Positions 1-64,000 of a stretch of DNA of 64,000 bases are shown one piece after another. Source of the stretch: Lacibacter cauensis (GTDB lineage Bacteria; Bacteroidota; Bacteroidia; Chitinophagales; Chitinophagaceae); contig NZ_VLLE01000002.1 in the NCBI RefSeq assembly GCF_007830055.1, positions 445,953 through 509,952 of the forward strand. Reading direction: 5' to 3'. The notes under the pieces were generated by a model that was not told the origin of the DNA, searched no databases, and saw nothing but the letters and a program-made list of their open reading frames with translations. The stretch's first letter is position 1. Each line of letters begins with the position of its first letter. The translations under genes were made by a program, and so were the position numbers.

Positions 1-234
1 GCTGCCTCAGGAACGGTTCAGCTAACATTCCCCGATGTAAAGCCAGGCGCCTACCAGATTCGTGTGCTGAATAACAATGGTCAGCTGTTTTACAGTTTTC
101 AAAAACAAATCAGTGGTAAAAATGAAACGGAGCAGATTCACCTGAGTAAGCAGATGGCTGCAGGAATATATGTTGTACAGGTTACAGATGAAAAGAATAA
201 AATGATTCAGAACAGTAAACTCATTATTCAATAA
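1..234 (+). CDS. T9SS type A sorting-domain protein, C-terminal part (cut by window edge)
   Basis: Frame 1 is open from base 1 to the TAA at 232-234 and has no start inside the window, so this is the last 77 residues of a longer protein. It closely matches the C-terminus of the next gene (shared blocks AASGTVQL, KPGxYQIR, YSFxKQIxGKNET, NSKLIIQ against SSKLIVQ). That end is a type A T9SS sorting domain, a beta-sandwich recognised by the type IX machinery and normally removed on export. Only 6 nt separate the stop from the next ATG, so the two genes form a tandem paralogous pair, probably one transcript. The function of the missing N-terminal part is unknown. Confidence 0.8.
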   Translation, partial: AASGTVQLTFPDVKPGAYQIRVLNNNGQLFYSFQKQISGKNETEQIHLSKQMAAGIYVVQVTDEKNKMIQNSKLIIQ

Positions 235-240
235 ACTGCT

Positions 241-1236
241 ATGAAAACGATCTGCTTAATTGTACTTTGTTCAGCTTTAACCGTAAACACTTCTGCACAG
301 GCTCAACAACAAAAAGAATCAGCTTCGAAAAATTCGGATACAATTCGTTTACGTTGCAGCGGTACTCTTGCCGCAAATGATGTGCTATATGTTGTTGATG
401 GATTTTTGGTAACCGATAGAGAAATAAACCTGCTCGATCCAACAGATATTGTATCCATTGATCTGATAAAAGAATCAACTACTAAAATCTACTCTTGCTA
501 TACTAAACCGAAACCCGTTGTGCTTATCACAACCAAAAAGGCAAACAGGAAAATTTTGCATGTGGTTGATGCAAAAACAAATGTTGGGGTAAGCGCTGCA
601 AGTCTGCACATCGCTTCTACAAATGCAGCAAAGGTGATGGCTTTTATTGCAGATGACTATGGCCGTTATGAAACAGACTCGCTCATTGCAGATGAAAGTC
701 TGATTACAGTAACTGCAACAGGTTATCAGCCGCTGCAGCTAACGGGTAAGCAGGCGAAGAAGGCAAGATACCGTTTCGAATTGAAGCCAATTTTTGTTGA
801 GTTAAAAGAAATTACAGTAATGGCTTATTCAAGGATTTCATGTGGACGAGGAAATGCAAAAATGTCTGCATTAAAAATGGATGAATTGGCCGGGAGGTTT
901 GTCTGTTTGGCTGCCGGAGTAAAGATTTTAGAAACACAAAGTAAGAAGGAAAGTGCTGTTATTGCTGAGCAAGCAAAGATCAAGGTTTATCCTAATCCCG
1001 TGGCTGCCAGCGGAACGGTACAACTTTCTTTTTCTGATTTGAAACCGGGAGTCTATCAAATTCGGTTATCTAGCGCCTCCGGTCAGTTACTTTACAGTTT
1101 TAAAAAACAGATCACCGGCAAAAACGAAACGCAGCAATTGCCTGTTACTAATGCAATGCCCGCCGGTATGTATATGATACAGGTAATGGATGAAAACAAA
1201 ACCCTGCTGCAGAGTAGTAAACTCATTGTTCAATAA
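241..1236 (+). CDS. Secreted protein with TonB-plug-like segment, carboxypeptidase-regulatory-like domain and T9SS sorting domain
   Basis: 331 residues. Residues 1-22 form a signal peptide ending near SAQAQQ. Residues about 48-100 copy the signature of a SusC plug domain (LYVVDG, then LDPTDIVSIDLIKE, then VVLITTKK), although no barrel follows. Residues about 104-180 look like a carboxypeptidase-regulatory-like/DUF4480-type beta-sandwich. Residues about 246-331 begin KVYPNP and form a type A T9SS sorting domain. The protein is therefore expected outside the cell or on its surface. It is the second of two tandem paralogues and is followed by a strong hairpin terminator. A role at the surface is inferred; no enzymatic motif is seen. 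Confidence 0.75.
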   Translation: MKTICLIVLCSALTVNTSAQAQQQKESASKNSDTIRLRCSGTLAANDVLYVVDGFLVTDREINLLDPTDIVSIDLIKESTTKIYSCYTKPKPVVLITTKKANRKILHVVDAKTNVGVSAASLHIASTNAAKVMAFIADDYGRYETDSLIADESLITVTATGYQPLQLTGKQAKKARYRFELKPIFVELKEITVMAYSRISCGRGNAKMSALKMDELAGRFVCLAAGVKILETQSKKESAVIAEQAKIKVYPNPVAASGTVQLSFSDLKPGVYQIRLSSASGQLLYSFKKQITGKNETQQLPVTNAMPAGMYMIQVMDENKTLLQSSKLIVQ

Positions 1237-1262
1237 GGTTTGCTTTGGCAAACACCTATGCC

Positions 1263-1290
1263 GGGCCGCCATTGGCGGCCCTTTTTCTTT
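1263..1290 (+). terminator. Rho-independent terminator
   Basis: GC-rich stem GGGCCGCC/GGCGGCCC (1263-1270 with 1274-1281) with a 3-nt loop, followed by TTTTTCTTTT. It ends the tandem T9SS-protein transcript. The remaining 1291-1530 shows no ORF or RNA that I recognise. Confidence 0.85.
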
Positions 1291-1530
1291 TCCACAAAAT
1301 TTAAGTTTGGTTTGATATTTGTTTTTAGAAAATCATCTCACCAATAATCCCGTTTGTAGCTACGAGTGTCTTACAGCTGTCTCCATGAAATAATTATTCA
1401 ATGAAAATTTTTTGCAGCCAGCTGCGATGATTATTCCGACTGACTGGCTTTGCAGAAAGTTTTGTTACAGCATGTGGCAAATGAAAAACAACAACAAATG
1501 CACACATGAAACGCATTTAAACGGGAAGCT

Positions 1531-2835
1531 ATGATGTATACAGGTTTTACAGCTGCTGCAGTGGTATCGCTGCACATAATAGAGTTGCTGGTAATTATTG
1601 TTGCTGCAATAACAGCGGGGTATTTGTTAAAACTATTCTGGAGCCAGCTACGAAAAGACAGTTATTCGAGCGAGGAGGAAGCACGGGAGACTGCAGTAGA
1701 AGTATTGCAAAATAAATTCAGTGCAGAAATTCTTCGGCGTGAAGAAACGGAGGCGCTTTTACAGGATGAAATCAAAGCAGCTGAAAAACGACATATGGAT
1801 CTGCAGGTGCAATACGCCAAGGCATTAACACATATTGAAGAACTGAAAAATGGAACGGCAAAAACCGATTTATCCGAACAGGAAACAGTGATGCATAACC
1901 TGCAGGAAAAAATTATTCAGCAGGAGCGTAACCTGCTGGAAGCAGAACAAAAACTTCGTCAATCGGAACAGCAACGAAACGCAATTGATCAACAATACTG
2001 TGAATTAATCATACAAAACGAAAACGAACAATCACCAGAGGAAACTGAAAAACCAGAGATACATCAACTACGTCAGCTTTTAGCTGAAACGCAAGTGACA
2101 AATGATCGTCTGACTGCTCAACTTGAAGAAGCACAGGAAGAAATTCAACAACTACAGCAACAATTGATTGGTTCTTCCGCAAGCGATAAAGAGCAGCATT
2201 TGCAACAACAGATCATGCAATTGAAAGAGCAATTGAAGGAGGCTATACAAAATCAAAGCCTCAGCGAGGAGATGTTGCTGCAAAAAGCAGGCATTACGGC
2301 CACAAGAATCCAGGCTTCGCAGGTGGCTGAAAAAGTTGAGCAGTTCAGAGATCATTTAACAGCTATTCTCCGGGATACTTACTCTTACGAACAGCTGCTT
2401 GCAAGTAACGAACGTTTAAACGAAAGCATCACCAAACTGCAACAAGAAAAACGAACAGCCGAAGAAGAACTGTTGCAACTGCAGCCAATGCTTGCCGAAA
2501 GGGAAAGGCTGGAAGAAGAAATTAAAAATGTGCAGGAGAATATGCGTTTAAGAGAAGATGCGTGGATGGAACAAACAGGTTCGTTACAATCTTCGGTAAT
2601 GGCTTTGCAGGAACAGCTGCAGCAAAAAGAACAGGCCATTGAAGAAATGCACAAAACAAAACAGCAGCAAGTGCAATTAATTGAAGAACTGCAGCACAAA
2701 CTGCAGGAGCGGGAACGCTTGAGCAAGGAAATGCTGCTGGTGATGAAAGATATTGAAACCAGGTTTGCTCATTTTCAAACTGCCACCGAAGGGCAGCCGG
2801 TTATTAACGGCAACGGGCACATGCAGTACCAATAG
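1531..2835 (+). CDS. Membrane-anchored coiled-coil protein of unknown function
   Basis: 434 residues. One hydrophobic segment lies at about residues 10-35 (VVSLHIIELLVIIVAAITAG), then a short basic stretch, then about 380 residues of Glu/Gln/Leu-rich heptad sequence with hardly any Gly or Pro. The picture is a single-pass inner-membrane protein with a long cytoplasmic coiled coil, resembling the general design of RmuC or ZipA-like scaffolds, but no RmuC nuclease core or other catalytic motif is visible. The ATG pair at 1531/1534 starts just before the membrane segment. It sits 20 nt ahead of the next unrecognised gene and may be co-transcribed with it. I do not recognise the family. Confidence 0.65.
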   Translation: MMYTGFTAAAVVSLHIIELLVIIVAAITAGYLLKLFWSQLRKDSYSSEEEARETAVEVLQNKFSAEILRREETEALLQDEIKAAEKRHMDLQVQYAKALTHIEELKNGTAKTDLSEQETVMHNLQEKIIQQERNLLEAEQKLRQSEQQRNAIDQQYCELIIQNENEQSPEETEKPEIHQLRQLLAETQVTNDRLTAQLEEAQEEIQQLQQQLIGSSASDKEQHLQQQIMQLKEQLKEAIQNQSLSEEMLLQKAGITATRIQASQVAEKVEQFRDHLTAILRDTYSYEQLLASNERLNESITKLQQEKRTAEEELLQLQPMLAERERLEEEIKNVQENMRLREDAWMEQTGSLQSSVMALQEQLQQKEQAIEEMHKTKQQQVQLIEELQHKLQERERLSKEMLLVMKDIETRFAHFQTATEGQPVINGNGHMQYQ

Positions 2836-2855
2836 ACACAACCATTCTACCATAT

Positions 2856-3314
2856 ATGTTACAATTCAATACCGCTGAAATTTCATTATTACTGCAACAG
2901 AAGTTAAGTTTAACAAGTGTTCACACAGCTTCCCTGCCCGCAGTAAGCAGGGAGGCTGTTTTTGTTCAACCTGCTGAACAGTTACAAACCTTCAATTTTT
3001 TGTTTTACGAAACATCACTCCGGTTCGATCAGCTGCATAACATGCTATTGATTTTTGAACCGGGCGAATTCTCCAATAAATACTGGATGCAGTTTCAGTT
3101 AGGCAGTCGTTATTACAGCAACCTGCTGGATGTATGCGTACCGTTTACAAAGCACGAATTGGGATTGTATTCGATAAAGCATTTGTACCTGAATGCTGCT
3201 AAGTTTGAAAAGTGGATGAGTGATATACACGGCATCGAATTTCTGCAACGGTCTACACCCGTAAAGCGCATCAGTGAAAAAGTAAAAAGTTTGTTGCTGT
3301 TACTGCCCATTTAA
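2856..3314 (+). CDS. Hypothetical protein, 152 aa
   Basis: No signal peptide, membrane helix or known motif is seen. The composition is that of a folded soluble protein with many aromatic and hydrophobic residues; the middle part (FLFYETSLRFDQLHNMLLIFEPGEF) suggests mixed alpha/beta structure. It follows the coiled-coil membrane protein by 20 nt on the same strand, so a shared transcript and a linked role are plausible. It ends 11 nt before the convergent chitinase. I do not recognise it. Confidence 0.5.
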   Translation: MLQFNTAEISLLLQQKLSLTSVHTASLPAVSREAVFVQPAEQLQTFNFLFYETSLRFDQLHNMLLIFEPGEFSNKYWMQFQLGSRYYSNLLDVCVPFTKHELGLYSIKHLYLNAAKFEKWMSDIHGIEFLQRSTPVKRISEKVKSLLLLLPI

Positions 3315-3325
3315 CCGGCAGCTGG

Positions 3326-4420
3326 TTATTGGCTTCTGGTATTCGTAATTATTTGTAACAAACCGTTTTCAGGTTTGTCGAGCGACAGTTCCCAAAACAT
3401 GATGCCGCCAAGTTTTTTCTGTTGTATATACTTCACTTTTGCTGCAACAGAAACTGCATCATCAAAAGTAGCGAAGGTTTTTGTGCGTTCGTTGTAGGCG
3501 TAAGGGGCCTGTGCAACAGTATCTCTGTAATAAACAAAACCGCTGTCGGTGTTGAGGCGTTGCTGAAACTGGCTGAAGGAGATAAACGATTTGAAGCTGC
3601 CTGACTGGTACAAGCCGTTATTGTTGTTACTTACCTGTTCCCATGTTCGGGCATAAAAGGCAGCACCAAGAATGATTTTCTTGAGCGGAGCGTTGATGGA
3701 TTCAAAGTAGCGGACAACATTATCGGCCGATCTTTTTTGTGTTGCTGTTGAGTAGAGTGAAGTGTGATGGCCTGTTACTTTACTGTAGCCGCCAACAAAA
3801 TCGTAGGTCATTACGTTTACGAAATTGATAACGGGCAGCACCGCTTTCCAGTCGATGGATTCCTGTAAAAATTCATCAAAACCACCAGCTGCAAAGCTGA
3901 TGATCTTTTGCTTGCCCAATGTTGTACGCAATGCTTTTACGAGTGCAGTAAAATTGTCTCTGTCTTCTTTTCTGTACGTGTGACCGGGGTGCCCTTCAAT
4001 AGCAGGGTATTCCCAATCAAGATCAATCCCATCGGCTTTAAAATACTGCAGCAGTTCTTTTACCGATGCTGCAAATGCTGAGCGTCCTTCGTTTGTAGAA
4101 AACACGTCAGAACAGGGAGCACAACCGCCCCAACCACCTAGCGACAGCAAGACTTTCAACTTTGTATTTCTTTTTTTCAGTGCTACCAGTTTGTGAATGG
4201 TAGCAGTATCTCTTGCACTGCCAATGTGTAAACGATTACCTTTTAAATGCCCAAACGAAAAAATGATTTGAGTCAACTGCTCTACCTTGAATTGGTCTAT
4301 CGCTTGGCTGCCACCGGCGTAGTAAGCAATTATTTCCATGTGGTTGTCTGCAGTTTTTTGTGCTGTACACATACTGCAAGTAAGTACAAACAGGAGGATA
4401 CCGATGATGCGTTGCTTCAT
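3326..4420 (-). CDS. Secreted glycoside hydrolase family 18 (chitinase-like)
   Basis: 364 residues with a signal peptide (residues 1-20, CSMCTAQ). It carries both GH18 signatures: SLGGWGG at 93-99 (strand beta-3) and DGIDLDWEYP at 130-139. Glu137 is the expected acid of the DxxDxDxE motif in a TIM barrel that cleaves beta-1,4-GlcNAc linkages by substrate-assisted catalysis. The C-terminal GGIMFWELSLD is the usual beta-8 strand with its Trp. Length is typical of single-domain bacterial GH18 enzymes; no chitin-binding module or T9SS tail is seen. The exact substrate (chitin, chitooligosaccharide or another GlcNAc polymer) is not settled by sequence. The next gene upstream on this strand is xerD, 18 nt away. 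Confidence 0.9.
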   Translation of the reverse strand: MKQRIIGILLFVLTCSMCTAQKTADNHMEIIAYYAGGSQAIDQFKVEQLTQIIFSFGHLKGNRLHIGSARDTATIHKLVALKKRNTKLKVLLSLGGWGGCAPCSDVFSTNEGRSAFAASVKELLQYFKADGIDLDWEYPAIEGHPGHTYRKEDRDNFTALVKALRTTLGKQKIISFAAGGFDEFLQESIDWKAVLPVINFVNVMTYDFVGGYSKVTGHHTSLYSTATQKRSADNVVRYFESINAPLKKIILGAAFYARTWEQVSNNNNGLYQSGSFKSFISFSQFQQRLNTDSGFVYYRDTVAQAPYAYNERTKTFATFDDAVSVAAKVKYIQQKKLGGIMFWELSLDKPENGLLQIITNTRSQ

Positions 4421-4438
4421 ACTGAGTGTTGTTTGTGG

Positions 4439-5347
4439 TTAAGCTTTTTTTCCAAAGCCGGGATGATATTGCTCCAATGTTTTACGCAGGAACTCACGGT
4501 CGAGATGCGTATAAATTTCGGTAGTGGTAATACTTTCGTGGCCCAGCATTTCCTGTACAGCACGTAAGTCGGCTCCGCCTTCTACCAAATGCGTAGCAAA
4601 GGAATGACGGAAGGTGTGTGGCGAAATGTTTTTTTCAATACCTGCTTTCCTGGCTAGTTCTTTAATGATGAGGAAGATCATTACTCTTGTTAACTCATCG
4701 CCACGACGGTTGAGAAAAACATAATCTTCTTTTCCTTTTTTCGGCTGCACATGCACACGAATATTGTTTACATAAATTTCGATGTATTTAACAGCGCTGC
4801 TGCCAATGGGCACTAACCGTTCTTTATCGCCTTTACCAATTACACGAATGAAGCCTACATCGAGAAAAAGGTTCGATAGTTTTAAATTCACCACTTCACT
4901 TACACGCAAACCGCAACTGTACATGGTTTCAAGAATAGCTTTGTTACGACCGCCTTCCGGTTTGCTCAGATCTATCTGGTTGATCATGCTTTCAATTTCT
5001 TCGTAGCTGAGTGTATCGGGGAGTGTGCGTTTGAGTTTGGGTGCTTCCAGCAATGCAGTAGGGTCTGTTGTGCTGATCTGTTCCAGCAGACAGTATTTAT
5101 AAAACTGCCGAAGCCCCGAAATAATTCTGGCCTGGCTGCCTGCACTCATGCCCAGCTCGGCAATCCATTTTACAAACTGCTGCAGGTCTTTTAATACCAG
5201 CTCCGAAGGATTTTTCAGATCATTGATGTGCTGCAGGTATTGCGTCAGCATTTCAACATCGTGCAGGTAAGCTTCCACTGAGTTATCACTCAGCGAACGT
5301 TCCAGTTGCAGGTAAGCTTTAAAACCTTTTTTATACGGGTCCCACAT
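4439..5347 (-). CDS. xerD: Site-specific tyrosine recombinase XerD
   Basis: 302 residues from the ATG at 5347. The frame is open 16 codons further, but those codons fall where family members have no sequence. The N-terminal SAM-like core-binding domain is at about 5-95. The catalytic domain holds all tyrosine-recombinase residues: Arg148 (CGLRVSEV), Lys172 (GKGDKERL), His244 and Arg247 (HTFRHSFATH), His270 (LGHES) and Tyr279 (IYTH). XerD with XerC resolves chromosome dimers at dif before division. Length and the LGHESITTTEIYTH block match XerD. Its upstream side carries a long low-complexity inverted repeat that separates it from the YkgJ-type gene. Confidence 0.93.
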   Translation of the reverse strand: MWDPYKKGFKAYLQLERSLSDNSVEAYLHDVEMLTQYLQHINDLKNPSELVLKDLQQFVKWIAELGMSAGSQARIISGLRQFYKYCLLEQISTTDPTALLEAPKLKRTLPDTLSYEEIESMINQIDLSKPEGGRNKAILETMYSCGLRVSEVVNLKLSNLFLDVGFIRVIGKGDKERLVPIGSSAVKYIEIYVNNIRVHVQPKKGKEDYVFLNRRGDELTRVMIFLIIKELARKAGIEKNISPHTFRHSFATHLVEGGADLRAVQEMLGHESITTTEIYTHLDREFLRKTLEQYHPGFGKKA

Positions 5348-5372
5348 TTGTTGTCTCAATAGTTTACTAAAA

Positions 5373-5457
5373 TTGCCACTAAGACACGAAAGCACAAAGA
5401 AACACGAATAAAAAAATGCTTAGCGAACTTTTTGTCTTTGGGTCTTTGTGGCATTGC
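5373..5457. repeat. Low-complexity inverted repeat (CACTAAGACACGAAAGCACAAAG type)
   Basis: The left arm begins TTGCCACTAAGACACGAAAG and the right arm ends GTCTTTGGGTCTTTGTGGCA. The two arms are imperfectly complementary across an A/T-rich loop. Similar sequence, made of repeated CACAAAG/CTTTGTG words, recurs at 32338-32385. It lies between xerD and the YkgJ-type gene, outside both likely start codons. Confidence 0.65.
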
Positions 5458-5513
5458 TTTATTATTTTAAACACTTGAATCCCTATATTCGCTGTTTAAT
5501 AATCAATACCGGT

Positions 5514-6029
5514 ATGCAATCATCAAAACCCATGCATCTTCCTTTCTTCAAACGTTTAATGCAACAGAACCGTCGTCGTTTCCGTTATTTTCTTACCCGT
5601 TTGGAAACAGTGAAGCCAAAAGGAATGGATAAGCTGGCAAAGGAAATGGATAAAGAAGTGTGGGCCGAAACGGATTGCCTGGCTTGTGCCAACTGCTGTA
5701 AAACCATGACACCGACATTTACCAAGCAGGATATTAAACGCATCTCTGCACACTTTAACCAAACGCCTGAAGAGTTTACCGAGAAGTGGTTGTACAAAGA
5801 ACGCAGCACCGGCGATATGATGAACAAGAAACAGCCCTGCCAGTTTCTGAATTTGAAAGACAATAAGTGTTCGATTTACGAAATACGTCCGGTTGATTGT
5901 GCAACCTTCCCGCATCACACCAAAAAGAACTTTACGGATTGGGTACATGTGTACAAACAGAACGTAGAGTATTGTCCGGCTACTTATAAATTGGTAGAGA
6001 AAATGATGGAGAAAGTAGGAAAGATCTAA
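5514..6029 (+). CDS. YkgJ family cysteine-cluster protein
   Basis: 171 residues from the ATG at 5514. An upstream GTG at 5448 would start inside the repeat and is unlikely. The Cys pattern is the YkgJ/UPF0153 hallmark: CLACANCC near residue 43, then PCQFLN, NKCSIYEIRPVDCATFP, and a later Cys (EYCPAT). These cysteines are thought to bind zinc or an Fe-S cluster. The cellular role of the family is not known to me. The N-terminus is basic and Arg-rich without a signal peptide, so it is cytoplasmic. A hairpin follows the gene. Confidence 0.85.
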   Translation: MQSSKPMHLPFFKRLMQQNRRRFRYFLTRLETVKPKGMDKLAKEMDKEVWAETDCLACANCCKTMTPTFTKQDIKRISAHFNQTPEEFTEKWLYKERSTGDMMNKKQPCQFLNLKDNKCSIYEIRPVDCATFPHHTKKNFTDWVHVYKQNVEYCPATYKLVEKMMEKVGKI

Positions 6030-6051
6030 GAACGCTTATGCAACTATACTT

Positions 6052-6100
6052 GAATCGTCATTACTGTTAACGCTTGTTACGGTAGTGACGATTCTTTTTT
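6052..6100 (+). terminator. Hairpin terminator between convergent genes
   Basis: GAATCGTCATTACTG pairs with CGGTAGTGACGATTC (two G-T wobbles) across a TTAACGCTTGTTA loop, followed by TTTTTT at 6095-6100. It serves the YkgJ-type gene; the right arm overlaps the last codons of the convergent GNAT gene. Confidence 0.7.
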
Positions 6101-6595
6101 CTGCTGCAGGCAAAACAGTTTCAGGTTTTCACCTTCCTGTATGATAGTGCCGCTTTCAACAAATCCTGCTTTCAATAATACTTTTTGCGAAGCAAGATGT
6201 TGCGGAAGAGTGATGGCCATAATTACATCACGCTTGATTGTTTGAAAGGTATAATTGATGGAAGCAGCAACCAGTTCTGTTGCATAACCTTTGCCCCATG
6301 CATGTTGCAAAAAGCCATAGCCCAAATGATAGTTCACGGTATCTTCTAACGGCAGTAATGAAAATGAACCAATGTATTCGCCGGTTGCTTTTTCAATTAC
6401 TGCAAAACGACCGATGCCCGGATGATCGAGATAAAACTGCAGGTTCTCCAACAGGAATGCATCAGTTTGTTCTCTTGTTTTTGGTGCACGAATAAAGCGC
6501 ATCACTTCTGCATCGCCATGAAAGCGAAAGAATGCATCGCCATCGGCAGCGGTATAAGTTTTTACCAATAATCGTTCAGATTCAAATAGGATCAT
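6077..6595 (-). CDS. GNAT family N-acetyltransferase (RimJ/RimL-like)
   Basis: 172 residues covering one GNAT fold. The start (ILFESERLLVKTYTAADGDAFF) is the usual RimJ/L first strand. The acetyl-CoA loop is QHAWGKGYATE at about 104-114, and ASQKVLLKAGF near 141-151 is the typical helix alpha-4 segment. The acceptor may be a protein N-terminus or a small amine; the sequence does not tell. Gene order is GNAT then prfC on the opposite end, with a gap of 96 nt, so linkage to prfC is weak. Confidence 0.85.
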   Translation of the reverse strand: MILFESERLLVKTYTAADGDAFFRFHGDAEVMRFIRAPKTREQTDAFLLENLQFYLDHPGIGRFAVIEKATGEYIGSFSLLPLEDTVNYHLGYGFLQHAWGKGYATELVAASINYTFQTIKRDVIMAITLPQHLASQKVLLKAGFVESGTIIQEGENLKLFCLQQKKESSLP

Positions 6596-6691
6596 AGCTG
6601 CTTTTCGTCGGTGCGGCCATCGGCCGTAAGACGTATAACTGGAGTTTTTTGTTTAGTTGGTATGACGGTTTGCAACCGTACCAACCACTGT

Positions 6692-8278
6692 TTACTTATG
6701 AATTTCGCTGGTAAAGTGGAACTCAATATCGGGGTTGTTCTGCCGTTCGGTATTGAGGAACCATTCGCTTTGTGCCAGGTAAACCAGATGCCCGTCTTTA
6801 TCTGCCGCAATATTGTTGGTTTTAAAACGGGTAAACTCGTCCAGCTTTTTTTGATCTTTACTCGTAATCCAACAAGCTTTATAATAGGGTAGAGAACGGA
6901 ATTCTGCACTGGCGCCATATTCCTGCAACAAGCGGTATTGAATTACTTCAAACTGCAGTTCGCCTACACAGCCAATGATCTTTTTGTTACCGCCAAACTG
7001 GGTAAACAGCTGCGCCACACCTTCGTCGGTTAACTGCAGCAAACCTTTTTCCAGTTGCTTGGTCTTCATCGGATCTTTATTGATCACTTCCTTAAACAAT
7101 TCCGGCGAAAACGAAGGAATACCGGTGAAGTAAAAATTTTCACCTTCTGTAAGTGTATCACCAATTTTAAAGTTGCCGGTATCAAACAAGCCCACCACAT
7201 CGCCCGGATAAGCTTCTTCAATCACATCTTTCTGGCGGGCCATAAAGGAATAAGGATTACTGAAACGTACATCCTTATCTAAGCGCACATGATGATAGTA
7301 TTTGTTCCGTTCAAACTTACCGCTGCACACACGCAAAAACGCAATTCGGTCACGGTGTTTGGGATCGAGGTTGGCGTGAATTTTAAAAATAAAACCGCTC
7401 AGTTTTTCTTCCTGCACATCTAAGTGGCGGGTAGATGTTTCTCTGCTTTGCGGCAAGGGTGCAATACGGATAAACGTATCCAGCATTTCTTTTACACCAA
7501 AGTTGTTTACGGCACTGCCGAAAAACACGGGTGCAATTTTTCCTTTCAGGTATTGATCAACATTAAGGTCACCGTATACACCATCTACCAGTTCCACATC
7601 TTCACGCAGGGTATTGGCATCGGCTTCGCCTACTTTTTCATCGAGTATTTTATTGCTCAGATCTTTAATTTCCACCACATCTTCATCGCTGGCTTTTGTA
7701 TTGGGCGTAAACAATACCAGCGATTTTTTATCGAGATCATATACGCCTTTAAATTCTTTACCGCTGTTGATGGGCCAGGTCATGGGGTGGAGGTGCAGGC
7801 TCAGTTCTTTTTCTACTTCTTCCAGCAAGTCGAAACGGTTCTTACCATCACGGTCCATTTTGTTGATGAACACAATTACCGGTGTATCACGCATGCGGCA
7901 CACTTCCATCAAGCGTCGGGTCTGGTCTTCCACACCATTCACACTGTCAATTACCAGGATAACACTGTCAACAGCAGTCAATGTACGGTACGTATCTTCT
8001 GCAAAGTCTTTGTGACCGGGTGTATCGAGCAGGTTGATCAATATGCCATTGTATTCAAACGTCATTACCGAAGTAGCAACCGAGATACCACGCTGGCGTT
8101 CAATTTCCATGAAATCGCTGGTTGCATGTTTCTTGATCTTGTTACTTTTTACGGCGCCTGCCACCTGGATGGCACCACCAAACAACAGCAACTTTTCGGT
8201 AAGGGTGGTTTTACCCGCATCCGGGTGGGAGATGATGGCGAATGTGCGTCGGCGGTTGATTTCGTTTGTAAATTTCAT
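6692..8278 (-). CDS. prfC: Peptide chain release factor 3
   Basis: 528 residues from the ATG at 8278. A second ATG at 8290 lies inside a repeat and adds only four residues. RF3 is the GTPase that removes RF1/RF2 from the ribosome after peptide release. The G domain shows the P-loop SHPDAGKTT (17-25), DTPGHKDF (switch II) and NKMD. Domain II and the RF3-specific C-terminal domain ([20 protein letters not shown]) follow. Length and the N-terminal [20 protein letters not shown] agree with RF3 rather than EF-G. It stands alone, divergent from the FtsX-type permease gene. Confidence 0.95.
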
Positions 8279-8283
8279 GTCGA

Positions 8284-8353
8284 AGTTCATGGTTCATAGT
8301 TCATTGATAATAGTGGTCGGAAACGACTATGAACTATTAACTATGAACTATCG
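8284..8353. repeat. Inverted repeat of AACTATGAACTATG type between prfC and permease gene
   Basis: Left arm words GTTCATGGTTCATAGTTCATT, right arm TATGAACTATTAACTATGAA; the centre is GTCG-GAAA-CGAC, a short stem with a GNRA-type loop (8317-8328). The left arm reaches the alternative prfC start codon at 8290. Confidence 0.65.
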
Positions 8354-8409
8354 GCCTTTTTAAGCCCGCAAAGGTAAGCCGTCAAAGGCTTCCATTTGTA
8401 ACAATTTTC

Positions 8410-8439
8410 TTTGTGCTTCCACAAATCAGTATAAATTTG
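8410..8439 (+). promoter_or_regulatory. Bacteroidota-type promoter, TTTG-N18-TAAATTTG
   Basis: -33 element TTTG at 8410-8413 and -7 element TAAATTTG at 8432-8439, 18 nt apart, matching TTTG-N18/20-TAnnTTTG. The box ends 3 nt before the ATG at 8443, so transcription would begin at or very near the start codon. Confidence 0.65.
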
Positions 8440-8442
8440 ACT

Positions 8443-9690
8443 ATGCGTAAAACCTTCGAAATCTTCTGGAACAGCCTGTTGTTTGCCACACAGGAATTAA
8501 GGAAAAATAAGCTCCGTACTTTTTTGAGTTTGTTAGGGATTACGTTTGGCATCTTCTGTATCATCAGCGTAATGGCTACGGTTGGTAGCCTTGAAAGCAG
8601 CATTAAAAACGAGTTTAAATCGTTTGGCAACAATACCATTTATGTACAGAAATGGCCCTGGGGTGGCGGTGGCGAATACCCCTGGTGGAAATACATCAGT
8701 CGACCGAACGCCAAGTTTAAAGAAATGGCTCCGGTAAAACAGCGGATGTCGCTGGCCGGTAATGTTGCGTACACTTATTTCAATGCTTCCGCAATCGATT
8801 ATAAAGATGTGTCATTGTCATCCGTAAACTGGTATGGTGTTACGGAAGAGTTCAACGAAATACAGCCGGTTGAAATGGGTACAGGCCGCTATTTATCCAA
8901 TAATGAATTTGCATATGGTACGGCCAGCGTGGTAATGGGCTATAATGTTGCTGAAAAATTGTTCGATAAAGCTGAATACGCAGTTGGAAAAACGGTTGAC
9001 ATTAAAGGACGTAAAGTAAATGTGGTGGGTGTTATTAAGAAGCAGGGACAAAACCTGTTGGGTGGTTGGGATTTTGATAATGTTATCATCATTCCATACC
9101 GCTTTGCCAGTCAGGTAGGTAACGAAGCAAGAAGTGATGGGTTTATATTGGTGAAGGGAAAAGAGAATGTACCGGTTGAGGATTTGAAAAACGAATTGCG
9201 AGGTGTTATGCGCAGCATACGAAAACTGAATCCTAAGCAGGAAGATAATTTTGCATTGAATGATGTAAGTACAGGTGCAACACAAATCACTTCTATATTT
9301 GATGGTATGACGATTGGCGGTATTGCCATTACCATCCTTTCGTTTATCGTGGGCATTTTTGGTGTAGCCAATATTATGTTTGTTACCGTTCGTGAACGTA
9401 CCAGCATTATTGGGTTGAAGAAAGCCATTGGTGCCAAACGCAGAACCATACTTGCTGAGTTTTTAATGGAGAGCGCCTTTCTTTGTATACTAGGTGGTAT
9501 TATAGGTTTGGCGATGGTGTTTGGATTAACCTTTGCGTTATCTGCTGCCTTTAAATTCAAAGTATTTATTTCAATTGGATTGTTTCTTGGCGCCGTGATG
9601 GTTTGTATCATTACAGGCATTCTTGCAGGAATCATACCTGCGTTTATTGCCGCAAAAATGGATCCTGTTGTAGCCATCCGTAGTAAATAA
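8443..9690 (+). CDS. ABC transporter permease, MacB/FtsX type
   Basis: 415 residues from the ATG at 8443; a GTG at 8413 overlaps the -33 element and is rejected. Topology is typical of MacB-like permeases: a cytoplasmic N-terminal stretch (LRKNKLRTFLSLLGITFGIFCIISV) leading into TM1, a large periplasmic MacB_PCD domain at about 50-280, then three C-terminal TM helices of the FtsX domain (ISFVRERTSIIGLKKAIGAKRRTILAEFLMES between TM2 and TM3). The C-terminal DPVVAIR is also typical. The ATPase partner is not adjacent. The substrate is unknown; family members move antimicrobial compounds, lipoproteins or peptides across the envelope. Confidence 0.88.
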   Translation: MRKTFEIFWNSLLFATQELRKNKLRTFLSLLGITFGIFCIISVMATVGSLESSIKNEFKSFGNNTIYVQKWPWGGGGEYPWWKYISRPNAKFKEMAPVKQRMSLAGNVAYTYFNASAIDYKDVSLSSVNWYGVTEEFNEIQPVEMGTGRYLSNNEFAYGTASVVMGYNVAEKLFDKAEYAVGKTVDIKGRKVNVVGVIKKQGQNLLGGWDFDNVIIIPYRFASQVGNEARSDGFILVKGKENVPVEDLKNELRGVMRSIRKLNPKQEDNFALNDVSTGATQITSIFDGMTIGGIAITILSFIVGIFGVANIMFVTVRERTSIIGLKKAIGAKRRTILAEFLMESAFLCILGGIIGLAMVFGLTFALSAAFKFKVFISIGLFLGAVMVCIITGILAGIIPAFIAAKMDPVVAIRSK

Positions 9691-9697
9691 AAAATGA

Positions 9698-9776
9698 AGA
9701 ATGTGAAATGAAAAATGAAAAAGGTTGCTGCCTTAATTTTACATTCTTAATTCTAATTTTTTAATTTTTCATTCCT
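9698..9776. repeat. Inverted repeat of ATGAAAAATGAAAAA type
   Basis: Left arm GAATGTGAAATGAAAAATG and right arm built from ATTTTACATTC and TTTTTAATTTTTCATTC fill the gap between the permease gene and tsaD. Related single arms occur at 20919-20957 and 39650-39660. Confidence 0.55.
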
Positions 9777-9779
9777 GTT

Positions 9780-10820
9780 TTGATCACTATTCTCGCCATC
9801 GAATCTTCCTGCGACGAAACTTCGGCTTCCGTTTGTCGGGATGGACGTATTCTTTCCAATGTTATTGCTACGCAGGCGGTGCATGAGCAGTACGGTGGCG
9901 TTGTACCGGAGCTTGCAAGCCGTGCACACATGGAGAATATTGTGCCCGTGGTTGACAAAGCATTGAAGCAGGCAGGTGTTACCATGCAGGAACTGAACGC
10001 AGTTGCTTTTACACAGGCGCCGGGTTTAATTGGTTCGCTGCTGGTAGGTGTGCAATTTGCCAAATCGATGGCGCTTGCTTTAGATGTGCCATTGATTGCG
10101 GTGCATCATATGCAGGCGCATGTGCTGGCGAATTTAATTCCCGAAGAAAACCCTTCCTTTCCTTTCTTGTGTTTAACGGTGAGTGGCGGACATACACAAA
10201 TTGTGTTGTGCGAAAGTGCTACGCAAATGACAGTGCTGGGCGAAACGATTGATGATGCAGCCGGCGAAGCATTTGATAAAACTGCAAAACTGTTGGGACT
10301 GCCTTATCCCGGCGGCCCGTTGATTGATAAATATGCGCAGCTGGGTAATCCTGATCGTTTTCATTTTCCCGAGCCACAGATACCCGAACTCAACTTTAGC
10401 TTCAGTGGATTAAAAACATCCATTCTTTATTTTCTGCGCAACGCAGGTACAAGCCTGGTGTATAAAGAAGAGTTTTTAAAAACAGAAGAAGAGCAAAAGC
10501 AGTTTATTGCGGAGAACCTGAACGATATTTGTGCATCTATTCAACAGCGCATCATTTCTATATTATTGAACAAACTGAAGAAAGCGGTAAAAGAAACAGG
10601 TGTGAAACAGGTTTGTTTAGCTGGCGGTGTTAGTGCCAACAGCGGTTTGCGCAAAGCCTTTGTTGCTATGGGTGAGAAGCATCATTGGAAAACCTTTATT
10701 CCTTCGTTTGAATATTGTACCGATAATGCCGGTATGATTGCTATAACTGCTTACCATAAATACCTTGCAGGCGAGTTTGTTTCGTTAGCTGTACAGCCAA
10801 GTGCCAGAGCAGAATGGTAG
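9780..10820 (+). CDS. tsaD: tRNA N6-adenosine threonylcarbamoyltransferase
   Basis: 346 residues. TsaD transfers the threonylcarbamoyl group to A37 of ANN-decoding tRNAs, working with TsaB, TsaE and TsaC. Seen: ILAIESSCDETSAS at the N-terminus, GGVVPELASRAH, the metal-binding HHMQAH (HxxxH), SGGHTQ, and CTDNAGMIA with the third metal ligand. The ASKH-fold ATP site is intact. The start is a TTG at 9780: there is no ATG or GTG upstream in frame after the previous gene, and MITILAIESSCDET is the family's normal N-terminus. Confidence 0.95.
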   Translation: MITILAIESSCDETSASVCRDGRILSNVIATQAVHEQYGGVVPELASRAHMENIVPVVDKALKQAGVTMQELNAVAFTQAPGLIGSLLVGVQFAKSMALALDVPLIAVHHMQAHVLANLIPEENPSFPFLCLTVSGGHTQIVLCESATQMTVLGETIDDAAGEAFDKTAKLLGLPYPGGPLIDKYAQLGNPDRFHFPEPQIPELNFSFSGLKTSILYFLRNAGTSLVYKEEFLKTEEEQKQFIAENLNDICASIQQRIISILLNKLKKAVKETGVKQVCLAGGVSANSGLRKAFVAMGEKHHWKTFIPSFEYCTDNAGMIAITAYHKYLAGEFVSLAVQPSARAEW

Positions 10821-10823
10821 ATC

Positions 10824-11237
10824 TTATTTTTTTCGGTAACCACTCCAGGGCAATACAAATTGCCTGTTTTCATTAAGCGTTATACCAACAATTTTATCAC
10901 CATCAATAGAACCGCTGTGATAGTAAGTGCCGCTTTGATCGGAAGTAGTGAAGGCAAAGTAAACTTTATCCCAATCTGTATTTAAGAAACCTCCGTTGAA
11001 AGGGTAACCATAAAACTCACCATCGAAAGTTTTGCCTGTAATTTTTGTGAACTTAAATTCTTTCAAATAGGCTTCACTGTTGGGTGTTGGTCTCAAGTCA
11101 ATGATCCATGTTCCAAGAATTTTACTGCTGTCTGCGTAAGCAAATCTTGTCTGCTTTTCATTTCCAAAATGCGATAGGGGTGCTGTTTGTTGTATTTTTG
11201 AGCCGTTAAGCAGCACGAACAGGAGAAAGAGGTGCAT
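10824..11237 (-). CDS. Hypothetical secreted protein with lipocalin-like repeat pattern
   Basis: 137 residues from the ATG at 11237; the frame opens 6 codons earlier at a TTG. The first 15 residues are hydrophobic (MHLFLLFVLLNG) and could be a signal peptide. The body (GTWIIDLRPTPNS, GKTFDGEFYGYPF, KVYFAFTTSDQSGTYYHSGSI, KIVGITL) looks like a small beta-barrel with GTW, as in lipocalin-like or DUF families. It lies convergent to tsaD with a 3-nt gap and divergent from trmN6. I do not recognise a specific family. Confidence 0.6.
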   Translation of the reverse strand: MHLFLLFVLLNGSKIQQTAPLSHFGNEKQTRFAYADSSKILGTWIIDLRPTPNSEAYLKEFKFTKITGKTFDGEFYGYPFNGGFLNTDWDKVYFAFTTSDQSGTYYHSGSIDGDKIVGITLNENRQFVLPWSGYRKK

Positions 11238-11295
11238 AGAATTTTCGTTTTCCAAACAGCCGCTTTGGTAAAAAGTTCATTTTGATAACAGATAA

Positions 11296-12057
11296 ATGCC
11301 CAATCACTATTTTCAATTCAAACAATTTACTGTTCAGCAGGAAAAAGCTGCATTGAAAGTAAGTACCGATAGCTGCCTGTTTGGAGCATGGATAGCGGAG
11401 GAAGTAAGAAGTATGAAGTACGAGGTACGAAGTGTAGGAACCCCACTCACTACTCACCATTCACCACTCGCCATTCTTGATATCGGCGCAGGCACCGGTT
11501 TACTGATGCTGATGCTGGCGCAGAAAAACAATGCAATGATCGATGGTATTGAAATCGATGAACCATCGTATCAACAGGCAAAAGAAAATATCGAAGCGTC
11601 GCCCTGGAAGGAACGACTACAGTTGTTTCAAGCTGATGTCAAGCAATTCAGCTTTAGCAAAAAATACGATCTCATTCTTTCTAATCCACCGTTTTACGAA
11701 GGCGATTTAAAAGCGGGTGCTGCTAACCGTAATGTGGCCATGCACGATGCCGGTTTAAAACTGGATGAGTTGGTGGGGATCGTTGCAGCGAACTTAACAG
11801 AAGCCGGAAGCTTTGCAGTATTGCTTCCTTTTACACGTGCTGAATATATGATAGAAAAAGCTGCAACTGCAAACCTTCATCTGCAAAAGCATGTACAGGT
11901 AAAACAATCCGTGAAGCATGGTTACTTCCGCTCAATGTTATTGTTTGCACATACGACAAAAGAGCCCGTTGTTGAAGAGCTGGCAATTAAAGATGCAGAC
12001 AATAACTATACAGTTGATTTTGTAAACCTGTTAAAGGATTATTATTTGTATTTGTAA
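11296..12057 (+). CDS. trmN6: tRNA1(Val) (adenine(37)-N6)-methyltransferase, with repeat-encoded insertion
   Basis: 253 residues, Rossmann SAM methyltransferase of the YfiC/TrmN6 family. The N-terminal FKQFTVQQEKAALKVSTDSCLFGAW is the family signature, LDIGAGTG (61-68) binds SAM and NPPFYE (130-135) is the adenine-N6 catalytic loop. Residues 37-59 (VRSMKYEVRS then a Thr/His/Pro run) have no counterpart between the AW and LDIGAG blocks of E. coli YfiC and are encoded by a low-complexity intergenic-type repeat (11404-11472). The insert lies in a surface loop before beta-1, so the enzyme may still fold. Activity is inferred. Confidence 0.88.
   Translation: MPNHYFQFKQFTVQQEKAALKVSTDSCLFGAWIAEEVRSMKYEVRSVGTPLTTHHSPLAILDIGAGTGLLMLMLAQKNNAMIDGIEIDEPSYQQAKENIEASPWKERLQLFQADVKQFSFSKKYDLILSNPPFYEGDLKAGAANRNVAMHDAGLKLDELVGIVAANLTEAGSFAVLLPFTRAEYMIEKAATANLHLQKHVQVKQSVKHGYFRSMLLFAHTTKEPVVEELAIKDADNNYTVDFVNLLKDYYLYL
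11404..11472. repeat. Low-complexity repeat inserted in frame in trmN6
   Basis: 69 bp made of a GAAGTACGAGGTACGAAGT-type arm followed by a CACTACTCACCATTCACCACT-type arm. It adds exactly 23 codons without a stop. A near copy of the first arm (reverse complement, one difference over 18 bases) lies at 59348-59365 in a non-coding gap. Confidence 0.75.
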
Positions 12058-12065
12058 ATCATCTG

Positions 12066-13265
12066 TCAAACACCGGCATATTCCTTCAGGTAACTGTATT
12101 CTTCTGTAAGCGTGCCCGCTTTCAACATTGTAGCCCGATCTAAAACAGGCGAACCACCTTTCACCAGGTCATCCAATACATATTTAATTAGCTGTTCACC
12201 AAAGTAACGGGATGCATCACGTGGCAGTTCGTTGGGTAAATTGCCTACAGCCATTACATCAACAGATGTAGATAAATAGGCTGCTGTTTTTTGTAAGGTT
12301 ATCTTATCAACGCCATACACCGGATCGGCAATGGTTGAATCGCCGATGTTAATGGGAATAGAGCCGCCTGTATCGTTGGTAATATCAGCAATGGTTTGAA
12401 TTTTGAACGACGGATTCCTGAACTCATCTAATGTAAATAACGATGGAATTGTCTTATCCCAATACACACCATTGAGCAGTATATCGGTTTGCTTCACAAA
12501 AGGAGAGAAGCTGCATTTGTATTCTTCCGGGTGCTCGTGAAAATTATCACGGTTGTAAGTACCATCATCTTTACGTTCGTATAAATCTCTTCCTTTCAAA
12601 TGCACATACACGGGATATTCATATTGCCGGTGCAGGTAGTCGAAAGGTTCCACTTCGTTTACACCCAGCAGATTCATAATTTCCAGTAAGCCGTGGGCCA
12701 CACGGCCACTGCCGGTAATGGCAATTTTAATCTTCGGCAATTTCAATCCAAAATAAGTATGAATTAACTGCCTGTAATCACGCACATCGCCAACACGTCC
12801 CAGTTTAAACGCACCGGTGCGGTTGCCAAATGCCATCATGCCATTGTGTGCGCCAACCACACCTGCAAAAAAACCAAAGCCAATAATCCGTTGACCGTCG
12901 TCGTGTGTTAAACATTCATAATCGATCAAGGTGATCTTTTTTGCAATCATTGCCTGCATCAATTTACGGTTATGTGCCTGCGCTTTTTTTGTATGCGAGA
13001 AAAACAGATAAGTTTTCCCCGGAATCAACTGATCAACCGGCACTTCTTTAATGCCAAACAAAACATCGCAACTGCTCATATCGTCTGTTACAGTTACGCC
13101 TGCGCTTTTGTATTCTTTATCGGTAAAACAGCGATCTGGTGAGGATTGCACCAATACTTGTACGTTAGTAATATTTTTCGCTATCCATTTGCATTGTGTG
13201 GGGGTAAGTGCTACACGGTTATCTGCAGGCGTTTTTCCTTCTCTGATGAGTCCTATTGTTAACAT
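12066..13265 (-). CDS. NAD(P)-dependent dehydrogenase of the alanine dehydrogenase/saccharopine dehydrogenase (lysine-forming) type
   Basis: 399 residues from the ATG at 13265; 39 extra upstream codons in the open frame run over non-coding leader. The N-terminus (TIGLIREGKTPADNRVALTPTQ) is the AlaDh/PNT N-terminal domain, and KIKIAITGSGRVAHG near 195 is a nucleotide-binding strand-turn-helix. SFSPFVKQTDILLNG, then TIADITNDTGGSIP, match the NAD-dependent saccharopine dehydrogenase (LYS1-like) group. It may act in lysine breakdown or a related imino-acid reduction; substrate is not certain. It is divergent from tRNA-Leu. Confidence 0.8.
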   Translation of the reverse strand: MLTIGLIREGKTPADNRVALTPTQCKWIAKNITNVQVLVQSSPDRCFTDKEYKSAGVTVTDDMSSCDVLFGIKEVPVDQLIPGKTYLFFSHTKKAQAHNRKLMQAMIAKKITLIDYECLTHDDGQRIIGFGFFAGVVGAHNGMMAFGNRTGAFKLGRVGDVRDYRQLIHTYFGLKLPKIKIAITGSGRVAHGLLEIMNLLGVNEVEPFDYLHRQYEYPVYVHLKGRDLYERKDDGTYNRDNFHEHPEEYKCSFSPFVKQTDILLNGVYWDKTIPSLFTLDEFRNPSFKIQTIADITNDTGGSIPINIGDSTIADPVYGVDKITLQKTAAYLSTSVDVMAVGNLPNELPRDASRYFGEQLIKYVLDDLVKGGSPVLDRATMLKAGTLTEEYSYLKEYAGV

Positions 13266-13346
13266 ACCAATCGTTTGTTTGCAAGTTAAGTGTTCGGACA
13301 AAAAAAATGAAGACATAAAAAATTTTACAGGAAAGCAAAGTTTCTG

Positions 13347-13378
13347 TAATATTGCACCCCCTCCGATGGCTATCGGAG
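13347..13378 (+). promoter_or_regulatory. Possible tRNA-Leu promoter and leader hairpin
   Basis: TAATATTG at 13347-13354 is one base from the -7 consensus. It is followed by a 7-bp hairpin, CTCCGAT-GGCT-ATCGGAG (13361-13378), 7 nt ahead of the tRNA. The -33 element is unclear. Confidence 0.35.
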
Positions 13379-13385
13379 CCAAAAC

Positions 13386-13469
13386 GCCCGGGTGGCGGAA
13401 TTGGTAGACGCAGCAGACTCAAAATCTGCCGTTCGCAAGGATGTGAAGGTTCGAGTCCTTTCCCGGGCA
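13386..13469 (+). tRNA. tRNA-Leu (anticodon CAA)
   Basis: 84-nt class II tRNA. Acceptor GCCCGGG (13386-13392) pairs with CCCGGGC (13462-13468), with discriminator A at 13469. D-arm GTGGCGGAATTGGTAGACGC; anticodon stem GCAGA/TCTGC around loop CTCAAAA with anticodon CAA at 13420-13422, reading UUG; a long variable arm (CGTTCGCAAGGATG); T-arm GGTTCGAGTCC. CCA is not encoded. A terminator follows directly. Confidence 0.97.
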
Positions 13470-13477
13470 CTTTTTTT

Positions 13478-13508
13478 CCCGTCTTCTCTTTTGAAGGCGG
13501 GTTTTTTT
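13478..13508 (+). terminator. Terminator of tRNA-Leu
   Basis: CCCGTCTTC (13478-13486) pairs with GAAGGCGGG (13493-13501) with one wobble, followed by TTTTTTT. Confidence 0.85.
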
Positions 13509-13648
13509 ATTTTTCAGAGCTTCGGTTGTAGAACTTCTTCCATGCAAACTGTATTTGCGTTGTAAATATGCCTTACGTAACCCTGCCCAAGCGTGAGTTG
13601 TACACATCTTATGACAAGTTTTAACGAATTAGCCGTTTGTTGAACCCG

Positions 13649-13656
13649 TACCTTTG
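13649..13656 (+). promoter_or_regulatory. -7 promoter element TACCTTTG
   Basis: Exact TAnnTTTG match about 90 nt upstream of the ATG at 13749. No TTTG is at the right distance for a -33 element, so the assignment is moderate. The rest of 13509-13748 shows nothing else I recognise. Confidence 0.45.
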
Positions 13657-13748
13657 TAAGCCAATCGTTCGGTCAACATCTGTTAAAACCTCTTGCTGAG
13701 CGAACAATTCTGTCTTTCGTTTATTATTTATTACGTAAATCAATCACC

Positions 13749-14039
13749 ATGCGAAAAGGAATTGCCGAAGCACGCAGCGCTACTATTGAGTTCAACAAGA
13801 AAAATCTTGATCAGTTACAAAGCAAGGGTTACAAGTTTGTTCAGATCAAAGGACTTACAGTTGACAAGCATTACGATTACGTGGAGCCACATTACCTGGT
13901 GTTGGTGCCAATGAAAGAGCTGCCTACGGATCCTTTGAAGCGTGACATTTATGAACCGCTTGGCAGCGATCTGTTGTACCAATGGGCAACTGAAAAAAAC
14001 GAGTACCCGGAGATCGTTATTGCCAACAACCTCAACTAA
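13749..14039 (+). CDS. Small conserved-looking hypothetical protein, 96 aa
   Basis: Soluble, charged, no signal peptide or membrane helix. The sequence MRKGIAEARSATIEFNKKNL, later DYVEPHYLVLVPMKELPTDPLKRDIYEPLGSDLL, reads as a compact alpha/beta domain. It stops 2 nt before the SRPBCC gene, so the two are almost certainly co-transcribed. Position beside the photolyase/cryptochrome operon suggests a link, but no function can be assigned from sequence. Confidence 0.65.
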   Translation: MRKGIAEARSATIEFNKKNLDQLQSKGYKFVQIKGLTVDKHYDYVEPHYLVLVPMKELPTDPLKRDIYEPLGSDLLYQWATEKNEYPEIVIANNLN

Positions 14040-14041
14040 AC

Positions 14042-14548
14042 ATGGCCACTTTTTCACTGAAGACTGTACAAAAAATCCCCGTTGATATTGATACAGCTTG
14101 GGAATTTTTTTCGAACCCTGCAAACTTACAGGCGATAACGCCGAAGAATCTTGGATTTAAAATTTTATCGAAACATCATGGCGATAAAATGTATCCAGGT
14201 CAAATCATTGAATACAAAGTGAGTCCTGTTCTTGGTATCCCTTTGTACTGGATGACGGAGATTACACATGTGAAAGACAAAGAATTTTTTGTAGATGAAC
14301 AACGTTTTGGCCCATATCAATTATGGCATCATCAACATCATTTTAAAATAGTGGAAGGCGGCGTAGAAATGACGGACATTGTGCATTATCGTAATCCGCT
14401 TGGTTTTTTAGGCAATATTGCCAACACTTTATTTGTAAAGGCACAGTTGAAGCAAATCTTCGAATTCAGATTTAAGGTAGTGGAAGAGTTGTTTGGAAAA
14501 TGGCCGGGTACAGTTATCAATAAGGTGGAGTTTCATAAAGCTGCATAA
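14042..14548 (+). CDS. SRPBCC family (START-like) ligand-binding protein
   Basis: 168 residues. The start FSLKTVQKIPVDIDTAWEFFSNPANLQAITP is the SRPBCC opening strand and helix, and DIVHYRNPLGFLGNIANTLFVKAQLKQIFEFR is the long C-terminal helix region seen in CoxG-like and SRPBCC proteins often annotated as cell-division-inhibitor-like. The fold is a hydrophobic cavity that binds small lipophilic molecules. It converges on the SDR gene that ends the photolyase operon, with a shared terminator between. Similar SRPBCC genes occur beside photolyase genes in other Bacteroidota, as far as I recall. Confidence 0.8.
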   Translation: MATFSLKTVQKIPVDIDTAWEFFSNPANLQAITPKNLGFKILSKHHGDKMYPGQIIEYKVSPVLGIPLYWMTEITHVKDKEFFVDEQRFGPYQLWHHQHHFKIVEGGVEMTDIVHYRNPLGFLGNIANTLFVKAQLKQIFEFRFKVVEELFGKWPGTVINKVEFHKAA

Positions 14549-14567
14549 ACGAAAAACCGCTTGCATA

Positions 14568-14608
14568 AAAAAGAACGGCATCCGCTAAAAGCGGATGCCG
14601 TTCTTTTT
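14568..14608. terminator. Bidirectional terminator, 19-bp perfect stem
   Basis: AAAAAGAACGGCATCCGCT (14568-14586) and AGCGGATGCCGTTCTTTTT (14590-14608) are perfect complements with an AAA loop. A-run and T-run on opposite sides allow use from both strands, and its last bases overlap the TAA of the convergent SDR gene. Confidence 0.93.
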
Positions 14609-15323
14609 AGATAGCCTGGTGATTGAAGGGCTGCACCACCATTTCGCTTACCACAGCACTGGTTGGTTGCTGGCACAAGAACCAAATTGCTTTTGCTGCT
14701 TCATCGGCCATCACCATTTTATCACGTTGAACACGCAAATCAATGGTATCCCAAAAAGGCGTATCCACACCACCAAGGAATAAATTGGTGATGCGTATTT
14801 CTGTTCGTTTCACTTCTTCACGAATGCTTTGCATCATGCCATTCAATCCATACTTCGATGCGCTGTAAGCAGCTGCTCCCAACATCGGCACTTTACCCAG
14901 GATGCCCGGAATATTAATGATCAATCCTTTCTTTGTTTCTTTCATATTTGGCAAAAACGCTTTCACCAGCAAAAAAGGTGCATAAAGATTTGTGTGGATG
15001 GTCTGCATGAATTCCTCTTCTGTTAATGTATCCGACGGTTTGATGATACCAATACCGGCTGCATTCACCAACACATCAATCGTAGGATATTGTGCAAAGA
15101 ACTGTTCTTTCAGTACAGCCACTTCTGCCGGGTTACTAATGTTGAGCGCTAATGTTTTGGAAGAAGAAAGATTCAGCTCCTGCGCCAATGCCGCCAGTTT
15201 TTCGCTGTTACGCCCCGCCAGAAATAAATTAGCTCCACTGCCTGAGAGTAACTTAGCAACCTTGCTGCCGATGCCGCCCGTTGCACCAACGATCAATACG
15301 TTTTTATTTTTTACTGATTCCAT
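14607..15323 (-). CDS. SDR family NAD(P)-dependent oxidoreductase
   Basis: 238 residues, classical short-chain dehydrogenase. Seen: the cofactor turn GATGGIGSK (about 13-21), AGRN (NADP-type Arg after beta-2), NAAGIG (about 88-93), and the catalytic YSASK preceded by a Ser-poor loop (GILGKVPMLGAAAYSASK), where the usual catalytic Ser position is not clear. Substrate unknown. It is the last gene of the minus-strand photolyase operon, 50 nt after the cryptochrome-like gene. Confidence 0.88.
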   Translation of the reverse strand: MESVKNKNVLIVGATGGIGSKVAKLLSGSGANLFLAGRNSEKLAALAQELNLSSSKTLALNISNPAEVAVLKEQFFAQYPTIDVLVNAAGIGIIKPSDTLTEEEFMQTIHTNLYAPFLLVKAFLPNMKETKKGLIINIPGILGKVPMLGAAAYSASKYGLNGMMQSIREEVKRTEIRITNLFLGGVDTPFWDTIDLRVQRDKMVMADEAAKAIWFLCQQPTSAVVSEMVVQPFNHQAI

Positions 15324-15373
15324 GAAATAAGTTTATGCTTCAACAAAAAATAAATGCTTTGGTTGAACTGTGC

Positions 15374-16468
15374 TTACAAATACCGCACACATTTTTTCCA
15401 GTAGCTGAAAAATGAATTGAAGTAGCCTGTTACCTGCGGAAACATCCAATTCCGGCCGTCTTTTGTTCCGGTGTAATGTTCAAATGCCGGATGTTCTTTG
15501 GAGATAATTTGTGCACGACTCGTCACTTGTAATAACTCATCAAACTCTCCAACAAAAAGCTGTATACCTTCAATATTCTTCGAAAGATCGATTATGAACT
15601 GCAGCACTTTTTCACTCACCGGGTAACGGACAAAATGTGATGGCTCAAGCAATAATATTCTGTTGGCATCTTCTTCTTTGCGCCAGTTGGGATCAAGGTT
15701 GTAGGAGTTGTAGATCAACATCGGTTTGGACGGATCAATGTTGATAGCAGTTGCTGTTGGCAATTCGGTGTGTAATGATAATTCAACGGTTTGCTGCAAT
15801 GCATCGGGGATATTCATCTCCGGCAATTCTTCGTAACTCTTATCCAAAAATGTTTGGCGTTGATTGCTGTTGCAGTAATTGTTGATATTTTCCTGGTTGC
15901 AATAATATTTTTTGGATGAGAAAGCAGCCGCCACCCATTGCCAGCTGCAGTTATTACTGGCCAGATCACCATCGAGCAAATGGTAATACATCCATTTACT
16001 TGGTTGATGCCAATGCGCTTTGCCAATATTACAAACAATGGAAGCGGTGTACATCCGTGCATGATTGTGCATGTAACCCGTTTCGTACAGTTTGCTTATT
16101 TGCTCATCGATGGCTTCAATGCCCGTTGCTGCATTAGCAACAGCACCGATCATGTGCGTATGCTTTACATCAACCTGATCCTGTTTCAATGCGGTGTTGA
16201 TGGCAGCTGTTCCTTTTGCCTGCCACACACGCTGAAAATATTCACGCCAGGCGAGTTCCTGCAAAAATTTTTCTACCTGGTAAGGTTTGTAACCTTTCTT
16301 CATCACAATTTCTTTCACTTGCTTTGTACTAATTACACCACGTGAAATATAAGGAGAGAGATAGGTAACATCTCCATCAATAAAATTTCTCGTCTTACCA
16401 TAACGAATGGGGTCAACGTTTTCAACACGTTCGAGAATGGAGGAGTAGTCTGTAGCAAACGAAATCAT
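15374..16468 (-). CDS. Cryptochrome/photolyase-like FAD-binding protein with swapped domain order
   Basis: 364 residues from the ATG at 16468; a TTG two codons earlier is the open-frame start. Unlike standard photolyases, the FAD-binding helical half comes first: YLSPYISRGVISTKQV (about 34-49), ELAWREYFQRVW (about 68-79), and the flavin-site block LLDGDLASNNCSWQWVA (about 168-184). The last about 130 residues (LIYNSYNLDP, ILLLEPSHFVRYPVSEKV, NIEGIQLFVGEF) look like a Rossmann-type half such as the N-terminal antenna domain of ordinary photolyases. At 364 residues it is shorter than the usual 450-500. DNA repair or signalling could be its role. It lies 7 nt after the DoxX gene in a tight operon. 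Confidence 0.82.
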   Translation of the reverse strand: MISFATDYSSILERVENVDPIRYGKTRNFIDGDVTYLSPYISRGVISTKQVKEIVMKKGYKPYQVEKFLQELAWREYFQRVWQAKGTAAINTALKQDQVDVKHTHMIGAVANAATGIEAIDEQISKLYETGYMHNHARMYTASIVCNIGKAHWHQPSKWMYYHLLDGDLASNNCSWQWVAAAFSSKKYYCNQENINNYCNSNQRQTFLDKSYEELPEMNIPDALQQTVELSLHTELPTATAINIDPSKPMLIYNSYNLDPNWRKEEDANRILLLEPSHFVRYPVSEKVLQFIIDLSKNIEGIQLFVGEFDELLQVTSRAQIISKEHPAFEHYTGTKDGRNWMFPQVTGYFNSFFSYWKKCVRYL

Positions 16469-16475
16469 CTTCAAC

Positions 16476-16859
16476 TTATTTAATTGTACGGCATTTGTAC
16501 GCCCAATAGATTAATACGGGATGTATCACCAGCAAACGAACCCATGCTACCCATGCAGGTACGCACAGGGAATCGCTCAAGCAACCACCTTTCTGAATAA
16601 AATAAATATGTGCAGGTAAGAAAGCGATCAGTAAAAAAAGGATGGCATTGCAGCCATGTTTTCTTGTTGAGGGGATCAGTACAGCAATGCCTGCTAAAAC
16701 TTCGCCTGCACCACTTAAGATATTCAGTAGGGAAGGCTTGGGAAAATAATCGGGAATGAGCGGTAAATAAAAATCAGGATTGATGAAATGATTGATGCCG
16801 CCGAGAATATAGAACACACCTAAAACGATGACAGCAATTTTGGGTAACAGTTTTTTCAT
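16476..16859 (-). CDS. DoxX family membrane protein
   Basis: 127 residues with four predicted membrane helices (PKIAVIVLGVFYILGGINHF; LSGAGEVLAGIAVLIP; AILFLLIAFLPAHIYFI; VRLLVIHPVLIYWAYKC). GGINHFINPDFYLPLIPDYFP is typical of DoxX/DUF4267-like proteins. The family is found with quinone- and thiosulfate-linked systems, but biochemical roles are mostly unclear. It lies between the TIGR03643 gene (3-nt gap) and the cryptochrome-like gene (7-nt gap), so it belongs to the photolyase operon. Confidence 0.85.
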   Translation of the reverse strand: MKKLLPKIAVIVLGVFYILGGINHFINPDFYLPLIPDYFPKPSLLNILSGAGEVLAGIAVLIPSTRKHGCNAILFLLIAFLPAHIYFIQKGGCLSDSLCVPAWVAWVRLLVIHPVLIYWAYKCRTIK

Positions 16860-16862
16860 CGT

Positions 16863-17135
16863 TTACCGTTTACTGATTTTATTCATGCTGATGCTGCGTT
16901 GACGGTTGCATTTAAAACGATTCACATCATCACTACGTAAAGCAGTATGCTTTGTTGTACGACCGGCCATACGTTTGCGCCACATGCGAAAGCTCGATGG
17001 CTTGCTGTTGGCCCGCATAAACGCAATCACATCTTTTTCCTTTAAGCCAAACTGCAGTTCGATGGCTTCGAAAGGAGTGCGGTCTTCCCAGGCCATTTCA
17101 ATAATGCGGTCTTTATCTTCTATTGTAAAATTCAT
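16863..17135 (-). CDS. TIGR03643 / DUF2805 family protein
   Basis: 90 residues. RIIEMAWEDRTPFEAIELQFGLKEKDVIAFMR (about 10-41), PSSFRMWRKRMAGRTTKH (about 47-64) and the basic tail match the TIGR03643 family. The first part resembles a helix-turn-helix (TPFEAIELQFGLKEKDVI), so nucleic-acid binding is possible. Its ATG overlaps the TGA of the upstream photolyase gene (ATGA at 17132-17135), showing translational coupling. From memory this family often lies next to photolyase or cryptochrome genes; its function is unknown. Confidence 0.85.
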   Translation of the reverse strand: MNFTIEDKDRIIEMAWEDRTPFEAIELQFGLKEKDVIAFMRANSKPSSFRMWRKRMAGRTTKHTALRSDDVNRFKCNRQRSISMNKISKR

Positions 17136-18613
17136 TTGTCGAGTTGTTGTAAAAATATTTCAGCGTTTTTTAAATGTGTTTGCTGTTTTTCAACAGGCAT
17201 CTTATCAAATGTTTTGATCAACATGCCAAGCCGTGGATTCTGTAAAAAGAAATCACGGTGCACATGCATAAAGCGCCAGAACAAACCATCCCACACAGCC
17301 TGCCAGTTTCCCTTCTCATAATCACTCATCTTCATTAAATAATTACTGCCGCTGATGTAGGGTTTTGTGGTCATCAGTCCGCCATCTGCAAACTGCGTCA
17401 TGCCATACACATTCGGCACCATTACCCAATCGTAGGCATCAATAAACAGTTCCATAAACCAACGGTACACTTCATCGGGGTCAAATTCGCAGAGCAGCAT
17501 AAAGTTGCCCAGCACCATCAAACGTTCAATGTGGTGACAATAGCCCGTCTTCAATACTTTCTTAATCGTTTCATCTATTGGTAATATACCCGTAGTGCCG
17601 GTCCAGAAACTCTCCGGTATTTTTCGTTTGAACTGCCAGTAGTTGGTGGTACGTTGTTTCGTGCCTTCACGTTCGTACACGATGCGTATGAACTCACGCC
17701 AACCCATGATCTGCCGTACAAAACCTTCCAATGAGTTGAGTGGTATATTGTGCTTGGCTACTTCGTTCAATACTTTTTCCAACACCTGTTTTGGCGTAAG
17801 TAAACCCGTATTCAGCATCGGCGTAAGTACCGAGTGATGCAGAATATATTCTTTCGTTACAATGGCATCTTCATAAATGCCAAACTGTTGAAAACGTTGT
17901 TCAATAAACTCATCAAGCCATTGCTCTGCTTCATCAAAACTGCAGACAAAAAAATGCGGCGCTTCAACAGCACCATAGTTGTCAGCAAAATGTTTTTCTA
18001 CATAGGCTGTTGCTTCTTTGATGAACTTGTTTGGTTTTGGAAGGGTTACTTTTGGCGGCGTTTGCTTCTTCGGATATTTTTCCCTGTTCTCTGCATCAAA
18101 GGTCCATTTACCGCCGAGTGGTTTGCCATCTTTCTCTAACAATATCTTTCGCAGCTTGCGCTGATGCGTATAAAAATCGGTTTGGAAATAGTTTTTCTTT
18201 TTGCTGAAGTAATCAGCCACATCATCCATCGTATTCAAAAAGCCCGGTGTTGCATGAACAACGAGTTTGATCTTGAGCTGCAGACAGGTTTCGCTGATGC
18301 GTTTCAACAACCAGTTGTCGGCCACATCTGCAATATGAATTTCAGTGATCTGTTGTTTTGCCAAAGAAGCAATCAGCTTGCGTACATCATTTTCTGTTTC
18401 GGTTGTTTCAATATAGTTGAGGTTGTAACTATTTTCATTCAGCCATTGCGCATAAAACTGCATGGAAGCCCGGTGCAGCACCAGCTTTTGTTTGTGAAAT
18501 TTGTATTGCCGGAAAAACAATCCTTCCTCCACCAGGTATACGGTGCGGCTTTTATCCAGCGCCGGATGTGCTTTGAATAACTGGTGTGGGAAAATCAACG
18601 TAGCAGAACTCAT
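17132..18613 (-). CDS. Photolyase-related protein of the FeS-BCP/CryB group, lacking the cluster cysteines
   Basis: 493 residues from the ATG at 18613. N-terminal PF04244-type domain (HPALDKSRTVYLVEEGLFF, FHKQKLVLHRASM), then the helical FAD domain: FVRQIMGWREFIR, CHHIERLMVLGNFMLL, AYDWVMVPNVYGM, FADGG, KPYISGSNYL. These are the landmarks of bacterial (6-4) photolyases and CryB. The four [4Fe-4S] cysteines of that group are missing: the T-x-M-x-C position reads TTGILP, and the YCxxC...ACPF segment reads MSDYEKGNWQAVWDGLFW. Likely a light-dependent DNA-repair enzyme or photoreceptor. First gene of a five-gene operon. Confidence 0.85.
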   Translation of the reverse strand: MSSATLIFPHQLFKAHPALDKSRTVYLVEEGLFFRQYKFHKQKLVLHRASMQFYAQWLNENSYNLNYIETTETENDVRKLIASLAKQQITEIHIADVADNWLLKRISETCLQLKIKLVVHATPGFLNTMDDVADYFSKKKNYFQTDFYTHQRKLRKILLEKDGKPLGGKWTFDAENREKYPKKQTPPKVTLPKPNKFIKEATAYVEKHFADNYGAVEAPHFFVCSFDEAEQWLDEFIEQRFQQFGIYEDAIVTKEYILHHSVLTPMLNTGLLTPKQVLEKVLNEVAKHNIPLNSLEGFVRQIMGWREFIRIVYEREGTKQRTTNYWQFKRKIPESFWTGTTGILPIDETIKKVLKTGYCHHIERLMVLGNFMLLCEFDPDEVYRWFMELFIDAYDWVMVPNVYGMTQFADGGLMTTKPYISGSNYLMKMSDYEKGNWQAVWDGLFWRFMHVHRDFFLQNPRLGMLIKTFDKMPVEKQQTHLKNAEIFLQQLDK

Positions 18614-18664
18614 AGGAAAACACAACAATTTTCAATGCAGAATGTTTAGCATTCAAAAAGAACA

Positions 18665-19300
18665 ATGGCTTTCTACAGTCTGTCGGATATTCAAAGTTGG
18701 GAACGGTTTTACAGGGGTAATTTCATCAACAGTCTCAGCGGTTTTAAAAGCGCCAGCTTAATTGCAACGGTGAATAAAGCAGGCATCAGTAATCTCACCA
18801 TCTTCAGCAATATTGTACACATTGGTGCCGATCCGGCACTAATTGGTTTTGTAAACAGGCCAAAAGAAGCGGCGCCACATACGCTCAGCAATATCGAAGC
18901 AACAGGACAGTATACAATCAATCTTATTCCGGCGAACCTTATTGAGCAGGCGCATCAAACCAGTGCGAAATATGCAGAAGAAGAGAGCGAATTCAAGGCG
19001 GTTGGTTTAACAGAAGAATTTACCGAATACTGCAAGGCACCATTTGTGTTCGAAAGCCCGGTGAAGTACTCCATGGAGTTGAAAGAAATCATTCCCATTC
19101 AATTCAACAATACGTTTTTTGTGATTGGTGCAGTAACGGGTGTGTTTGCAGATGAGCAGATATTATCTGCAGATGGATTTCTTGATCTGGAGAAAGCCAA
19201 CATCATTACTTCGTTGGGTATTGATGGGTACTATGCAACCGAAAAGCTGGCCCGTTTCAGTTATGCAAAACCAGATAAGCCAGTCTGCCGTATCGATTAA
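18665..19300 (+). CDS. Flavin reductase / flavoprotein family (split-barrel FMN-binding)
   Basis: 211 residues. The core shows the flavin reductase-like split barrel: NLTIFSNIVHIGADPALIGFVNRP (about 43-66) is the FMN-binding strand region, and SNIEATGQYTINLIP is typical of DIM6/NTAB proteins. Such enzymes reduce free flavin with NAD(P)H or act as small FMN proteins. It starts 51 nt from the divergent photolyase gene, so the two share an upstream region. Supplying reduced flavin to the neighbouring photolyases is a reasonable inference, not shown. Confidence 0.82.
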   Translation: MAFYSLSDIQSWERFYRGNFINSLSGFKSASLIATVNKAGISNLTIFSNIVHIGADPALIGFVNRPKEAAPHTLSNIEATGQYTINLIPANLIEQAHQTSAKYAEEESEFKAVGLTEEFTEYCKAPFVFESPVKYSMELKEIIPIQFNNTFFVIGAVTGVFADEQILSADGFLDLEKANIITSLGIDGYYATEKLARFSYAKPDKPVCRID

Positions 19301-19309
19301 CGCTTTCTT

Positions 19310-19317
19310 TATTTTTG
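19310..19317 (+). promoter_or_regulatory. -7 element TATTTTTG, 4 nt before the sirtuin ATG
   Basis: Exact TAnnTTTG; only AGGT lies between it and the ATG at 19322. The -33 side has no clear TTTG. If used, the mRNA would be leaderless. Confidence 0.45.
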
Positions 19318-19321
19318 AGGT

Positions 19322-20014
19322 ATGCAGAAAAAGAAACTGGTTGTATTAACAGGTGCGGGCATCAGTGCCGAAAGTGGTTTGCGTACCTTTCGTGACAGTG
19401 ATGGTTTGTGGGAAGGTTATCAAATTGAAGATGTAGCCACACCACGTGCATGGCGAAAGAACCCGCAACTGGTACTCGATTTTTATAATTACAGAAGGAG
19501 AGATGTGTTGCAGGCGCAACCGAATGCAGCGCATGTTGGACTAGCAGAACTGGAGAATGATTTTGATGTAACCATCATCACACAAAACATCGATGACCTG
19601 CACGAACGTGGCGGTTCTACCAATGTATTGCATTTGCATGGAGAAATTTTAAAAATGCGGAGCGAACGTGATGAAGAGTTGATCTATGCTATTACCGGCG
19701 ATATTATGCTGGGCGATAAAGCCGAAGATGGTGCACAGCTTCGTCCGCATATTGTTTGGTTCGAGGAAGCAGTGCCGATGATTGAAGTAGCAGTACCCAT
19801 TGTGCAGCAGGCCGATTTTTTTGCTGTGGTGGGTACATCGTTGGTGGTGTATCCTGCCGCCGGATTAATTACAGTCGCCGATGATGCTATACCCAAGTTT
19901 ATTGTTGATAAAAAGATTCCTTATACCTCATCGGTGTACAATGTAACCGCCATTGAAAAGCCGGCAACAGAAGGAGTGAAGGATTTGAGAGAATTATTAT
20001 TGCGTTTGAAATAA
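19322..20014 (+). CDS. cobB: Sirtuin-type NAD-dependent protein deacylase without zinc cysteines
   Basis: 230 residues, SIR2 fold. Seen: GAGISAESG (11-19), TFRD (22-25), TQNIDDLH (87-94) and the catalytic His106 in HLHGE. Tyr55 and Arg58 (FYNYRRR) form the Y-x-x-R pair typical of desuccinylase/class III sirtuins such as E. coli CobB. The protein contains no Cys at all, so the usual CxxC...CxxC zinc site between HLHGE and RPHIVWF is absent; the segment (112-138) is present but acidic. It should remove succinyl or acetyl groups from lysines, producing O-acyl-ADP-ribose. Confidence 0.88.
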   Translation: MQKKKLVVLTGAGISAESGLRTFRDSDGLWEGYQIEDVATPRAWRKNPQLVLDFYNYRRRDVLQAQPNAAHVGLAELENDFDVTIITQNIDDLHERGGSTNVLHLHGEILKMRSERDEELIYAITGDIMLGDKAEDGAQLRPHIVWFEEAVPMIEVAVPIVQQADFFAVVGTSLVVYPAAGLITVADDAIPKFIVDKKIPYTSSVYNVTAIEKPATEGVKDLRELLLRLK

Positions 20015-20020
20015 AACAAA

Positions 20021-20050
20021 AAAGCTGTTCCTTTCAGAACAGCTTTTCTT
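20021..20050. terminator. Terminator between sirtuin and transaldolase genes
   Basis: AAAGCTGTTC (20021-20030) pairs with GAACAGCTTT (20037-20046), with A-rich and T-rich flanks on both sides, so it can serve both convergent genes. Confidence 0.85.
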
Positions 20051-20067
20051 ATTTGGAAAGATTTCAA

Positions 20068-20721
20068 TTATTGAAACTTCTTTGCATCTTCTAAAAACTG
20101 TGCTAAACCAATATCAGTCAGCGGATGCTTTAATAAACCTGTAATTGAACTTAACGGACAAGTACAAACATGTGCACCTGCTTCAGCTGCCTGAACAATA
20201 TGCAATGGCGTACGGATCGATGCCGCTAAAATTTCTGTTTCAAAACCCTGCAGTGAATAAATGTTGGCGATCTGGCTGATCAGCTCCATACCATCCCAGC
20301 AGCTGTCATCAATACGACCGATGAAAGGAGACACATAAGTAGCACCAGCTTTTGCTGCCAGAATTGCCTGGCCTGCGCTGAATACCAATGTGCAGTTTGT
20401 TTTAATACCGTTATCGCTGAACCATTTCAGCGCTTTAATACCGTCTTTGATCATTGGCACTTTCACCACAATGTTTGGGTGAATAGCAGCCAGCTTTTTA
20501 CCTTCTTCCACGATGCCATCAAAATCGGTGCTGATTACTTCTGCACTGATGTCGCCATCAACCATTTCGCAAATGGTTTTGTAGTGCTGCATAACAGCTT
20601 CCGTTCCTTTAATGCCAACTTTAGCCATTAACGAAGGGTTGGTTGTAACACCATCGAGAATACCTAATTCATTCGCTTCCTTAATTTGAGAAAGGTCTGC
20701 CGTGTCAATGAAAAATTTCAT
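20068..20721 (-). CDS. fsa: Transaldolase / fructose-6-phosphate aldolase family
   Basis: 217 residues, the short single-domain transaldolase (TalC/FSA, TIGR00875 group). [31 protein letters not shown] is the family N-terminus; VVKVPM (about 84-89) carries the Schiff-base Lys, and [11 protein letters not shown] (about 131-141) is typical. It moves dihydroxyacetone units between sugar phosphates in the pentose phosphate pathway or cleaves fructose-6-phosphate; sequence alone does not separate the two. It stands alone downstream of ffs on the same strand. Confidence 0.92.
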
Positions 20722-20799
20722 GATAATTGTTTGATTGTTTTGAAGATGAAAAAAATAAAATGGCTTGTAAGGGTCATCTTCAACAGAAAATAAAAAAAT

Positions 20800-20895
20800 G
20801 GCAGGTTACTTACATCGCACCGCTACAACCGCCTACCCTTGCTGCGTTCCCACCCTGGGGGAGTTCAGCAGGAGCTGGTCGTGCAAGACCTGCCG
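20800..20895 (-). ncRNA. ffs: Signal recognition particle RNA, small bacterial type
   Basis: On the minus strand the RNA starts near GGCAGGTCTTGC (20894 downward) and ends at ACCTGCC (20800-20806), the two ends pairing as the terminal helix. The apical part reads CCCCCAGGGTGGGAACGCAGCAAGGG: the stem-loop plus asymmetric loop with AGCA that binds Ffh. The opposite strand GAACTCCCCC closes the domain IV hairpin. A -7 box lies 4 nt before the 5' end and a T-run follows the 3' end. It forms the SRP with Ffh for co-translational membrane targeting. The open frames crossing it are not genes. Confidence 0.9.
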
Positions 20896-20898
20896 GCG

Positions 20899-20906
20899 CA
20901 AAGATA
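20899..20906 (-). promoter_or_regulatory. -7 element of the ffs promoter (TATCTTTG)
   Basis: The reverse complement reads TATCTTTG, an exact TAnnTTTG, and is followed by CGCC and then the 5' end of the SRP RNA. A weak TTTC lies 20 nt upstream as the -33 element. This fixes the distance from box to transcript start at about 4-5 nt in this genome. Confidence 0.7.
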
Positions 20907-20918
20907 GGGGAATGCAGA

Positions 20919-20957
20919 TGAGAAATGAAAAATGTAGAAGTAAAAATGAAAAATTAG
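20919..20957. repeat. ATGAAAAATG-type low-complexity arm
   Basis: GATGAGAAATGAAAAATG and AAAAATGAAAAATTAG words between ffs and the T9SS plug gene, related to the element at 9698-9776. Confidence 0.45.
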
Positions 20958-20963
20958 AAGCGC

Positions 20964-22268
20964 TTACAACAAGCGGTTGTTATTAAAGTTGGGGCGGTTT
21001 GCTAATGAATTAGCCTGTGTCATTCCAACCAATTCATCGGCACGGCCACCAAGAGGACGGTAATAAATGAGAATGGTGTACATATTCTCAGTTTCCCACC
21101 AGTTGCCTTCAGTAACATCGGTGCTCAGTTGTTTGGTTGCTTTATCTCTTGTAACATAAATGTAATCGTACAAAGCCTGTTTCAGGAATTGTTTGTTTTC
21201 GTACATGCCTGTTTCAGCGTTAAAGGTTAATCGATTGGCAGGCGTCAGTTCGTAGTTGGTCATTTCTCCAAAGAGGTACAATTCTTTACCGGGTATTTCT
21301 TTACGGTCGGGTGTACTGTAACGAAACCATACACTCGCATAATCACCTTGCCAGTAAGGATTGTTCTGTTCAATGTTCATCAGTTGGTACATGCCATTGT
21401 AATCACGGTAGTACATGTAGCGAAGGTCTTTGCGTTCGCCTTCGGGCTTTATAAATAATGTTTGTCCAATGTTGCTGTAGTCGCCTTTTTCAATGCGGTC
21501 TGTTTGTAACCTGAAGCTTGTAAGATCTACCCAGCGCCATTCTTTTTGCGCCGGAAACAGTGCCTGGTTTTCGGTATTATATTCCAGTATATTTTGTTTG
21601 ATGAAGGTGGGTTGCAGATTGGTAATGCAATTATCCCAACGGAAGTTTTGAAGGATCACCACTTTGATCTGCTGAAAAATATTGGTGGGCTTAATATTTT
21701 GCACGTTTACATTAAACTGCAGTTTCTGTTGTGTTTTAGCAATGGATGTATTAAAAGGCTGCACAATGGTTGCGCCTGCACTTACTTTGGTATCAATCAC
21801 CAGAAACCGTTTGGTAAATGCTACCTGCGATGTGTCGCCGTTGGTAAATACTTTTAGAATGTAGTTGCCACTGCGGGTTGGCATCGTATTGCGATCGGGC
21901 AGGTTGCAGGTGTAATGGGTATAACGGGTAAGCACCAGCGAAGAGTTACGGTAGGTGTTGATGCGTACGTTGGAAAAACCTTTCATATAGTCGAACTGGC
22001 TCAGCATGGCAGGAGTCCAGTCGGCATTGCATAAAGTAAAAGTGTATGAATAGTATTTTACATCAGCATCCATATCATCGAAATGCAGTTCTAACTGATC
22101 GCCGCTGTTCAACCGCATGATGGGGTAAGCCAGCTGATCGCCTTTTACATGAAACTTCACCGAACGGATATTCGGTTTAACGATACGATCTGTTTCCTGT
22201 GCCATTACGGCTGTAGCAGATAACAGGAGAAGAATAGAAACAAGCTGTTTTTTGAGGAGTTGATGCAT
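20964..22268 (-). CDS. Type IX secretion system plug protein (DUF5103)
   Basis: 434 residues from the ATG at 22268; the signal peptide ends near ATAVMAQ. The body begins RSVKFHVKGDQLAYPIMRLNSGDQLELHFDDMD, with NADWTPAMLSQFDYMKGF and VFRYSTPD-type blocks typical of DUF5103, the Plug protein that closes the periplasmic side of the SprA translocon. GKELYLFGEMTNYELTPANRLTFN is the characteristic mid-C-terminal segment. The T9SS-sorted proteins at the left end of this window would be clients of the same system. Role by homology; gene stands alone. Confidence 0.85.
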   Translation of the reverse strand: MHQLLKKQLVSILLLLSATAVMAQETDRIVKPNIRSVKFHVKGDQLAYPIMRLNSGDQLELHFDDMDADVKYYSYTFTLCNADWTPAMLSQFDYMKGFSNVRINTYRNSSLVLTRYTHYTCNLPDRNTMPTRSGNYILKVFTNGDTSQVAFTKRFLVIDTKVSAGATIVQPFNTSIAKTQQKLQFNVNVQNIKPTNIFQQIKVVILQNFRWDNCITNLQPTFIKQNILEYNTENQALFPAQKEWRWVDLTSFRLQTDRIEKGDYSNIGQTLFIKPEGERKDLRYMYYRDYNGMYQLMNIEQNNPYWQGDYASVWFRYSTPDRKEIPGKELYLFGEMTNYELTPANRLTFNAETGMYENKQFLKQALYDYIYVTRDKATKQLSTDVTEGNWWETENMYTILIYYRPLGGRADELVGMTQANSLANRPNFNNNRLL

Positions 22269-22392
22269 AGCTATAGTGCTGAAACGGTTTGGTTTAAGAT
22301 TCAAAATACTGCGAAACGGTTGCTTTCTAATACAGGGTTGGCAACCTTTTCCAATAAACCATTAGTTTTACAGCCATCTCAAAGATAAAGAT

Positions 22393-23625
22393 TTGAATAT
22401 TGCTTCCTTTATAGCACGGCGTTTGGTTTTTCAAAAGAATCAATCTTTTTCACGGTTCATCATCCGTTTGTCAACTGCTGCAACGGCCATCAGTGTGGCG
22501 GTAATGATACTGGCGTTCGCTTTTGTGGAAGGATTTCAATACACTGTGAGCAGTAAGGTGTTTAGCTTCTGGGGGCATTTGCGGGTGCAGCAACAGCAAT
22601 CATCTGCATCGGGTTTAGCAGAAGAGTTGCCGATTGAGAAAAGCGATTCGGTTTACACAATCATTAAAGCAAATAAAAATGTGGCATTGGTAGATGCATT
22701 TGCTACAAAATCGGCGATGCTCAAATCAACCGAAACAATCGAAGGTGTGTTGTTGAAGGGCATTGAAAAAGATTTTTCAAAAGAACGCCTGTTGCCTTTT
22801 TTGATTGAAGGAAAATGGATTGCGTTTGATGACAGTTTGCAGAACAATCAGATACTTATTTCGCAATATACTTCCCGTCAGATCAATGCAAAAGTGGGAG
22901 ATAAAGTGTTGATTTATTTTATTGATAACAACAGTACAGTGCCTCGTGTGCGGCCTGTTACCGTGAGCGGTATTTACAAAACAGGTATTGAAGAGTACGA
23001 TAAAACATTTGCCATCGTTGATATGAATTTGATCCGTCGTCTTAACGGCTGGACGGCTACACAAATCGGTGGCTATGAAGTAACACTCAAAGATTACAAA
23101 AAAGATTACAGTACCAGCAACCAACTGCTCGATCAGTTGCCTGTTGTTTGGTTCAGCACTCCGTTGCGTGAAATTTATCCGAATATTTTTGATTGGCTGG
23201 CTTTGCAAAGTACCAACAAGCAGGTGATTTTAATTATCATGTGCATTGTGGCGGTGATCAATTTAATTTCCTGTTTAATTATTTTGGTGCTGGAACGAGC
23301 ACGTATGATTGGTTTGTTAAAAGCAACCGGCGCTACCAACGGACAGGTACAGGTTATTTTCTGGAACCAGGGATTGATTATTACACTTACAGGTATTTTG
23401 CTGGGTGTTGTACTTGGGCTGGGCATTTGTTTTTTACAGCAGGCTACCGGTTTTATTAAACTCGACGAATCGGCTTACTATGTTGCAACGGCACCCATTA
23501 AAGTAATCTGGTGGCAGGTGTTGCTCATTGTTACTGTTACGTTCTTGGTAAGCTTTATTATCCTGTTTATTCCTTCTTTACTTGTACGGAAAATGAGCCC
23601 GGTGAAGGCGTTGCGGTTTGAGTGA
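22393..23625 (+). CDS. Lipoprotein-releasing-type ABC transporter permease (LolC/E, FtsX fold)
   Basis: 410 residues starting at TTG (22393); no ATG gives a full first segment. The N-terminus FIARRLVFQKNQSFSRFIIRLSTAATAISVAVMILAFAFVEGFQ is the LolC/E opening with TM1, followed by a periplasmic domain (about 50-260) and three TM helices of the FtsX domain, with ERARMIGLLKATGATNGQVQVIFWNQG in between. The C-terminal PSLLVRKMSPVKALRFE is typical. It probably extracts lipoproteins from the inner membrane with a LolD ATPase encoded elsewhere. It is divergent from the T9SS plug gene. Confidence 0.87.
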   Translation: MNIASFIARRLVFQKNQSFSRFIIRLSTAATAISVAVMILAFAFVEGFQYTVSSKVFSFWGHLRVQQQQSSASGLAEELPIEKSDSVYTIIKANKNVALVDAFATKSAMLKSTETIEGVLLKGIEKDFSKERLLPFLIEGKWIAFDDSLQNNQILISQYTSRQINAKVGDKVLIYFIDNNSTVPRVRPVTVSGIYKTGIEEYDKTFAIVDMNLIRRLNGWTATQIGGYEVTLKDYKKDYSTSNQLLDQLPVVWFSTPLREIYPNIFDWLALQSTNKQVILIIMCIVAVINLISCLIILVLERARMIGLLKATGATNGQVQVIFWNQGLIITLTGILLGVVLGLGICFLQQATGFIKLDESAYYVATAPIKVIWWQVLLIVTVTFLVSFIILFIPSLLVRKMSPVKALRFE

Positions 23626-23676
23626 TCGAATAACTTTTTTAAGCAATTGATCCAAACTTGCATCAATAGAAGATGG

Positions 23677-24063
23677 TTATTTGTCTTTTTTCTTTTTTGC
23701 TTCTTCCTGCATCATGGCTTCATAGTCAATTCCTTCCTCTTTCATTAACTCTAAGCCATAGTTACGTAGATAAGTAATTACTTCAACAGCCTTGGTTCCT
23801 TTTTCGGTCAACGAATATTCAGTTCGTGGCGGAACTTCTGCATAAACTTTCTTTAACACAAAGCCGTCAGCTTCCAGTTCTTTTAAAGTTTGGGTAAGCA
23901 TTTTCTGGCTGATGTGTGCAATGTCTTTCTGCAATTCGGTATATCGCCAGGTTTTTTTACGTAAACGCCAAAGCACCGGAATTTTCCAAGTGCCTCCGAG
24001 TTTTTTTAATACAAAATCAACCGGGTTATAAAACACTTCTTTGTTAATAATTACATCGGGCAT
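23677..24063 (-). CDS. HxlR family winged-helix transcriptional regulator
   Basis: 128 residues. LKKLGGTWKIPVLWRLRKKTWRYTELQKDIAHISQKMLTQTLKELEADGFV is the HxlR winged helix. The first part reads FYNPVDFVLKKLGG where redox-sensing members have a Cys before PV, so a thiol switch of the YodB/HypR kind is unlikely here; the protein has no Cys. The tail is Lys-rich (EEAKKKKDK). It is divergent from the DJ-1/PfpI gene with a 6-bp inverted repeat between, so it probably controls itself and that neighbour. Confidence 0.9.
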   Translation of the reverse strand: MPDVIINKEVFYNPVDFVLKKLGGTWKIPVLWRLRKKTWRYTELQKDIAHISQKMLTQTLKELEADGFVLKKVYAEVPPRTEYSLTEKGTKAVEVITYLRNYGLELMKEEGIDYEAMMQEEAKKKKDK

Positions 24064-24081
24064 ACACTAAAATTAGGCTAA

Positions 24082-24099
24082 ACGCACCAATAAGTGCGT
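24082..24099. promoter_or_regulatory. Candidate HxlR operator
   Basis: ACGCAC-CAATAA-GTGCGT, a perfect 6-bp inverted repeat with 6-nt spacer, lies 19 nt from the HxlR start codon and about 73 nt from that of the divergent DJ-1/PfpI gene. HxlR dimers bind inverted repeats in such shared regions. Confidence 0.5.
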
Positions 24100-24171
24100 A
24101 GCGTACTTCTACAGGTGTTACATGGTTTAAGCAGATCTGTAGTACAATTTTGTCTCATAAAATTTTTAAGC

Positions 24172-24936
24172 ATGTCAACAGTAAAAGAAATACAGCAATA
24201 CGTGCATTTTCATGGTGCACCAACAAAAGGAAAAATTTTAATGGTAGCAAGCTCACCTTCCGTGAGTGTACAAACAGGATGGCCTATTGGTTTTTGGGCC
24301 GCTGAATTAACACATCCGTTACGTGTGTTTCAGGAAGCGGGTTACGAAGTTGAACTTGTATCAACCGAAGGTGGTAGACTTGAAATGGATGGCTACTCCA
24401 ACCCAACTGATGCGAGTGGCTATTCCGCTCACGATGTTATTTCGCTGGGCTATATGCAGCAACAATGGTTTAATGATATGCTGGTCAGCACCAAAAAACT
24501 TACTGCAATCAACCCCGACGATTACGCCGGTATTTTTTTAGTAGGCGGACAAGGCCCCATGTATACATTTCGTGGAAACAAAGAATTGGAGCAGCTTTTT
24601 GCAGCATTTTATGAAGCAGGAAAACCCAGTTCTGCAGTGTGCCACAGTACAACCTTGTTACTCGAAGCAAAAACATCAAATGGAGAATTGTTGGTGAAAG
24701 GAAAAACCTGGACAGGCTTTGCAGATGCCGAGGAAGAGTTTGCAGACCAGGCAGTCGGAATGAAAATTCAACCTTACCGCATCGAAACGGAAGCAAGAAA
24801 AATGGAAGGCACTACATTCAAAGTAGCAGCTCCATTCAGCTCCTATGCCATTCAGGATGGAAATTTAATCACTGGTCAGCAGCAAAACAGTGGCGCAGCT
24901 GCAGCCGAACTTTTGGTGAAAGCTCTTGCGCAATAA
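24172..24936 (+). CDS. Class I glutamine amidotransferase-like protein of the DJ-1/PfpI (Hsp31-like) superfamily
   Basis: 254 residues from the ATG at 24172; 26 upstream codons cross the promoter region and are rejected. The fold markers are GKILMVASSP, TGWPIGFWAAELTHPLRVF with the conserved Glu, IFLVGGQGPMYTF, and the nucleophile elbow AVCHSTTLLLEA with the active Cys. TGFADAEEEF follows as in Hsp31-like members. Such proteins act as glyoxalase III/deglycase-type enzymes or chaperones against reactive aldehydes. Divergent partner of the HxlR regulator, which suggests aldehyde or electrophile response. Confidence 0.88.
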   Translation: MSTVKEIQQYVHFHGAPTKGKILMVASSPSVSVQTGWPIGFWAAELTHPLRVFQEAGYEVELVSTEGGRLEMDGYSNPTDASGYSAHDVISLGYMQQQWFNDMLVSTKKLTAINPDDYAGIFLVGGQGPMYTFRGNKELEQLFAAFYEAGKPSSAVCHSTTLLLEAKTSNGELLVKGKTWTGFADAEEEFADQAVGMKIQPYRIETEARKMEGTTFKVAAPFSSYAIQDGNLITGQQQNSGAAAAELLVKALAQ

Positions 24937-24996
24937 ATTCGATAGCAATAATTGTTAACAGGCATCTACGATCATGCACATGCGTTCAATTATAAT

Positions 24997-25620
24997 ATGA
25001 AACAATTGCTTGCAGGTTTGGTTTTGATGATTGCGGTAAAGTCTCATGCGCAAATGGTTGAATACTTTGCGGGCGATAAACGTACCGGTATCGATATCAT
25101 GTGGTTCAAAAATTTTCAAAACAAACAGAAAGCAAAAACAGCATTTCTTTATTTCAGTCGTAACAGAGCCAGCGTAAGTTATAAACAGGGATCGGCTGCA
25201 ATGGGTTCTACTAATGCTGTTTCATATAATTTCAAAAATGGATTGGGGCTTGTTACTGTTGCATCTTTTGTAAATGCCGGGTTTGTACCCAAAGCAGGCG
25301 TTCAATATTACCGGCAGTCGGGTAACTTCATGTTTTTCGGTTGGCTCGTGAGCGATATAAAGAAACAAGGAAATGTTGATTTATTTGGACTCTTTCGTTA
25401 CCAGCCCACTGTATCAGAAAATTGGCGGGGATTGCTGCAAATGGAATTGTTTCCTGTTTATCAACCATCATCGGAACTATGGAATATCATAGAGCGTGTG
25501 CGATTGGGTGCAAAGTATCGTGCATGGAGTAGAGGGCTGATGATGGATTTTCAGCAAACAGGAAAAAATAATTTCATCGGTACAAGTAATCTCGGCGCTT
25601 TCATTCGATATGAATTCTAA
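24997..25620 (+). CDS. Hypothetical secreted protein, likely outer-membrane beta-barrel
   Basis: 207 residues from the ATG at 24997, where a signal peptide follows directly (LLAGLVLMIAVKSHAQ). The mature part has alternating hydrophobic/polar strands rich in Tyr, Phe and Trp (GVQYYRQSGNFMFFGWLVSD, WRGLLQMELFPVYQ) and ends GAFIRYEF with a terminal aromatic, the usual barrel C-terminus. No family name can be given. It lies between the DJ-1/PfpI gene (60 nt) and a reductase gene (36 nt) on the same strand. Confidence 0.65.
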   Translation: MKQLLAGLVLMIAVKSHAQMVEYFAGDKRTGIDIMWFKNFQNKQKAKTAFLYFSRNRASVSYKQGSAAMGSTNAVSYNFKNGLGLVTVASFVNAGFVPKAGVQYYRQSGNFMFFGWLVSDIKKQGNVDLFGLFRYQPTVSENWRGLLQMELFPVYQPSSELWNIIERVRLGAKYRAWSRGLMMDFQQTGKNNFIGTSNLGAFIRYEF

Positions 25621-25656
25621 AAACATTCCTTATACTACAGAAAATTTAAACAGCAT

Positions 25657-26274
25657 ATGAAAATAGCAATCATCGGTACCGGCAATGTAGGCGGTGCATT
25701 GGCAACCAAATGGGCACAAAAAGGACATGTCGTTTATTTAGGCGTAAAAGATCAACAAGCGTTTAAAGGAAAAGAGTTGTTGAAGAATTCAAATACAAGT
25801 GTTCATTTTGTGCAAGAAGCAGTTTCGTTGGCCGATGTGATTTTAATTGCAACTCCTGCCACTGTTGCAACAGAAGTAGCACAATCGTTGGGTGATACAA
25901 CGGGCAAAATAATTATTGACAGTATGAATGTTGTTATGGGGCGTGGGCCACTGGGATTTACCAATACAGCAGATGCAATTCTTGCACATACACAAACGAA
26001 AGATGTGGTGAAATGTTTTAACACAACCGGTTTCAATAATATGCTCGATCCTGTTTACAATAATGTTCCTATTGATGTTTTTGTTGCAGGTGATAGTGTA
26101 AAAGGGAAAGAATTAGCGAAGCAACTTGCTGCCGATGCAGGCTTTGCTGCATGTTATGATGTTGGCGGCAATGATCGGTTTCAACTGATGGAACAGTTTG
26201 CATTTTTCTGGATCAACCTGGCGATGTTCCAGGGGCAGGGCAGAGAGATTGCTTTTAAATTACTCAAACGATAA
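25657..26274 (+). CDS. NADPH-dependent reductase of the F420-dependent NADP oxidoreductase-like family
   Basis: 205 residues. The N-terminal Rossmann motif is IAIIGTGNVGGALATKWAQKGHVVYLGVKD, then DVILIATPATV and KCFNTTGFNNMLDPVY, as in COG2085 proteins (NADPH:F420 oxidoreductase, metalloreductase STEAP-like). In non-methanogens such proteins are general NADPH-binding reductases; no F420 use can be claimed. It is followed after 9 nt by the bestrophin gene. Confidence 0.85.
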   Translation: MKIAIIGTGNVGGALATKWAQKGHVVYLGVKDQQAFKGKELLKNSNTSVHFVQEAVSLADVILIATPATVATEVAQSLGDTTGKIIIDSMNVVMGRGPLGFTNTADAILAHTQTKDVVKCFNTTGFNNMLDPVYNNVPIDVFVAGDSVKGKELAKQLAADAGFAACYDVGGNDRFQLMEQFAFFWINLAMFQGQGREIAFKLLKR

Positions 26275-26283
26275 AACGTTTTT

Positions 26284-27222
26284 ATGATTGTACGAAAAGT
26301 ATTTAATCCGCTGGCTGTAGCCCGCTACATGAAAACAGAATTGCTTGTAGCATTTGTTGTATCGTCTGCCGTTTACTTTTTGTACCACAACAGGCATATT
26401 CAAAATGTAAGTCTTCCTTTTTCAATTGCTGCAATTATGGGCAGCGCATTAGCCATCTTTCTTGCGTTCAGGAATAACAACGCTTACAGCCGTTGGTGGG
26501 AGGCAAGAACAATCTGGGGTGGTATCATCAACAACAGCCGCATTTTTGCAAGACAGATTATTGCCAATGCTGATAGTGCCGTACAAACCGGAAAAGCGTC
26601 TGCAACAGATGCGCAGCGGTTTAAAGAAGAAATGATTTTCCGGCAAATTGCTTTTGCACATGCACTACGTTTACAGTTGCGTACGCAAAGCAACAACGAT
26701 GAGTACAGGGCATTGTTAGCTGCTGATGAATTTGTAAACATCAGCCAAAAGCAAAACCCGGCCAATTACATGTTGCTGATACAGGGAAAACGAATTAAAG
26801 AAGCAATGAAAGCTGAACTGCTTGGTGCGTTTGATAACATTAGTCTGGAACCAACACTTGCAGGGTTTAATAATTTTCAAGGCAGTTGCGAACGGATAAA
26901 GAACACACCTTTGTTGCGACAGTATCATTACTTCACCCGCTTATTTCTATTGGCATTTATGCTTGTGTTACCATTTTCGCTTATTACCGATTTTAGCAAA
27001 ATGGGCGTAACCTGGTTGATGATTCCTGTAAGTATTTTGATCTCGTTTGTATTTGCTGTGATGGGTAAAGTGGGTGAGGTAAATGAAGATCCTTTTGAAA
27101 ATCGTATTACGGATGTTCCGTTAACTTCCATCTGTACAAACATTGAAAGGGATTTAAAAGAAATGTTGGGATCTGACATGCTCCCCCCAAAACTTACTCC
27201 GCAAAACGGATTTTTATATTGA
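26284..27222 (+). CDS. Bestrophin-like ion channel
   Basis: 312 residues. The N-terminal helices and the signature GSALAIFLAFRNNNAYSRWWEARTIWGGIINNSR (about 52-86) identify the bestrophin/UPF0187 family, pentameric anion or cation channels. A second pair of TM helices lies at about 218-260 (LFLLAFMLVLPFSLITDF, LMIPVSILISFVFAVM), and EVNEDPFENRITDVPLTSIC near 265-285 is the conserved C-terminal segment. Ion preference cannot be read from sequence. It may be co-transcribed with the upstream reductase. Confidence 0.92.
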   Translation: MIVRKVFNPLAVARYMKTELLVAFVVSSAVYFLYHNRHIQNVSLPFSIAAIMGSALAIFLAFRNNNAYSRWWEARTIWGGIINNSRIFARQIIANADSAVQTGKASATDAQRFKEEMIFRQIAFAHALRLQLRTQSNNDEYRALLAADEFVNISQKQNPANYMLLIQGKRIKEAMKAELLGAFDNISLEPTLAGFNNFQGSCERIKNTPLLRQYHYFTRLFLLAFMLVLPFSLITDFSKMGVTWLMIPVSILISFVFAVMGKVGEVNEDPFENRITDVPLTSICTNIERDLKEMLGSDMLPPKLTPQNGFLY

Positions 27223-27329
27223 TTTTAAGTAGGCAGTCCTGCAAATTAAAAAGTAACGAAACGGCCTATTACTGTTATCTCTACAGTGAACTGTTGTATT
27301 TTTAACAGTATCAAACTGCAATCCTTTTT

Positions 27330-28079
27330 ATGAAACATATTCTCCCTGTATTCCTTTTCAGCTTAATCTTCCTGGCAACAGCAGCAGCAGCGCAACAAAA
27401 ACCAACTTATGTAATTGTGCATGGTGCATGGGGCGGCAGCTGGGCATTTAAAAAAGTTGATTCTCTGCTTACGGCTGGTGGTGCAGTGGTGTATCGTCCG
27501 TCGTTAACAGGGCAGGGCGAACGGGTGCATTTAGCTTCGTTGCAGGTTGGATTGGAAACGCATATCAACGATGTGGTGAATATGATTTTATACGAAGATT
27601 TGCAAAACGTAATTTTAGTTGGACATAGTTACGGTGGTATGGTTGTCACCGGTGTTGCCGATCGTGTGCCTGGCCGCATCAGCAAACTCATTTATCTCGA
27701 TGCATTTGTACCGGAGCATGGCGAAAGTGTATTGAGTATACAAGGTGCAAGAGCCGATGGTTTGATGAAGATGGCCAGCAATGGTTTTCTTATTCCGGTG
27801 TGGGTAAAGAAAGACCAGGCACCACCCAAAGATGTACCGCATCCGGTTAAAACATTTACCGATACAATCCAGTTAACGAATCCACTTCGTTTAAAAATCC
27901 CAACAACCTATATTCTTACTGTGGCAAAAGGTACTGATGCCAAGGCTGATGATTTTGCGTTGCAGGCGGAGCGTGCACGTAAAAAGAACTGGCCGGTATT
28001 GATTCTGGAAGCAGATCACAATCCGCAATGGTCAGCTCCCGAAGCATTTGTACAAATGTTGAAGAAACTGGCGAACTAA
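27330..28079 (+). CDS. Secreted alpha/beta hydrolase (EstC/pyrethroid-hydrolase-like esterase)
   Basis: 249 residues with a signal peptide (1-21, ending AAAAQQ). The oxyanion loop HGAWGGSW (about 30-37), the nucleophile elbow GHSYGG (Ser about 96) and the late catalytic His in EADHNPQW (about 229) give the triad; the acid is probably in the YLDAFVPEHGE/TVAKGTDAK region. This arrangement is typical of small-ester hydrolases such as salicylate or pyrethroid esterases. Substrate unknown; predicted periplasmic or secreted. Confidence 0.88.
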   Translation: MKHILPVFLFSLIFLATAAAAQQKPTYVIVHGAWGGSWAFKKVDSLLTAGGAVVYRPSLTGQGERVHLASLQVGLETHINDVVNMILYEDLQNVILVGHSYGGMVVTGVADRVPGRISKLIYLDAFVPEHGESVLSIQGARADGLMKMASNGFLIPVWVKKDQAPPKDVPHPVKTFTDTIQLTNPLRLKIPTTYILTVAKGTDAKADDFALQAERARKKNWPVLILEADHNPQWSAPEAFVQMLKKLAN

Positions 28080-28105
28080 CATACATGAACCTAACAGTTG
28101 CCGGT

Positions 28106-28140
28106 AAGCGTAATGAACGAAAATTCATTACGCTTTTTTC
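28106..28140 (+). terminator. Terminator after the esterase gene
   Basis: AAGCGTAATGA (28106-28116) pairs with TCATTACGCTT (28125-28135), followed by a T-run. Confidence 0.88.
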
Positions 28141-28251
28141 TGTGTTGTAACTGCAATAATAAGTTCGCAGGAAACTGTATCTTCAATGTATCCATCATCC
28201 ACTACCTGTTGAAAGCAAAGCCATATTGTTAACGATTATCGATGTTCTTCC

Positions 28252-30036
28252 ATGATGCAATCTGTAGAAAACAAACTGCTTTGCCGGCAGTCGTTGCTGC
28301 TCCTGCTTGGTGAAATGAGTGATGAGCAGTTAGACAACATTTTACAACTTACAACGATCCTTTCGTTTGAAGCGGGCGAATACCTGTTTCAACAGGGAGA
28401 AAAGGGCGATTCATTTTATATCGTTCTGTCGGGCCGCTTTCGTGCCATGCAACATAACGAAGATGGTATTTTTATTCTCGGCGATATCTCTACTGGAGAA
28501 CCGATTGGTGAATTTTCATTGTTTACCAATGAACCGCATAGTGCTTCGGTTGTTGCCTTACGCAAATCGCTTATTCTGAAATTGGCTGATGCCGATTATT
28601 TAAAACTGGTACAGCAGTTTCCTTCCTTTGCCAATACCATTACCAAGTTTGTGATTGACCGTATGCGGCGCAATGTGCATCAGACAAAAATGGATGCAGC
28701 GCCTAAAAATATTGCAGTGGTTAATCTGCAACCCAATCATGATGTAAGCGCCTATACCGAAGCAATTGAAGCGGAACTGCAACGAATGGGTTTTGGCATC
28801 AGCATTTACAACTATGCATCGCATGGCGATAAAGATTACCAACTTACGTTTGATGAAATGGAAAAGCAGGCAGGGCTTAATTTCCTTGTATGCGATATCG
28901 ATAACCAGGAATGGGCCCGACAGTGTATTGCTTATTGCGACCTTGTAATTGTTGCAACAGATTTTTATGCCGACAGTCACTTGTACGATATTGAAAAAGT
29001 GCTGCACCTGTACACCGATAATGTGATGAATAAAAAGATTTACCTGTTGTTGTTGCACAACGAACATGCAGCATTGCCGGTGCACACCAACAGATGGTTT
29101 CATGGACGAAAAGCCGATTTGCATTTACACATGCGCAAACAGCATGCAGCCGATACACGCAGGTTCTGTCGTATTGTAACACACCAGGCAATCGGGTTGG
29201 TATTGGGCGGTGGCGGTGCAAGAGGTTTCGCACATGTAGGCGCCGCAATGGCATTGATGGAGCAAGGCGTTGAATTTGATTTTATTGGTGGCACCAGTGC
29301 GGGGGCCGTGTATGGTGCAGGTTTATCGTTCTTTGATTTTGATTTTGAAAAAATTGATGCTATGTGCAGGCTGGCAGCCGACAGCAAACTCACTTCAAAC
29401 GATTTAACGCTGCCCATTGTATCGCTTATGAGTGGCAAAAAGATTCGTAAGTTTTTAGATACCATGTTTGGCGATGCACACCTCGAAGATCTTTGGGTGA
29501 ATACCTATTGTGTATCGGCTAACTTTTCCAACGCTTCGTTGAAAGTGCATGAAAAGGGTTTAACAAAGTTGCAGGTAGCCGCAAGTATGGCTATCCCCGG
29601 TGTGTTTCCGCCGGTTATAATCAACAAGCATCTCCACATCGACGGCGGTGTAATTGATAACCTGCCTGTTGAAGCCATGTATAAAAAACCGGTACGGCAT
29701 ATCATCGCTGTGTCCTTATCGTCTGAAGAAACACCAATGGTCGATCTGCACGAAGTGCCTTCTTCATGGGAATTATTCTGGAACAAACTCACAAATACAA
29801 CCGGCTATCATTTGCCGGGCATTTCATCCATATTGGTCAACAGCATTACCATCAACAGCCGTCATCGGATGGAGAGTAGCAAGCCAAACGTATCGGTATT
29901 TCTTGAACTGGATTTGAGAGAGTTTAAGTTCCTGGATTGGAACAACTGGCAGCAGCTGATTTCGAAAGGCTATTCGCAAACCAAACAAAAGCTGGACGAA
30001 ACAAAACAGGAATTACAGTTCTGGAAACAAAATTGA
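28252..30036 (+). CDS. Patatin-like phospholipase with N-terminal cyclic-nucleotide-binding domain (NTE type)
   Basis: 594 residues. Residues about 15-140 form a CNB domain (FEAGEYLFQQGEKGDSFYIVLSGRF; GEPIGEFSLFTNEPHSASVVA). Residues about 155-300 look like the degenerate MinD/ParA-type middle domain of neuropathy-target-esterase homologues (NIAVVNLQPNHDVSAYTEAIEAEL; CDLVIVATD). The patatin domain follows: oxyanion GGGGARGFAHVG (about 322-333), nucleophile GTSAG (about 349-353), and HIDGGVIDNLP with the catalytic Asp. It hydrolyses phospholipid or lysophospholipid acyl chains, perhaps under nucleotide control. The CNB phosphate loop does not show a full cNMP consensus, so ligand binding is uncertain. 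Confidence 0.9.
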   Translation: MMQSVENKLLCRQSLLLLLGEMSDEQLDNILQLTTILSFEAGEYLFQQGEKGDSFYIVLSGRFRAMQHNEDGIFILGDISTGEPIGEFSLFTNEPHSASVVALRKSLILKLADADYLKLVQQFPSFANTITKFVIDRMRRNVHQTKMDAAPKNIAVVNLQPNHDVSAYTEAIEAELQRMGFGISIYNYASHGDKDYQLTFDEMEKQAGLNFLVCDIDNQEWARQCIAYCDLVIVATDFYADSHLYDIEKVLHLYTDNVMNKKIYLLLLHNEHAALPVHTNRWFHGRKADLHLHMRKQHAADTRRFCRIVTHQAIGLVLGGGGARGFAHVGAAMALMEQGVEFDFIGGTSAGAVYGAGLSFFDFDFEKIDAMCRLAADSKLTSNDLTLPIVSLMSGKKIRKFLDTMFGDAHLEDLWVNTYCVSANFSNASLKVHEKGLTKLQVAASMAIPGVFPPVIINKHLHIDGGVIDNLPVEAMYKKPVRHIIAVSLSSEETPMVDLHEVPSSWELFWNKLTNTTGYHLPGISSILVNSITINSRHRMESSKPNVSVFLELDLREFKFLDWNNWQQLISKGYSQTKQKLDETKQELQFWKQN

Positions 30037-30087
30037 TTTTTTGCGGCAGCGTATTTCACCGAAACAGTTTACTGCATCTATTAAAAC

Positions 30088-30119
30088 AAACAGGCCCGGC
30101 AAAATGCCCGACCTGTTTT
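30088..30119. terminator. Imperfect hairpin between convergent patatin and Usp genes
   Basis: AAACAGG (30088-30094) pairs with CCTGTTT (30112-30118); the inner stem has two mismatches. A/T flanks on both sides. Confidence 0.6.
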
Positions 30120-30141
30120 GTATCAATCAACGAGTAACTGT

Positions 30142-30963
30142 TTATTCATGCATCACCATTACCGGTACATCGCTGTGGAATACCAGTTCTTTGGTATGAC
30201 TGCCTGCAAAGATTTTCTCCAGTAAATTATGTTTCTGCGGTATTACAAGCAGTAATTCAATACTGTATTTGTTGGCGTATTCATTCAAGCCGTCTACCAT
30301 ATCTTCTTTATCAATAAAATGATATTGCGGATGGTAATGTTCGAACATGGTTTCCACCAATCCGCTTTGGAACGGTGTATCGTTGGTCCATTGTCTGTTT
30401 TTAAAATCAACATTCAATACATGCAAACGGGCGCCCGTTGCTTTTATCAGTTCTTTCACCATATCATCGGGAATGGTACGCACCACATCACGAAAGTCGG
30501 TGGTTAATCCAATATCGTTTATTCTGGTAAACACAGCGTTTTCCGGAACAATCAGCACAGGTACTTTACAGTGTTTCGAAATACTGAGTGTATTACTGCC
30601 AATCAGCGTTTCTTTTGCTTTACCGGCACCTGTAATGCCCATCACAATAAAAGAAATCTGCAGAACTTCAGTTAAGTCCTGTATCACATCAAGCAGTTTG
30701 CCATCGAACAGCAGTTGTTCTACTTTAACCATTGGCTCCAGTTCTGAAAGCTGATTGGCGAGTAACTGCAATTCTTTCTTTTTTATTTCACGCATACTTT
30801 CCGGCGAAAGCTCAATGCCTTGGTACAACGGAAAAATAAGTGGCTGTTCGTACGCATGCACCAGCATCAGTTTGCCGCCTACCTGTTTGGCATAGTGCAG
30901 GGCATAAGAGGCGGCGTTGAGTGAAGTTGACGAAAAATCAACAGGGACAAGAATCGCTTTCAT
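30142..30963 (-). CDS. Universal stress protein, two tandem Usp domains
   Basis: 273 residues from the ATG at 30963. The first Usp domain (about 1-140) begins KAILVPVDFSSTSLNAASYALHYAKQ and ends with MGITGAGKAKETLIGSNTLSISKHCKVPVLIVP, close to the G-2x-G-9x-G(S/T) nucleotide motif. The second domain (about 150-273) is more divergent and ends LLEKIFAGSHTKELVFHSDVPVMVMH, matching the C-terminal strand. Cytoplasmic stress-response protein of unknown ligand, common in Bacteroidota. Monocistronic. Confidence 0.92.
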   Translation of the reverse strand: MKAILVPVDFSSTSLNAASYALHYAKQVGGKLMLVHAYEQPLIFPLYQGIELSPESMREIKKKELQLLANQLSELEPMVKVEQLLFDGKLLDVIQDLTEVLQISFIVMGITGAGKAKETLIGSNTLSISKHCKVPVLIVPENAVFTRINDIGLTTDFRDVVRTIPDDMVKELIKATGARLHVLNVDFKNRQWTNDTPFQSGLVETMFEHYHPQYHFIDKEDMVDGLNEYANKYSIELLLVIPQKHNLLEKIFAGSHTKELVFHSDVPVMVMHE

Positions 30964-31086
30964 GTGATAAGTTTTAAATAGTACATACAACTAATCTCAC
31001 ATAAAGCTAACCGACCAAACCGGCCCGGACTATGACAACTGTCAGAACTTCCGCAATCTTCAATCAGCGGGTTTGGGGAACAGCCC

Positions 31087-31128
31087 AAAAAAGCGAAAAG
31101 CGTTCAGCAGGCTGCATGAACGCTTTTC
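31087..31128 (-). terminator. Terminator of the histidine operon
   Basis: GAAAAGCGTTCA (31095-31106) and TGAACGCTTTTC (31117-31128) form a 12-bp stem; on the minus strand the stem is followed by GCTTTTTT. It lies 25 nt after the hisB stop codon, ending the operon before any hisH, hisA, hisF or hisI. Confidence 0.88.
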
Positions 31129-31152
31129 AACAATATAAATTAACCTACGGTT

Positions 31153-32316
31153 TTATAAAACGCCTTTGGTTGAAGGCAGGTAATTACTCAACGGATCACG
31201 CTTCACCGCCATGCGGATGGCTTTGGCAAATGCTTTGAAGATGGCTTCAATTTTATGATGCTCATTATCGCCATGACATTCGATATTGAGATTACACTTT
31301 GCCGCATCGCTGAACGATTTAAAGAAGTGGAAGAACATTTCCGTTGGCATTTCACCAATCTTTTCACGGGTGAAGGTAGCATTCCACACAATCCAGTTTC
31401 GGCCGCCAAAATCGATGAGTACTTTTGCATCGGCCTCATCCATCGGCAATGCAAAACCGTAACGTTCCATACCACGTTTATCGGCCAATGCTTTACCAAA
31501 AGCTTCACCTAACGCTATGCCGGTATCTTCAATGGTATGATGTTCGTCGATATGCAGATCGCCATGCGTGGTAATGTTGAGATCCATTTTGCCGTGGCGT
31601 GCAATCTGGTCGAGCATATGATCGAAGAAGCCTAAGCCGGTGTTGATGACTGCTTTACCGCTGCCATCTACATTCAGTTCCACTTTTATTTTTGTTTCGT
31701 TGGTGTTGCGTTCGTGCACCACGGTACGCAAGCCCAGTTTCAGAAACTCATAAATTTCTTTCCAATGCACTGTTTCCAATGCAATGGTTGATGCACGGAG
31801 TTCGGCTACCTGGTCTTGTATTTCTGCAGCACCAAGGTTCGCATCGTTGCTCATCCAGATCGCTTTACAGCCGAGATTTTTTGCCAGCTGCACATCGGTA
31901 ATACGATCGCCGATGACAAATGAATTTGCCAGATCGTATTCCGGATTGTTGATGTATTTGCCAAACATGCCAACGCCGGGTTTACGTGTAGGTGCATTTT
32001 CATGCGGGAACGTACGGTCGATTAACACATCGTTGAACGCAATGCCTTCATTCTTTAAACTGTTCACCACGAAATTGTGTACAGGCCAGAATGTATCTTC
32101 GGGAAAACTATCGGTACCCAAACCATCCTGGTTAGTGGGCATTACCAGTTCATAATCCAGCTCTGCAGCAATCTTACGCAGGTAAAAGAATACATCGGGA
32201 TAAAAGCTGAGTTTATCAAACGAATCCAGTTGATAGGTGGGAGGTGCTTCGTTAATCAACGTACCATCCCGGTCAATAAATAAAACCCGTTTACCTGTTA
32301 TTTGTGTAGTTGACAT
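31153..32316 (-). CDS. hisB: Bifunctional histidinol-phosphatase / imidazoleglycerol-phosphate dehydratase
   Basis: 387 residues from the ATG at 32316; 18 upstream codons fall in a repeat and are rejected. The N-terminal HAD phosphatase (about 1-170) has [11 protein letters not shown] with the nucleophile Asp, PTNQDGLG and [14 protein letters not shown]. The C-terminal IGPD (about 190-387) has [35 protein letters not shown] and [20 protein letters not shown], the HHxxE manganese-site motifs. The protein catalyses steps 7 and 9 of histidine synthesis. Last gene of the his transcript. Confidence 0.96.
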
Positions 32317-32337
32317 CTGTTGTTGTTTTCTTGTGTC

Positions 32338-32385
32338 CTTTGTGATACAATGTAGTTGCGCAAAGAGCACAGAGTAATCACAAAG
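32338..32385. repeat. CACAAAG-type inverted repeat between cytochrome c and hisB genes
   Basis: CTTTGTGAT (32338-32346) and ATCACAAAG (32377-32385) are perfect complements; the inner part reads GCGCAAAGAGCACAGAG. Same word family as 5373-5457. Confidence 0.6.
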
Positions 32386-32395
32386 AGCGCTACGT

Positions 32396-32809
32396 TTATT
32401 TGATCTTTGCTCTCGCTACTTTTACTTCAGCAGCAGTTACCAAACTGTATTTATTACCAAAGCTGTTACGTACATAGGTGAGTACATCTGCAATCTGCTG
32501 ATCGGTTAAGTTGGGTTGTGCAGGCATGGGATTATAATAGGTTTCACCATTGATTGTGAGCTCTTCTTCCAGTCCTTTTAAAACAATGTTGATGAGCTGT
32601 GGTTTTGCACCGGCCACCTGTTTTGTTTTGATCAACGGCGGATTTAATCCCTGCAAACCTTTGCCATCCTGCAAATGACAAACAGCACAGTTGTCGTTGT
32701 ATACTTTCTTCCCACGCTCCATTGAAGCTTTTAAGTTGGGCTGTTGCAGGCTGAATGAAAACAGACCAATGCTGGCTGTAAGAATAATAGCAATTGAAAG
32801 TTGTTTCAT
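32396..32809 (-). CDS. Secreted or membrane-anchored class I cytochrome c, inside the his operon
   Basis: 137 residues from the ATG at 32809. An N-terminal hydrophobic segment ([18 protein letters not shown]) acts as signal peptide or anchor. [27 protein letters not shown] holds the CxxCH heme motif (CAVCH), and [27 protein letters not shown] carries the axial Met and the C-terminal helix. A monoheme periplasmic electron carrier or a domain partner of a dehydrogenase. It lies between hisC (67 nt) and hisB (79 nt) on the same strand although it has no known role in histidine synthesis. Confidence 0.9.
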
Positions 32810-32876
32810 CTTTTGTTGTATGGTTGATTGAAGCAATGAATTTACTGCACCCGCAGCAAATGCCTGCTAACTTTTC

Positions 32877-33926
32877 TTATGCAATAAATGAACGGAGTGC
32901 TTCCAGCAGTTCATCGTTTTCTTTAGCGGTACCAACGGTAATACGCAAACAACCTTCGCAAAGAATCACCTTGCTTCTGTCACGCACCACAATCTGTTTT
33001 GCCAGCAGGTATTCATAAATGCCTCTTGCATCAATTACTTTTACCAGCAAAAAGTTCGCATCGCTGGGGTACACTTTTTCAACCACAGGAAGATTGGGTA
33101 ATTCCACTTCCAGCCGCTTGCGTTCATTCACCAGTTCTTTGATCATGGCATTCACATCTTCGATATTGTCGAGTGCTTTGATCACTAATTCCTGTACCGC
33201 TTCGCTGATATTGTACGGCGGTTTGATTTTGTTGTAGATGCTGATGATCTCCTCGCTTGCGAACGACATACCCAAACGCAAACCTGCCAGTCCCCATGCT
33301 TTGCTCAGCGTTTGCATGACCACGAGGTTGGGATAATCGGCGAGTAATGTTACCAGTGAACGTTGACGGGAGAAGTTGATATACGCTTCATCCACCACCA
33401 CAATGCCATCGAAATTGTTTAACACCATTTCAATGTCTGCAATATTGATGCTGTTACCTGTTGGGTTGTTGGGCGAACAGATCCAGATGATTTTCGTGTG
33501 CTCATCCACCAATGTTTCCATGTGGGCAAGGTTCAGCTGAAAATCATCCAGCAGCGGTGCTTTACGCAATTCAATATCGTTGATATTGGCACTTACCTCG
33601 TACATGCCATAGGTAGGCGGACAAATAATCACATTGTCAACACCCGGGTTGCAAAATGCACGGTAGAGTAAATCAATACATTCATCACTACCATTACCAA
33701 TGAAAATCTGCTTTGGCGAGACACCTTTTATCGCCGAAAGTTTTTCTTTGATTTTGTGTTGATACGGATCGGGATAACGGTTGTACCATTTCAGCAATGG
33801 TGAACCGATGCTGTTTTCGTTTGCATCAAGATACACCTTCGCTTCACCGTGAAACTCATCACGTGCAGAAGAGTAGGGAACAAGGGTCTTGATGTTTGGG
33901 CGTAGTAAAGTATTTAAATCGAACAT
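32877..33926 (-). CDS. hisC: Histidinol-phosphate aminotransferase
   Basis: 349 residues, fold-type I PLP enzyme. YLDANENSIGSPL and YNRYPDPYQHKIKEKLS form the substrate end, GNGSDECIDLLYRAFCNPG the cofactor-phosphate loop, CSPNNPTGN and VVDEAYINFS the PLP ring region, and TLSKAWGLAGLRLG carries the Schiff-base Lys. CLRITVGTAKEND at the C-terminus binds the substrate phosphate. Converts imidazole acetol phosphate to histidinol phosphate. Third structural his gene, after the four-helix-bundle insertion. Confidence 0.96.
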   Translation of the reverse strand: MFDLNTLLRPNIKTLVPYSSARDEFHGEAKVYLDANENSIGSPLLKWYNRYPDPYQHKIKEKLSAIKGVSPKQIFIGNGSDECIDLLYRAFCNPGVDNVIICPPTYGMYEVSANINDIELRKAPLLDDFQLNLAHMETLVDEHTKIIWICSPNNPTGNSINIADIEMVLNNFDGIVVVDEAYINFSRQRSLVTLLADYPNLVVMQTLSKAWGLAGLRLGMSFASEEIISIYNKIKPPYNISEAVQELVIKALDNIEDVNAMIKELVNERKRLEVELPNLPVVEKVYPSDANFLLVKVIDARGIYEYLLAKQIVVRDRSKVILCEGCLRITVGTAKENDELLEALRSFIA

Positions 33927-33929
33927 ATT

Positions 33930-33963
33930 AAGAAGATAGAATTTAGGAGTTAGTAGATAGAAT
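33930..33963. repeat. Left repeat arm flanking the four-helix-bundle gene
   Basis: Built from AGAAGATAGAATTTAGGAG and TTAGTAGATAGAATTTT. It is the imperfect inverted counterpart of 34321-34347, and its bases encode the last residues (LSTNS) and stop of the four-helix-bundle gene. Confidence 0.6.
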
Positions 33964-34302
33964 TTTGCTCATGTATGCTTCCAGCATTTTTGAAATTTCG
34001 TTAAGAAGCGATTGCTTATCGATTACATCACCGAAGCCGAGATCAGAAGATAATATCAGATAGTATTGGCATTCTTCCAATGATCCCTGAGCTATGTTAA
34101 AGAAACGAGCTTTGTCGGCTTTGCCTTTTTTCTTATATCCTTCAGCAATGTTTGCGGCAATGGAAACGGCGGCTCGTCTGAATTGAGAACTCAAACCATA
34201 GGTTTCAGATTTAGGGAATGATTCGGTGTATTTATAAACCGACAACACAAACTGATGTGCTTTTTGCCAAACAATTAGTTCCTGAAATGTCGTTGTTGCC
34301 AT
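33943..34302 (-). CDS. Four-helix bundle protein (S23 / TIGR02436, 23S rRNA intervening-sequence family)
   Basis: 119 residues. FQELIVWQKAHQFVLSVYKYTESFPKSETYGLSSQFRRAAVSIAANIAEGY is the signature of the S23/TIGR02436 four-helix bundle, which is also the fold of Avd accessory proteins and of proteins encoded in 23S rRNA intervening sequences. RFFNIAQGSLEECQYYLILSSDLG and the final helix complete it. It probably forms a pentamer that binds nucleic acid, but the role of free-standing members is unknown. It lies between hisD and hisC and is flanked by inverted low-complexity repeats, suggesting later insertion. Confidence 0.88.
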   Translation of the reverse strand: MATTTFQELIVWQKAHQFVLSVYKYTESFPKSETYGLSSQFRRAAVSIAANIAEGYKKKGKADKARFFNIAQGSLEECQYYLILSSDLGFGDVIDKQSLLNEISKMLEAYMSKILSTNS

Positions 34303-34320
34303 ATAAAAGGTAAGTTGTAT

Positions 34321-34347
34321 TACTTCTAACTTCTATCTTCTATATCC
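34321..34347. repeat. Right repeat arm flanking the four-helix-bundle gene
   Basis: TACTTCTAACTTCTATCTTC followed by TATATCC; the reverse complement reads ATAGAAGATAGAAGTTAGAAG. It encodes the last residues (DIEDRS) and stop codon of hisD. Confidence 0.6.
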
Positions 34348-35624
34348 TGTGTTCTCTTCCTCACCGCTTCCGCATGCGCCTGCAGTCCTTCTGCTTCTGC
34401 CATCAACTCCACATCTTTGCCAATATGTTGTAATCCTTCTTTACTTAATTTTTGAAAAGTGATCTTCTTCACAAAACTATCCACACTTACACCGCTGTAG
34501 GCTTTTGCATAACCGTTCGTGGGTAAGGTATGATTGGTACCACTTGCATAATCGCCCACACTTTCGGGTGAATAGTTGCCTAAGAAGATGGAGCCTGCAT
34601 TGATGATCTGTTCTGCAATGGCTTCTTCATCGTTGCAACTGATGATCAAATGTTCGGCAGCATATTCATTAACCAGCTCAATCATTTCTGCTACCGTTGG
34701 CAACAGAATGGCTTTGCTGTTCTCCAATGCTTTTGCAGCAAATTCTTTGCGGGGCAAAGCTTCCAGTTGTGCCGCAGTTTCTTTCAGCACCGCATCGATC
34801 ATTTGTTCTGATGTGCTCACCAGCAACACCTGCGAATCAACACCATGTTCTGCCTGCGACAACAGATCCGATGCTACAAAAGCAGGATTCGCTGTATCAT
34901 CCGCCATTACACACACTTCGCTTGGTCCGGCCGGCATATCAATGGCCACGCCATCTTTCTGTACCAATTGTTTGGCGGCAGTAACATACTGGTTACCCGG
35001 TCCGAAAATTTTATATACCTGCGGAACAGTTTGTGTGCCATATGCCATTGCGCCGATGGCCTGCGCACCACCCACTTTAAAAATTTTGGTAATGCCGGCC
35101 AGTTGTGCCGTGTATAAAATAGCAGCGTTGATCTTGCCGTCTTTTGAAGGTGGCGTACAAAGAACAATTTCTTTGCAACCCGCAATCTTCGCCGGAACAC
35201 TCAACATTAAAATCGTAGAGAAGAGAGGCGCAGTACCACCGGGAATATACAAACCCACTTTTTCAATCGCTACAGTTTTGCGCCAGCAAAGAACGCCGGG
35301 CATTGTTTCAATTTTCTCTACTGCAGTTACCTGTTTGCGATGAAAGGTTTCGATGTTTTGTTTGGCAAGTGCAATCGCTTCTTTCAGTTCTTTACTCAAC
35401 GATGCTTCTGCAACAGCAATTTCTTCTTTGGTTACCTGTAATTCAGTTACAGAAACTTTATCAAAGATGGTGGCGAAACGTTTCAGGGCTTCGTCGCCAC
35501 TTGCTTTTACTTCGTGTAAAATATTTGCTACACTTGCTTCCAGCGATGTTGAATCCATTGCCGGACGCTTGAGCAATCGGTTCCATTCACTTTTCTTCGG
35601 ATGTTTTATGATCTGCATATTCAT
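34326..35624 (-). CDS. hisD: Histidinol dehydrogenase
   Basis: 432 residues from the ATG at 35624 (a TTG one codon earlier is rejected). Seen: PGGTAPLFSTILMLSVPAKIAGCKEIVLCTPP, KVGGAQAIGAMAYGTQTVPQVYKIFGPGNQYVTAAKQ (NAD region), DMPAGPSEVCVMAD, SQAEHG with zinc and catalytic residues, and EHLIISC. It performs two NAD-dependent oxidations from histidinol to histidine. The family normally ends soon after AEAVRKR; here the last six or so residues (DIEDRS) are encoded by the repeat arm of the neighbouring insertion. Confidence 0.96.
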   Translation of the reverse strand: MNMQIIKHPKKSEWNRLLKRPAMDSTSLEASVANILHEVKASGDEALKRFATIFDKVSVTELQVTKEEIAVAEASLSKELKEAIALAKQNIETFHRKQVTAVEKIETMPGVLCWRKTVAIEKVGLYIPGGTAPLFSTILMLSVPAKIAGCKEIVLCTPPSKDGKINAAILYTAQLAGITKIFKVGGAQAIGAMAYGTQTVPQVYKIFGPGNQYVTAAKQLVQKDGVAIDMPAGPSEVCVMADDTANPAFVASDLLSQAEHGVDSQVLLVSTSEQMIDAVLKETAAQLEALPRKEFAAKALENSKAILLPTVAEMIELVNEYAAEHLIISCNDEEAIAEQIINAGSIFLGNYSPESVGDYASGTNHTLPTNGYAKAYSGVSVDSFVKKITFQKLSKEGLQHIGKDVELMAEAEGLQAHAEAVRKRTQDIEDRS

Positions 35625-35628
35625 CAAT

Positions 35629-35695
35629 CGTTCCTACGGAACGAAACGTTTTATGTGCGTTTGTTTTTCTACCCAGCAAATGTCCCTACGGGACA
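35629..35695. repeat. Paired palindromes GTTCCTACGGAAC / GTCCCTACGGGAC
   Basis: CGTTCCTACGGAACG (35629-35643) and TGTCCCTACGGGACA (35681-35695) are each perfect palindromes around CCTACGG, joined by a T-rich stretch with CTACCCAGCAAA. They lie just upstream of hisD on the his transcript. I recall such TACGG palindromes as common intergenic elements in Bacteroidota. Confidence 0.7.
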
Positions 35696-35776
35696 ATGTG
35701 TTTCAAGAATTACAAAAAGAACTTGGTTCGACCTATATAAAATTTGAAGATGAGCTCTATTAAGTTGAGTGCTACA

Positions 35777-35804
35777 AGTTCCCCCTTCAGGGGGCGGAGG
35801 GGGC
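35777..35804. repeat. TTCCCCCTTCAGGGGG element
   Basis: AGTTCCCCCTTCAGGGGGCG with an added GAGGGGGC. A strong 6-bp GC hairpin (CCCCC-TTCA-GGGGG) 8 nt after the hisG stop codon, between hisG and hisD. This is another frequent Bacteroidota intergenic type. Without a T-run it is not a terminator. Confidence 0.65.
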
Positions 35805-35811
35805 ATTGAGC

Positions 35812-36729
35812 TTACATCACCATCTTCTCAATTGGTACCACCAAAATTCCTTCTGCACCTGCCGCTTTCAACTGCTCAATTTTTTCCCAGAACTCGTCTT
35901 CGCTTAACACACTGTGTACACTGCTCCAACCGGTTTCTGCCAATGGTAAAACAGTCGGGCTTTTCATGCCGGGCAATAATGCAATGATGTTGCTGAGTTT
36001 ATCGTTTGGCGCATTCATCAACACATACTTGTTACGCTTTGCTTTCTTCACAGCTTTGATGCGGAAGAGCAATTTATCTAACAGTATTTCCTGGTCTTTG
36101 TTGAGTTTATTGTTTTTGATGAGCACCGATTGCGACTGCAGAATGGTTTCCACTTCTTTCAGTCCATTCATGAACAGGGTAGAACCACTGCTCACCAGGT
36201 CAACCACCACATCGGCCAAACCAATACCGGGAGCAATTTCTACACTGCCGCTGATCTCGTGTACTTCGCCGCTGATGTTGTTCTTCTTCAAAAACTCATT
36301 CACCAAAAACGGATAGCTGGTTGCAATGCGTTTACCATCTAAGCTTTGTACACCTTGATACGTTTCACTACGAGGAATGGCTAAACTTAAACGGCATTTG
36401 CCAAAGCCGAGTTTTTCAACAATCTCTGCCTTTTTGTTTTTTTCAAACAACACATTCTCACCCACAATACCAATATCAGCAACACCATCTTCCACGTATT
36501 GTGGTATATCATCATCACGTAAGAAAAACACTTCCATCGGAAAAGTGTCGCTTTCTGTTTTCAAACGGTCTTTTACGTTGCGTAATTCAATGCCACACTC
36601 GTTGAGGAGTTTTACTGAATCGTCGTAGAGTCGTCCGCTTTTCTGGATAGCGATACGGAGTTTTGCCGGTTTGTCACTGCTGCCACCACTTAGTTCACTC
36701 AGTGGTGTGTATTTTTTTTCTTGCATCAT
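35812..36729 (-). CDS. hisG: ATP phosphoribosyltransferase, long form
   Basis: 305 residues from the ATG at 36729. KLRIAIQKSGRLYDDSVKLLNECGIEL opens the periplasmic-binding-like catalytic domain; EDGVADIGIVGENVL, ISGSVEIAPGIGLADVVVDLVSSGSTLFMNGLKEVE is the PRPP-binding loop. About 75 C-terminal residues (MNAPNDKLSNIIALLPGMKSPTVLPL, GAEGILVVPIEKMV) form the ferredoxin-like ACT-type regulatory domain of long HisG, which allows histidine feedback. It catalyses the first step of histidine synthesis and is the first structural gene after the attenuator. Confidence 0.96.
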   Translation of the reverse strand: MMQEKKYTPLSELSGGSSDKPAKLRIAIQKSGRLYDDSVKLLNECGIELRNVKDRLKTESDTFPMEVFFLRDDDIPQYVEDGVADIGIVGENVLFEKNKKAEIVEKLGFGKCRLSLAIPRSETYQGVQSLDGKRIATSYPFLVNEFLKKNNISGEVHEISGSVEIAPGIGLADVVVDLVSSGSTLFMNGLKEVETILQSQSVLIKNNKLNKDQEILLDKLLFRIKAVKKAKRNKYVLMNAPNDKLSNIIALLPGMKSPTVLPLAETGWSSVHSVLSEDEFWEKIEQLKAAGAEGILVVPIEKMVM

Positions 36730-36744
36730 AATTGTTTTATGGTT

Positions 36745-36821
36745 GACCTGACAGGTTAATTCAGTATGGTAAGACACAAGTTTATTTTAATCTTACAAAA
36801 GTGAGCTTAACCTGTCAGGTC
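36745..36821. repeat. Inverted repeat GACCTGACAGGTTAA / TTAACCTGTCAGGTC in the his leader
   Basis: The 15-nt arms at 36745-36759 and 36807-36821 are perfect complements, and each arm contains its own CCTGACAGG palindrome. The element lies between the attenuator and the hisG start codon. Confidence 0.75.
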
Positions 36822-36837
36822 GTTTGATTCAGACAAT

Positions 36838-36868
36838 AAAAAAAGGCCTACGATCCGTAAGCCTTTTT
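36838..36868 (-). terminator. his operon attenuator (terminator arm)
   Basis: On the minus strand AAAAAGGCTTACG pairs with CGTAGGCCTTTTT around GAT, followed by further T residues. The upstream arm GGCTTAC can instead pair with GGTAAGCC at 36897-36904, which overlaps the leader-peptide stop codon, giving the antiterminator. Confidence 0.85.
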
Positions 36869-36899
36869 ACAATATTGTAGAACACAATACACATCTGGC

Positions 36900-36950
36900 T
36901 TACCTGGTAGGGCAAGTATGGTGATGATGTGTATGCGTATTTGAAATCAT
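36900..36950 (-). CDS. hisL: Histidine operon leader peptide (attenuator)
   Basis: 16 codons: MISNTHTHHHHTCPTR, with five His codons among residues 6-11. The ATG is at 36950 and the TAA at 36902-36900. The GGTAAGCC segment at its end overlaps the stop codon and is complementary to GGCTTAC, the first arm of the terminator at 36838-36868. Ribosomes stalled at the His codons when charged tRNA-His is scarce would leave that segment free to form the antiterminator; ribosomes reaching the stop would cover it and the terminator would form. Too short for ordinary gene finding. Confidence 0.88.
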   Translation of the reverse strand: MISNTHTHHHHTCPTR

Positions 36951-36954
36951 GGCG

Positions 36955-36985
36955 CAAAAATAAGGGCAGAAATTGAATCAGCAAA
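36955..36985 (-). promoter_or_regulatory. his operon promoter, TTTG-N19-TATTTTTG
   Basis: Minus-strand -33 TTTG (36985-36982) and -7 TATTTTTG (36962-36955), 19 nt apart, match the Bacteroidota consensus exactly. Only CGCC separates the box from the leader ATG. The same TTTGCGCC sequence precedes the ffs 5' end, so transcription should start at or next to the leader ATG. Confidence 0.8.
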
Positions 36986-37057
36986 TAATTTGTTGAATGG
37001 TAGAGTAAAAAACTTGTCTTTCGCTACTTTCGAAATCCAAAACAAACAATCATTTGT

Positions 37058-39466
37058 ATGAGAAGTGTATCTCTTTTCTTGATGTTCTTTCTGGCAATTC
37101 ATGTTGTTGCACAGGATGCGGTCAATTATCAATTACCGCCAAAAGATATTATGGATCTTGCATTGGCAAAGCCTACACCAACGGTAAGTGTAGACAGTAA
37201 AGGCCAGTGGATGTTATTAATTGAACGGAATACCTATCCGTTGGTGGATGAACTGGGCCAGCCCGAAGTACGTGTGGCCGGTTTGCGTATCAACCCGGCT
37301 AACTTCTCGTTGAGTCGCCAGAATTACATCAACAATTTTACGCTGAAGAATATTGCTTCCGGTAAAGAATACAAGATCAGCGGACTGCCGGCCAATATGC
37401 TGGCAAATGCAGTTTCGTGGAGCCCCAACGAAAAAAAGTTTGCTTTTACCAACAGCACCGGCTCGCTGGTAGATTTGTATGTGGTAGATATTGCTACACA
37501 AAAAGCATTTAAAGTAAACAAAACGGCATTGAATGTGGTGTTAGGAGCTGCTTTCAGTTGGTTAGATGATAATACGCTGTTGTATAAAACCATCATCAAG
37601 CCTGCATCGGCAATGCCCAAACGCCCCATTACTCCGAAAGGTCCAACCGTGCAGGAGAGCTATGGCAGTGCAGCGCCACGTCCTACGTTTCAGGATATGA
37701 TCAAATCGCCTTACGATGAAGCATTGTTTGAGTTTTTTACAACTGCTCAGTTGGTGAAGAATGTAAACGGCGTAGAAACAAAAATCAATCAGCCGGCTAT
37801 CTATTCATCTGTCAGTCCATCGCCCGATAAAAAGTATTGGTTGGTGCGTACCATCAACAAGCCGTTTTCGTACGTGGTGCCTGCCAACGGATTTAATGCA
37901 ACAGTTGCTATAACTGATGCAAACGGAAAGTTTGTAAAAGAAATGGCGAAACTGCCTTCTGCAGAAACTGCACCTGCAGGTAACGATAATGTGGCAGATG
38001 TGCCTCGTTCTATTGAATGGCGTGATGATGAAGCAGCAACCATTGTTTGGTGCAAACCGTTGGATGGTGGCCTGATCAAAAACACAGCAGAATACCGTGA
38101 TGCAGTGTATGCATTGCCTGCACCGTTTACTGCACAACCGAAAGAATTATTCAAAACAAAAATGCGTTACGGTGGCACTACCTGGGGTAACAGCAGCTTT
38201 GCGTTGGTACAGGAAGTGTTGCGCAGCAAAGCACAAACAAAACTCAGCCGTTTAAATCCATCATCCGGTGAAATGGAAGTACTGCAGGAGCGTAGTGCCA
38301 ACGATGCGTACAGTAACTACGGCAGCCCGGTATCAGAAAAAAACAGTTTCAATCGTGATGTGGTGATACCGCACGATGGAAAACTGTTGATGAATAATAC
38401 AACCGGTGCATCGCCTAAAGGCGATTTGCCTTACATCTCTTATTTCAACCTGGCAACAAAGCAAAACGAAATTATCTGGCGTTGTAAAGAAGATGAATAT
38501 GAATTGGTAACTGATGTAATTGACCGTAACACGTTAACGGTAATTACGAGAAGAGAAACACAAACCGAAGTACCGAACTTTTACATGAAAACGTTGAAAG
38601 GTTTTGTGCCAGGCGGCGGCAAGCAGGTAACCAATTTCAAAAATCCATATCCGCAACTGGAAGGAATTTCTGTTCAGAAAATTTCTTACAAGCGTGCAGA
38701 TGGTGTTGACTTAACAGGCAATCTTTATCTGCCGAAAGGATACGATGTAAAGAAAGATGGTCCGTTACCGGTGCTGATGTGGGCTTACCCACGTGAGTTT
38801 ACCAATGCACGTGATGCCGCACAGGTGCGTGGATCAAAAAATCAGTTTACACGCATCAGCTGGGGCAGCCCGATTTTTTGGGTAACACAAGGTTATGCTG
38901 TGTTGGATAATGCAGAAATGCCGATTGTTGCCACAAGTGCAGATAAAAAACCGAACGATGATTTTATTGATCAGCTGAAATTAAATGCACGTGCTGCCAT
39001 TGATAAATTAGCAGCAATGGGTGTGGGCGACAGTACACGTGTGGGTGTAGGCGGCCATAGCTATGGTGCGTTTATGACAGCGCATTTACTATCGCACACC
39101 AATTGGTTTAAAGCCGGTATTGCACGCAGCGGTGCGTACAACAGAACATTAACACCGTTCAGTTTCCAGAACGAAGACCGTACGTACTGGCAGGCGCCGC
39201 AATTGTATTTTGATATGAGTCCGTTCAGCTATGCACACAAGATTAAAACACCGATCCTGTTGGTGCATGGCGATACAGATGATAACACAGGAACTTATCC
39301 CATCCAGAGTGAACGGATGTTCCAGGCATTGAAAGGCAATGGTGGTAATGTACGATATGTAAGCTTACCCTACGAAGCACATGGGTACCGTGGTAAAGAA
39401 AATATATTGCATTTGTTGTGGGAAGAGCATATGTGGTTAGAGAAATATGTGAAGGGAAAGAAATAG
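37058..39466 (+). CDS. S9 family (prolyl-oligopeptidase-type) peptidase, secreted
   Basis: 802 residues. Signal peptide 1-19 (LFLMFFLAIHVVAQ). A beta-propeller of about 500 residues is followed by the catalytic alpha/beta-hydrolase domain with GVGGHSYGAFMTAHLL (Ser about 669), LLVHGDTDDNTGTYPIQ (Asp) and LPYEAHGYRG (His). The GGHSYGAFM context resembles the glutamyl endopeptidase/DPP-like S9 enzymes of Bacteroidota. It probably cleaves short peptides in the periplasm. It is divergent from the his operon and ends in a terminator after a short TAGTTTGTAGTT repeat. Confidence 0.92.
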   Translation: MRSVSLFLMFFLAIHVVAQDAVNYQLPPKDIMDLALAKPTPTVSVDSKGQWMLLIERNTYPLVDELGQPEVRVAGLRINPANFSLSRQNYINNFTLKNIASGKEYKISGLPANMLANAVSWSPNEKKFAFTNSTGSLVDLYVVDIATQKAFKVNKTALNVVLGAAFSWLDDNTLLYKTIIKPASAMPKRPITPKGPTVQESYGSAAPRPTFQDMIKSPYDEALFEFFTTAQLVKNVNGVETKINQPAIYSSVSPSPDKKYWLVRTINKPFSYVVPANGFNATVAITDANGKFVKEMAKLPSAETAPAGNDNVADVPRSIEWRDDEAATIVWCKPLDGGLIKNTAEYRDAVYALPAPFTAQPKELFKTKMRYGGTTWGNSSFALVQEVLRSKAQTKLSRLNPSSGEMEVLQERSANDAYSNYGSPVSEKNSFNRDVVIPHDGKLLMNNTTGASPKGDLPYISYFNLATKQNEIIWRCKEDEYELVTDVIDRNTLTVITRRETQTEVPNFYMKTLKGFVPGGGKQVTNFKNPYPQLEGISVQKISYKRADGVDLTGNLYLPKGYDVKKDGPLPVLMWAYPREFTNARDAAQVRGSKNQFTRISWGSPIFWVTQGYAVLDNAEMPIVATSADKKPNDDFIDQLKLNARAAIDKLAAMGVGDSTRVGVGGHSYGAFMTAHLLSHTNWFKAGIARSGAYNRTLTPFSFQNEDRTYWQAPQLYFDMSPFSYAHKIKTPILLVHGDTDDNTGTYPIQSERMFQALKGNGGNVRYVSLPYEAHGYRGKENILHLLWEEHMWLEKYVKGKK

Positions 39467-39490
39467 TTTGTAGTTTGTAGTTGATAGTTG
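39464..39490. repeat. TAGTTTGTAGTTTGTAG-type low-complexity arm
   Basis: Short run of TAGTTTG/TAGTTGA words directly at the stop codon of the S9 peptidase gene, of the same style as 8284-8353. Confidence 0.45.
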
Positions 39491-39525
39491 ATCGGGCATG
39501 AACGTAAGTTTGTGCCCGATTTTTT
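39491..39525 (+). terminator. Terminator of the S9 peptidase gene
   Basis: ATCGGGCA (39491-39498) pairs with TGCCCGAT (39513-39520), followed by TTTTT. Confidence 0.88.
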
Positions 39526-39663
39526 GTGGGTAACGTTAGTGGAAATCCGATTGTAAGTTGATGATTGTTTAAAGAAGAGGGTGTGTATATTTATGTATTG
39601 TACACAATCATAAAAATTTATACCCCGACATTCTTTGAGTTGAGGGTGAAATGAAAAATTGTT

Positions 39664-40767
39664 ATGTATCATTATAAATACATTATTAAGTCAGTAGTTG
39701 ACTATTGCATAAGCCAGGAAGGTTTTTTTTATATCATAAAAGATGATGTAAGCGGAGCAGTTTTTTTCGAAGCATGCGATGGGAGCAAGAAAAAGATTCT
39801 TGATCTAAATAGTCCATACAGAAAAGAATACGGAGATGAAGACAAACTTAAATTATTTGGAAATAAATTAGTCATTTCGAAACATTATTCTACTCAAACC
39901 TTTTTGTACGATATTTCGACAAACAAAATAACAGAGTTGTCTTATACTTTTTTTTGTCTGGCCGAGGGACGAAATAATAATTTAAATGCTTGTACTGCCA
40001 GAATAAAGGGTGATGACGAAGTTTATGGTGTATTTGATATGGAAGCTGTTTCATTTGCAAAGACAATTGTTGATGAAGAACTTCCGAATGGCATTTGGAG
40101 ACTAAATGAAAAGTATATTTTATCCAGAGGATTTAAACAATATTTTCCCAACAAGGAGTGTTTGTTAGTTTACGACTACAGCTTAAATCTCATTTGGCAA
40201 TCCGAAGATCTATCAGAAATTGGTCGCTATGAAGGTCTAAGTAAAGAGAAGCCAGGAGAGATTAAATGCATCCAGATATACGACACAAATAAAGTGATTG
40301 TAGCAGCAGGGAGCGTTATGATCTGTTATGATTTGGCTAGTGGCCAAAAAAAATGGCAGTTAAAAATTGACCAAAAGAATAGTAAAATTAAACGATTCGG
40401 TGCGCAATTGATAATTGATGGTAATATTGGATATAACTGTGAAGGCGGTTATTTTTATCATAAGATTGATTTGGCTTATGGTAAATTTATTTCAGATGGT
40501 GTAATCCTAAACGAAATAGTTGTTGATGGACAATCTCTAGCGATGTATAATGAGGAAGCCTGCAATTTTGTTTTATATGCAGACCTTTTATGGCTGTCGT
40601 TTTGCAAAAGTGCTGTATGCATGCTTCTCGCTATAAATCCGGAAACAGGAGAATACGTGTGGCAAAAGCGTTTTGAGGGGATGAGATGGATTTCAGAGCC
40701 TCAATTTCATGCGGATAAGATGTTTATTCTTAGCAATGAGGGATTGTTGATACATGAAAGAGTATAA
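39664..40767 (+). CDS. AT-rich hypothetical protein with PQQ-like beta-propeller repeats
   Basis: 367 residues, no signal peptide or membrane helix. Repeated strands such as VIVAAGSVMICYDLASGQKKWQLKI and LLAINPETGEYVWQKRFEG are typical of WD/PQQ-like propellers, and the spacing suggests six or seven blades. Base composition is visibly more AT-rich than the flanking genes and codon use is less biased, which points to recent acquisition. No partner gene is adjacent. Possible roles include a binding or immunity-like protein; none can be chosen from sequence. Confidence 0.6.
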   Translation: MYHYKYIIKSVVDYCISQEGFFYIIKDDVSGAVFFEACDGSKKKILDLNSPYRKEYGDEDKLKLFGNKLVISKHYSTQTFLYDISTNKITELSYTFFCLAEGRNNNLNACTARIKGDDEVYGVFDMEAVSFAKTIVDEELPNGIWRLNEKYILSRGFKQYFPNKECLLVYDYSLNLIWQSEDLSEIGRYEGLSKEKPGEIKCIQIYDTNKVIVAAGSVMICYDLASGQKKWQLKIDQKNSKIKRFGAQLIIDGNIGYNCEGGYFYHKIDLAYGKFISDGVILNEIVVDGQSLAMYNEEACNFVLYADLLWLSFCKSAVCMLLAINPETGEYVWQKRFEGMRWISEPQFHADKMFILSNEGLLIHERV

Positions 40768-40928
40768 TTTTTATTCGTTAGTTCCCAAGTTTGTGTTTTA
40801 CGAATATTATTTCCGCAAACGTTTTCAATGATGAAAATCAGTTGAACAACCCAAAAAACTTCACCGCAGTCAGTTGTTGCTGTTGTTGTTTAAAGCTGCA
40901 AACAACTAACTTTACGCCCGACTCTTAA

Positions 40929-43088
<2,160 letters not shown>

Positions 43089-43101
43089 TAAATATTTAGT
43101 C

Positions 43102-43140
43102 AGGGATGCCAATCTGCAAAAAGTTGGCATCCCGTTTTTT
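43102..43140 (+). terminator. Terminator of the GH97 gene
   Basis: GGGATGCCAA (43102-43111) pairs with TTGGCATCCC (43123-43132), followed by GTTTTTTT. Confidence 0.9.
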
Positions 43141-43155
43141 ACAGTACTTTTCACA

Positions 43156-43182
43156 GATTACCTATTTAGTATGTAGGTAATC
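43156..43182. promoter_or_regulatory. Inverted repeat GATTACCT-N11-AGGTAATC
   Basis: Perfect 8-bp arms upstream of the small lipoprotein gene (start 50 nt downstream). It could be an operator or an RNA hairpin; there is no T-run after it. Confidence 0.4.
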
Positions 43183-43231
43183 AAAAGTAAAATTTTAGAT
43201 ATTGTATATTTACAGGGAAATTAACCGAATA

Positions 43232-43690
43232 ATGAAAAATACCTGCAAGACAAAGCTTCTTGTTTATACGATTGCCTTTTTCACGTTCACATTGTTCATT
43301 TCCTGCAAGAAGGATCCAGTAAACATTTTTGTAGGTAACTACTATGGAACAGTTATACACCAATATTATGAGCCTAGAAATACAATTCCTACAATTGATA
43401 CGCTGTTTAAAAATGTTACGATAATTGTACGTAAAGGATCGGAAAGTACAAGTAGTGAAATTCGGCTCGCTTTGGATTATAGTGATGCGTCAATATCTGT
43501 GCCTTACAGCGAGAACATTTGGATCAGGAATGGAGTTATCAAAGAAACTTATACCAACAGGGGAGCTATAGGAACCTATTATCGGTGGAATGGAACGATC
43601 ACTTCAGGAATCATGGATTTAACGCACAGAGTTGAACAGGTAAATGGTAGTTTACACCTTTTTGTTATAAATGCTGTAAAACAGTACTAG
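43232..43690 (+). CDS. Hypothetical lipoprotein, 152 aa
   Basis: From the ATG at 43232, the leader MKNTCKTKLLVYTIAFFTFTLFISC is a lipoprotein signal with the lipidated Cys at about 25. The rest (VGNYYGTVIHQYYEPRNTIPTID, KGSESTSSEIRLALDYSDASISVP, WNGTITSGIMDLTHRVEQVNG) looks like a beta-rich fold of the kind seen in small Bacteroidota lipoproteins annotated only as hypothetical. Outer-membrane anchored in the periplasm is the likely location; function unknown. Its codon use is somewhat AT-rich. Confidence 0.7.
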   Translation: MKNTCKTKLLVYTIAFFTFTLFISCKKDPVNIFVGNYYGTVIHQYYEPRNTIPTIDTLFKNVTIIVRKGSESTSSEIRLALDYSDASISVPYSENIWIRNGVIKETYTNRGAIGTYYRWNGTITSGIMDLTHRVEQVNGSLHLFVINAVKQY

Positions 43691-43911
43691 CATCTAACTA
43701 TACCATAGGCCTGATGTTAAATTGTCTGTTCAGGGTTAATGCAGATTCTAGTGTAAGTAAAAACCAGTCAGCCTTTATTGTTTCTTGTTGAAGGCGATTT
43801 GGCTTATCCATACATTAAAAATTAAACGCATGTTACTGCTTTGTTAACTCATTGTATTTCTTCCAACCTTTTTGTTTGATTAATGGTTTATCTATCTCAA
43901 ACAAAACAAAT

Positions 43912-44610
43912 ATGAAAAGGACTACAATTTTCTTAGCCACAGCTGCTTTGCTGTTTTCATCGTTAGCATTTGTATCATGTAAAAAAGAAAAGAAAGAAGA
44001 AGCAAGAGTGTTGGTTACGCATGCTTCCCCTGATGCACCTGGTGTAGATTTGTTAGTAGATAACCAAAAAGTAAATGCAAGTGCATTAACTTTTCCCAAC
44101 AGTACAGGTTACCTCACTGTTACTGCAGGAACACGTAACATCAAAGTAAATGCAGCAGGAACAACTACAACAGTCATTAATGCAGATATTCCATTTGTAA
44201 AAGATAAGAATTACTCTGTGTATGCGTTTAACAGATTAGCTTCAATTGGTGCTATTCTTGTAGAAGATGATCTTACTACACCAGCATCGGGTAAAGCGCA
44301 TATCCGTTTCTTTCATTTAAGCCCGGGTGCTCCGGCAGTAACAGTTGGAGTATTGGCAGGTAGTACATTTACACCGGTTTTCAGCAACCGTTCTTTCGAA
44401 ACACAAGCAACTGCAGCGGCTAATCAGGCATTTGCTCCTGTTGATGCAGGCACTTATACATTTGATGTTCGTGTTGCAGGTACTACCAATTCGGTTTTAA
44501 CGCTTACTGGTATCAATTTACAGGCAGGAAAAATTTATACAGTATTTGCACGTGGTATTGTTGGCAATACAACTACACCATTGGGTGCTTCCATCATTGC
44601 CCACAACTAA
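43912..44610 (+). CDS. DUF4397 domain lipoprotein
   Basis: 232 residues from the ATG at 43912. Lipobox LAFVSC at about 18-23, followed by a charged KKEKKEEAR linker. The body holds two DUF4397-type halves: RVLVTHASPDAPGVDLLVDNQKV...YLTVTAGTRNIKV and KAHIRFFHLSPGAPAVTVGVLAG...TYTFDVRVAGT, ending IYTVFARGIVG. Such proteins lie in the cell envelope of Bacteroidota and Firmicutes with unknown ligand. The gap before it (43691-43911) holds no other gene. Confidence 0.88.
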   Translation: MKRTTIFLATAALLFSSLAFVSCKKEKKEEARVLVTHASPDAPGVDLLVDNQKVNASALTFPNSTGYLTVTAGTRNIKVNAAGTTTTVINADIPFVKDKNYSVYAFNRLASIGAILVEDDLTTPASGKAHIRFFHLSPGAPAVTVGVLAGSTFTPVFSNRSFETQATAAANQAFAPVDAGTYTFDVRVAGTTNSVLTLTGINLQAGKIYTVFARGIVGNTTTPLGASIIAHN

Positions 44611-44633
44611 TGTCGTTTTTTAATTGTTCCCAT

Positions 44634-44668
44634 AAGCCTGTCTGCTTTTGCAGATGGGCTTTTTTTTA
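44634..44668. terminator. Terminator between DUF4397 and ywbE genes
   Basis: AAGCCTGTCTGC (44634-44645) pairs with GCAGATGGGCTT (44650-44661) with two G-T wobbles, followed by T7. Confidence 0.85.
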
Positions 44669-44683
44669 ATTTAACCAGGCAGC

Positions 44684-44887
44684 TTAATCTTCTTCTTCAA
44701 GAATTTTTTGCACACGACCGATCTGTCCGTCCTGCAAACGCACTTTAATTCCACGGTGGTGCTTGGGTGCACTGGTGAGCAGGTCTTTTACAATACCTTC
44801 GGTAAGTATGCCCGTACGTTGATCTTTTTTTAAAACGATCAATACGAGCATACCTGGTTTAATATTTGAACGAATGGTTCCTTCCAT
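44684..44887 (-). CDS. ywbE: YwbE family protein (DUF2196)
   Basis: 67 residues. IKPGMLVLIVLKKDQRTGILTEGIVKDLLTSAPKHHRGIKVRLQDGQIGRVQKIL covers the whole YwbE domain, a small KOW/SH3-like barrel. Function of the family is unproven; RNA or ribosome association is suspected from the fold. It overlaps no neighbour and follows the next gene upstream on this strand after 8 nt. Confidence 0.93.
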   Translation of the reverse strand: MEGTIRSNIKPGMLVLIVLKKDQRTGILTEGIVKDLLTSAPKHHRGIKVRLQDGQIGRVQKILEEED

Positions 44888-44895
44888 TTTCGAAA

Positions 44896-45426
44896 TTATT
44901 GTTTGTAGCTCTGCTGTAATGCTTTTACAAGCGAGCGCAATTTTGTTTGAATGTCATAACCTGCAGTTCCATCACCAACCGCCGCAACATGCAGTAACAT
45001 CTGATTGCCCTGTTTAGGAAATGGATCGTCCGCAGCGTTAGAGGTTTCGGTAAGTACTGATGCTTCGTTTATACCCTGTAAGCCTATGTAGTAATCAAAG
45101 AATACATCTGCTATTTCGGCTATGGGCATTTTGTACTGTACGATGCTTACAGTAGTTTCCGATTCGGGAATACGACGGGTGATGTAAAGCGTTTGTTGCC
45201 TGATGTAAAAAGGTTTCTGCACAGTACCCAGCTCAACGGGCATTTCGTTAACAGTATAATCACTGTACAGTTTGTTAAGATAATTCACCAGGGCCTGTTC
45301 GGTTTTCTGTGTGGCTTTATTACTTTGTTTTGTTTGGGTGTAAGCTGTAATAAAAAAGCAGGTAAGTAATATGCTTATGAATAAACGTAAAAAAGAAATT
45401 GATTTCTTTTTAAGAGTTGTGTGCAT
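44896..45426 (-). CDS. Hypothetical secreted protein, 176 aa
   Basis: An N-terminal membrane-type segment after a basic start (KKKSISFLRLFISILLTCFFITAYTQ) acts as a signal peptide. The mature part (ALVNYLNKLYSDYTVNEMPVELG, YITRRIPESETTVSIVQYKMPIAEIADVFFDYYIGLQGINEA) looks like a small alpha/beta periplasmic domain. The spacing of 8 nt to ywbE suggests an operon of two. I do not recognise the family. Confidence 0.6.
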   Translation of the reverse strand: MHTTLKKKSISFLRLFISILLTCFFITAYTQTKQSNKATQKTEQALVNYLNKLYSDYTVNEMPVELGTVQKPFYIRQQTLYITRRIPESETTVSIVQYKMPIAEIADVFFDYYIGLQGINEASVLTETSNAADDPFPKQGNQMLLHVAAVGDGTAGYDIQTKLRSLVKALQQSYKQ

Positions 45427-45574
45427 TGTGGTGGATTTAGCGACATGGTAAATAACTGAAATTATAAAAACTTATTGTGTAAAATAATTCTGCAAGAAAA
45501 TAAGTATATCTGCCAGCGCAAATTTTCGGGCAGAGAATAGTTGAAGAGATGATTTTTTTGAATGATTGGCAAAT

Positions 45575-45609
45575 AAAAAGCGGCTTTGCAAATAGCAAAG
45601 CCGCTTTTT
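45575..45609 (-). terminator. Terminator of the susCD transcript
   Basis: AAAAAGCGGCTTTGC (45575-45589) and GCAAAGCCGCTTTTT (45595-45609) form a perfect 15-bp stem with loop AAATA; a T-rich tail follows on the minus strand. Confidence 0.9.
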
Positions 45610-45628
45610 ATAACATGATAATTATTTA

Positions 45629-47125
45629 TCAGAGATTCTGTACAGAATTTGGATTTGCCTGTAATTCGGAAATAGGAATTACAAACTCCCACAAATTACT
45701 ACCTGCAGGTACTTGCATTAAACCACCAGCGGAAGCAGGTACATAGTTTGGAACAACAGTTCTGTCGAGCGGCAGGTTTAAGCGTTTCAGATCAAACCAT
45801 CTGTGACCTTCGGCCCAAAATTCAACACGACGTTGAGTCAAAATTTCATCTATCAACGCCTGTCCGGTATTGGTGCTGAGAGTATAGCTTGGATCTCTGT
45901 TTACAGCCAATGTATAAAGAGCCTGTTTGGCCTCTGTTTCTTTACCGGGAGTGCGTGCATAAGCTTCAGCCATAATGAGGTACATTTCGGCTAAACGGAT
46001 GTAAGGCACATCGCCGATTGTGGGCGCATTTCTGGTCTTGAACTTACGGCTCATGTAAGGCGATCTCGAATAACTCGAAAGCGGAAGCGGGAAATTGGTA
46101 GCATTCGGACTAGGTTCCCACATTTTTTTACGTACATCGGTTGAAGTGATTCTATCGTACAGAGCAGAATTGATGCGCTTGGGAACGCCACGGATGTAAG
46201 TCGTATTTCCATCCCATGAAATCTGTGCCATATACGATCCAAATGTATCGCCTTGGTCATCTTGAATGTAAGCACCCCACAACCATTCAGGATTGGAGAG
46301 GTCATTAAATCCTGCCTGGTAAGCTGCATTCGTCATCAATGAATGACCTCCCAAATCAATTACCTGTTTTGCAAATGCCGCTGCATTTACATAATCCTGC
46401 ATCACTAATGCCACACGTGCACGAATAGCTAATGCTGCTTTACGTGACAAATGTGATTTTTGTTGCGGCCCTGAAGCCGGAGCAGAAGCAGATGCAAAAG
46501 CAGTTACAGCGTCGTTCAAGTCTTTAATGATCTGCGTATAATTTTCTTCAACTGTAGATCTTGGTAATTTGCTATCTGTTGGCTTAAGCGGCATTGAAAC
46601 ACCTAATTGTGTGTTGTTAGCTCCTGCTGCGTAACGTTTACCATAAATCTGTACCAGGTAAAAGTAAGCCCATGCACGCATGGTTAGCGCTTCGCCTTTC
46701 AGCCTGTTTTTATCTGCTTCGGTACCGGTGGCATTATCAATGTTGGCAAGTAACGCATTGGCGTTACCAATACAACGATAATATAAGCGGAACGGATACT
46801 CTACATACAAGTACGCATCATTCCGGTGGTTTACCCAACCTCCCGTGCCATTACCAGGTGTGTACCAGCTGGCAACAGCCTGGTGAACATCTTCACCCAT
46901 AAAATCAAACATCAGCATAATGCCACCTTGGCCAGGTTGGTTCTGCGCACTGTACCTGCTATATAAATAGCGGTAGATGCCATTGATTACATTTGATGCA
47001 TTACCTGTTGTTGTAAAGATTGCAGATTCGTCGGCACTGCCGGTAGGCCCTACGTCGAAGTATTCCTTCTTACAACTTGTTGTAAAAAGGCTGAGGAAAG
47101 TAACTGCTATAATTATTTTTTTCAT
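45629..47125 (-). CDS. SusD/RagB family nutrient-binding lipoprotein
   Basis: 498 residues. Lipobox SLFTTSCKK at about 13-21. The SusD fold is recognised by TGNASNVINGIYRYLYSRY, the TPR-like helices (GEALTMRAWAYFYLVQIYG, SHLSRKAALAIRARVALVMQDYVNAAAFAKQVID) and the C-terminal VPYIRLAEMYLIMAEAYAR...RRVEFWAEGHRWFDLKRLN, which is the signature block. It forms the lid on the SusC barrel encoded 33 nt upstream. Its ligand, a glycan or another nutrient, is not clear. Confidence 0.95.
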   Translation of the reverse strand: MKKIIIAVTFLSLFTTSCKKEYFDVGPTGSADESAIFTTTGNASNVINGIYRYLYSRYSAQNQPGQGGIMLMFDFMGEDVHQAVASWYTPGNGTGGWVNHRNDAYLYVEYPFRLYYRCIGNANALLANIDNATGTEADKNRLKGEALTMRAWAYFYLVQIYGKRYAAGANNTQLGVSMPLKPTDSKLPRSTVEENYTQIIKDLNDAVTAFASASAPASGPQQKSHLSRKAALAIRARVALVMQDYVNAAAFAKQVIDLGGHSLMTNAAYQAGFNDLSNPEWLWGAYIQDDQGDTFGSYMAQISWDGNTTYIRGVPKRINSALYDRITSTDVRKKMWEPSPNATNFPLPLSSYSRSPYMSRKFKTRNAPTIGDVPYIRLAEMYLIMAEAYARTPGKETEAKQALYTLAVNRDPSYTLSTNTGQALIDEILTQRRVEFWAEGHRWFDLKRLNLPLDRTVVPNYVPASAGGLMQVPAGSNLWEFVIPISELQANPNSVQNL

Positions 47126-47158
47126 AATTGTTGAAATTAAGAATGACAGAAATAAACA

Positions 47159-50100
47159 TTAGAATGTAACATTAATACCCACGTTCCATAATCTGTTAGG
47201 TACATAAACCGGACTGTTTGTTCCATTAAAACTTTCAGCCGGATTCATTCCTTTGCGCTTTGATACAATCAAGAGGTTTTCACCACCTACATACACTTTC
47301 GCCTGATCGAAACCAATTTTACCTACAACTGTTTTTGGTAGTTTGTAAGAAAGTGTAACGTTACGGAAGTTGATATAAGAGGCATCAATCAAAAATCTGT
47401 CTGACTGTGAGTTGAACTGTCCCGAGTTGTTAATGTCGAAACGGGGCATATCAGTAATGTCACCTGGTTTCTTCCATGAACGTAAAACGTCGGTATGTAA
47501 AGCCCTGCCATATGTTGCTGCTAATAAGCCAGCATAGTTGCCATCGTAAAACTTGCCACCAACCTGGTAGTTAAGCAAGAAGGAGAGTGAGAAGTCTTTC
47601 ACTGTTACTGTACTTTGTACCGAACCAAAGAACTTGGGGATAGCAGTACCTGCATAGCCAAAAGCTGCGTTGGTAGGATTCGTTGTAACAGTGTCGCCTT
47701 TTGCAGTTACACGGTAACCAGTGGTAATTCCAGGGGTCGCATAAAACAATCCGGCGCCATCTGTGGGATCAACACCATACCATTTTCTTAAATAGAATGC
47801 AAAGATGTCTTTTCCTGCTTCTAAACGTTTGGTTCCACTTACAATTGTAGGCGTAGTTGCCGGGAGCTTTGTGATTCTGTTTTTAAGGCTGGTAACGTTC
47901 AACTGTACATCCCATTTTACATTTTTTGTTCTTACTACATCAAAATTCAATTGCGCTTCAATACCTCTGTTCCACATTGTACCAATGTTTTCATTCTTAA
48001 CAGTTACTGCAGAAGATAAACCTTGTGGCACTTCAAATAACAGTTTAGATGAACCACGGTCGAAGTATTCAATCGAACCTGATATGCGATTTTTTAACAC
48101 ACCAAACTCCAACCCTACGTTAAAAGTTTTGTTTACTTCCCATGTTAATTCAGGTGTAGAAACAGTCGCCAATAGTGCTCCCGGTTCGCTGGCGTTATTC
48201 CATCCTAAGCCAAATAATGCCTGGTATTGGTAATAAGTATCAAGCTCGTCGTTACCTACTGTACCGTAAGAAGCTCTCAGTTTTAAATCGTTCACCCAGT
48301 TCACGTTCGACATGAATTTTTCACGCATAACAGACCAGGAAAGACCGGCTGAATAAAAATTACCCCAACGGCTTTGTGGTGAAAAACGTGAAGATGCATC
48401 TCTGCGGTAAGAAATGTCTAAGTAATACCTGTTATCGTAATTGTATTTAACGCTCGACAGGTAACCTTCTCTTCTTAAACGATCGAAAGAGCCATCAACA
48501 CCTGCAAGTGTTACAAAGTTGGTGAGTTCGATATTTCCATCCAGGTTCATACCTCTTCTGGAACCGCTGAAAAACTCGTTGTTATTTTTTTGCGATTCAT
48601 GACCTACTAAAGCCGATACATTATGCAAGCCAAATTTTTGATTGTAGTTTAAAACCTGGTTGAATGAAACTGTTCTGAATTCGTTGGAAGTACGACCTGA
48701 TGTTCCACCTGCAGTTACGCCATCACCCACAATACGGTTTTGAAACGTTTGGCTTTTTGAGTTGTTAAGATCAATACCTGCATTAACTGTAAACGTGAAA
48801 TACTGCAGGAACTTTGTTTCAAGATAAGTTCTGGCAATAATGCTGTTACGTTTTTGAATGTTTTGGTTTAACATGGTTTCGTAAATGATATGGCGGCCCG
48901 GAGATGCACCAGATGGTCGGTTAATAGAACCTGGATGGATACCGTAATCGTAGTATTGGTTACCAAAAGCATCAAGAATGGCATTGCCTGATGCATCCCA
49001 TGCACGTACAGGATAAATGGGGCCCATACCTCTTGCAAATACGAATGGGTTGATGAATGTATTTGATCCATCACCCGCCGCCTGATTAGACGTTACCAAA
49101 ACTGTAGTTAAGTTAACACCGGTCTTCAACCATTCTTTAACCTGTGAATTCAACGCAAGGCGGGCGTTGATACGCTGGTAGTCCGATTTCAGAACGAATC
49201 CCTGATCGTTAAGATAGTTTAACGAAAAGAAGTAATCGGATTTGTTGGCTTTAGAAGATAAATTAAAACCAACCTCGTTACGCATACCGTTTCTTTCAAT
49301 AGGACCATACCAGTCAAAGTCATTATAAAGAAGTTTAGCGTTCGGGTTCATAACGCCATTTACGTCTACAAGTTGATTATTCGGTACATTAAATGGATTG
49401 TAAATTAACTGGGCAGCAATACCATTGGTTGCATTTTGTGCAGCAACAGCTTCTGTTTGACCGGTACCTGTAGTAGGAAACATCAAGCCATGTTTCATAG
49501 CCTGCCACATAAGTGGATAATAATCAAACGTACCCACACGGTCATATTCTGCAATACCTCTTTCAGAAAAGCCGGTATTAACAAATAAGTTTACTTTAGG
49601 CGTACCTGCTTTTCCTTTTTTAGTTGTAATCAATACAACCCCATTTGCAGCACGGGCACCATACAAGGCAGTAGATGATGCATCTTTCAGTAATGATATA
49701 CTTTCAATGTCATTTGTGTTCAGGTCACCAATTGCGCCGCCATAAGGAAATCCATCTACCACGTACAATGGAGCAGAGCTGGCATTCACAGAGCCAAATC
49801 CTCTGATACGCAGTGCAGCAGAACTTCCTGGCTGACCGTTGCCCGATGTGGCGGCAATACCTGGCGCAGCACCTGCAAGCGCTTGCGAAATATTCGTAGT
49901 GAGCCTTGATTCGAGCTGTTCTGCCCCGATTTTTGAAACAGAACCGGTAATTGATTCTTTCTTTTGCGTACCGTAAGCCACAACTACAACTTCTTCAAGG
50001 GCCTTGGAAGATGAAGTCATTATGACGTTAATTGTGGAGCGATTGCCAATGGATACTTCCTGTGTTTCGTAGTCCAATAGCGAAAAAATAATGATTTTGG

Positions 50101-50299
50101 CACTGGCCGGGACACTGAGTTTAAAAGAGCCATCTGTCGCCGTAGTGGTACCAATTGTGGTGCCTTTTACAACTACCGACACGCCAGACAGCGGCGTACC
50201 ATCTTTTTCGTCTGTAATTTTTCCTGAAACAGACCTTTCTTGCGCTTTAATGCATAAGGAGTACACTAAGAGCACAACTACTGTAAGCAGTTTTCTCAT
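47159..50299 (-). CDS. SusC/RagA family TonB-linked outer-membrane transporter
   Basis: 1046 residues. Signal peptide 1-19, carboxypeptidase-regulatory-like domain (about 21-100: SVSGKITDEKDGTPLSGVSVVVKGTTIGT), plug domain (about 110-225: LRIRGFGSVNASSAPLYVVDGFPYGG, DIESISLLKDASSTALYGARAANGVVLITTKK) and a 22-strand barrel ending in NVGINVTF. No N-terminal STN domain, so it is not a FecA-type sigma-signalling receptor. It imports a large or bound nutrient with the SusD lid, driven by TonB. No regulator gene lies beside it. Confidence 0.96.
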   Translation of the reverse strand: MRKLLTVVVLLVYSLCIKAQERSVSGKITDEKDGTPLSGVSVVVKGTTIGTTTATDGSFKLSVPASAKIIIFSLLDYETQEVSIGNRSTINVIMTSSSKALEEVVVVAYGTQKKESITGSVSKIGAEQLESRLTTNISQALAGAAPGIAATSGNGQPGSSAALRIRGFGSVNASSAPLYVVDGFPYGGAIGDLNTNDIESISLLKDASSTALYGARAANGVVLITTKKGKAGTPKVNLFVNTGFSERGIAEYDRVGTFDYYPLMWQAMKHGLMFPTTGTGQTEAVAAQNATNGIAAQLIYNPFNVPNNQLVDVNGVMNPNAKLLYNDFDWYGPIERNGMRNEVGFNLSSKANKSDYFFSLNYLNDQGFVLKSDYQRINARLALNSQVKEWLKTGVNLTTVLVTSNQAAGDGSNTFINPFVFARGMGPIYPVRAWDASGNAILDAFGNQYYDYGIHPGSINRPSGASPGRHIIYETMLNQNIQKRNSIIARTYLETKFLQYFTFTVNAGIDLNNSKSQTFQNRIVGDGVTAGGTSGRTSNEFRTVSFNQVLNYNQKFGLHNVSALVGHESQKNNNEFFSGSRRGMNLDGNIELTNFVTLAGVDGSFDRLRREGYLSSVKYNYDNRYYLDISYRRDASSRFSPQSRWGNFYSAGLSWSVMREKFMSNVNWVNDLKLRASYGTVGNDELDTYYQYQALFGLGWNNASEPGALLATVSTPELTWEVNKTFNVGLEFGVLKNRISGSIEYFDRGSSKLLFEVPQGLSSAVTVKNENIGTMWNRGIEAQLNFDVVRTKNVKWDVQLNVTSLKNRITKLPATTPTIVSGTKRLEAGKDIFAFYLRKWYGVDPTDGAGLFYATPGITTGYRVTAKGDTVTTNPTNAAFGYAGTAIPKFFGSVQSTVTVKDFSLSFLLNYQVGGKFYDGNYAGLLAATYGRALHTDVLRSWKKPGDITDMPRFDINNSGQFNSQSDRFLIDASYINFRNVTLSYKLPKTVVGKIGFDQAKVYVGGENLLIVSKRKGMNPAESFNGTNSPVYVPNRLWNVGINVTF

Positions 50300-50648
50300 A
50301 CTTGTTTTGGTTTAGAAATGAATAAAAGCAGGTGGATTTGATAGGTATTGCAAAAAAATAAACAGGTGCTTAGTCTGCTTAATTTCATTAAGGCTTTTAT
50401 TACGGTTTTACAATCTTTAATTGATACATCTAAGCTTCGAAATTATCGGGTTTTACCTGAAAAACGATAAAATATTTAGTTGATGTTTTTGATAGAGGGA
50501 AGTCACACCGTAAATGCTGCATAGGGCTCTTTTTTTTAGTAATTTTATTGCATCGATGCTTATCGGGAATTGATTGAAAAGCGACTGTTCGGTAACTCTT
50601 TATACTTGATAAACGAACTAATAACAATTTTTAATTGGTTAAGGTTGA
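50300..50648. other. 349-bp intergenic region upstream of susC
   Basis: No ORF or RNA gene recognised. The susC promoter must lie here: on the minus strand a TATTTTTTTG run about 60 nt before the ATG resembles a -7 element but with two extra T. The region is AT-rich and holds the 3' side of the convergent-strand cupin gene beyond 50648. Confidence 0.4.
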
Positions 50649-50990
50649 CTAATGTGCTAAAAAATCCTCCCGCATGGGACTAAACACATCAATCAACACA
50701 CCTTTTTCCAAACAAACAACGCCGTGTTCTACATTTGATGCAACATGAAAGCCATCACCGGCTTTCAATAATTTCTTTTCGCCGGCGATCTCCACTTCAA
50801 ACACACCGCTTTCAATATGGGTTATCTGTACATGCACATGCTTGTGCAAAGTGCCAACAGCGCCTTGCTCAAAAGCTACTTTCACCAGCATCAGCGAAGG
50901 ATCATACGCCATTATTTTTCTGCGTATACCTTCGCCGGCAGTTTGCCATTCAAATTGACTGTCTCCAATAAAACCGGGTTGCTGTTGCAT
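50649..50990 (-). CDS. Cupin domain protein
   Basis: 113 residues from the ATG at 50990; an alternative ATG at 51029 would overlap the amidohydrolase stop by 13 nt. The double-stranded beta-helix shows VAFEQGAVGTLHKHVHVQITHIESGVFEVEIAGEKKLLKAGDGFHVASNVEHGV, where HKHVH, the Glu of HIESG and the later His of EHGV form a cupin metal site. Close coupling to the amidohydrolase upstream suggests a joint catabolic role; function unknown. Confidence 0.88.
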   Translation of the reverse strand: MQQQPGFIGDSQFEWQTAGEGIRRKIMAYDPSLMLVKVAFEQGAVGTLHKHVHVQITHIESGVFEVEIAGEKKLLKAGDGFHVASNVEHGVVCLEKGVLIDVFSPMREDFLAH

Positions 50991-51016
50991 GCGGCAAAAA
51001 TAGCGATCTCGTTGCG

Positions 51017-52099
51017 TTATTCCGGCCATCCGCTTTTATCGATGTTGGGAATAATGCGCAAAGCGTTTTTGTAATACACTTTCTTTAAAATAGAGTCGGG
51101 TAGGCCCATGCCATACAGGGCCCAGAAGGCATGGTATTTTTTGTGATAAGGAAAATATTCATCTTCCGTTTCCAGTACACGGAAGTAAGTAGCATATTCC
51201 GAAGGAACCCAACTATCTTTTCCAAACAGGATGCGATCCTGGTATTTGGTGAAGAACGCTTTTGCAGCTTTCGGTTGACGGCCAAGTTCAGCGATTACTG
51301 CACCAAACTCTACCACCACGTTCGGCATGGCATCGAGGATTGTGCTGAGCTTTTGCAGATCGTTGGGGTACCAGCCAAAATGCGCAGCAATAAAGGTGGT
51401 GTTCTTATGTTTCTTAAACAGATTGTGTTGTTCGTTGATGAGTGTTTCCCATGGTACAGGATTATCGTTACCTCGCTTACGGTTGGGATTAATGATGAGT
51501 TCGAGCCAGCGTTCGTTGCTGTTGTCTAAAGGATCCCAAAACGATTTTGGATCGGCTGTATGAATGATCACCGGAATTTTTAACTCGCCTGCTTTCTGCC
51601 ATACTGCATCAAGTCGTTCATCATCAACAGGTACACGGTTGCCGTTAATATCTTTTACACTAAAACCAAGACTCTTGTAAATCTTTAAACCGTTGGCTCC
51701 ATTCTTTACATCTTCTTCCAGTTGCTTAGCTGCTTTTTCGCCCCAGCCAGGTTCGCCCACACCTTTAAAATCTACATTGGCGAATACAATAAAACGTCCC
51801 GGCTTATTTTGCTTTGCATTGTCCACCGCTTTTTTTAATTGATCGCCACTGCCGCCACTTAAATTCACCATTACACGCATGTTGAGTTTATCCATTTCAA
51901 AAGTGAGTGTATTCAAATTCATCGAAGGCATTTGAAACTGGTGATTGTGTACATCAATAAACGGAAACTTTGCTTTCGTTACCGGATGTTGCGGCACCAC
52001 CAATGTTGATGGCGGATTGTAACTTTCGAAATCAATTTTCTGTTGAGCAGTTGCAGTAACAGTAAGCAGCAACGAATAAGCAAGTAAGCGTTTGTGCAT
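51017..52099 (-). CDS. Secreted amidohydrolase-2 family metal-dependent hydrolase
   Basis: 360 residues with a signal peptide (1-19, VTATAQ). TIM-barrel amidohydrolase_2 markers: FIDVHNHQFQMP (HxH metal ligands), IIHTADP, FIAAHFGWYPNDL and LFGKDSW with the metal Asp. PF04909 proteins act on cyclic or aromatic acids as hydrolases or decarboxylases; the secreted form is less usual. It probably forms a two-gene unit with the cupin gene. Confidence 0.9.
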   Translation of the reverse strand: MHKRLLAYSLLLTVTATAQQKIDFESYNPPSTLVVPQHPVTKAKFPFIDVHNHQFQMPSMNLNTLTFEMDKLNMRVMVNLSGGSGDQLKKAVDNAKQNKPGRFIVFANVDFKGVGEPGWGEKAAKQLEEDVKNGANGLKIYKSLGFSVKDINGNRVPVDDERLDAVWQKAGELKIPVIIHTADPKSFWDPLDNSNERWLELIINPNRKRGNDNPVPWETLINEQHNLFKKHKNTTFIAAHFGWYPNDLQKLSTILDAMPNVVVEFGAVIAELGRQPKAAKAFFTKYQDRILFGKDSWVPSEYATYFRVLETEDEYFPYHKKYHAFWALYGMGLPDSILKKVYYKNALRIIPNIDKSGWPE

Positions 52100-52184
52100 G
52101 GCGGTTGATTGTTTTATGTTTCAAAGAAAAGCAGGAATCAACGATAATTGTTTCCGTTTGTCATTTTTTAACGGGTATAAAAGA

Positions 52185-52213
52185 AAAATCCGGGAACCAA
52201 ATTCCCGGATTTT
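52185..52213 (-). terminator. Terminator of the NTF2-like lipoprotein gene
   Basis: AAAATCCGGGA (52185-52195) pairs with TCCCGGATTTT (52203-52213); a T-rich tail follows on the minus strand (TTTCTTTTATA). Confidence 0.85.
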
Positions 52214-52234
52214 GTACCTGATAAGTTGAGTGAT

Positions 52235-52777
52235 TTATTTTTTTGTTGCTTCCATTACCGAAGCTTTGTCCATGTAATGAATGATGCGGTCAACTTTATC
52301 ATTTGCATCAAAATGTTGTGCCATGTGCATCCATTGCGTCATGCGTTTTCCGGTTTTATATTTGGCATCCACTCTGTACCAGCCAAGCAGCCAGGTGCCG
52401 GGCGCTTCTGTACTTTGCGGCTGATTTACTTTTACCGGTAACCAGATAACATTACTAAAGCTGAGCGAATCAATAACGTTCGCTCTTCTGTCTTTCCAGT
52501 AATCCATAATTGCTTTTTTACCAGCCAAACTATCGCCTGTGTTCCATTGGTAAACAGCATTGTCGGCAAAGGATTCCATCCATGCATCTACATTGCCGGC
52601 TGCTAAATGATCCAGCCCGCTTTTCCCGATCTGCATGTATTTCGCATCTGCAAATTCTGCGGGTTGCGGTTTAGATAAGGATGTGTCCGCAGTTGTTTCT
52701 TTATTTTCTTCAGGTTTGGGATTGTTGCATGCTGCAAACAGCAAAACGCTCATGATTACAAGAATGAATTGTTTCAT
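52235..52777 (-). CDS. NTF2-like (SnoaL-type) lipoprotein
   Basis: 180 residues. Lipobox LLFAACNN at about 13-20, followed by a disordered acidic/Ser-rich linker. The domain (SGLDHLAAGNVDAWMESFADNAVYQWNTGDSLAGKKAIMDYWKDRRANVID) is the NTF2/SnoaL cone fold with the conserved WFxDG-like positions. Periplasmic or outer-membrane binding or catalytic protein of unknown substrate. It stands alone between the amidohydrolase and ppdK. Confidence 0.88.
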   Translation of the reverse strand: MKQFILVIMSVLLFAACNNPKPEENKETTADTSLSKPQPAEFADAKYMQIGKSGLDHLAAGNVDAWMESFADNAVYQWNTGDSLAGKKAIMDYWKDRRANVIDSLSFSNVIWLPVKVNQPQSTEAPGTWLLGWYRVDAKYKTGKRMTQWMHMAQHFDANDKVDRIIHYMDKASVMEATKK

Positions 52778-53114
52778 GTGTAAATGATTTAAATGTGAAA
52801 AATCAAGGTGGAGGTTGCCGAAGTATTCACATTGTGCGGAAGGAAGAAGTAAGCTATGTAATTAAAATGGCATTGTCAATAGAAACGAAAATCCAAAATC
52901 AAAAATTCAAAATCCAAATACCTGATTCCTCGTTTGGTATAAGCAGAAATGCTGAACCGCTTGCTGACGGTGGTAAGTTTTTTTCTTGCGGATAATCATT
53001 CTTTGCCCTTTTCGGTGCATCTACTTTTACTTCTGTATTTCAACACATTCACAAGCACATCAGCGATTGCCGTTTTCTTACCGCCCATGTGCTTTCAAAA
53101 CAAAATTCAACATT
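52778..53114. other. 337-bp intergenic region upstream of ppdK
   Basis: No gene recognised. It contains an A-rich low-complexity element (52889-52921). The ppdK start at 53115 is preceded by about 130 codons of open frame without a plausible start. No clear -33/-7 pair was found. Confidence 0.4.
52889..52921. repeat. AAAATCCAAAATC-type low-complexity element
   Basis: GAAAATCCAAAATCAAAAATTCAAAATCCAAAT-like run of tandem AAAATCC/AAAATC words without a stem; seen only once in this window. Confidence 0.5.
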
Positions 53115-55871
53115 ATGGCAACAGTTAAAAAGCCTGTCAAGTATGTGTATTCCTTTGGGGGAGGCAAGGCCGATGGCAACGAATCAATGAAAAATTTATT
53201 AGGTGGTAAAGGTGCAAACCTGGCCGAAATGGCAGGCCATCCAAAACTACGCTTACCTGTACCGCCCGGTTTCACCGTTTCAACAGAAGTATGTACCTGG
53301 TATTATGCCAATAAAAAAGCATATCCGAAAGTATTGAATCAGCAGGTAAAAGATGCGATGACGCAAATGGAAAAGCTGATGGGTAAAAAGTTTGGCGATG
53401 TGAAAAATCCATTGCTGGTATCGGTACGTTCTGGTGCACGTAAAAGTATGCCCGGCATGATGGAAACAGTATTGAATGTGGGTTTAAATGAAGAAACGAT
53501 TAAAGGAATTATTGCACAAAGCGGCGATGCCCGTTTTGCGTATGATGCCTACCGCCGTTTAATTATGATGTATGCAGATGTGGTGATGGAAAAAGCTGGC
53601 GGTATTGAACCAAAAGGTGGCAAAGGCATTCGCAAGGTGCTCGATGAAAAACTGGAAAAAATCAAACATAAAAAAGGCTATCAATCCGATACCGATCTTA
53701 CCGTTGATGAATTAAAAGCATTGGTGAAAGATTTTAAAGCAACAGTTGTAAAAGTATTGGGCAAACCTTTCCCTGAAGATCCATACGAACAATTATGGGG
53801 CAGTATTGGTGCAGTGTTCAGCAGTTGGATGGGCAAGCGTGCCATTGAATATCGTCGCATTGAAAAAATTCCTGACGAATGGGGCACTGCTGTAAACGTA
53901 CAGGCCATGGTGTTTGGTAATATGGGCGACGACAGTTGCACCGGTGTTGCCTTTACACGTAACCCCGGCAATGGTGAAGCTAAATTTTATGGTGAATACC
54001 TCGTTAATGCGCAAGGAGAAGATGTGGTGGCAGGTATCCGCACACCCGCACCTGTTAATGAGTATTCGAAGAATGCACAGAGTGAACACTATGATACCCT
54101 GGAGAAATTAATGCCTGCATTGTATAAAGAGTTGTACGGCTATCAACAAAAATTAGAGAAGCATTACAAAGACATGCAGGATATTGAGTTTACCATCGAA
54201 AAAGGAAAACTCTACATGTTGCAATGCCGTGTAGGTAAACGCAATGGTGTGGCTGCTGTGCGTATGGCAACAGAAATGTATAAAGCAAAACAAATTGATG
54301 CAAGGACAGCGATACTTCGTGTTAGCCCTAATCAGTTGGTTGAACTGTTATTGCCCATGCTTGATCCCAAAGCAGAAATAACACAACCGGTTATTGCCAA
54401 AGGTTTGCCTGCTGGTCCCGGTGGTGCTAAAGGCCGTGCAGTATTTACATCGGAAGATGCGGTTGAATGGGCTGCAAAAGGAGAGAAGGTGATTTTGGTG
54501 CGTGAAGAAACATCACCAGAAGATGTGGATGGTATGCACAAAGCACAGGCGATTCTTACAACAAAAGGTGGCATGACCTCACACGCTGCACTCGTTGCAC
54601 GTGGCTGGGGTAAATGCTGTATTGTTGGTTGTGGCGATATTGAAATTCATGCCAACACAAAAACATTTCATGCGAAAAATGGTGTAATCATAAAAGAAGG
54701 CGATTGGATCAGTTTAAATGGTACCAAAGGTTTGGTGTATGAAGGCAGCATGCCATTAGTGGATATTGATATTGAGAAAAACCAATCGTATAAAGATTTG
54801 ATGAAACTGGTAGATAAAACCAAACAGATCGGTGTGCGTGCAAATGCTGAAACTCCCGGCGATGCTGCAGTTGCATCGAAGTTTGGAGCAGAAGGTATTG
54901 GTTTGTTCCGTACTGAACATATGTTCTATGGCGAGGGAAGTGAAGAACCTTTGTTCCTGCTGCGCAAAATGATCGTGAGTAAAACTGAAAAAGAAAGAAG
55001 AGAAGCGTTGAACGCCCTCTTCGTGTATGTGAAGAAAGATGTGAAGGATACATTGGCTGTTATGAACGGACATCCGGTTACTATTCGCCTGCTCGATCCG
55101 CCACTGCATGAGTTTGTACCACACGACACCGAAAAGCTGCAGGAGTTGAGTAAAGAACTCGGCATTCGTATGAGTGTGTTGAAGCGTCGTGTATTGGCAT
55201 TGCATGAAAATAACCCGATGCTTGGTCACCGTGGTGTGCGGTTGGGTATCAGTTATCCGGAGATTACAGAGATGCAGATACGGGCCATTTTTGAAGCAAC
55301 GGTTGAACTCATTCGCAAGGGCAAAAAAGCATTACCCGAAATTATGATTCCGGTAGTGTGTGGTAAGCACGAGTTGCGTCACCAGAAAGCCATTGTTGAA
55401 CAGGTGTACAAAGAAACCTGCTTAAAAATGAAGGTGAAGAAAATTCCATATCTGTATGGAACGATGATTGAAATACCACGTGCTGCGTTGAAAGCAAACA
55501 GCTTGGCAATGGAAGCCGACTTCTTCAGCTTCGGTACAAACGATCTTACACAGATGAGCTTTGGTTTTAGTCGTGATGATATTGGTGGTTTCTTACCCAA
55601 GTATCTCGATCTGAAACTGCTGCCTTACGATCCGTTCCAAACCATCGATCAGAGTGGCGTGGGCGAGTTGATCAAGATTGGTGTAGAACGTGGACGTGTA
55701 ACCAAACCCAATCTCAAGATCGGTATCTGCGGCGAGCATGGTGGCGATCCTGACAGCGTGGTGTTCTGCCATAAAATTGGAATGAACTATGTGAGCTGTT
55801 CTCCATTCCGTGTGCCCATTGCACGACTTGCAGCAGCACATGCAGCGCTGGAGTTTCCACGAAAAAAATAG
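53115..55871 (+). CDS. ppdK: Pyruvate, phosphate dikinase
   Basis: 918 residues from the ATG at 53115. N-terminal ATP-grasp nucleotide domain (FGGGKADGNESMKNLLGGKGANLAEMAG), central phosphohistidine domain with TTKGGMTSHAALVARGWGKCCIVG (His about 490), and the C-terminal PEP/pyruvate barrel with ETPGDAAVASKFGAEGIGLFRTEHMFYG and GICGEHGGDPDSVVFCHKIGMNYVSCSPFRVP (catalytic Cys). It interconverts pyruvate + ATP + Pi with PEP + AMP + PPi. Length fits the family. Monocistronic, with a terminator 19 nt after the stop. Confidence 0.96.
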   Translation: MATVKKPVKYVYSFGGGKADGNESMKNLLGGKGANLAEMAGHPKLRLPVPPGFTVSTEVCTWYYANKKAYPKVLNQQVKDAMTQMEKLMGKKFGDVKNPLLVSVRSGARKSMPGMMETVLNVGLNEETIKGIIAQSGDARFAYDAYRRLIMMYADVVMEKAGGIEPKGGKGIRKVLDEKLEKIKHKKGYQSDTDLTVDELKALVKDFKATVVKVLGKPFPEDPYEQLWGSIGAVFSSWMGKRAIEYRRIEKIPDEWGTAVNVQAMVFGNMGDDSCTGVAFTRNPGNGEAKFYGEYLVNAQGEDVVAGIRTPAPVNEYSKNAQSEHYDTLEKLMPALYKELYGYQQKLEKHYKDMQDIEFTIEKGKLYMLQCRVGKRNGVAAVRMATEMYKAKQIDARTAILRVSPNQLVELLLPMLDPKAEITQPVIAKGLPAGPGGAKGRAVFTSEDAVEWAAKGEKVILVREETSPEDVDGMHKAQAILTTKGGMTSHAALVARGWGKCCIVGCGDIEIHANTKTFHAKNGVIIKEGDWISLNGTKGLVYEGSMPLVDIDIEKNQSYKDLMKLVDKTKQIGVRANAETPGDAAVASKFGAEGIGLFRTEHMFYGEGSEEPLFLLRKMIVSKTEKERREALNALFVYVKKDVKDTLAVMNGHPVTIRLLDPPLHEFVPHDTEKLQELSKELGIRMSVLKRRVLALHENNPMLGHRGVRLGISYPEITEMQIRAIFEATVELIRKGKKALPEIMIPVVCGKHELRHQKAIVEQVYKETCLKMKVKKIPYLYGTMIEIPRAALKANSLAMEADFFSFGTNDLTQMSFGFSRDDIGGFLPKYLDLKLLPYDPFQTIDQSGVGELIKIGVERGRVTKPNLKIGICGEHGGDPDSVVFCHKIGMNYVSCSPFRVPIARLAAAHAALEFPRKK

Positions 55872-55889
55872 TGTTTGATTGTGATTGAA

Positions 55890-55920
55890 AGTAAAAGGCC
55901 ACCGTTTGGTGGCCTTTACT
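55890..55920. terminator. Terminator between ppdK and ytxJ
   Basis: AGTAAAAGGCCACC and GGTGGCCTTTACT pair with one bulged A around GTTT. The T-run is short, so it may work mainly as a stabilising 3' hairpin. Confidence 0.75.
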
Positions 55921-55936
55921 GTTTGTATAAATTCTT

Positions 55937-56266
55937 TTAGTTGAGCTGATCTTTTATTTCATCCATATCAATACCCATATGGCTTTCGTAATACACGCAT
56001 TTGCCATCTTTAATGATGAGTATTTGCGGCGATTCGTGCTCCACTGCAAATTTTTCGGCAATAGCATTGGAAAGCGGGCGATAGCTTAACAGATCCAGGT
56101 AATGAAAGTTGGCATTATCCGGTGCTCCGGCTTTTTCTAATCTGCTTTTAGCCACCGAGCTGATGCTGCAACGGGTACTGTGTTTGAAAATAACCTGTGG
56201 TTGTTGTGTACTTAAATGAATAAGTTGTTCCAATTCATCAGTGGAACATAACGGAGTCCAGTTCAT
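55937..56266 (-). CDS. ytxJ: YtxJ monothiol redox protein (bacillithiol-linked)
   Basis: 109 residues, thioredoxin-like fold. IFKHSTRCSISSVAKSRLEKAG is the YtxJ active-site region with a single Cys (C33 in RCS), and VEHESPQILIIKDGKCVYYESHMGI completes the fold. YtxJ is named for the bacillithiol system, where it may act as a monothiol bacilliredoxin. Its presence suggests the organism makes bacillithiol. Monocistronic. Confidence 0.93.
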   Translation of the reverse strand: MNWTPLCSTDELEQLIHLSTQQPQVIFKHSTRCSISSVAKSRLEKAGAPDNANFHYLDLLSYRPLSNAIAEKFAVEHESPQILIIKDGKCVYYESHMGIDMDEIKDQLN

Positions 56267-56292
56267 GCAAAGTTTTTGTTTGTACTAACAGT

Positions 56293-56418
56293 TTAAGCTC
56301 TGAAAGGTTTATTGCTTTGGCTGGTAGGGCAACCATAGCCACGCTTACTGCTTGCGCAAGAGGTAAATACGAATGCTGCGAGAGCAATTACAAGAGCGGA
56401 GAATAATATTTTTTTCAT
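56293..56418 (-). CDS. Very small lipoprotein, 41 aa
   Basis: Starts MKKILFSALVIALAAFVFTSCA: a complete lipoprotein signal with the lipidated Cys at residue 21. The remaining 20 residues (ASSKRGYGCPTSQSNKPFRA) are short and charged with one more Cys. The gene is far shorter than normal gene finders accept. It recalls small Bacteroidota lipoproteins such as YtxJ-neighbour peptides, but I cannot name it. Predicted to be anchored in the outer membrane with an almost free tail. Confidence 0.75.
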   Translation of the reverse strand: MKKILFSALVIALAAFVFTSCASSKRGYGCPTSQSNKPFRA

Positions 56419-56533
56419 AATAAACGGATTTTGGTTCCGTAAAATTAGTAAAGATTAATGGAAATTTCAGTATTTCCTGAAGAATAACGGAGTTCACACC
56501 TATTTCAGTATAAATGGATGCCTTTGTTTTAGT

Positions 56534-56541
56534 TATTTTTG
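56534..56541 (+). promoter_or_regulatory. -7 element TATTTTTG, 3 nt before the exonuclease ATG
   Basis: Exact TAnnTTTG followed by CGC and the ATG at 56545. No good -33 TTTG at 19 nt. Same arrangement as at hisL, the sirtuin and the MacB-like permease. Confidence 0.5.
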
Positions 56542-56544
56542 CGC

Positions 56545-57372
56545 ATGAGCCAACAAATTCCCCTCGGATTCGACAGTACAAATCAACCTGCTAATAACGA
56601 AATGAACCTGCAGCTTAAACGGCCTTTAGCCATCATCGACCTTGAAACAACCGGAGTAAATATCAGCAGCGACCGTATTGTGGAAATTGCCGTTGTAAAA
56701 GTTTCGCCCGATGGAAGCCGTATGGTAAAACGTAAGCTCATCAATCCTGAAATGCCCATTCCTCCCGGAGCTACGGAAGTACATGGCATCAGCAACGAAA
56801 TGGTAAAAGATGCACCGACCTTTAAGCAGGCCGCCAACGAAATAAAAATGTTCATCAATAACTGCGATCTGGCAGGTTATAATTCCAACCGTTTCGATAT
56901 TCCGTTATTGGTAGAAGAATTTCTGCGTGCAGGACTGGATATTGAATTAAACGACCGTCATCTGCTCGACGTGCAGCGGGTGTTTCACATGATGGAGCAG
57001 CGTACACTTAGTGCAGCCTATAAATTTTATTGCGATAAGAACCTTGATGGTGCACACAGTGCAGAAGTAGATGCACTGGCTACCTACGAAGTACTGGAAG
57101 CGCAGGTAAAGCGTTATCCGCAGATGGGTGCCAATGTAGAGGCAATTGTGAAGTTCACCGGCGAAGACCAGATTGTTGATTTTGCACGCAGGTTTGTAAT
57201 GGAAAATGGCGTCGAAGTATTCAATTTCGGAAAACATAAAGGAAAGCCGGTAACGTTGGTATTAAAGCAGGAACCACAGTATTACGATTGGATGATGAAG
57301 GGTGATTTTCCGCTGCATACCAAACAAAAGCTTACTGAAATTTTAAACCGTACGCTGTTAAAAAAGAACTAA
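56545..57372 (+). CDS. 3'-5' exonuclease, DnaQ (DNA polymerase III epsilon) family
   Basis: 275 residues from the ATG at 56545; the open frame starts two codons earlier at a TTG inside the promoter box. DEDD-type motifs: Exo I LAIIDLETTG (about 30-39), Exo II region EVHGISNEMVKDAP and NCDLAGYNSNRFDIPLLVEEFLR, Exo III HSAEVDALATYEVLEAQ. The C-terminal about 70 residues (FNFGKHKGKPVTLVLKQEPQYYDWMMKGDFPLHTKQKL) form the second domain seen in Bacteroidota exonucleases of this type. Acts in DNA proofreading or repair; not the main epsilon subunit by length. Confidence 0.92.
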   Translation: MSQQIPLGFDSTNQPANNEMNLQLKRPLAIIDLETTGVNISSDRIVEIAVVKVSPDGSRMVKRKLINPEMPIPPGATEVHGISNEMVKDAPTFKQAANEIKMFINNCDLAGYNSNRFDIPLLVEEFLRAGLDIELNDRHLLDVQRVFHMMEQRTLSAAYKFYCDKNLDGAHSAEVDALATYEVLEAQVKRYPQMGANVEAIVKFTGEDQIVDFARRFVMENGVEVFNFGKHKGKPVTLVLKQEPQYYDWMMKGDFPLHTKQKLTEILNRTLLKKN

Positions 57373-57442
57373 ACGGCAAGAAAGGGTAAAGAAGTAACAA
57401 CGACTGTTTTTGAAAAAACCTAACTTGCACTGCAACATTCAA

Positions 57443-58240
57443 GTGGAAAATCTAGTAATCATACCAACGTATAACGAAAAGGATAATATTGAAAACATTA
57501 TCCGTGCTGTGTTTACATTACACAACAACTTTCATGTGTTGGTCATTGATGATGGTTCTCCCGATGGTACAGCACAGATTGTAAAGCAATTGCAGACTGT
57601 TTTTCCCGGTAAATTATTTATTGAAGAACGTACAGGTAAACTGGGCTTAGGTACAGCCTATATTCATGGCTTTAAATGGGCGATTGCTAAAGGCTACAAT
57701 TTTATTTGCGAAATGGATGCCGATTTCAGTCATAACCCTGCTGATCTTTCACGTTTGGTTGAAGCCTGCAGAGACAAGGGCGCTGATTTAGCTGTGGGTA
57801 GTCGCTACACAAAAGGTGGAGCTGTTGCCAACTGGCCACGTAATCGCATTTTCTTATCAAAAGGCGCATCACTTTATACACGCATCATTACCTGGATGCC
57901 GGTAATGGACCCTACGGCAGGTTTTGTTTGTTACCGCCGCCAAACACTGGAAGCCATGAACCTTGATGGTATTACATTCGTTGGTTATGCATTCCAGATT
58001 GAAATGAAGTTTGCTGCCTGGAAACTGAAATTCAAAATTGCCGAAGTACCCATTACATTCGTCGACCGTAAGTTCGGCGTCAGTAAAATGAACAAGGGTA
58101 TTGTAAAAGAAGGCATCCTTGGTGTATTAAAACTCCGCTGGCAAAGTTTGTTTAAAGACTATCATGCACGTATGAAAAGCAAAGGTGAAAATATTGCCAA
58201 CTTCACATCAGAAAAGGTAATGGCAGAAAGCAATTCCTGA
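57443..58240 (+). CDS. GT2 glycosyltransferase, DPM1-like (polyprenol-phosphate mannosyl/glycosyl transferase)
   Basis: 265 residues from the GTG at 57443 (ENLVIIPTYNEKDN is the usual N-terminus); a TTG at 57410 is possible. GT-A motifs: VLVIDDGSPDGT, RTGKLGLGTAYIHGFKWA, CEMDADFSHNP (DxD), GSRYTKGG and GYAFQIEMKFAAW. Without a C-terminal TM domain it is a soluble, membrane-associated DPM1 type that charges polyprenol phosphate with mannose or another sugar. Adjacent to an exonuclease and a DMT exporter by chance rather than pathway. Confidence 0.9.
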   Translation: MENLVIIPTYNEKDNIENIIRAVFTLHNNFHVLVIDDGSPDGTAQIVKQLQTVFPGKLFIEERTGKLGLGTAYIHGFKWAIAKGYNFICEMDADFSHNPADLSRLVEACRDKGADLAVGSRYTKGGAVANWPRNRIFLSKGASLYTRIITWMPVMDPTAGFVCYRRQTLEAMNLDGITFVGYAFQIEMKFAAWKLKFKIAEVPITFVDRKFGVSKMNKGIVKEGILGVLKLRWQSLFKDYHARMKSKGENIANFTSEKVMAESNS

Positions 58241-58289
58241 TTTTTTATTTTCCACCTCTTATTTCTTTTTTGGCTTTCTTTGAGCAACG

Positions 58290-59168
58290 ATGCGTAACGC
58301 TTTTTTGCAATTACATGCTGCTGTTTTCCTGGCCGGTTTCACCGGAGTGCTGGGTCGTTTAATTGAACTGAACGAAGGCTGGCTGGTATGGTACCGGATG
58401 CTGCTCTCGGCTGTTTTGTTGTTGTTGCTGATGCTGTTGCGCAAACAATCGATCCGTATAGAAAAAAAATACCTGCTGCGTTGTATTGGCATTGGTGCAT
58501 TGATTGCGCTGCATTGGGTATTTTTTTACGGCAGCGTAAAATATGCCAACGTATCCATTGCCCTGGTTTGTTTTGCGGCAACGGGTTCGTTCACTGCTTT
58601 TCTCGAACCGTTGATATTGAAACGTAGAATAGATTTGACAGAAGTATTGCTGGGCTTATTGGTGTTGCTCGGCATTTATCTTATTTTTCATTTTGATGTG
58701 CAATACAAAACAGGTATTCTGTTGGGTGTTGCAGCAGCATTTCTTTCTGCTTTATTTCCGATTTACAATAAACGTTTGATTCAGCATGTACCCGTTTCGG
58801 CTTTAACTCTTTACGAGTTAAGCGGCGGTTGGTTGTTGCTGAGTTTAGTATTACCATTCTATTTGCAATTCTCACCTGCAACAAAACATTTGCCCTCATT
58901 GAACGATTGGTTCTGGCTGCTGATGCTGGCTTTGTTTTGCACCGTGCTGGCGGTGCAGCTATCGGTGAATGCATTGAAGAAGATATCGCCTTTCACCGCT
59001 AATCTTACGTACAATCTCGAACCGGTGTATGGTATTGCGCTTGCGTTTCTCATTTACCACGAAGAAAAAGAATTGGGCGATGGGTTTGTGTGGGGAATAC
59101 TGCTGATTGTTGCGAGTGTGGTTATTCAAACGGTAAGAGTTTGGAGGGAGCGGAGGGTAACTAAATAG
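58290..59168 (+). CDS. DMT superfamily (EamA) transporter
   Basis: 292 residues with ten predicted TM helices in two EamA repeats: the first half starts LQLHAAVFLAGFTGVLGRLIELNEGWLVWYRML, the second covers YELSGGWLLLSLVLPFYL and FTANLTYNLEPVYGIALAFLIYHE, a typical EamA fingerprint. Exports or imports small metabolites such as amino acids or drugs; the substrate is unknown. Only 49 nt after the glycosyltransferase gene. Confidence 0.9.
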   Translation: MRNAFLQLHAAVFLAGFTGVLGRLIELNEGWLVWYRMLLSAVLLLLLMLLRKQSIRIEKKYLLRCIGIGALIALHWVFFYGSVKYANVSIALVCFAATGSFTAFLEPLILKRRIDLTEVLLGLLVLLGIYLIFHFDVQYKTGILLGVAAAFLSALFPIYNKRLIQHVPVSALTLYELSGGWLLLSLVLPFYLQFSPATKHLPSLNDWFWLLMLALFCTVLAVQLSVNALKKISPFTANLTYNLEPVYGIALAFLIYHEEKELGDGFVWGILLIVASVVIQTVRVWRERRVTK

Positions 59169-59171
59169 AGT

Positions 59172-59216
59172 TATGAGTTAAAGGTTATGGGTGGCGGGTG
59201 GCTTCAATATAAAAGT
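59172..59216. repeat. Low-complexity tract after the DMT gene (GAGTTATGAGTTAAAGG type)
   Basis: GAGTTATGAGTTAAAGGTTATG then GGTGGCGGGTGGC words directly after the DMT stop, of the same style as the AACTATG elements. Confidence 0.45.
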
Positions 59217-59227
59217 TTAGCCTTAAC

Positions 59228-59311
59228 CGCAGAGAACAAGAGGAAATGGAGTTCACGCAGAGTTTAGCGAAGACGTTGTATAAACTGCTCTATGCATCTT
59301 CTTTCTCTGCG
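59228..59311. repeat. CGCAGAGAA-type inverted repeat
   Basis: CGCAGAGAA (59228-59236) and TTCTCTGCG (59303-59311) are perfect complements; the inner sequence repeats CGCAGAG words (AGTTCACGCAGAGTTTAGCG). I recall CGCAGAG repeats as frequent in Bacteroidota intergenic DNA. Confidence 0.6.
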
Positions 59312-59320
59312 ACCAAAAAA

Positions 59321-59365
59321 AGTGCGAAGCCGGACTTATACTTCCAACTTCGCACCTCGTACTTT
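59321..59365. repeat. AGTGCGAAG / CTTCGCACCTCGTACTTT element
   Basis: Arms AGTGCGAAG (59321-59329) and CTTCGCAC (59348-59355) pair; the right side continues to CTCGTACTTT. The reverse complement of 59348-59365 matches the trmN6 insert at 17 of 18 bases. Confidence 0.6.
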
Positions 59366-59369
59366 CAAA

Positions 59370-61814
59370 TTAGAATTCTAATATAAATCCAATTGTTGGT
59401 GTTACACTCGGATCGTTGTTTTGGAGAATAACCGGAATGGCGTTGCTGCCATCAGCTGCAATGGGTCTGCCGTTTGTTGTTGCAAAACCGCTGTTATCGG
59501 GTGTGCGTTGAAACGTGTATTGTGGAAACGCCGGACTCTTCGCCACATACCAATTCGTAACGTCTAAAAACACATCCAATGTCAGGCGTTTAAAATTCCA
59601 TTTCTTATCAATACGTACATCACTTGCATGAAACGCAGTAAGACGGTTTTGATTTAAACGATTGTAATCAAGCACACCTTCACCAATGCTCAGATAATTT
59701 AAACGACTGGCACCTTCGTTAAAGGGTGTAAACGGTGCACCGCCCTGGTAACGGAATTTCAACCCAAGCTCCCAGTTGCGTGGAAATTTGTAACCCCAGG
59801 TTACACTCAACAGGTGACGGTTGTCCCATGCACTCGCCACATACTTGTTATCACTGCCGGTAAACTGGCTTACAAATAAAGTATAACTGAACACACCGTA
59901 AAAACGATTGGTGAGTTTTTGTTGTGCAAAAAACTCAACCCCATATGTACGTCCTTTGCCTGTTGTTACAACATCTTCATTACCGAGTATGTTGAAGTCG
60001 CCGCCTTTGTTGGCAAGGTTAATTCCATCACGCACACTCACCGGCATATTGCCGTACGCTTTGTAGAATGCTTCCACCGTAAAGCGTGTAGTATTCTTGG
60101 GTAAAAATTCCAGGCCAATTACATAATGATCGCTGCGTTGATAACCTGCATCACGGTTTACATAGTTGTTGTTATTGTCTTTGAAACCAAGAATGGTATA
60201 AGGCGACAGTTTGTAATAGCGTCCAACACTAGCATTGAGATTCCATTTATCACCGAGTACATAACTCAAGCCAACACGTGGACTGAAAGTCTGGAACAGG
60301 TTCATTCCTTCATCGGTAAACGTATTACCATCCATACGCACGCCGAAGTTTACACCCAGGCGATCGGCAAAGAAACGTTTGCCTACCTGTGCAAATGCAC
60401 CCAGCTTTACAAAGTTGTTCGAGGTGTTGAAGTTGGCTTTGATCTCAGGCTGCACCAGGTTACCCAAGGTATCTCTGATGGCTGCACGCACACGTGCAAA
60501 ACCTTCGTTGCTGAACTGTGGATTTTGTACCACTGCACCATAACTGATCTTCCAGCCATTCTTTGTCTGGTTTACATCGAAACGCAATTTGTTTTCTGTT
60601 TCGTTGGATGTTACATCCAGCGATTGTTCTGCAGCAACAGGATTGAGATTGTCTTCGAATCGTGTAATGTTATTGTTGAATGCATTGCGGCTGAGTGCCA
60701 GATTCCAGTATCCGTTTTTAATAGTGCGACGCAATGTAGCCCCAACGGTATAGTTCCATTGGTTGATGTTCGGATTGCTGTTCAGGATATATAATTTCTC
60801 TGGCGTTGCTTCTGATGGTGCAGAAAAACTAAACTCATCAATAGCACCAACACCGAGCAATGTTAAGGTGGTCTTTTTGTCGAACTGGTGTGTAACCTTG
60901 TATTGGAAATCCCAGTAGTTTGGACGAATAGGTAAGTCTAACGCCTGGAACAAAAACTGCAGATAACTTCTTCTGGCGCTCGCAAGAAAAGTCGTCTTCT
61001 TGTTGTTGCTCAGCGGTCCTTCAAGTGTAGCGGCCAGTTCGGTTGCACTTAAACGCACATTACCCTGTACACGGTTGCTGTTACCACGTTTCTGTTTAAA
61101 CTCAAACACACTGCTTAACGCATTATCATAACGGGCATCAAAAGCCGAAGAACTCAGTTTTACATCTTCAATAAAACTTACGTTGAGAATACCGGTTGGC
61201 CCGCCACCTGCACCTTGCGTAGCAAAGTGATTGATCACCGGAATTTCTATCCCATCTAAATAAAATACATTTTCACCTGGACCACCACCACGGATGATGA
61301 TGTCGTTCCGGAAACCGCCTACACTTCCGGCCGTCCCGCCCACGCCGGGTAAGGTATTAATTACACGGCTGATGTCGAAGTTACCGCCAGGGTTGGCTTT
61401 AATTTCCTCAGTCGTTAAACGTTGTACACTCAACGGTGTTTCCAGCGTAGCCACTTTTGCTGTGCGCCTGCCCGTAACCGTTATTTCGCCAATGGTCTTG
61501 ATGTCTTCCTCCATTTCCACCTGTACACTGATTTCGTTACCGGTGGTTAATACAACATTGTAAAGCGTAAATGTTTTATAACCTACTTTCGAGAAGACGA
61601 TATTGTAGGATTTGGGATCGATATTACTGATGCGGAAGCGACCCGACGAATCGGTAACCGTACCGGCTTCTGTTTTTTCTACTGTTACCGAAACGCCATC
61701 AACCGGCAATTGGGTTATTTTGTTAATAACCGTACCGGTAATTACAGCTTTGTTTTGTGCGAACAACGAAAAAGAAGCAAAAATGAAAACGAGTGATAGG
61801 ATGATCTTATTCAT
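59370..61814 (-). CDS. TonB-dependent receptor with N-terminal carboxypeptidase-regulatory-like domain
   Basis: 814 residues. Signal peptide 1-19. Domain order: CarboxypepD_reg-like (about 22-105: AVITGTVINKITQLPVDGVSV), plug (about 115-225: VINTLPGVGGTAGSVGGFRNDIIIRGGGPGENVFYLDGIEIP) and barrel to the C-terminal IGFILEF. The plug lacks the SusC-type SALYGSRGANGVVLITTK block, so it is a conventional receptor without a SusD partner. Substrate unknown. It is divergent from an S9 peptidase gene, with a palindrome in between. Confidence 0.93.
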   Translation of the reverse strand: MNKIILSLVFIFASFSLFAQNKAVITGTVINKITQLPVDGVSVTVEKTEAGTVTDSSGRFRISNIDPKSYNIVFSKVGYKTFTLYNVVLTTGNEISVQVEMEEDIKTIGEITVTGRRTAKVATLETPLSVQRLTTEEIKANPGGNFDISRVINTLPGVGGTAGSVGGFRNDIIIRGGGPGENVFYLDGIEIPVINHFATQGAGGGPTGILNVSFIEDVKLSSSAFDARYDNALSSVFEFKQKRGNSNRVQGNVRLSATELAATLEGPLSNNKKTTFLASARRSYLQFLFQALDLPIRPNYWDFQYKVTHQFDKKTTLTLLGVGAIDEFSFSAPSEATPEKLYILNSNPNINQWNYTVGATLRRTIKNGYWNLALSRNAFNNNITRFEDNLNPVAAEQSLDVTSNETENKLRFDVNQTKNGWKISYGAVVQNPQFSNEGFARVRAAIRDTLGNLVQPEIKANFNTSNNFVKLGAFAQVGKRFFADRLGVNFGVRMDGNTFTDEGMNLFQTFSPRVGLSYVLGDKWNLNASVGRYYKLSPYTILGFKDNNNNYVNRDAGYQRSDHYVIGLEFLPKNTTRFTVEAFYKAYGNMPVSVRDGINLANKGGDFNILGNEDVVTTGKGRTYGVEFFAQQKLTNRFYGVFSYTLFVSQFTGSDNKYVASAWDNRHLLSVTWGYKFPRNWELGLKFRYQGGAPFTPFNEGASRLNYLSIGEGVLDYNRLNQNRLTAFHASDVRIDKKWNFKRLTLDVFLDVTNWYVAKSPAFPQYTFQRTPDNSGFATTNGRPIAADGSNAIPVILQNNDPSVTPTIGFILEF

Positions 61815-61831
61815 AAATTATTAATTCCACT

Positions 61832-61849
61832 TGTGTAAAACATTACACA
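61832..61849. promoter_or_regulatory. Candidate operator between TonB receptor and S9 peptidase
   Basis: TGTGTAA-AACA-TTACACA: perfect 7-bp arms with 4-nt spacer, 18 nt from the receptor start codon and 54 nt from the peptidase ATG. The shape resembles CRP/FNR-family sites. Confidence 0.5.
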
Positions 61850-61902
61850 GCGCAAATTGTTTAATTTATCTTGTATAAATAAATATTTAATTAAACTGTT
61901 CA

Positions 61903-64000
61903 ATGAGAAAAATTCTATTGGTAATGCTGTCGGCTTTTCCGCTGGCATTACTCGCCCAAAAAAAGCCACTCGATCATTCGGTGTACGACCGATGGCAGAG
62001 TGTACAAAGTTCACAGATCAGTAACGATGGAAAGTGGGTGGTTTACCAGGTAAGCCCGCAGGAAGGCGATGCTGAGCTCATCATCCAGTCGCATGACGGC
62101 ACTTATAAAAAAGTAATTGCCCGTGGTTATGGCTCTGTTATTACAAACGACAGCCGTTATGTGATCTTCAAGATCCGTCCGTTGTTTAAAGAAACCCGAG
62201 AGGCTCGCATTAAAAAGAAGCGTCCCGATGAAATGCCGAAAGACAGTATGGCGATTATAGAATTAGGCAAGGAAGAAATATGGAAAACAGCACGTGTAAA
62301 AACATTCAAAGCTCCCGAGAAGGGAAATGGCTGGTTAGCGTATCATTTGGATAAAGCATTGCCTGAAGCGCCTAAGCCTGCACCAAAGCCTGATTCGCTT
62401 ACGCAAATTAACAAGATGATGTTGATGGCTGATTCGTTGTTGCGTGTTGCCGATAGTTTAAAGAACAAAGCAAACGAAGCAAAAACAAAAGGCTTAGCTG
62501 CATTGCAACCTCCCAAGCGTGATGCAAGACCAAATAATCGTCCTGCTGCAGATCCTGTTGAAGAAGGAACAGAATTGGTGGTACGCAATATGCAAACAGG
62601 CGAAGAGAAGAAGTTTGCATTGGTGAGTGAATATTATTTCAGCGAACAGGGAAATGTATTGTTGATTGAAACAACAAAGAAGAATGCTGATACATTAAGC
62701 AAGGCAACTGTTTACTGGATGAATACTGCAACCGGTAAGATTGATACGGTGTTGAAAGGATTTAACGATGCAAAGAATTATGCCATGGACGAAGCCGGTA
62801 CGCAGGTGGCTTTTGTTGCAGAAAGAGATAGTTCAACCAAATCGCTGCGTAAGTTTTATAAGCTCTGGCATTATAAACCGGGTATGGACAGTGCCCGTTT
62901 ACGTGCAGACCGTAACACTGCAGGTGTAAAGAGTGGATTAACGATCAGTCCTGATTATATAAACCGTTTCAGTAAGAACGGTAACAGGTTATTCTTTGGT
63001 TTGGCACCTATTCGTCAGCCAAAAGATACCAGCCTGGTTGAATTTGAAACAGCACGATTAGACATTTGGCATTACGACGATCTGGATTTGCAGCCGCAAC
63101 AATTGGTACAGTTGAATGCTGAATTACGTCGCAGTTATGTAGCTGTACTCAATGGCGATGCAACAACAGTAACCATGCTGAGCGATGCAACAATGGATCG
63201 TGTAAGTCTTACGCCCGATGCAGATGCAGATGTGGCTGTTGGTTTCGACAGCAGACCTTATCGTAAACAAAACCAGTGGGAGCAACATAATTACAATGAT
63301 GTTTACCTCGTGAATGTAAATACAGGTGAACGTAAACTGATCGGAAAAAAGATCCGCAGCGGTAATATTTCTCCAACCGGAAAATACATGGCCTGGTTCG
63401 ATTGGAAGAAAAGCCAGTACATGGCGTATGACGTTGCAAGCGGCAAAACATCGGTATTAACTGCAGATGTTAAAGTGCCGTTGTATGATGAAGATGATGA
63501 TCATCCCGACGATCCGCCGCCACATGGTACCATGGGCTGGCACGAAGGCGATGCAGCGTTATATGTGTACGATAAGTTCGACATCTGGAAGCTGGATATG
63601 ACAGGTAAAAGCAAACCTGTAAATATTACCAATGGTATTGGCCGTAAAAAGCAACTCACCTTCCGTAACATCGATCTTGATCGTGATGCATTGTTTGTGA
63701 AAGATGGTGAAACATTACTGTTGAGCACATTTGATAATAAAGAAAAGGGCAGTGGCTTTGTTACACATAAACTCAGCAGCAGTTTCAGTTTAAACGAAAG
63801 CATTCCTGTAACATATCCGGCTTCTATCAATGGTTTTGCTGTGCAGAAAGCGAAAGATGCAGATGCCATCATCTACACTGCAGCAACACCGCAAGTAAGT
63901 GGTTCTGTATTTGCATCAACTATTGCCAATGCACAAAACCATACTGCAGCAAAGCAGTTAAGCTTCATCAACGAACAACAGAAAGACTACAATTGGTATA
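61903..64000 (+). CDS. S9 family peptidase, N-terminal part (runs off the window)
   Basis: The frame starting ATGAGAAAAATT at 61903 stays open to the last base, about 699 residues so far. Signal peptide 1-18 (LVMLSAFPLALLAQ). The visible part is a beta-propeller (QSSQISNDGKWVVYQVSPQEGDAELIIQSHDG, KNYAMDEAGTQVAFVAERD, SPTGKYMAWFDWKKSQYMAYDVASGKT), with a Pro/Asp-rich acidic loop DEDDDHPDDPPPHG. The catalytic Ser, Asp and His are beyond the window. It is not paralogous in detail to the S9 peptidase at 37058-39466. Divergent from a TonB receptor gene. Confidence 0.88.
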   Translation, partial: MRKILLVMLSAFPLALLAQKKPLDHSVYDRWQSVQSSQISNDGKWVVYQVSPQEGDAELIIQSHDGTYKKVIARGYGSVITNDSRYVIFKIRPLFKETREARIKKKRPDEMPKDSMAIIELGKEEIWKTARVKTFKAPEKGNGWLAYHLDKALPEAPKPAPKPDSLTQINKMMLMADSLLRVADSLKNKANEAKTKGLAALQPPKRDARPNNRPAADPVEEGTELVVRNMQTGEEKKFALVSEYYFSEQGNVLLIETTKKNADTLSKATVYWMNTATGKIDTVLKGFNDAKNYAMDEAGTQVAFVAERDSSTKSLRKFYKLWHYKPGMDSARLRADRNTAGVKSGLTISPDYINRFSKNGNRLFFGLAPIRQPKDTSLVEFETARLDIWHYDDLDLQPQQLVQLNAELRRSYVAVLNGDATTVTMLSDATMDRVSLTPDADADVAVGFDSRPYRKQNQWEQHNYNDVYLVNVNTGERKLIGKKIRSGNISPTGKYMAWFDWKKSQYMAYDVASGKTSVLTADVKVPLYDEDDDHPDDPPPHGTMGWHEGDAALYVYDKFDIWKLDMTGKSKPVNITNGIGRKKQLTFRNIDLDRDALFVKDGETLLLSTFDNKEKGSGFVTHKLSSSFSLNESIPVTYPASINGFAVQKAKDADAIIYTAATPQVSGSVFASTIANAQNHTAAKQLSFINEQQKDYNWY

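Follow-up and report, generated by a model that had tools for sequence, protein, structure and literature searches.

A probable ribosome-mediated attenuator before hisG in Lacibacter cauensis, with related amino-acid leaders in the Chitinophagaceae

The window analyzed here is a stretch of 64,000 nt from Lacibacter cauensis, of which the minus strand carries a histidine biosynthesis operon. The nearest named records to this genome belong to the Chitinophagaceae, the HisG protein of Lacibacter luteus TTM-7 being 99% identical. The his genes of the window are the following:

35812-36729, minus strand: hisG, first gene of the probably regulated operon (Pfam HisG and HisG_C)
34326-35624, minus strand: hisD (Pfam Histidinol_dh)
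32877-33926, minus strand: hisC-type aminotransferase gene (Pfam Aminotran_1_2, and its position in the his cluster)
31153-32313, minus strand: bifunctional hisB (Pfam IGPD and HAD-like)

Two further genes lie on the same strand within the cluster. One encodes a protein of the 23S rRNA intervening-sequence type (IVP-like; 33943-34302, between hisD and the hisC-type gene) and the other a cytochrome c-like protein (32396-32809, between the hisC-type gene and hisB).

Upstream of hisG, positions 36985-36838 of the minus strand hold the probable attenuator studied here, which consists of a Bacteroidota-type promoter, a leader of 16 codons of which five are His codons, and an intrinsic terminator. 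The features of this region, and of the stretch that separates it from hisG, are:

36982-36985, minus strand: TTTG, −33 element of a primary-sigma promoter of the Bacteroidota type, separated from the −7 box by 19 nt
36955-36962, minus strand: −7 box TATTTTTG (TAnnTTTG), 4 nt ahead of the leader ATG
36900-36950, minus strand: leader peptide ORF MISNTHTHHHHTCPTR, with His at codons 6, 8, 9, 10 and 11
36926-36941, minus strand: 5' arm of the outer stem, AATACGCATACACATC, inside the leader
36918-36935, minus strand: putative regulatory codons CAT ACA CAT CAT CAC CAT, 5 His among 6 codons
36911-36916, minus strand: segment 1, CTTGCC, immediately following the His codons within the leader; partner of segment 2
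36897-36904, minus strand: segment 2, GGTAAGCC, the antiterminator strand, overlapping the leader stop codon TAA
36881-36895, minus strand: 3' arm of the outer stem, GATGTGTATTGTGTT, after the leader stop
36840-36868, minus strand: intrinsic terminator AAAAAGGCTTACG...CGTAGGCCTTTTT, between leader and hisG
36856-36868, minus strand: segment 3, AAAAAGGCTTACG, 5' arm of the terminator and partner of the antiterminator
36840-36852, minus strand: segment 4, CGTAGGCCTTTTT, 3' arm of the terminator
36838-36844, minus strand: T-run of the terminator
36745-36821, minus strand: 77-bp element with 13-bp terminal inverted repeats GACCTGACAGGTT/AACCTGTCAGGTC, between terminator and hisG

The initial annotation had described a minus-strand frame of 16 codons with five His codons upstream of hisG, followed by a terminator, and both are found (36950-36900; 36868-36840, with the T-run ending at 36838); the upper limit that it gave, 36985, coincides with the first T of the −33 TTTG. 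As the gene on the other side (37058-39466, plus strand) is divergent from the attenuator, the terminator does not serve that gene. The 77-bp element is not part of the attenuator. The genome of the window contains 44 exact repeat arms, which can be read as 21 paired copies of the element, this one included, with arms 64-65 bp apart, plus 2 single arms; the element was not seen at the same place in Lacibacter luteus, where only a lone GACCTGACAGGTC is found nearby.

HisG was detected in 113/147 Chitinophagaceae genomes. Upstream regions were taken from 110 of these and from one more genome of the family (L117), and 109 were tested after leaving out two that were too short. A strict test, requiring an ATG start, 6-40 codons and HHH within 400 nt upstream of hisG, identified a leader in 95/109 regions on the coding strand, in 0/109 on the reverse strand, and in a mean of 0.15 (maximum 1) over 20 dinucleotide shuffles, showing that the His leader is not due to chance. 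The search for the same His-rich mini-frame in related genomes, proposed with the initial annotation, thus gave a positive result. A looser test (3 His in 6 residues), a figure that carries no background count, found a leader at 107/109 family loci, with L113 doubtful, its leader not being credible; by this test no leader was found at L110 and L111 among the 109 loci. The leader upstream of hisG in Lacibacter luteus reads MISNTHTHHHHTCPNR.

The promoter accompanies the leader through the family. An exact TAnnTTTG stands 2-25 nt ahead of the start in 97/107 leaders (mean 3.2 and maximum 9 over 50 shuffles), 68 of these 97 have an exact TTTG 17-21 nt above the box (shuffle mean 0.14), and with up to one mismatch in the box, promoter box and leader occur together in 105/107. 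In Bacteroides thetaiotaomicron the promoter element is centered at −7, and Bacteroidota mRNAs are described as lacking Shine-Dalgarno sequences (PMC7366714). From this centering and the gap between box and ATG, the transcription start of the his leader is predicted to coincide with the leader ATG or to lie right beside it, and the mRNA is probably leaderless or nearly so, judging by promoter spacing. Within the window a control on box-to-ORF distances is too small to be informative (7 boxes for 51 ORFs), although 3/7 gaps of 3-4 nt suggest that short leaders may be common there. The attenuator could be real and its transcript nevertheless start further upstream, with an ordinary 5' UTR: allowing one mismatch, the box lies 14-21 nt from the leader start in 26/105 family leaders, 5' UTRs shorter than 10 nt are rare in B. 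thetaiotaomicron (only ~3.7%; PMC7366714), and only 5.5% of the mRNAs of Flavobacterium psychrophilum are leaderless (PMC9723704). We consider this unlikely in view of the recurrence of the exact −7 box and −33 TTTG over their shuffle means, and of a gap of 4-10 nt in the other 79/105 leaders.

Segment 2 had been described in the initial annotation as overlapping the stop codon and as complementary to GGCTTAC in the first arm of the terminator. Both statements are borne out, with GGTAAGCC at 36904-36897 covering the TAA and forming 7 pairs with GGCTTAC (2:3). The description of the attenuator as a compact two-structure form is wrong: there are four segments, with the pairings 1:2, 2:3 and 3:4, and an outer stem. 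In the window, the 1:2 hairpin pairs CTTGCC (36916-36911) with GGTAAG at -6.5 kcal/mol, and a 1:2 hairpin of at least 4 pairs is present in 97/105 family leaders, a count that omits L035 and L113 only.

Ninety-nine of the 107 family leaders (96 distinct) were aligned; the remaining eight were left out, L035 because the scan chose the wrong hairpin and L063, L072, L076, L080, L112, L113 and L114 because their segments had diverged or were unclear. Over the aligned leaders, 98.1% of the cells of the 3:4 terminator and 97.1% of those of the 2:3 antiterminator are paired. In 3:4, double changes occur in 7/10 pairs, a level reached by 0/500 shuffles; in 2:3 they are few, affecting 3 pairs and matched by 63/500 shuffles. 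Shuffle z-scores of the antiterminator, which have low power over such short regions, are below -2 in 76/107 leaders and below -3 in 43/107. Loss of the His codons, or of the pairing between segments 2 and 3, in relatives had been set beforehand as a possible refutation of his attenuation; both are kept.

Several aspects of the geometry are conserved as well. Segment 2 overlaps the stop codon in 71/99 aligned leaders, and the last His codon lies 13-20 nt from segment 2 in 77/78 leaders, about one ribosome footprint. An exact CTTACC or CTTGCC segment 1 is present in 53/99 (27/20/6 by frame class), and a looser pattern in 78/99 (40/21/17); since segment 1 is not tied to one reading frame but occurs in each of the three, selection acts on the RNA rather than on the peptide. 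The outer stem, formed by the 5' part of the leader with the stretch after segment 2, has a mean energy of -13.8 kcal/mol for cognate arms, compared with -8.0 for shuffled arms and -12.4 kcal/mol for arms from other species, and its arms covary to a modest extent (mean rank 0.371). The hairpin might also have no regulatory role, being either a constitutive terminator or the place where an antisense or small RNA ends, but this would fit poorly with the joint presence of promoter box and leader in 105/107 family leaders and with the maintenance of 3:4 and 2:3 over the alignment and of 1:2 in nearly all leaders, and we regard it as very improbable.

The behavior expected of such a switch was modeled in silico with the ribosome represented as a blocked footprint, folding the RNA up to segment 3 and leaving segment 4 out. 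Under these conditions, when the footprint sits at codons 5, 6 or 8-12, the window leader forms 7 antiterminator pairs; 6 are left at codon 13 and none at codons 14-16 or the stop. The ribosome-free RNA adopts 1:2 together with the outer stem. The energy minimum of the complete RNA contains 3:4 wherever the ribosome was placed, codon 10 being the only exception. The switch thus requires 2:3 to form first and to persist, so that it depends on the order of events. Among the 99 family leaders folded without segment 4, placing the ribosome at the last His codon gives the antiterminator in 97 (it fails in L098 and L099) and placing it at the stop gives it in 5, so that 92/99 switch as predicted at both positions; in 5/99 leaders the stop lies well beyond segment 2, which a ribosome at the stop codon leaves uncovered. 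Without a ribosome, 73 of the 99 show a 1:2-like pairing and 25 the antiterminator, and the default of the untranslated RNA is therefore not uniform.

When 98 loci outside the family are considered, drawn from the best HisG matches listed (332/395 genomes matched), features similar to those of the Chitinophagaceae are observed in part. The strict ATG..HHH test identified 60/98 of these loci, compared with 0 on the reverse strand and 0.05 in shuffles, and the loose His criterion 87/98, the latter figure without a background count. A His-rich leader with a terminator is present at 61/98 loci, and at one locus or more in 13/22 other families sampled. Support for the antiterminator is uneven among them, with median z-scores from -3.8 (f4) to 0.0 (f30). 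No intrinsic terminator was found at the His-rich ORFs of f3, f9, f10, f24, f43 and part of f8; such mini-ORFs are those at L195-L200 (f3), L181, L184 and L187 (f9), L140 and L170 (f10), L208, L214 and L218 (f24) and L209 (f43), and they perhaps represent another mode of attenuation. By eye, several loci of f3 and f24 share a TTCTACG after the stop. In f15, f19, f26 and f48, no His-rich ORF was found among the 98 loci sampled.

A covariance model built from the his leaders (R1) matched 123/144 family genomes at E <= 0.01, the weak matches lying mostly away from hisG. Inspection of 20 of the 23 matches away from hisG (E up to 0.0013) placed three before asd, one before lysC, two before lysA, seven before an aminotransferase gene of unassigned specificity, one before ilvE and six elsewhere; one protein of each kind was checked in NCBIfam and the rest were named by likeness. 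All thirteen matches before asd, lysC, lysA and the aminotransferase gene have Lys-rich leaders, with 3:4 paired in all cells and the poorly aligned 1:2 paired in 60%. A model built from these 13 leaders (R2) matched 99/144 family genomes, some of them at hisG. Among these matches 39 further places were inspected; L393 and L401, the latter at hisG, were left unclassified by the script, and the other 37 were assigned by sequence motifs, 33 of them to sites ahead of asd and a single one each to sites ahead of lysC, dapA, the aminotransferase gene and hisG; NCBIfam backs the assignment to asd at L336, L410 and L402 and that to dapA at L428. Lys-rich leaders on a similar scaffold are listed before lysC, lysA, asd, dapA and the aminotransferase gene at L331-L334, L336, L338-L340, L342, L343, L345-L347 and L428.

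In 36 hand-listed asd leaders, Lys makes up 29% of the residues, compared with 4% and 12% in the two alternative frames. Lys is kept at four positions, in 32, 32, 29 and 29 of 34 anchored leaders, a conservation that may partly stem from the outer stem, and at the second of these AAA and AAG are interchanged (17 and 15). The genome of the window has such a putative lysine-coded attenuator itself, MNKKHTKRTKKQFRKGR before asd (L410; G000:C3:575135-575252, minus strand; R2, E 3e-5). R1 gives E 2e-11 for the his copy in this genome and 0.05 for its next match, and does not match the asd copy even at E <= 10, so that only R2 finds it. When this asd leader is folded up to segment 3, the antiterminator is lost between codons 11 and 14, and the full-length minimum has 3:4 at every position. 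It has no 1:2 hairpin and forms the antiterminator without a ribosome, and its untranslated default may therefore be read-through. As Thr codons are also present, the signal may be Lys, Thr or both. The lysine riboswitch (RF00168) was found in 0/144 family genomes, in a search whose control matched 4/14 known genomes including E. coli and B. subtilis.

A family-wide Lys attenuator before the class I/II aminotransferase gene was considered and rejected, since by eye only L350, L351, L367 and perhaps L375 of 30 loci show one; at L351 the best-scoring ORF of the script differs from the Lys leader recognized by eye. No Lys attenuator was recognized at the aminotransferase copy in the genome of the window (L371). 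None of the 25 NCBIfam families listed for the aminotransferase reaches its cut-off, and the supposed role of this protein in the lysine pathway is therefore conjectural.

Leaders coding for other amino acids were also encountered. In a sample of the phylum, R2 matched 8/390 genomes at E <= 0.001, all but one in the Chitinophagaceae. The single match outside this family is at a Trp leader, MKMTQLNNWWWKSLNLR (L453, genome G231, family f5), with the terminator GGCTTATC, before an anthranilate-synthase-like gene whose NCBIfam score is below the equivalog cut-off. The leader before ilvE (L341, G127:C49) is rich in Leu, Val and Ile (..PALLVVVVIIIPAI..). An R1-type element (L330, G097:C47:82934-83026, E 1.5e-7), maybe a relic, precedes what by eye is an acetyltransferase-like gene in a genome without a hisG match.

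No Rfam family matched the his leader of the window at its cut-off, the whole window yielding only an SRP RNA and a tRNA at gathering scores. For the His_leader family (RF00514) no match was found in 36600-37060 at E <= 10, and 0/144 family genomes exceeded the cut-off, with an E. coli control that matched; weaker matches (E <= 0.001) in 10/144 family genomes include none listed at a hisG place. Pairs of terminators and antiterminators also serve T-boxes and protein or metabolite sensors, and such a sensor could in principle control the terminator, with the His-rich ORF being incidental. A T-box or riboswitch reading was rejected given the missing Rfam matches: neither of these nor His_leader is matched in the window at gathering scores, and in 36600-37060 at E <= 10 only matches far below the cut-off appear, none of these three kinds. 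In addition, the His codons keep a nearly fixed distance from segment 2 and the identity of the codons, His or Lys, tracks the pathway, leaving such a sensor with very little probability.

Our data strongly favor ribosome-mediated attenuation of his operon transcription, as supported by the leader, the pairings, the in-silico switch, the divergent upstream gene and the coherent case of Lys codons before genes of the lysine pathway; the initial reading as his attenuation is upheld by conservation, pairings and switch. From these observations we infer the start site, ribosome stalling, the kinetic order of folding, termination and the response to histidine as follows. RNA polymerase would initiate on the leader ATG or immediately beside it, and a ribosome would load on the (near-)leaderless 5' end. 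When charged His-tRNA is short, the ribosome would stall on the His codons and cover segment 1, allowing 2:3 to pair before segment 4 is made and hisG to be transcribed. When His-tRNA is plentiful, the ribosome would reach the stop codon and cover segment 2, so that 3:4 forms and the transcript ends near 36838. If translation does not occur, 1:2 and the outer stem would hold segment 2, and termination would again be favored.

The his attenuator of enterobacteria consists of a leader with His codons and alternative hairpins upstream of hisG. The Lacibacter element resembles it (RF00514) in the run of His codons, the alternative hairpins and the place before hisG, and differs in being probably near-leaderless, with a Bacteroidota promoter, an outer stem and no RF00514 match. 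Within the phylum, the regions ahead of amino-acid operons of F. psychrophilum are reported to give "strong clues" of attenuation by a leader peptide, and the same work describes a structured element 5' of hisG that is conserved in this species and other Flavobacteriaceae, has no Rfam hits and is considered probably original (PMC9723704). This element shares phylum and gene with that of Lacibacter; the section devoted to it shows neither a leader sequence nor segments, and Chitinophagaceae and lysine are absent from it (PMC9723704). RNA attenuators are described for Proteobacteria, with new ones in Firmicutes, and the His-leader attenuators of the latter are alike in their His-rich leader, terminator and antiterminator and differ in phylum (PMC9413887). 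As predicted for the Lacibacter his leader, the peptide of Sinorhizobium meliloti trpL is read from the very 5' end, although amino acid and phylum differ; the trpL RNA is stated to begin with ATG (PMC7298713), whereas for the his leader such a start is expected from promoter spacing. The leaderless polycysteine attenuators of mycobacteria likewise have the leader at the 5' end, with another amino acid and phylum.

For lysine, an attenuation-type element is predicted upstream of lysQ in Lactococcus lactis, in a source that cites a comparative attenuation study (Lopatovskaya et al., 2010) for elements predicted in other phyla ahead of hisG, hisZ and lysQ (PMC4833913); that study may cover Bacteroidetes. 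No report of leader-peptide attenuation for lysine was found in the titles and abstract openings of the literature searched. The his element of the window thus belongs to an established mechanism, of which it shows variant features; what seems novel is the lysine branch. On balance we favor, with considerable reserve, a single compact (near-)leaderless module that serves several amino acids including lysine in the Chitinophagaceae and, in other sequence forms, in much of the Bacteroidota, with stalling at Lys codons controlling asd, lysC, dapA and lysA in a family devoid of the lysine riboswitch; our confidence is slightly lowered by the lysQ prediction and by the fold that the untranslated asd leader adopts.

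The his leader element is ready to become an RNA family. Lysine is usually linked to riboswitches and, if true, the lysine version adds a riboswitch-associated amino acid to attenuation. Ribosome-mediated attenuation works only if the ribosome follows RNA polymerase closely, and how general the coupling of transcription and translation is among bacteria is an open question. Conserved His attenuators and, by the same logic, those for Lys and Trp imply a working transcription-translation coupling in Bacteroidota, which the his leaders make directly testable.
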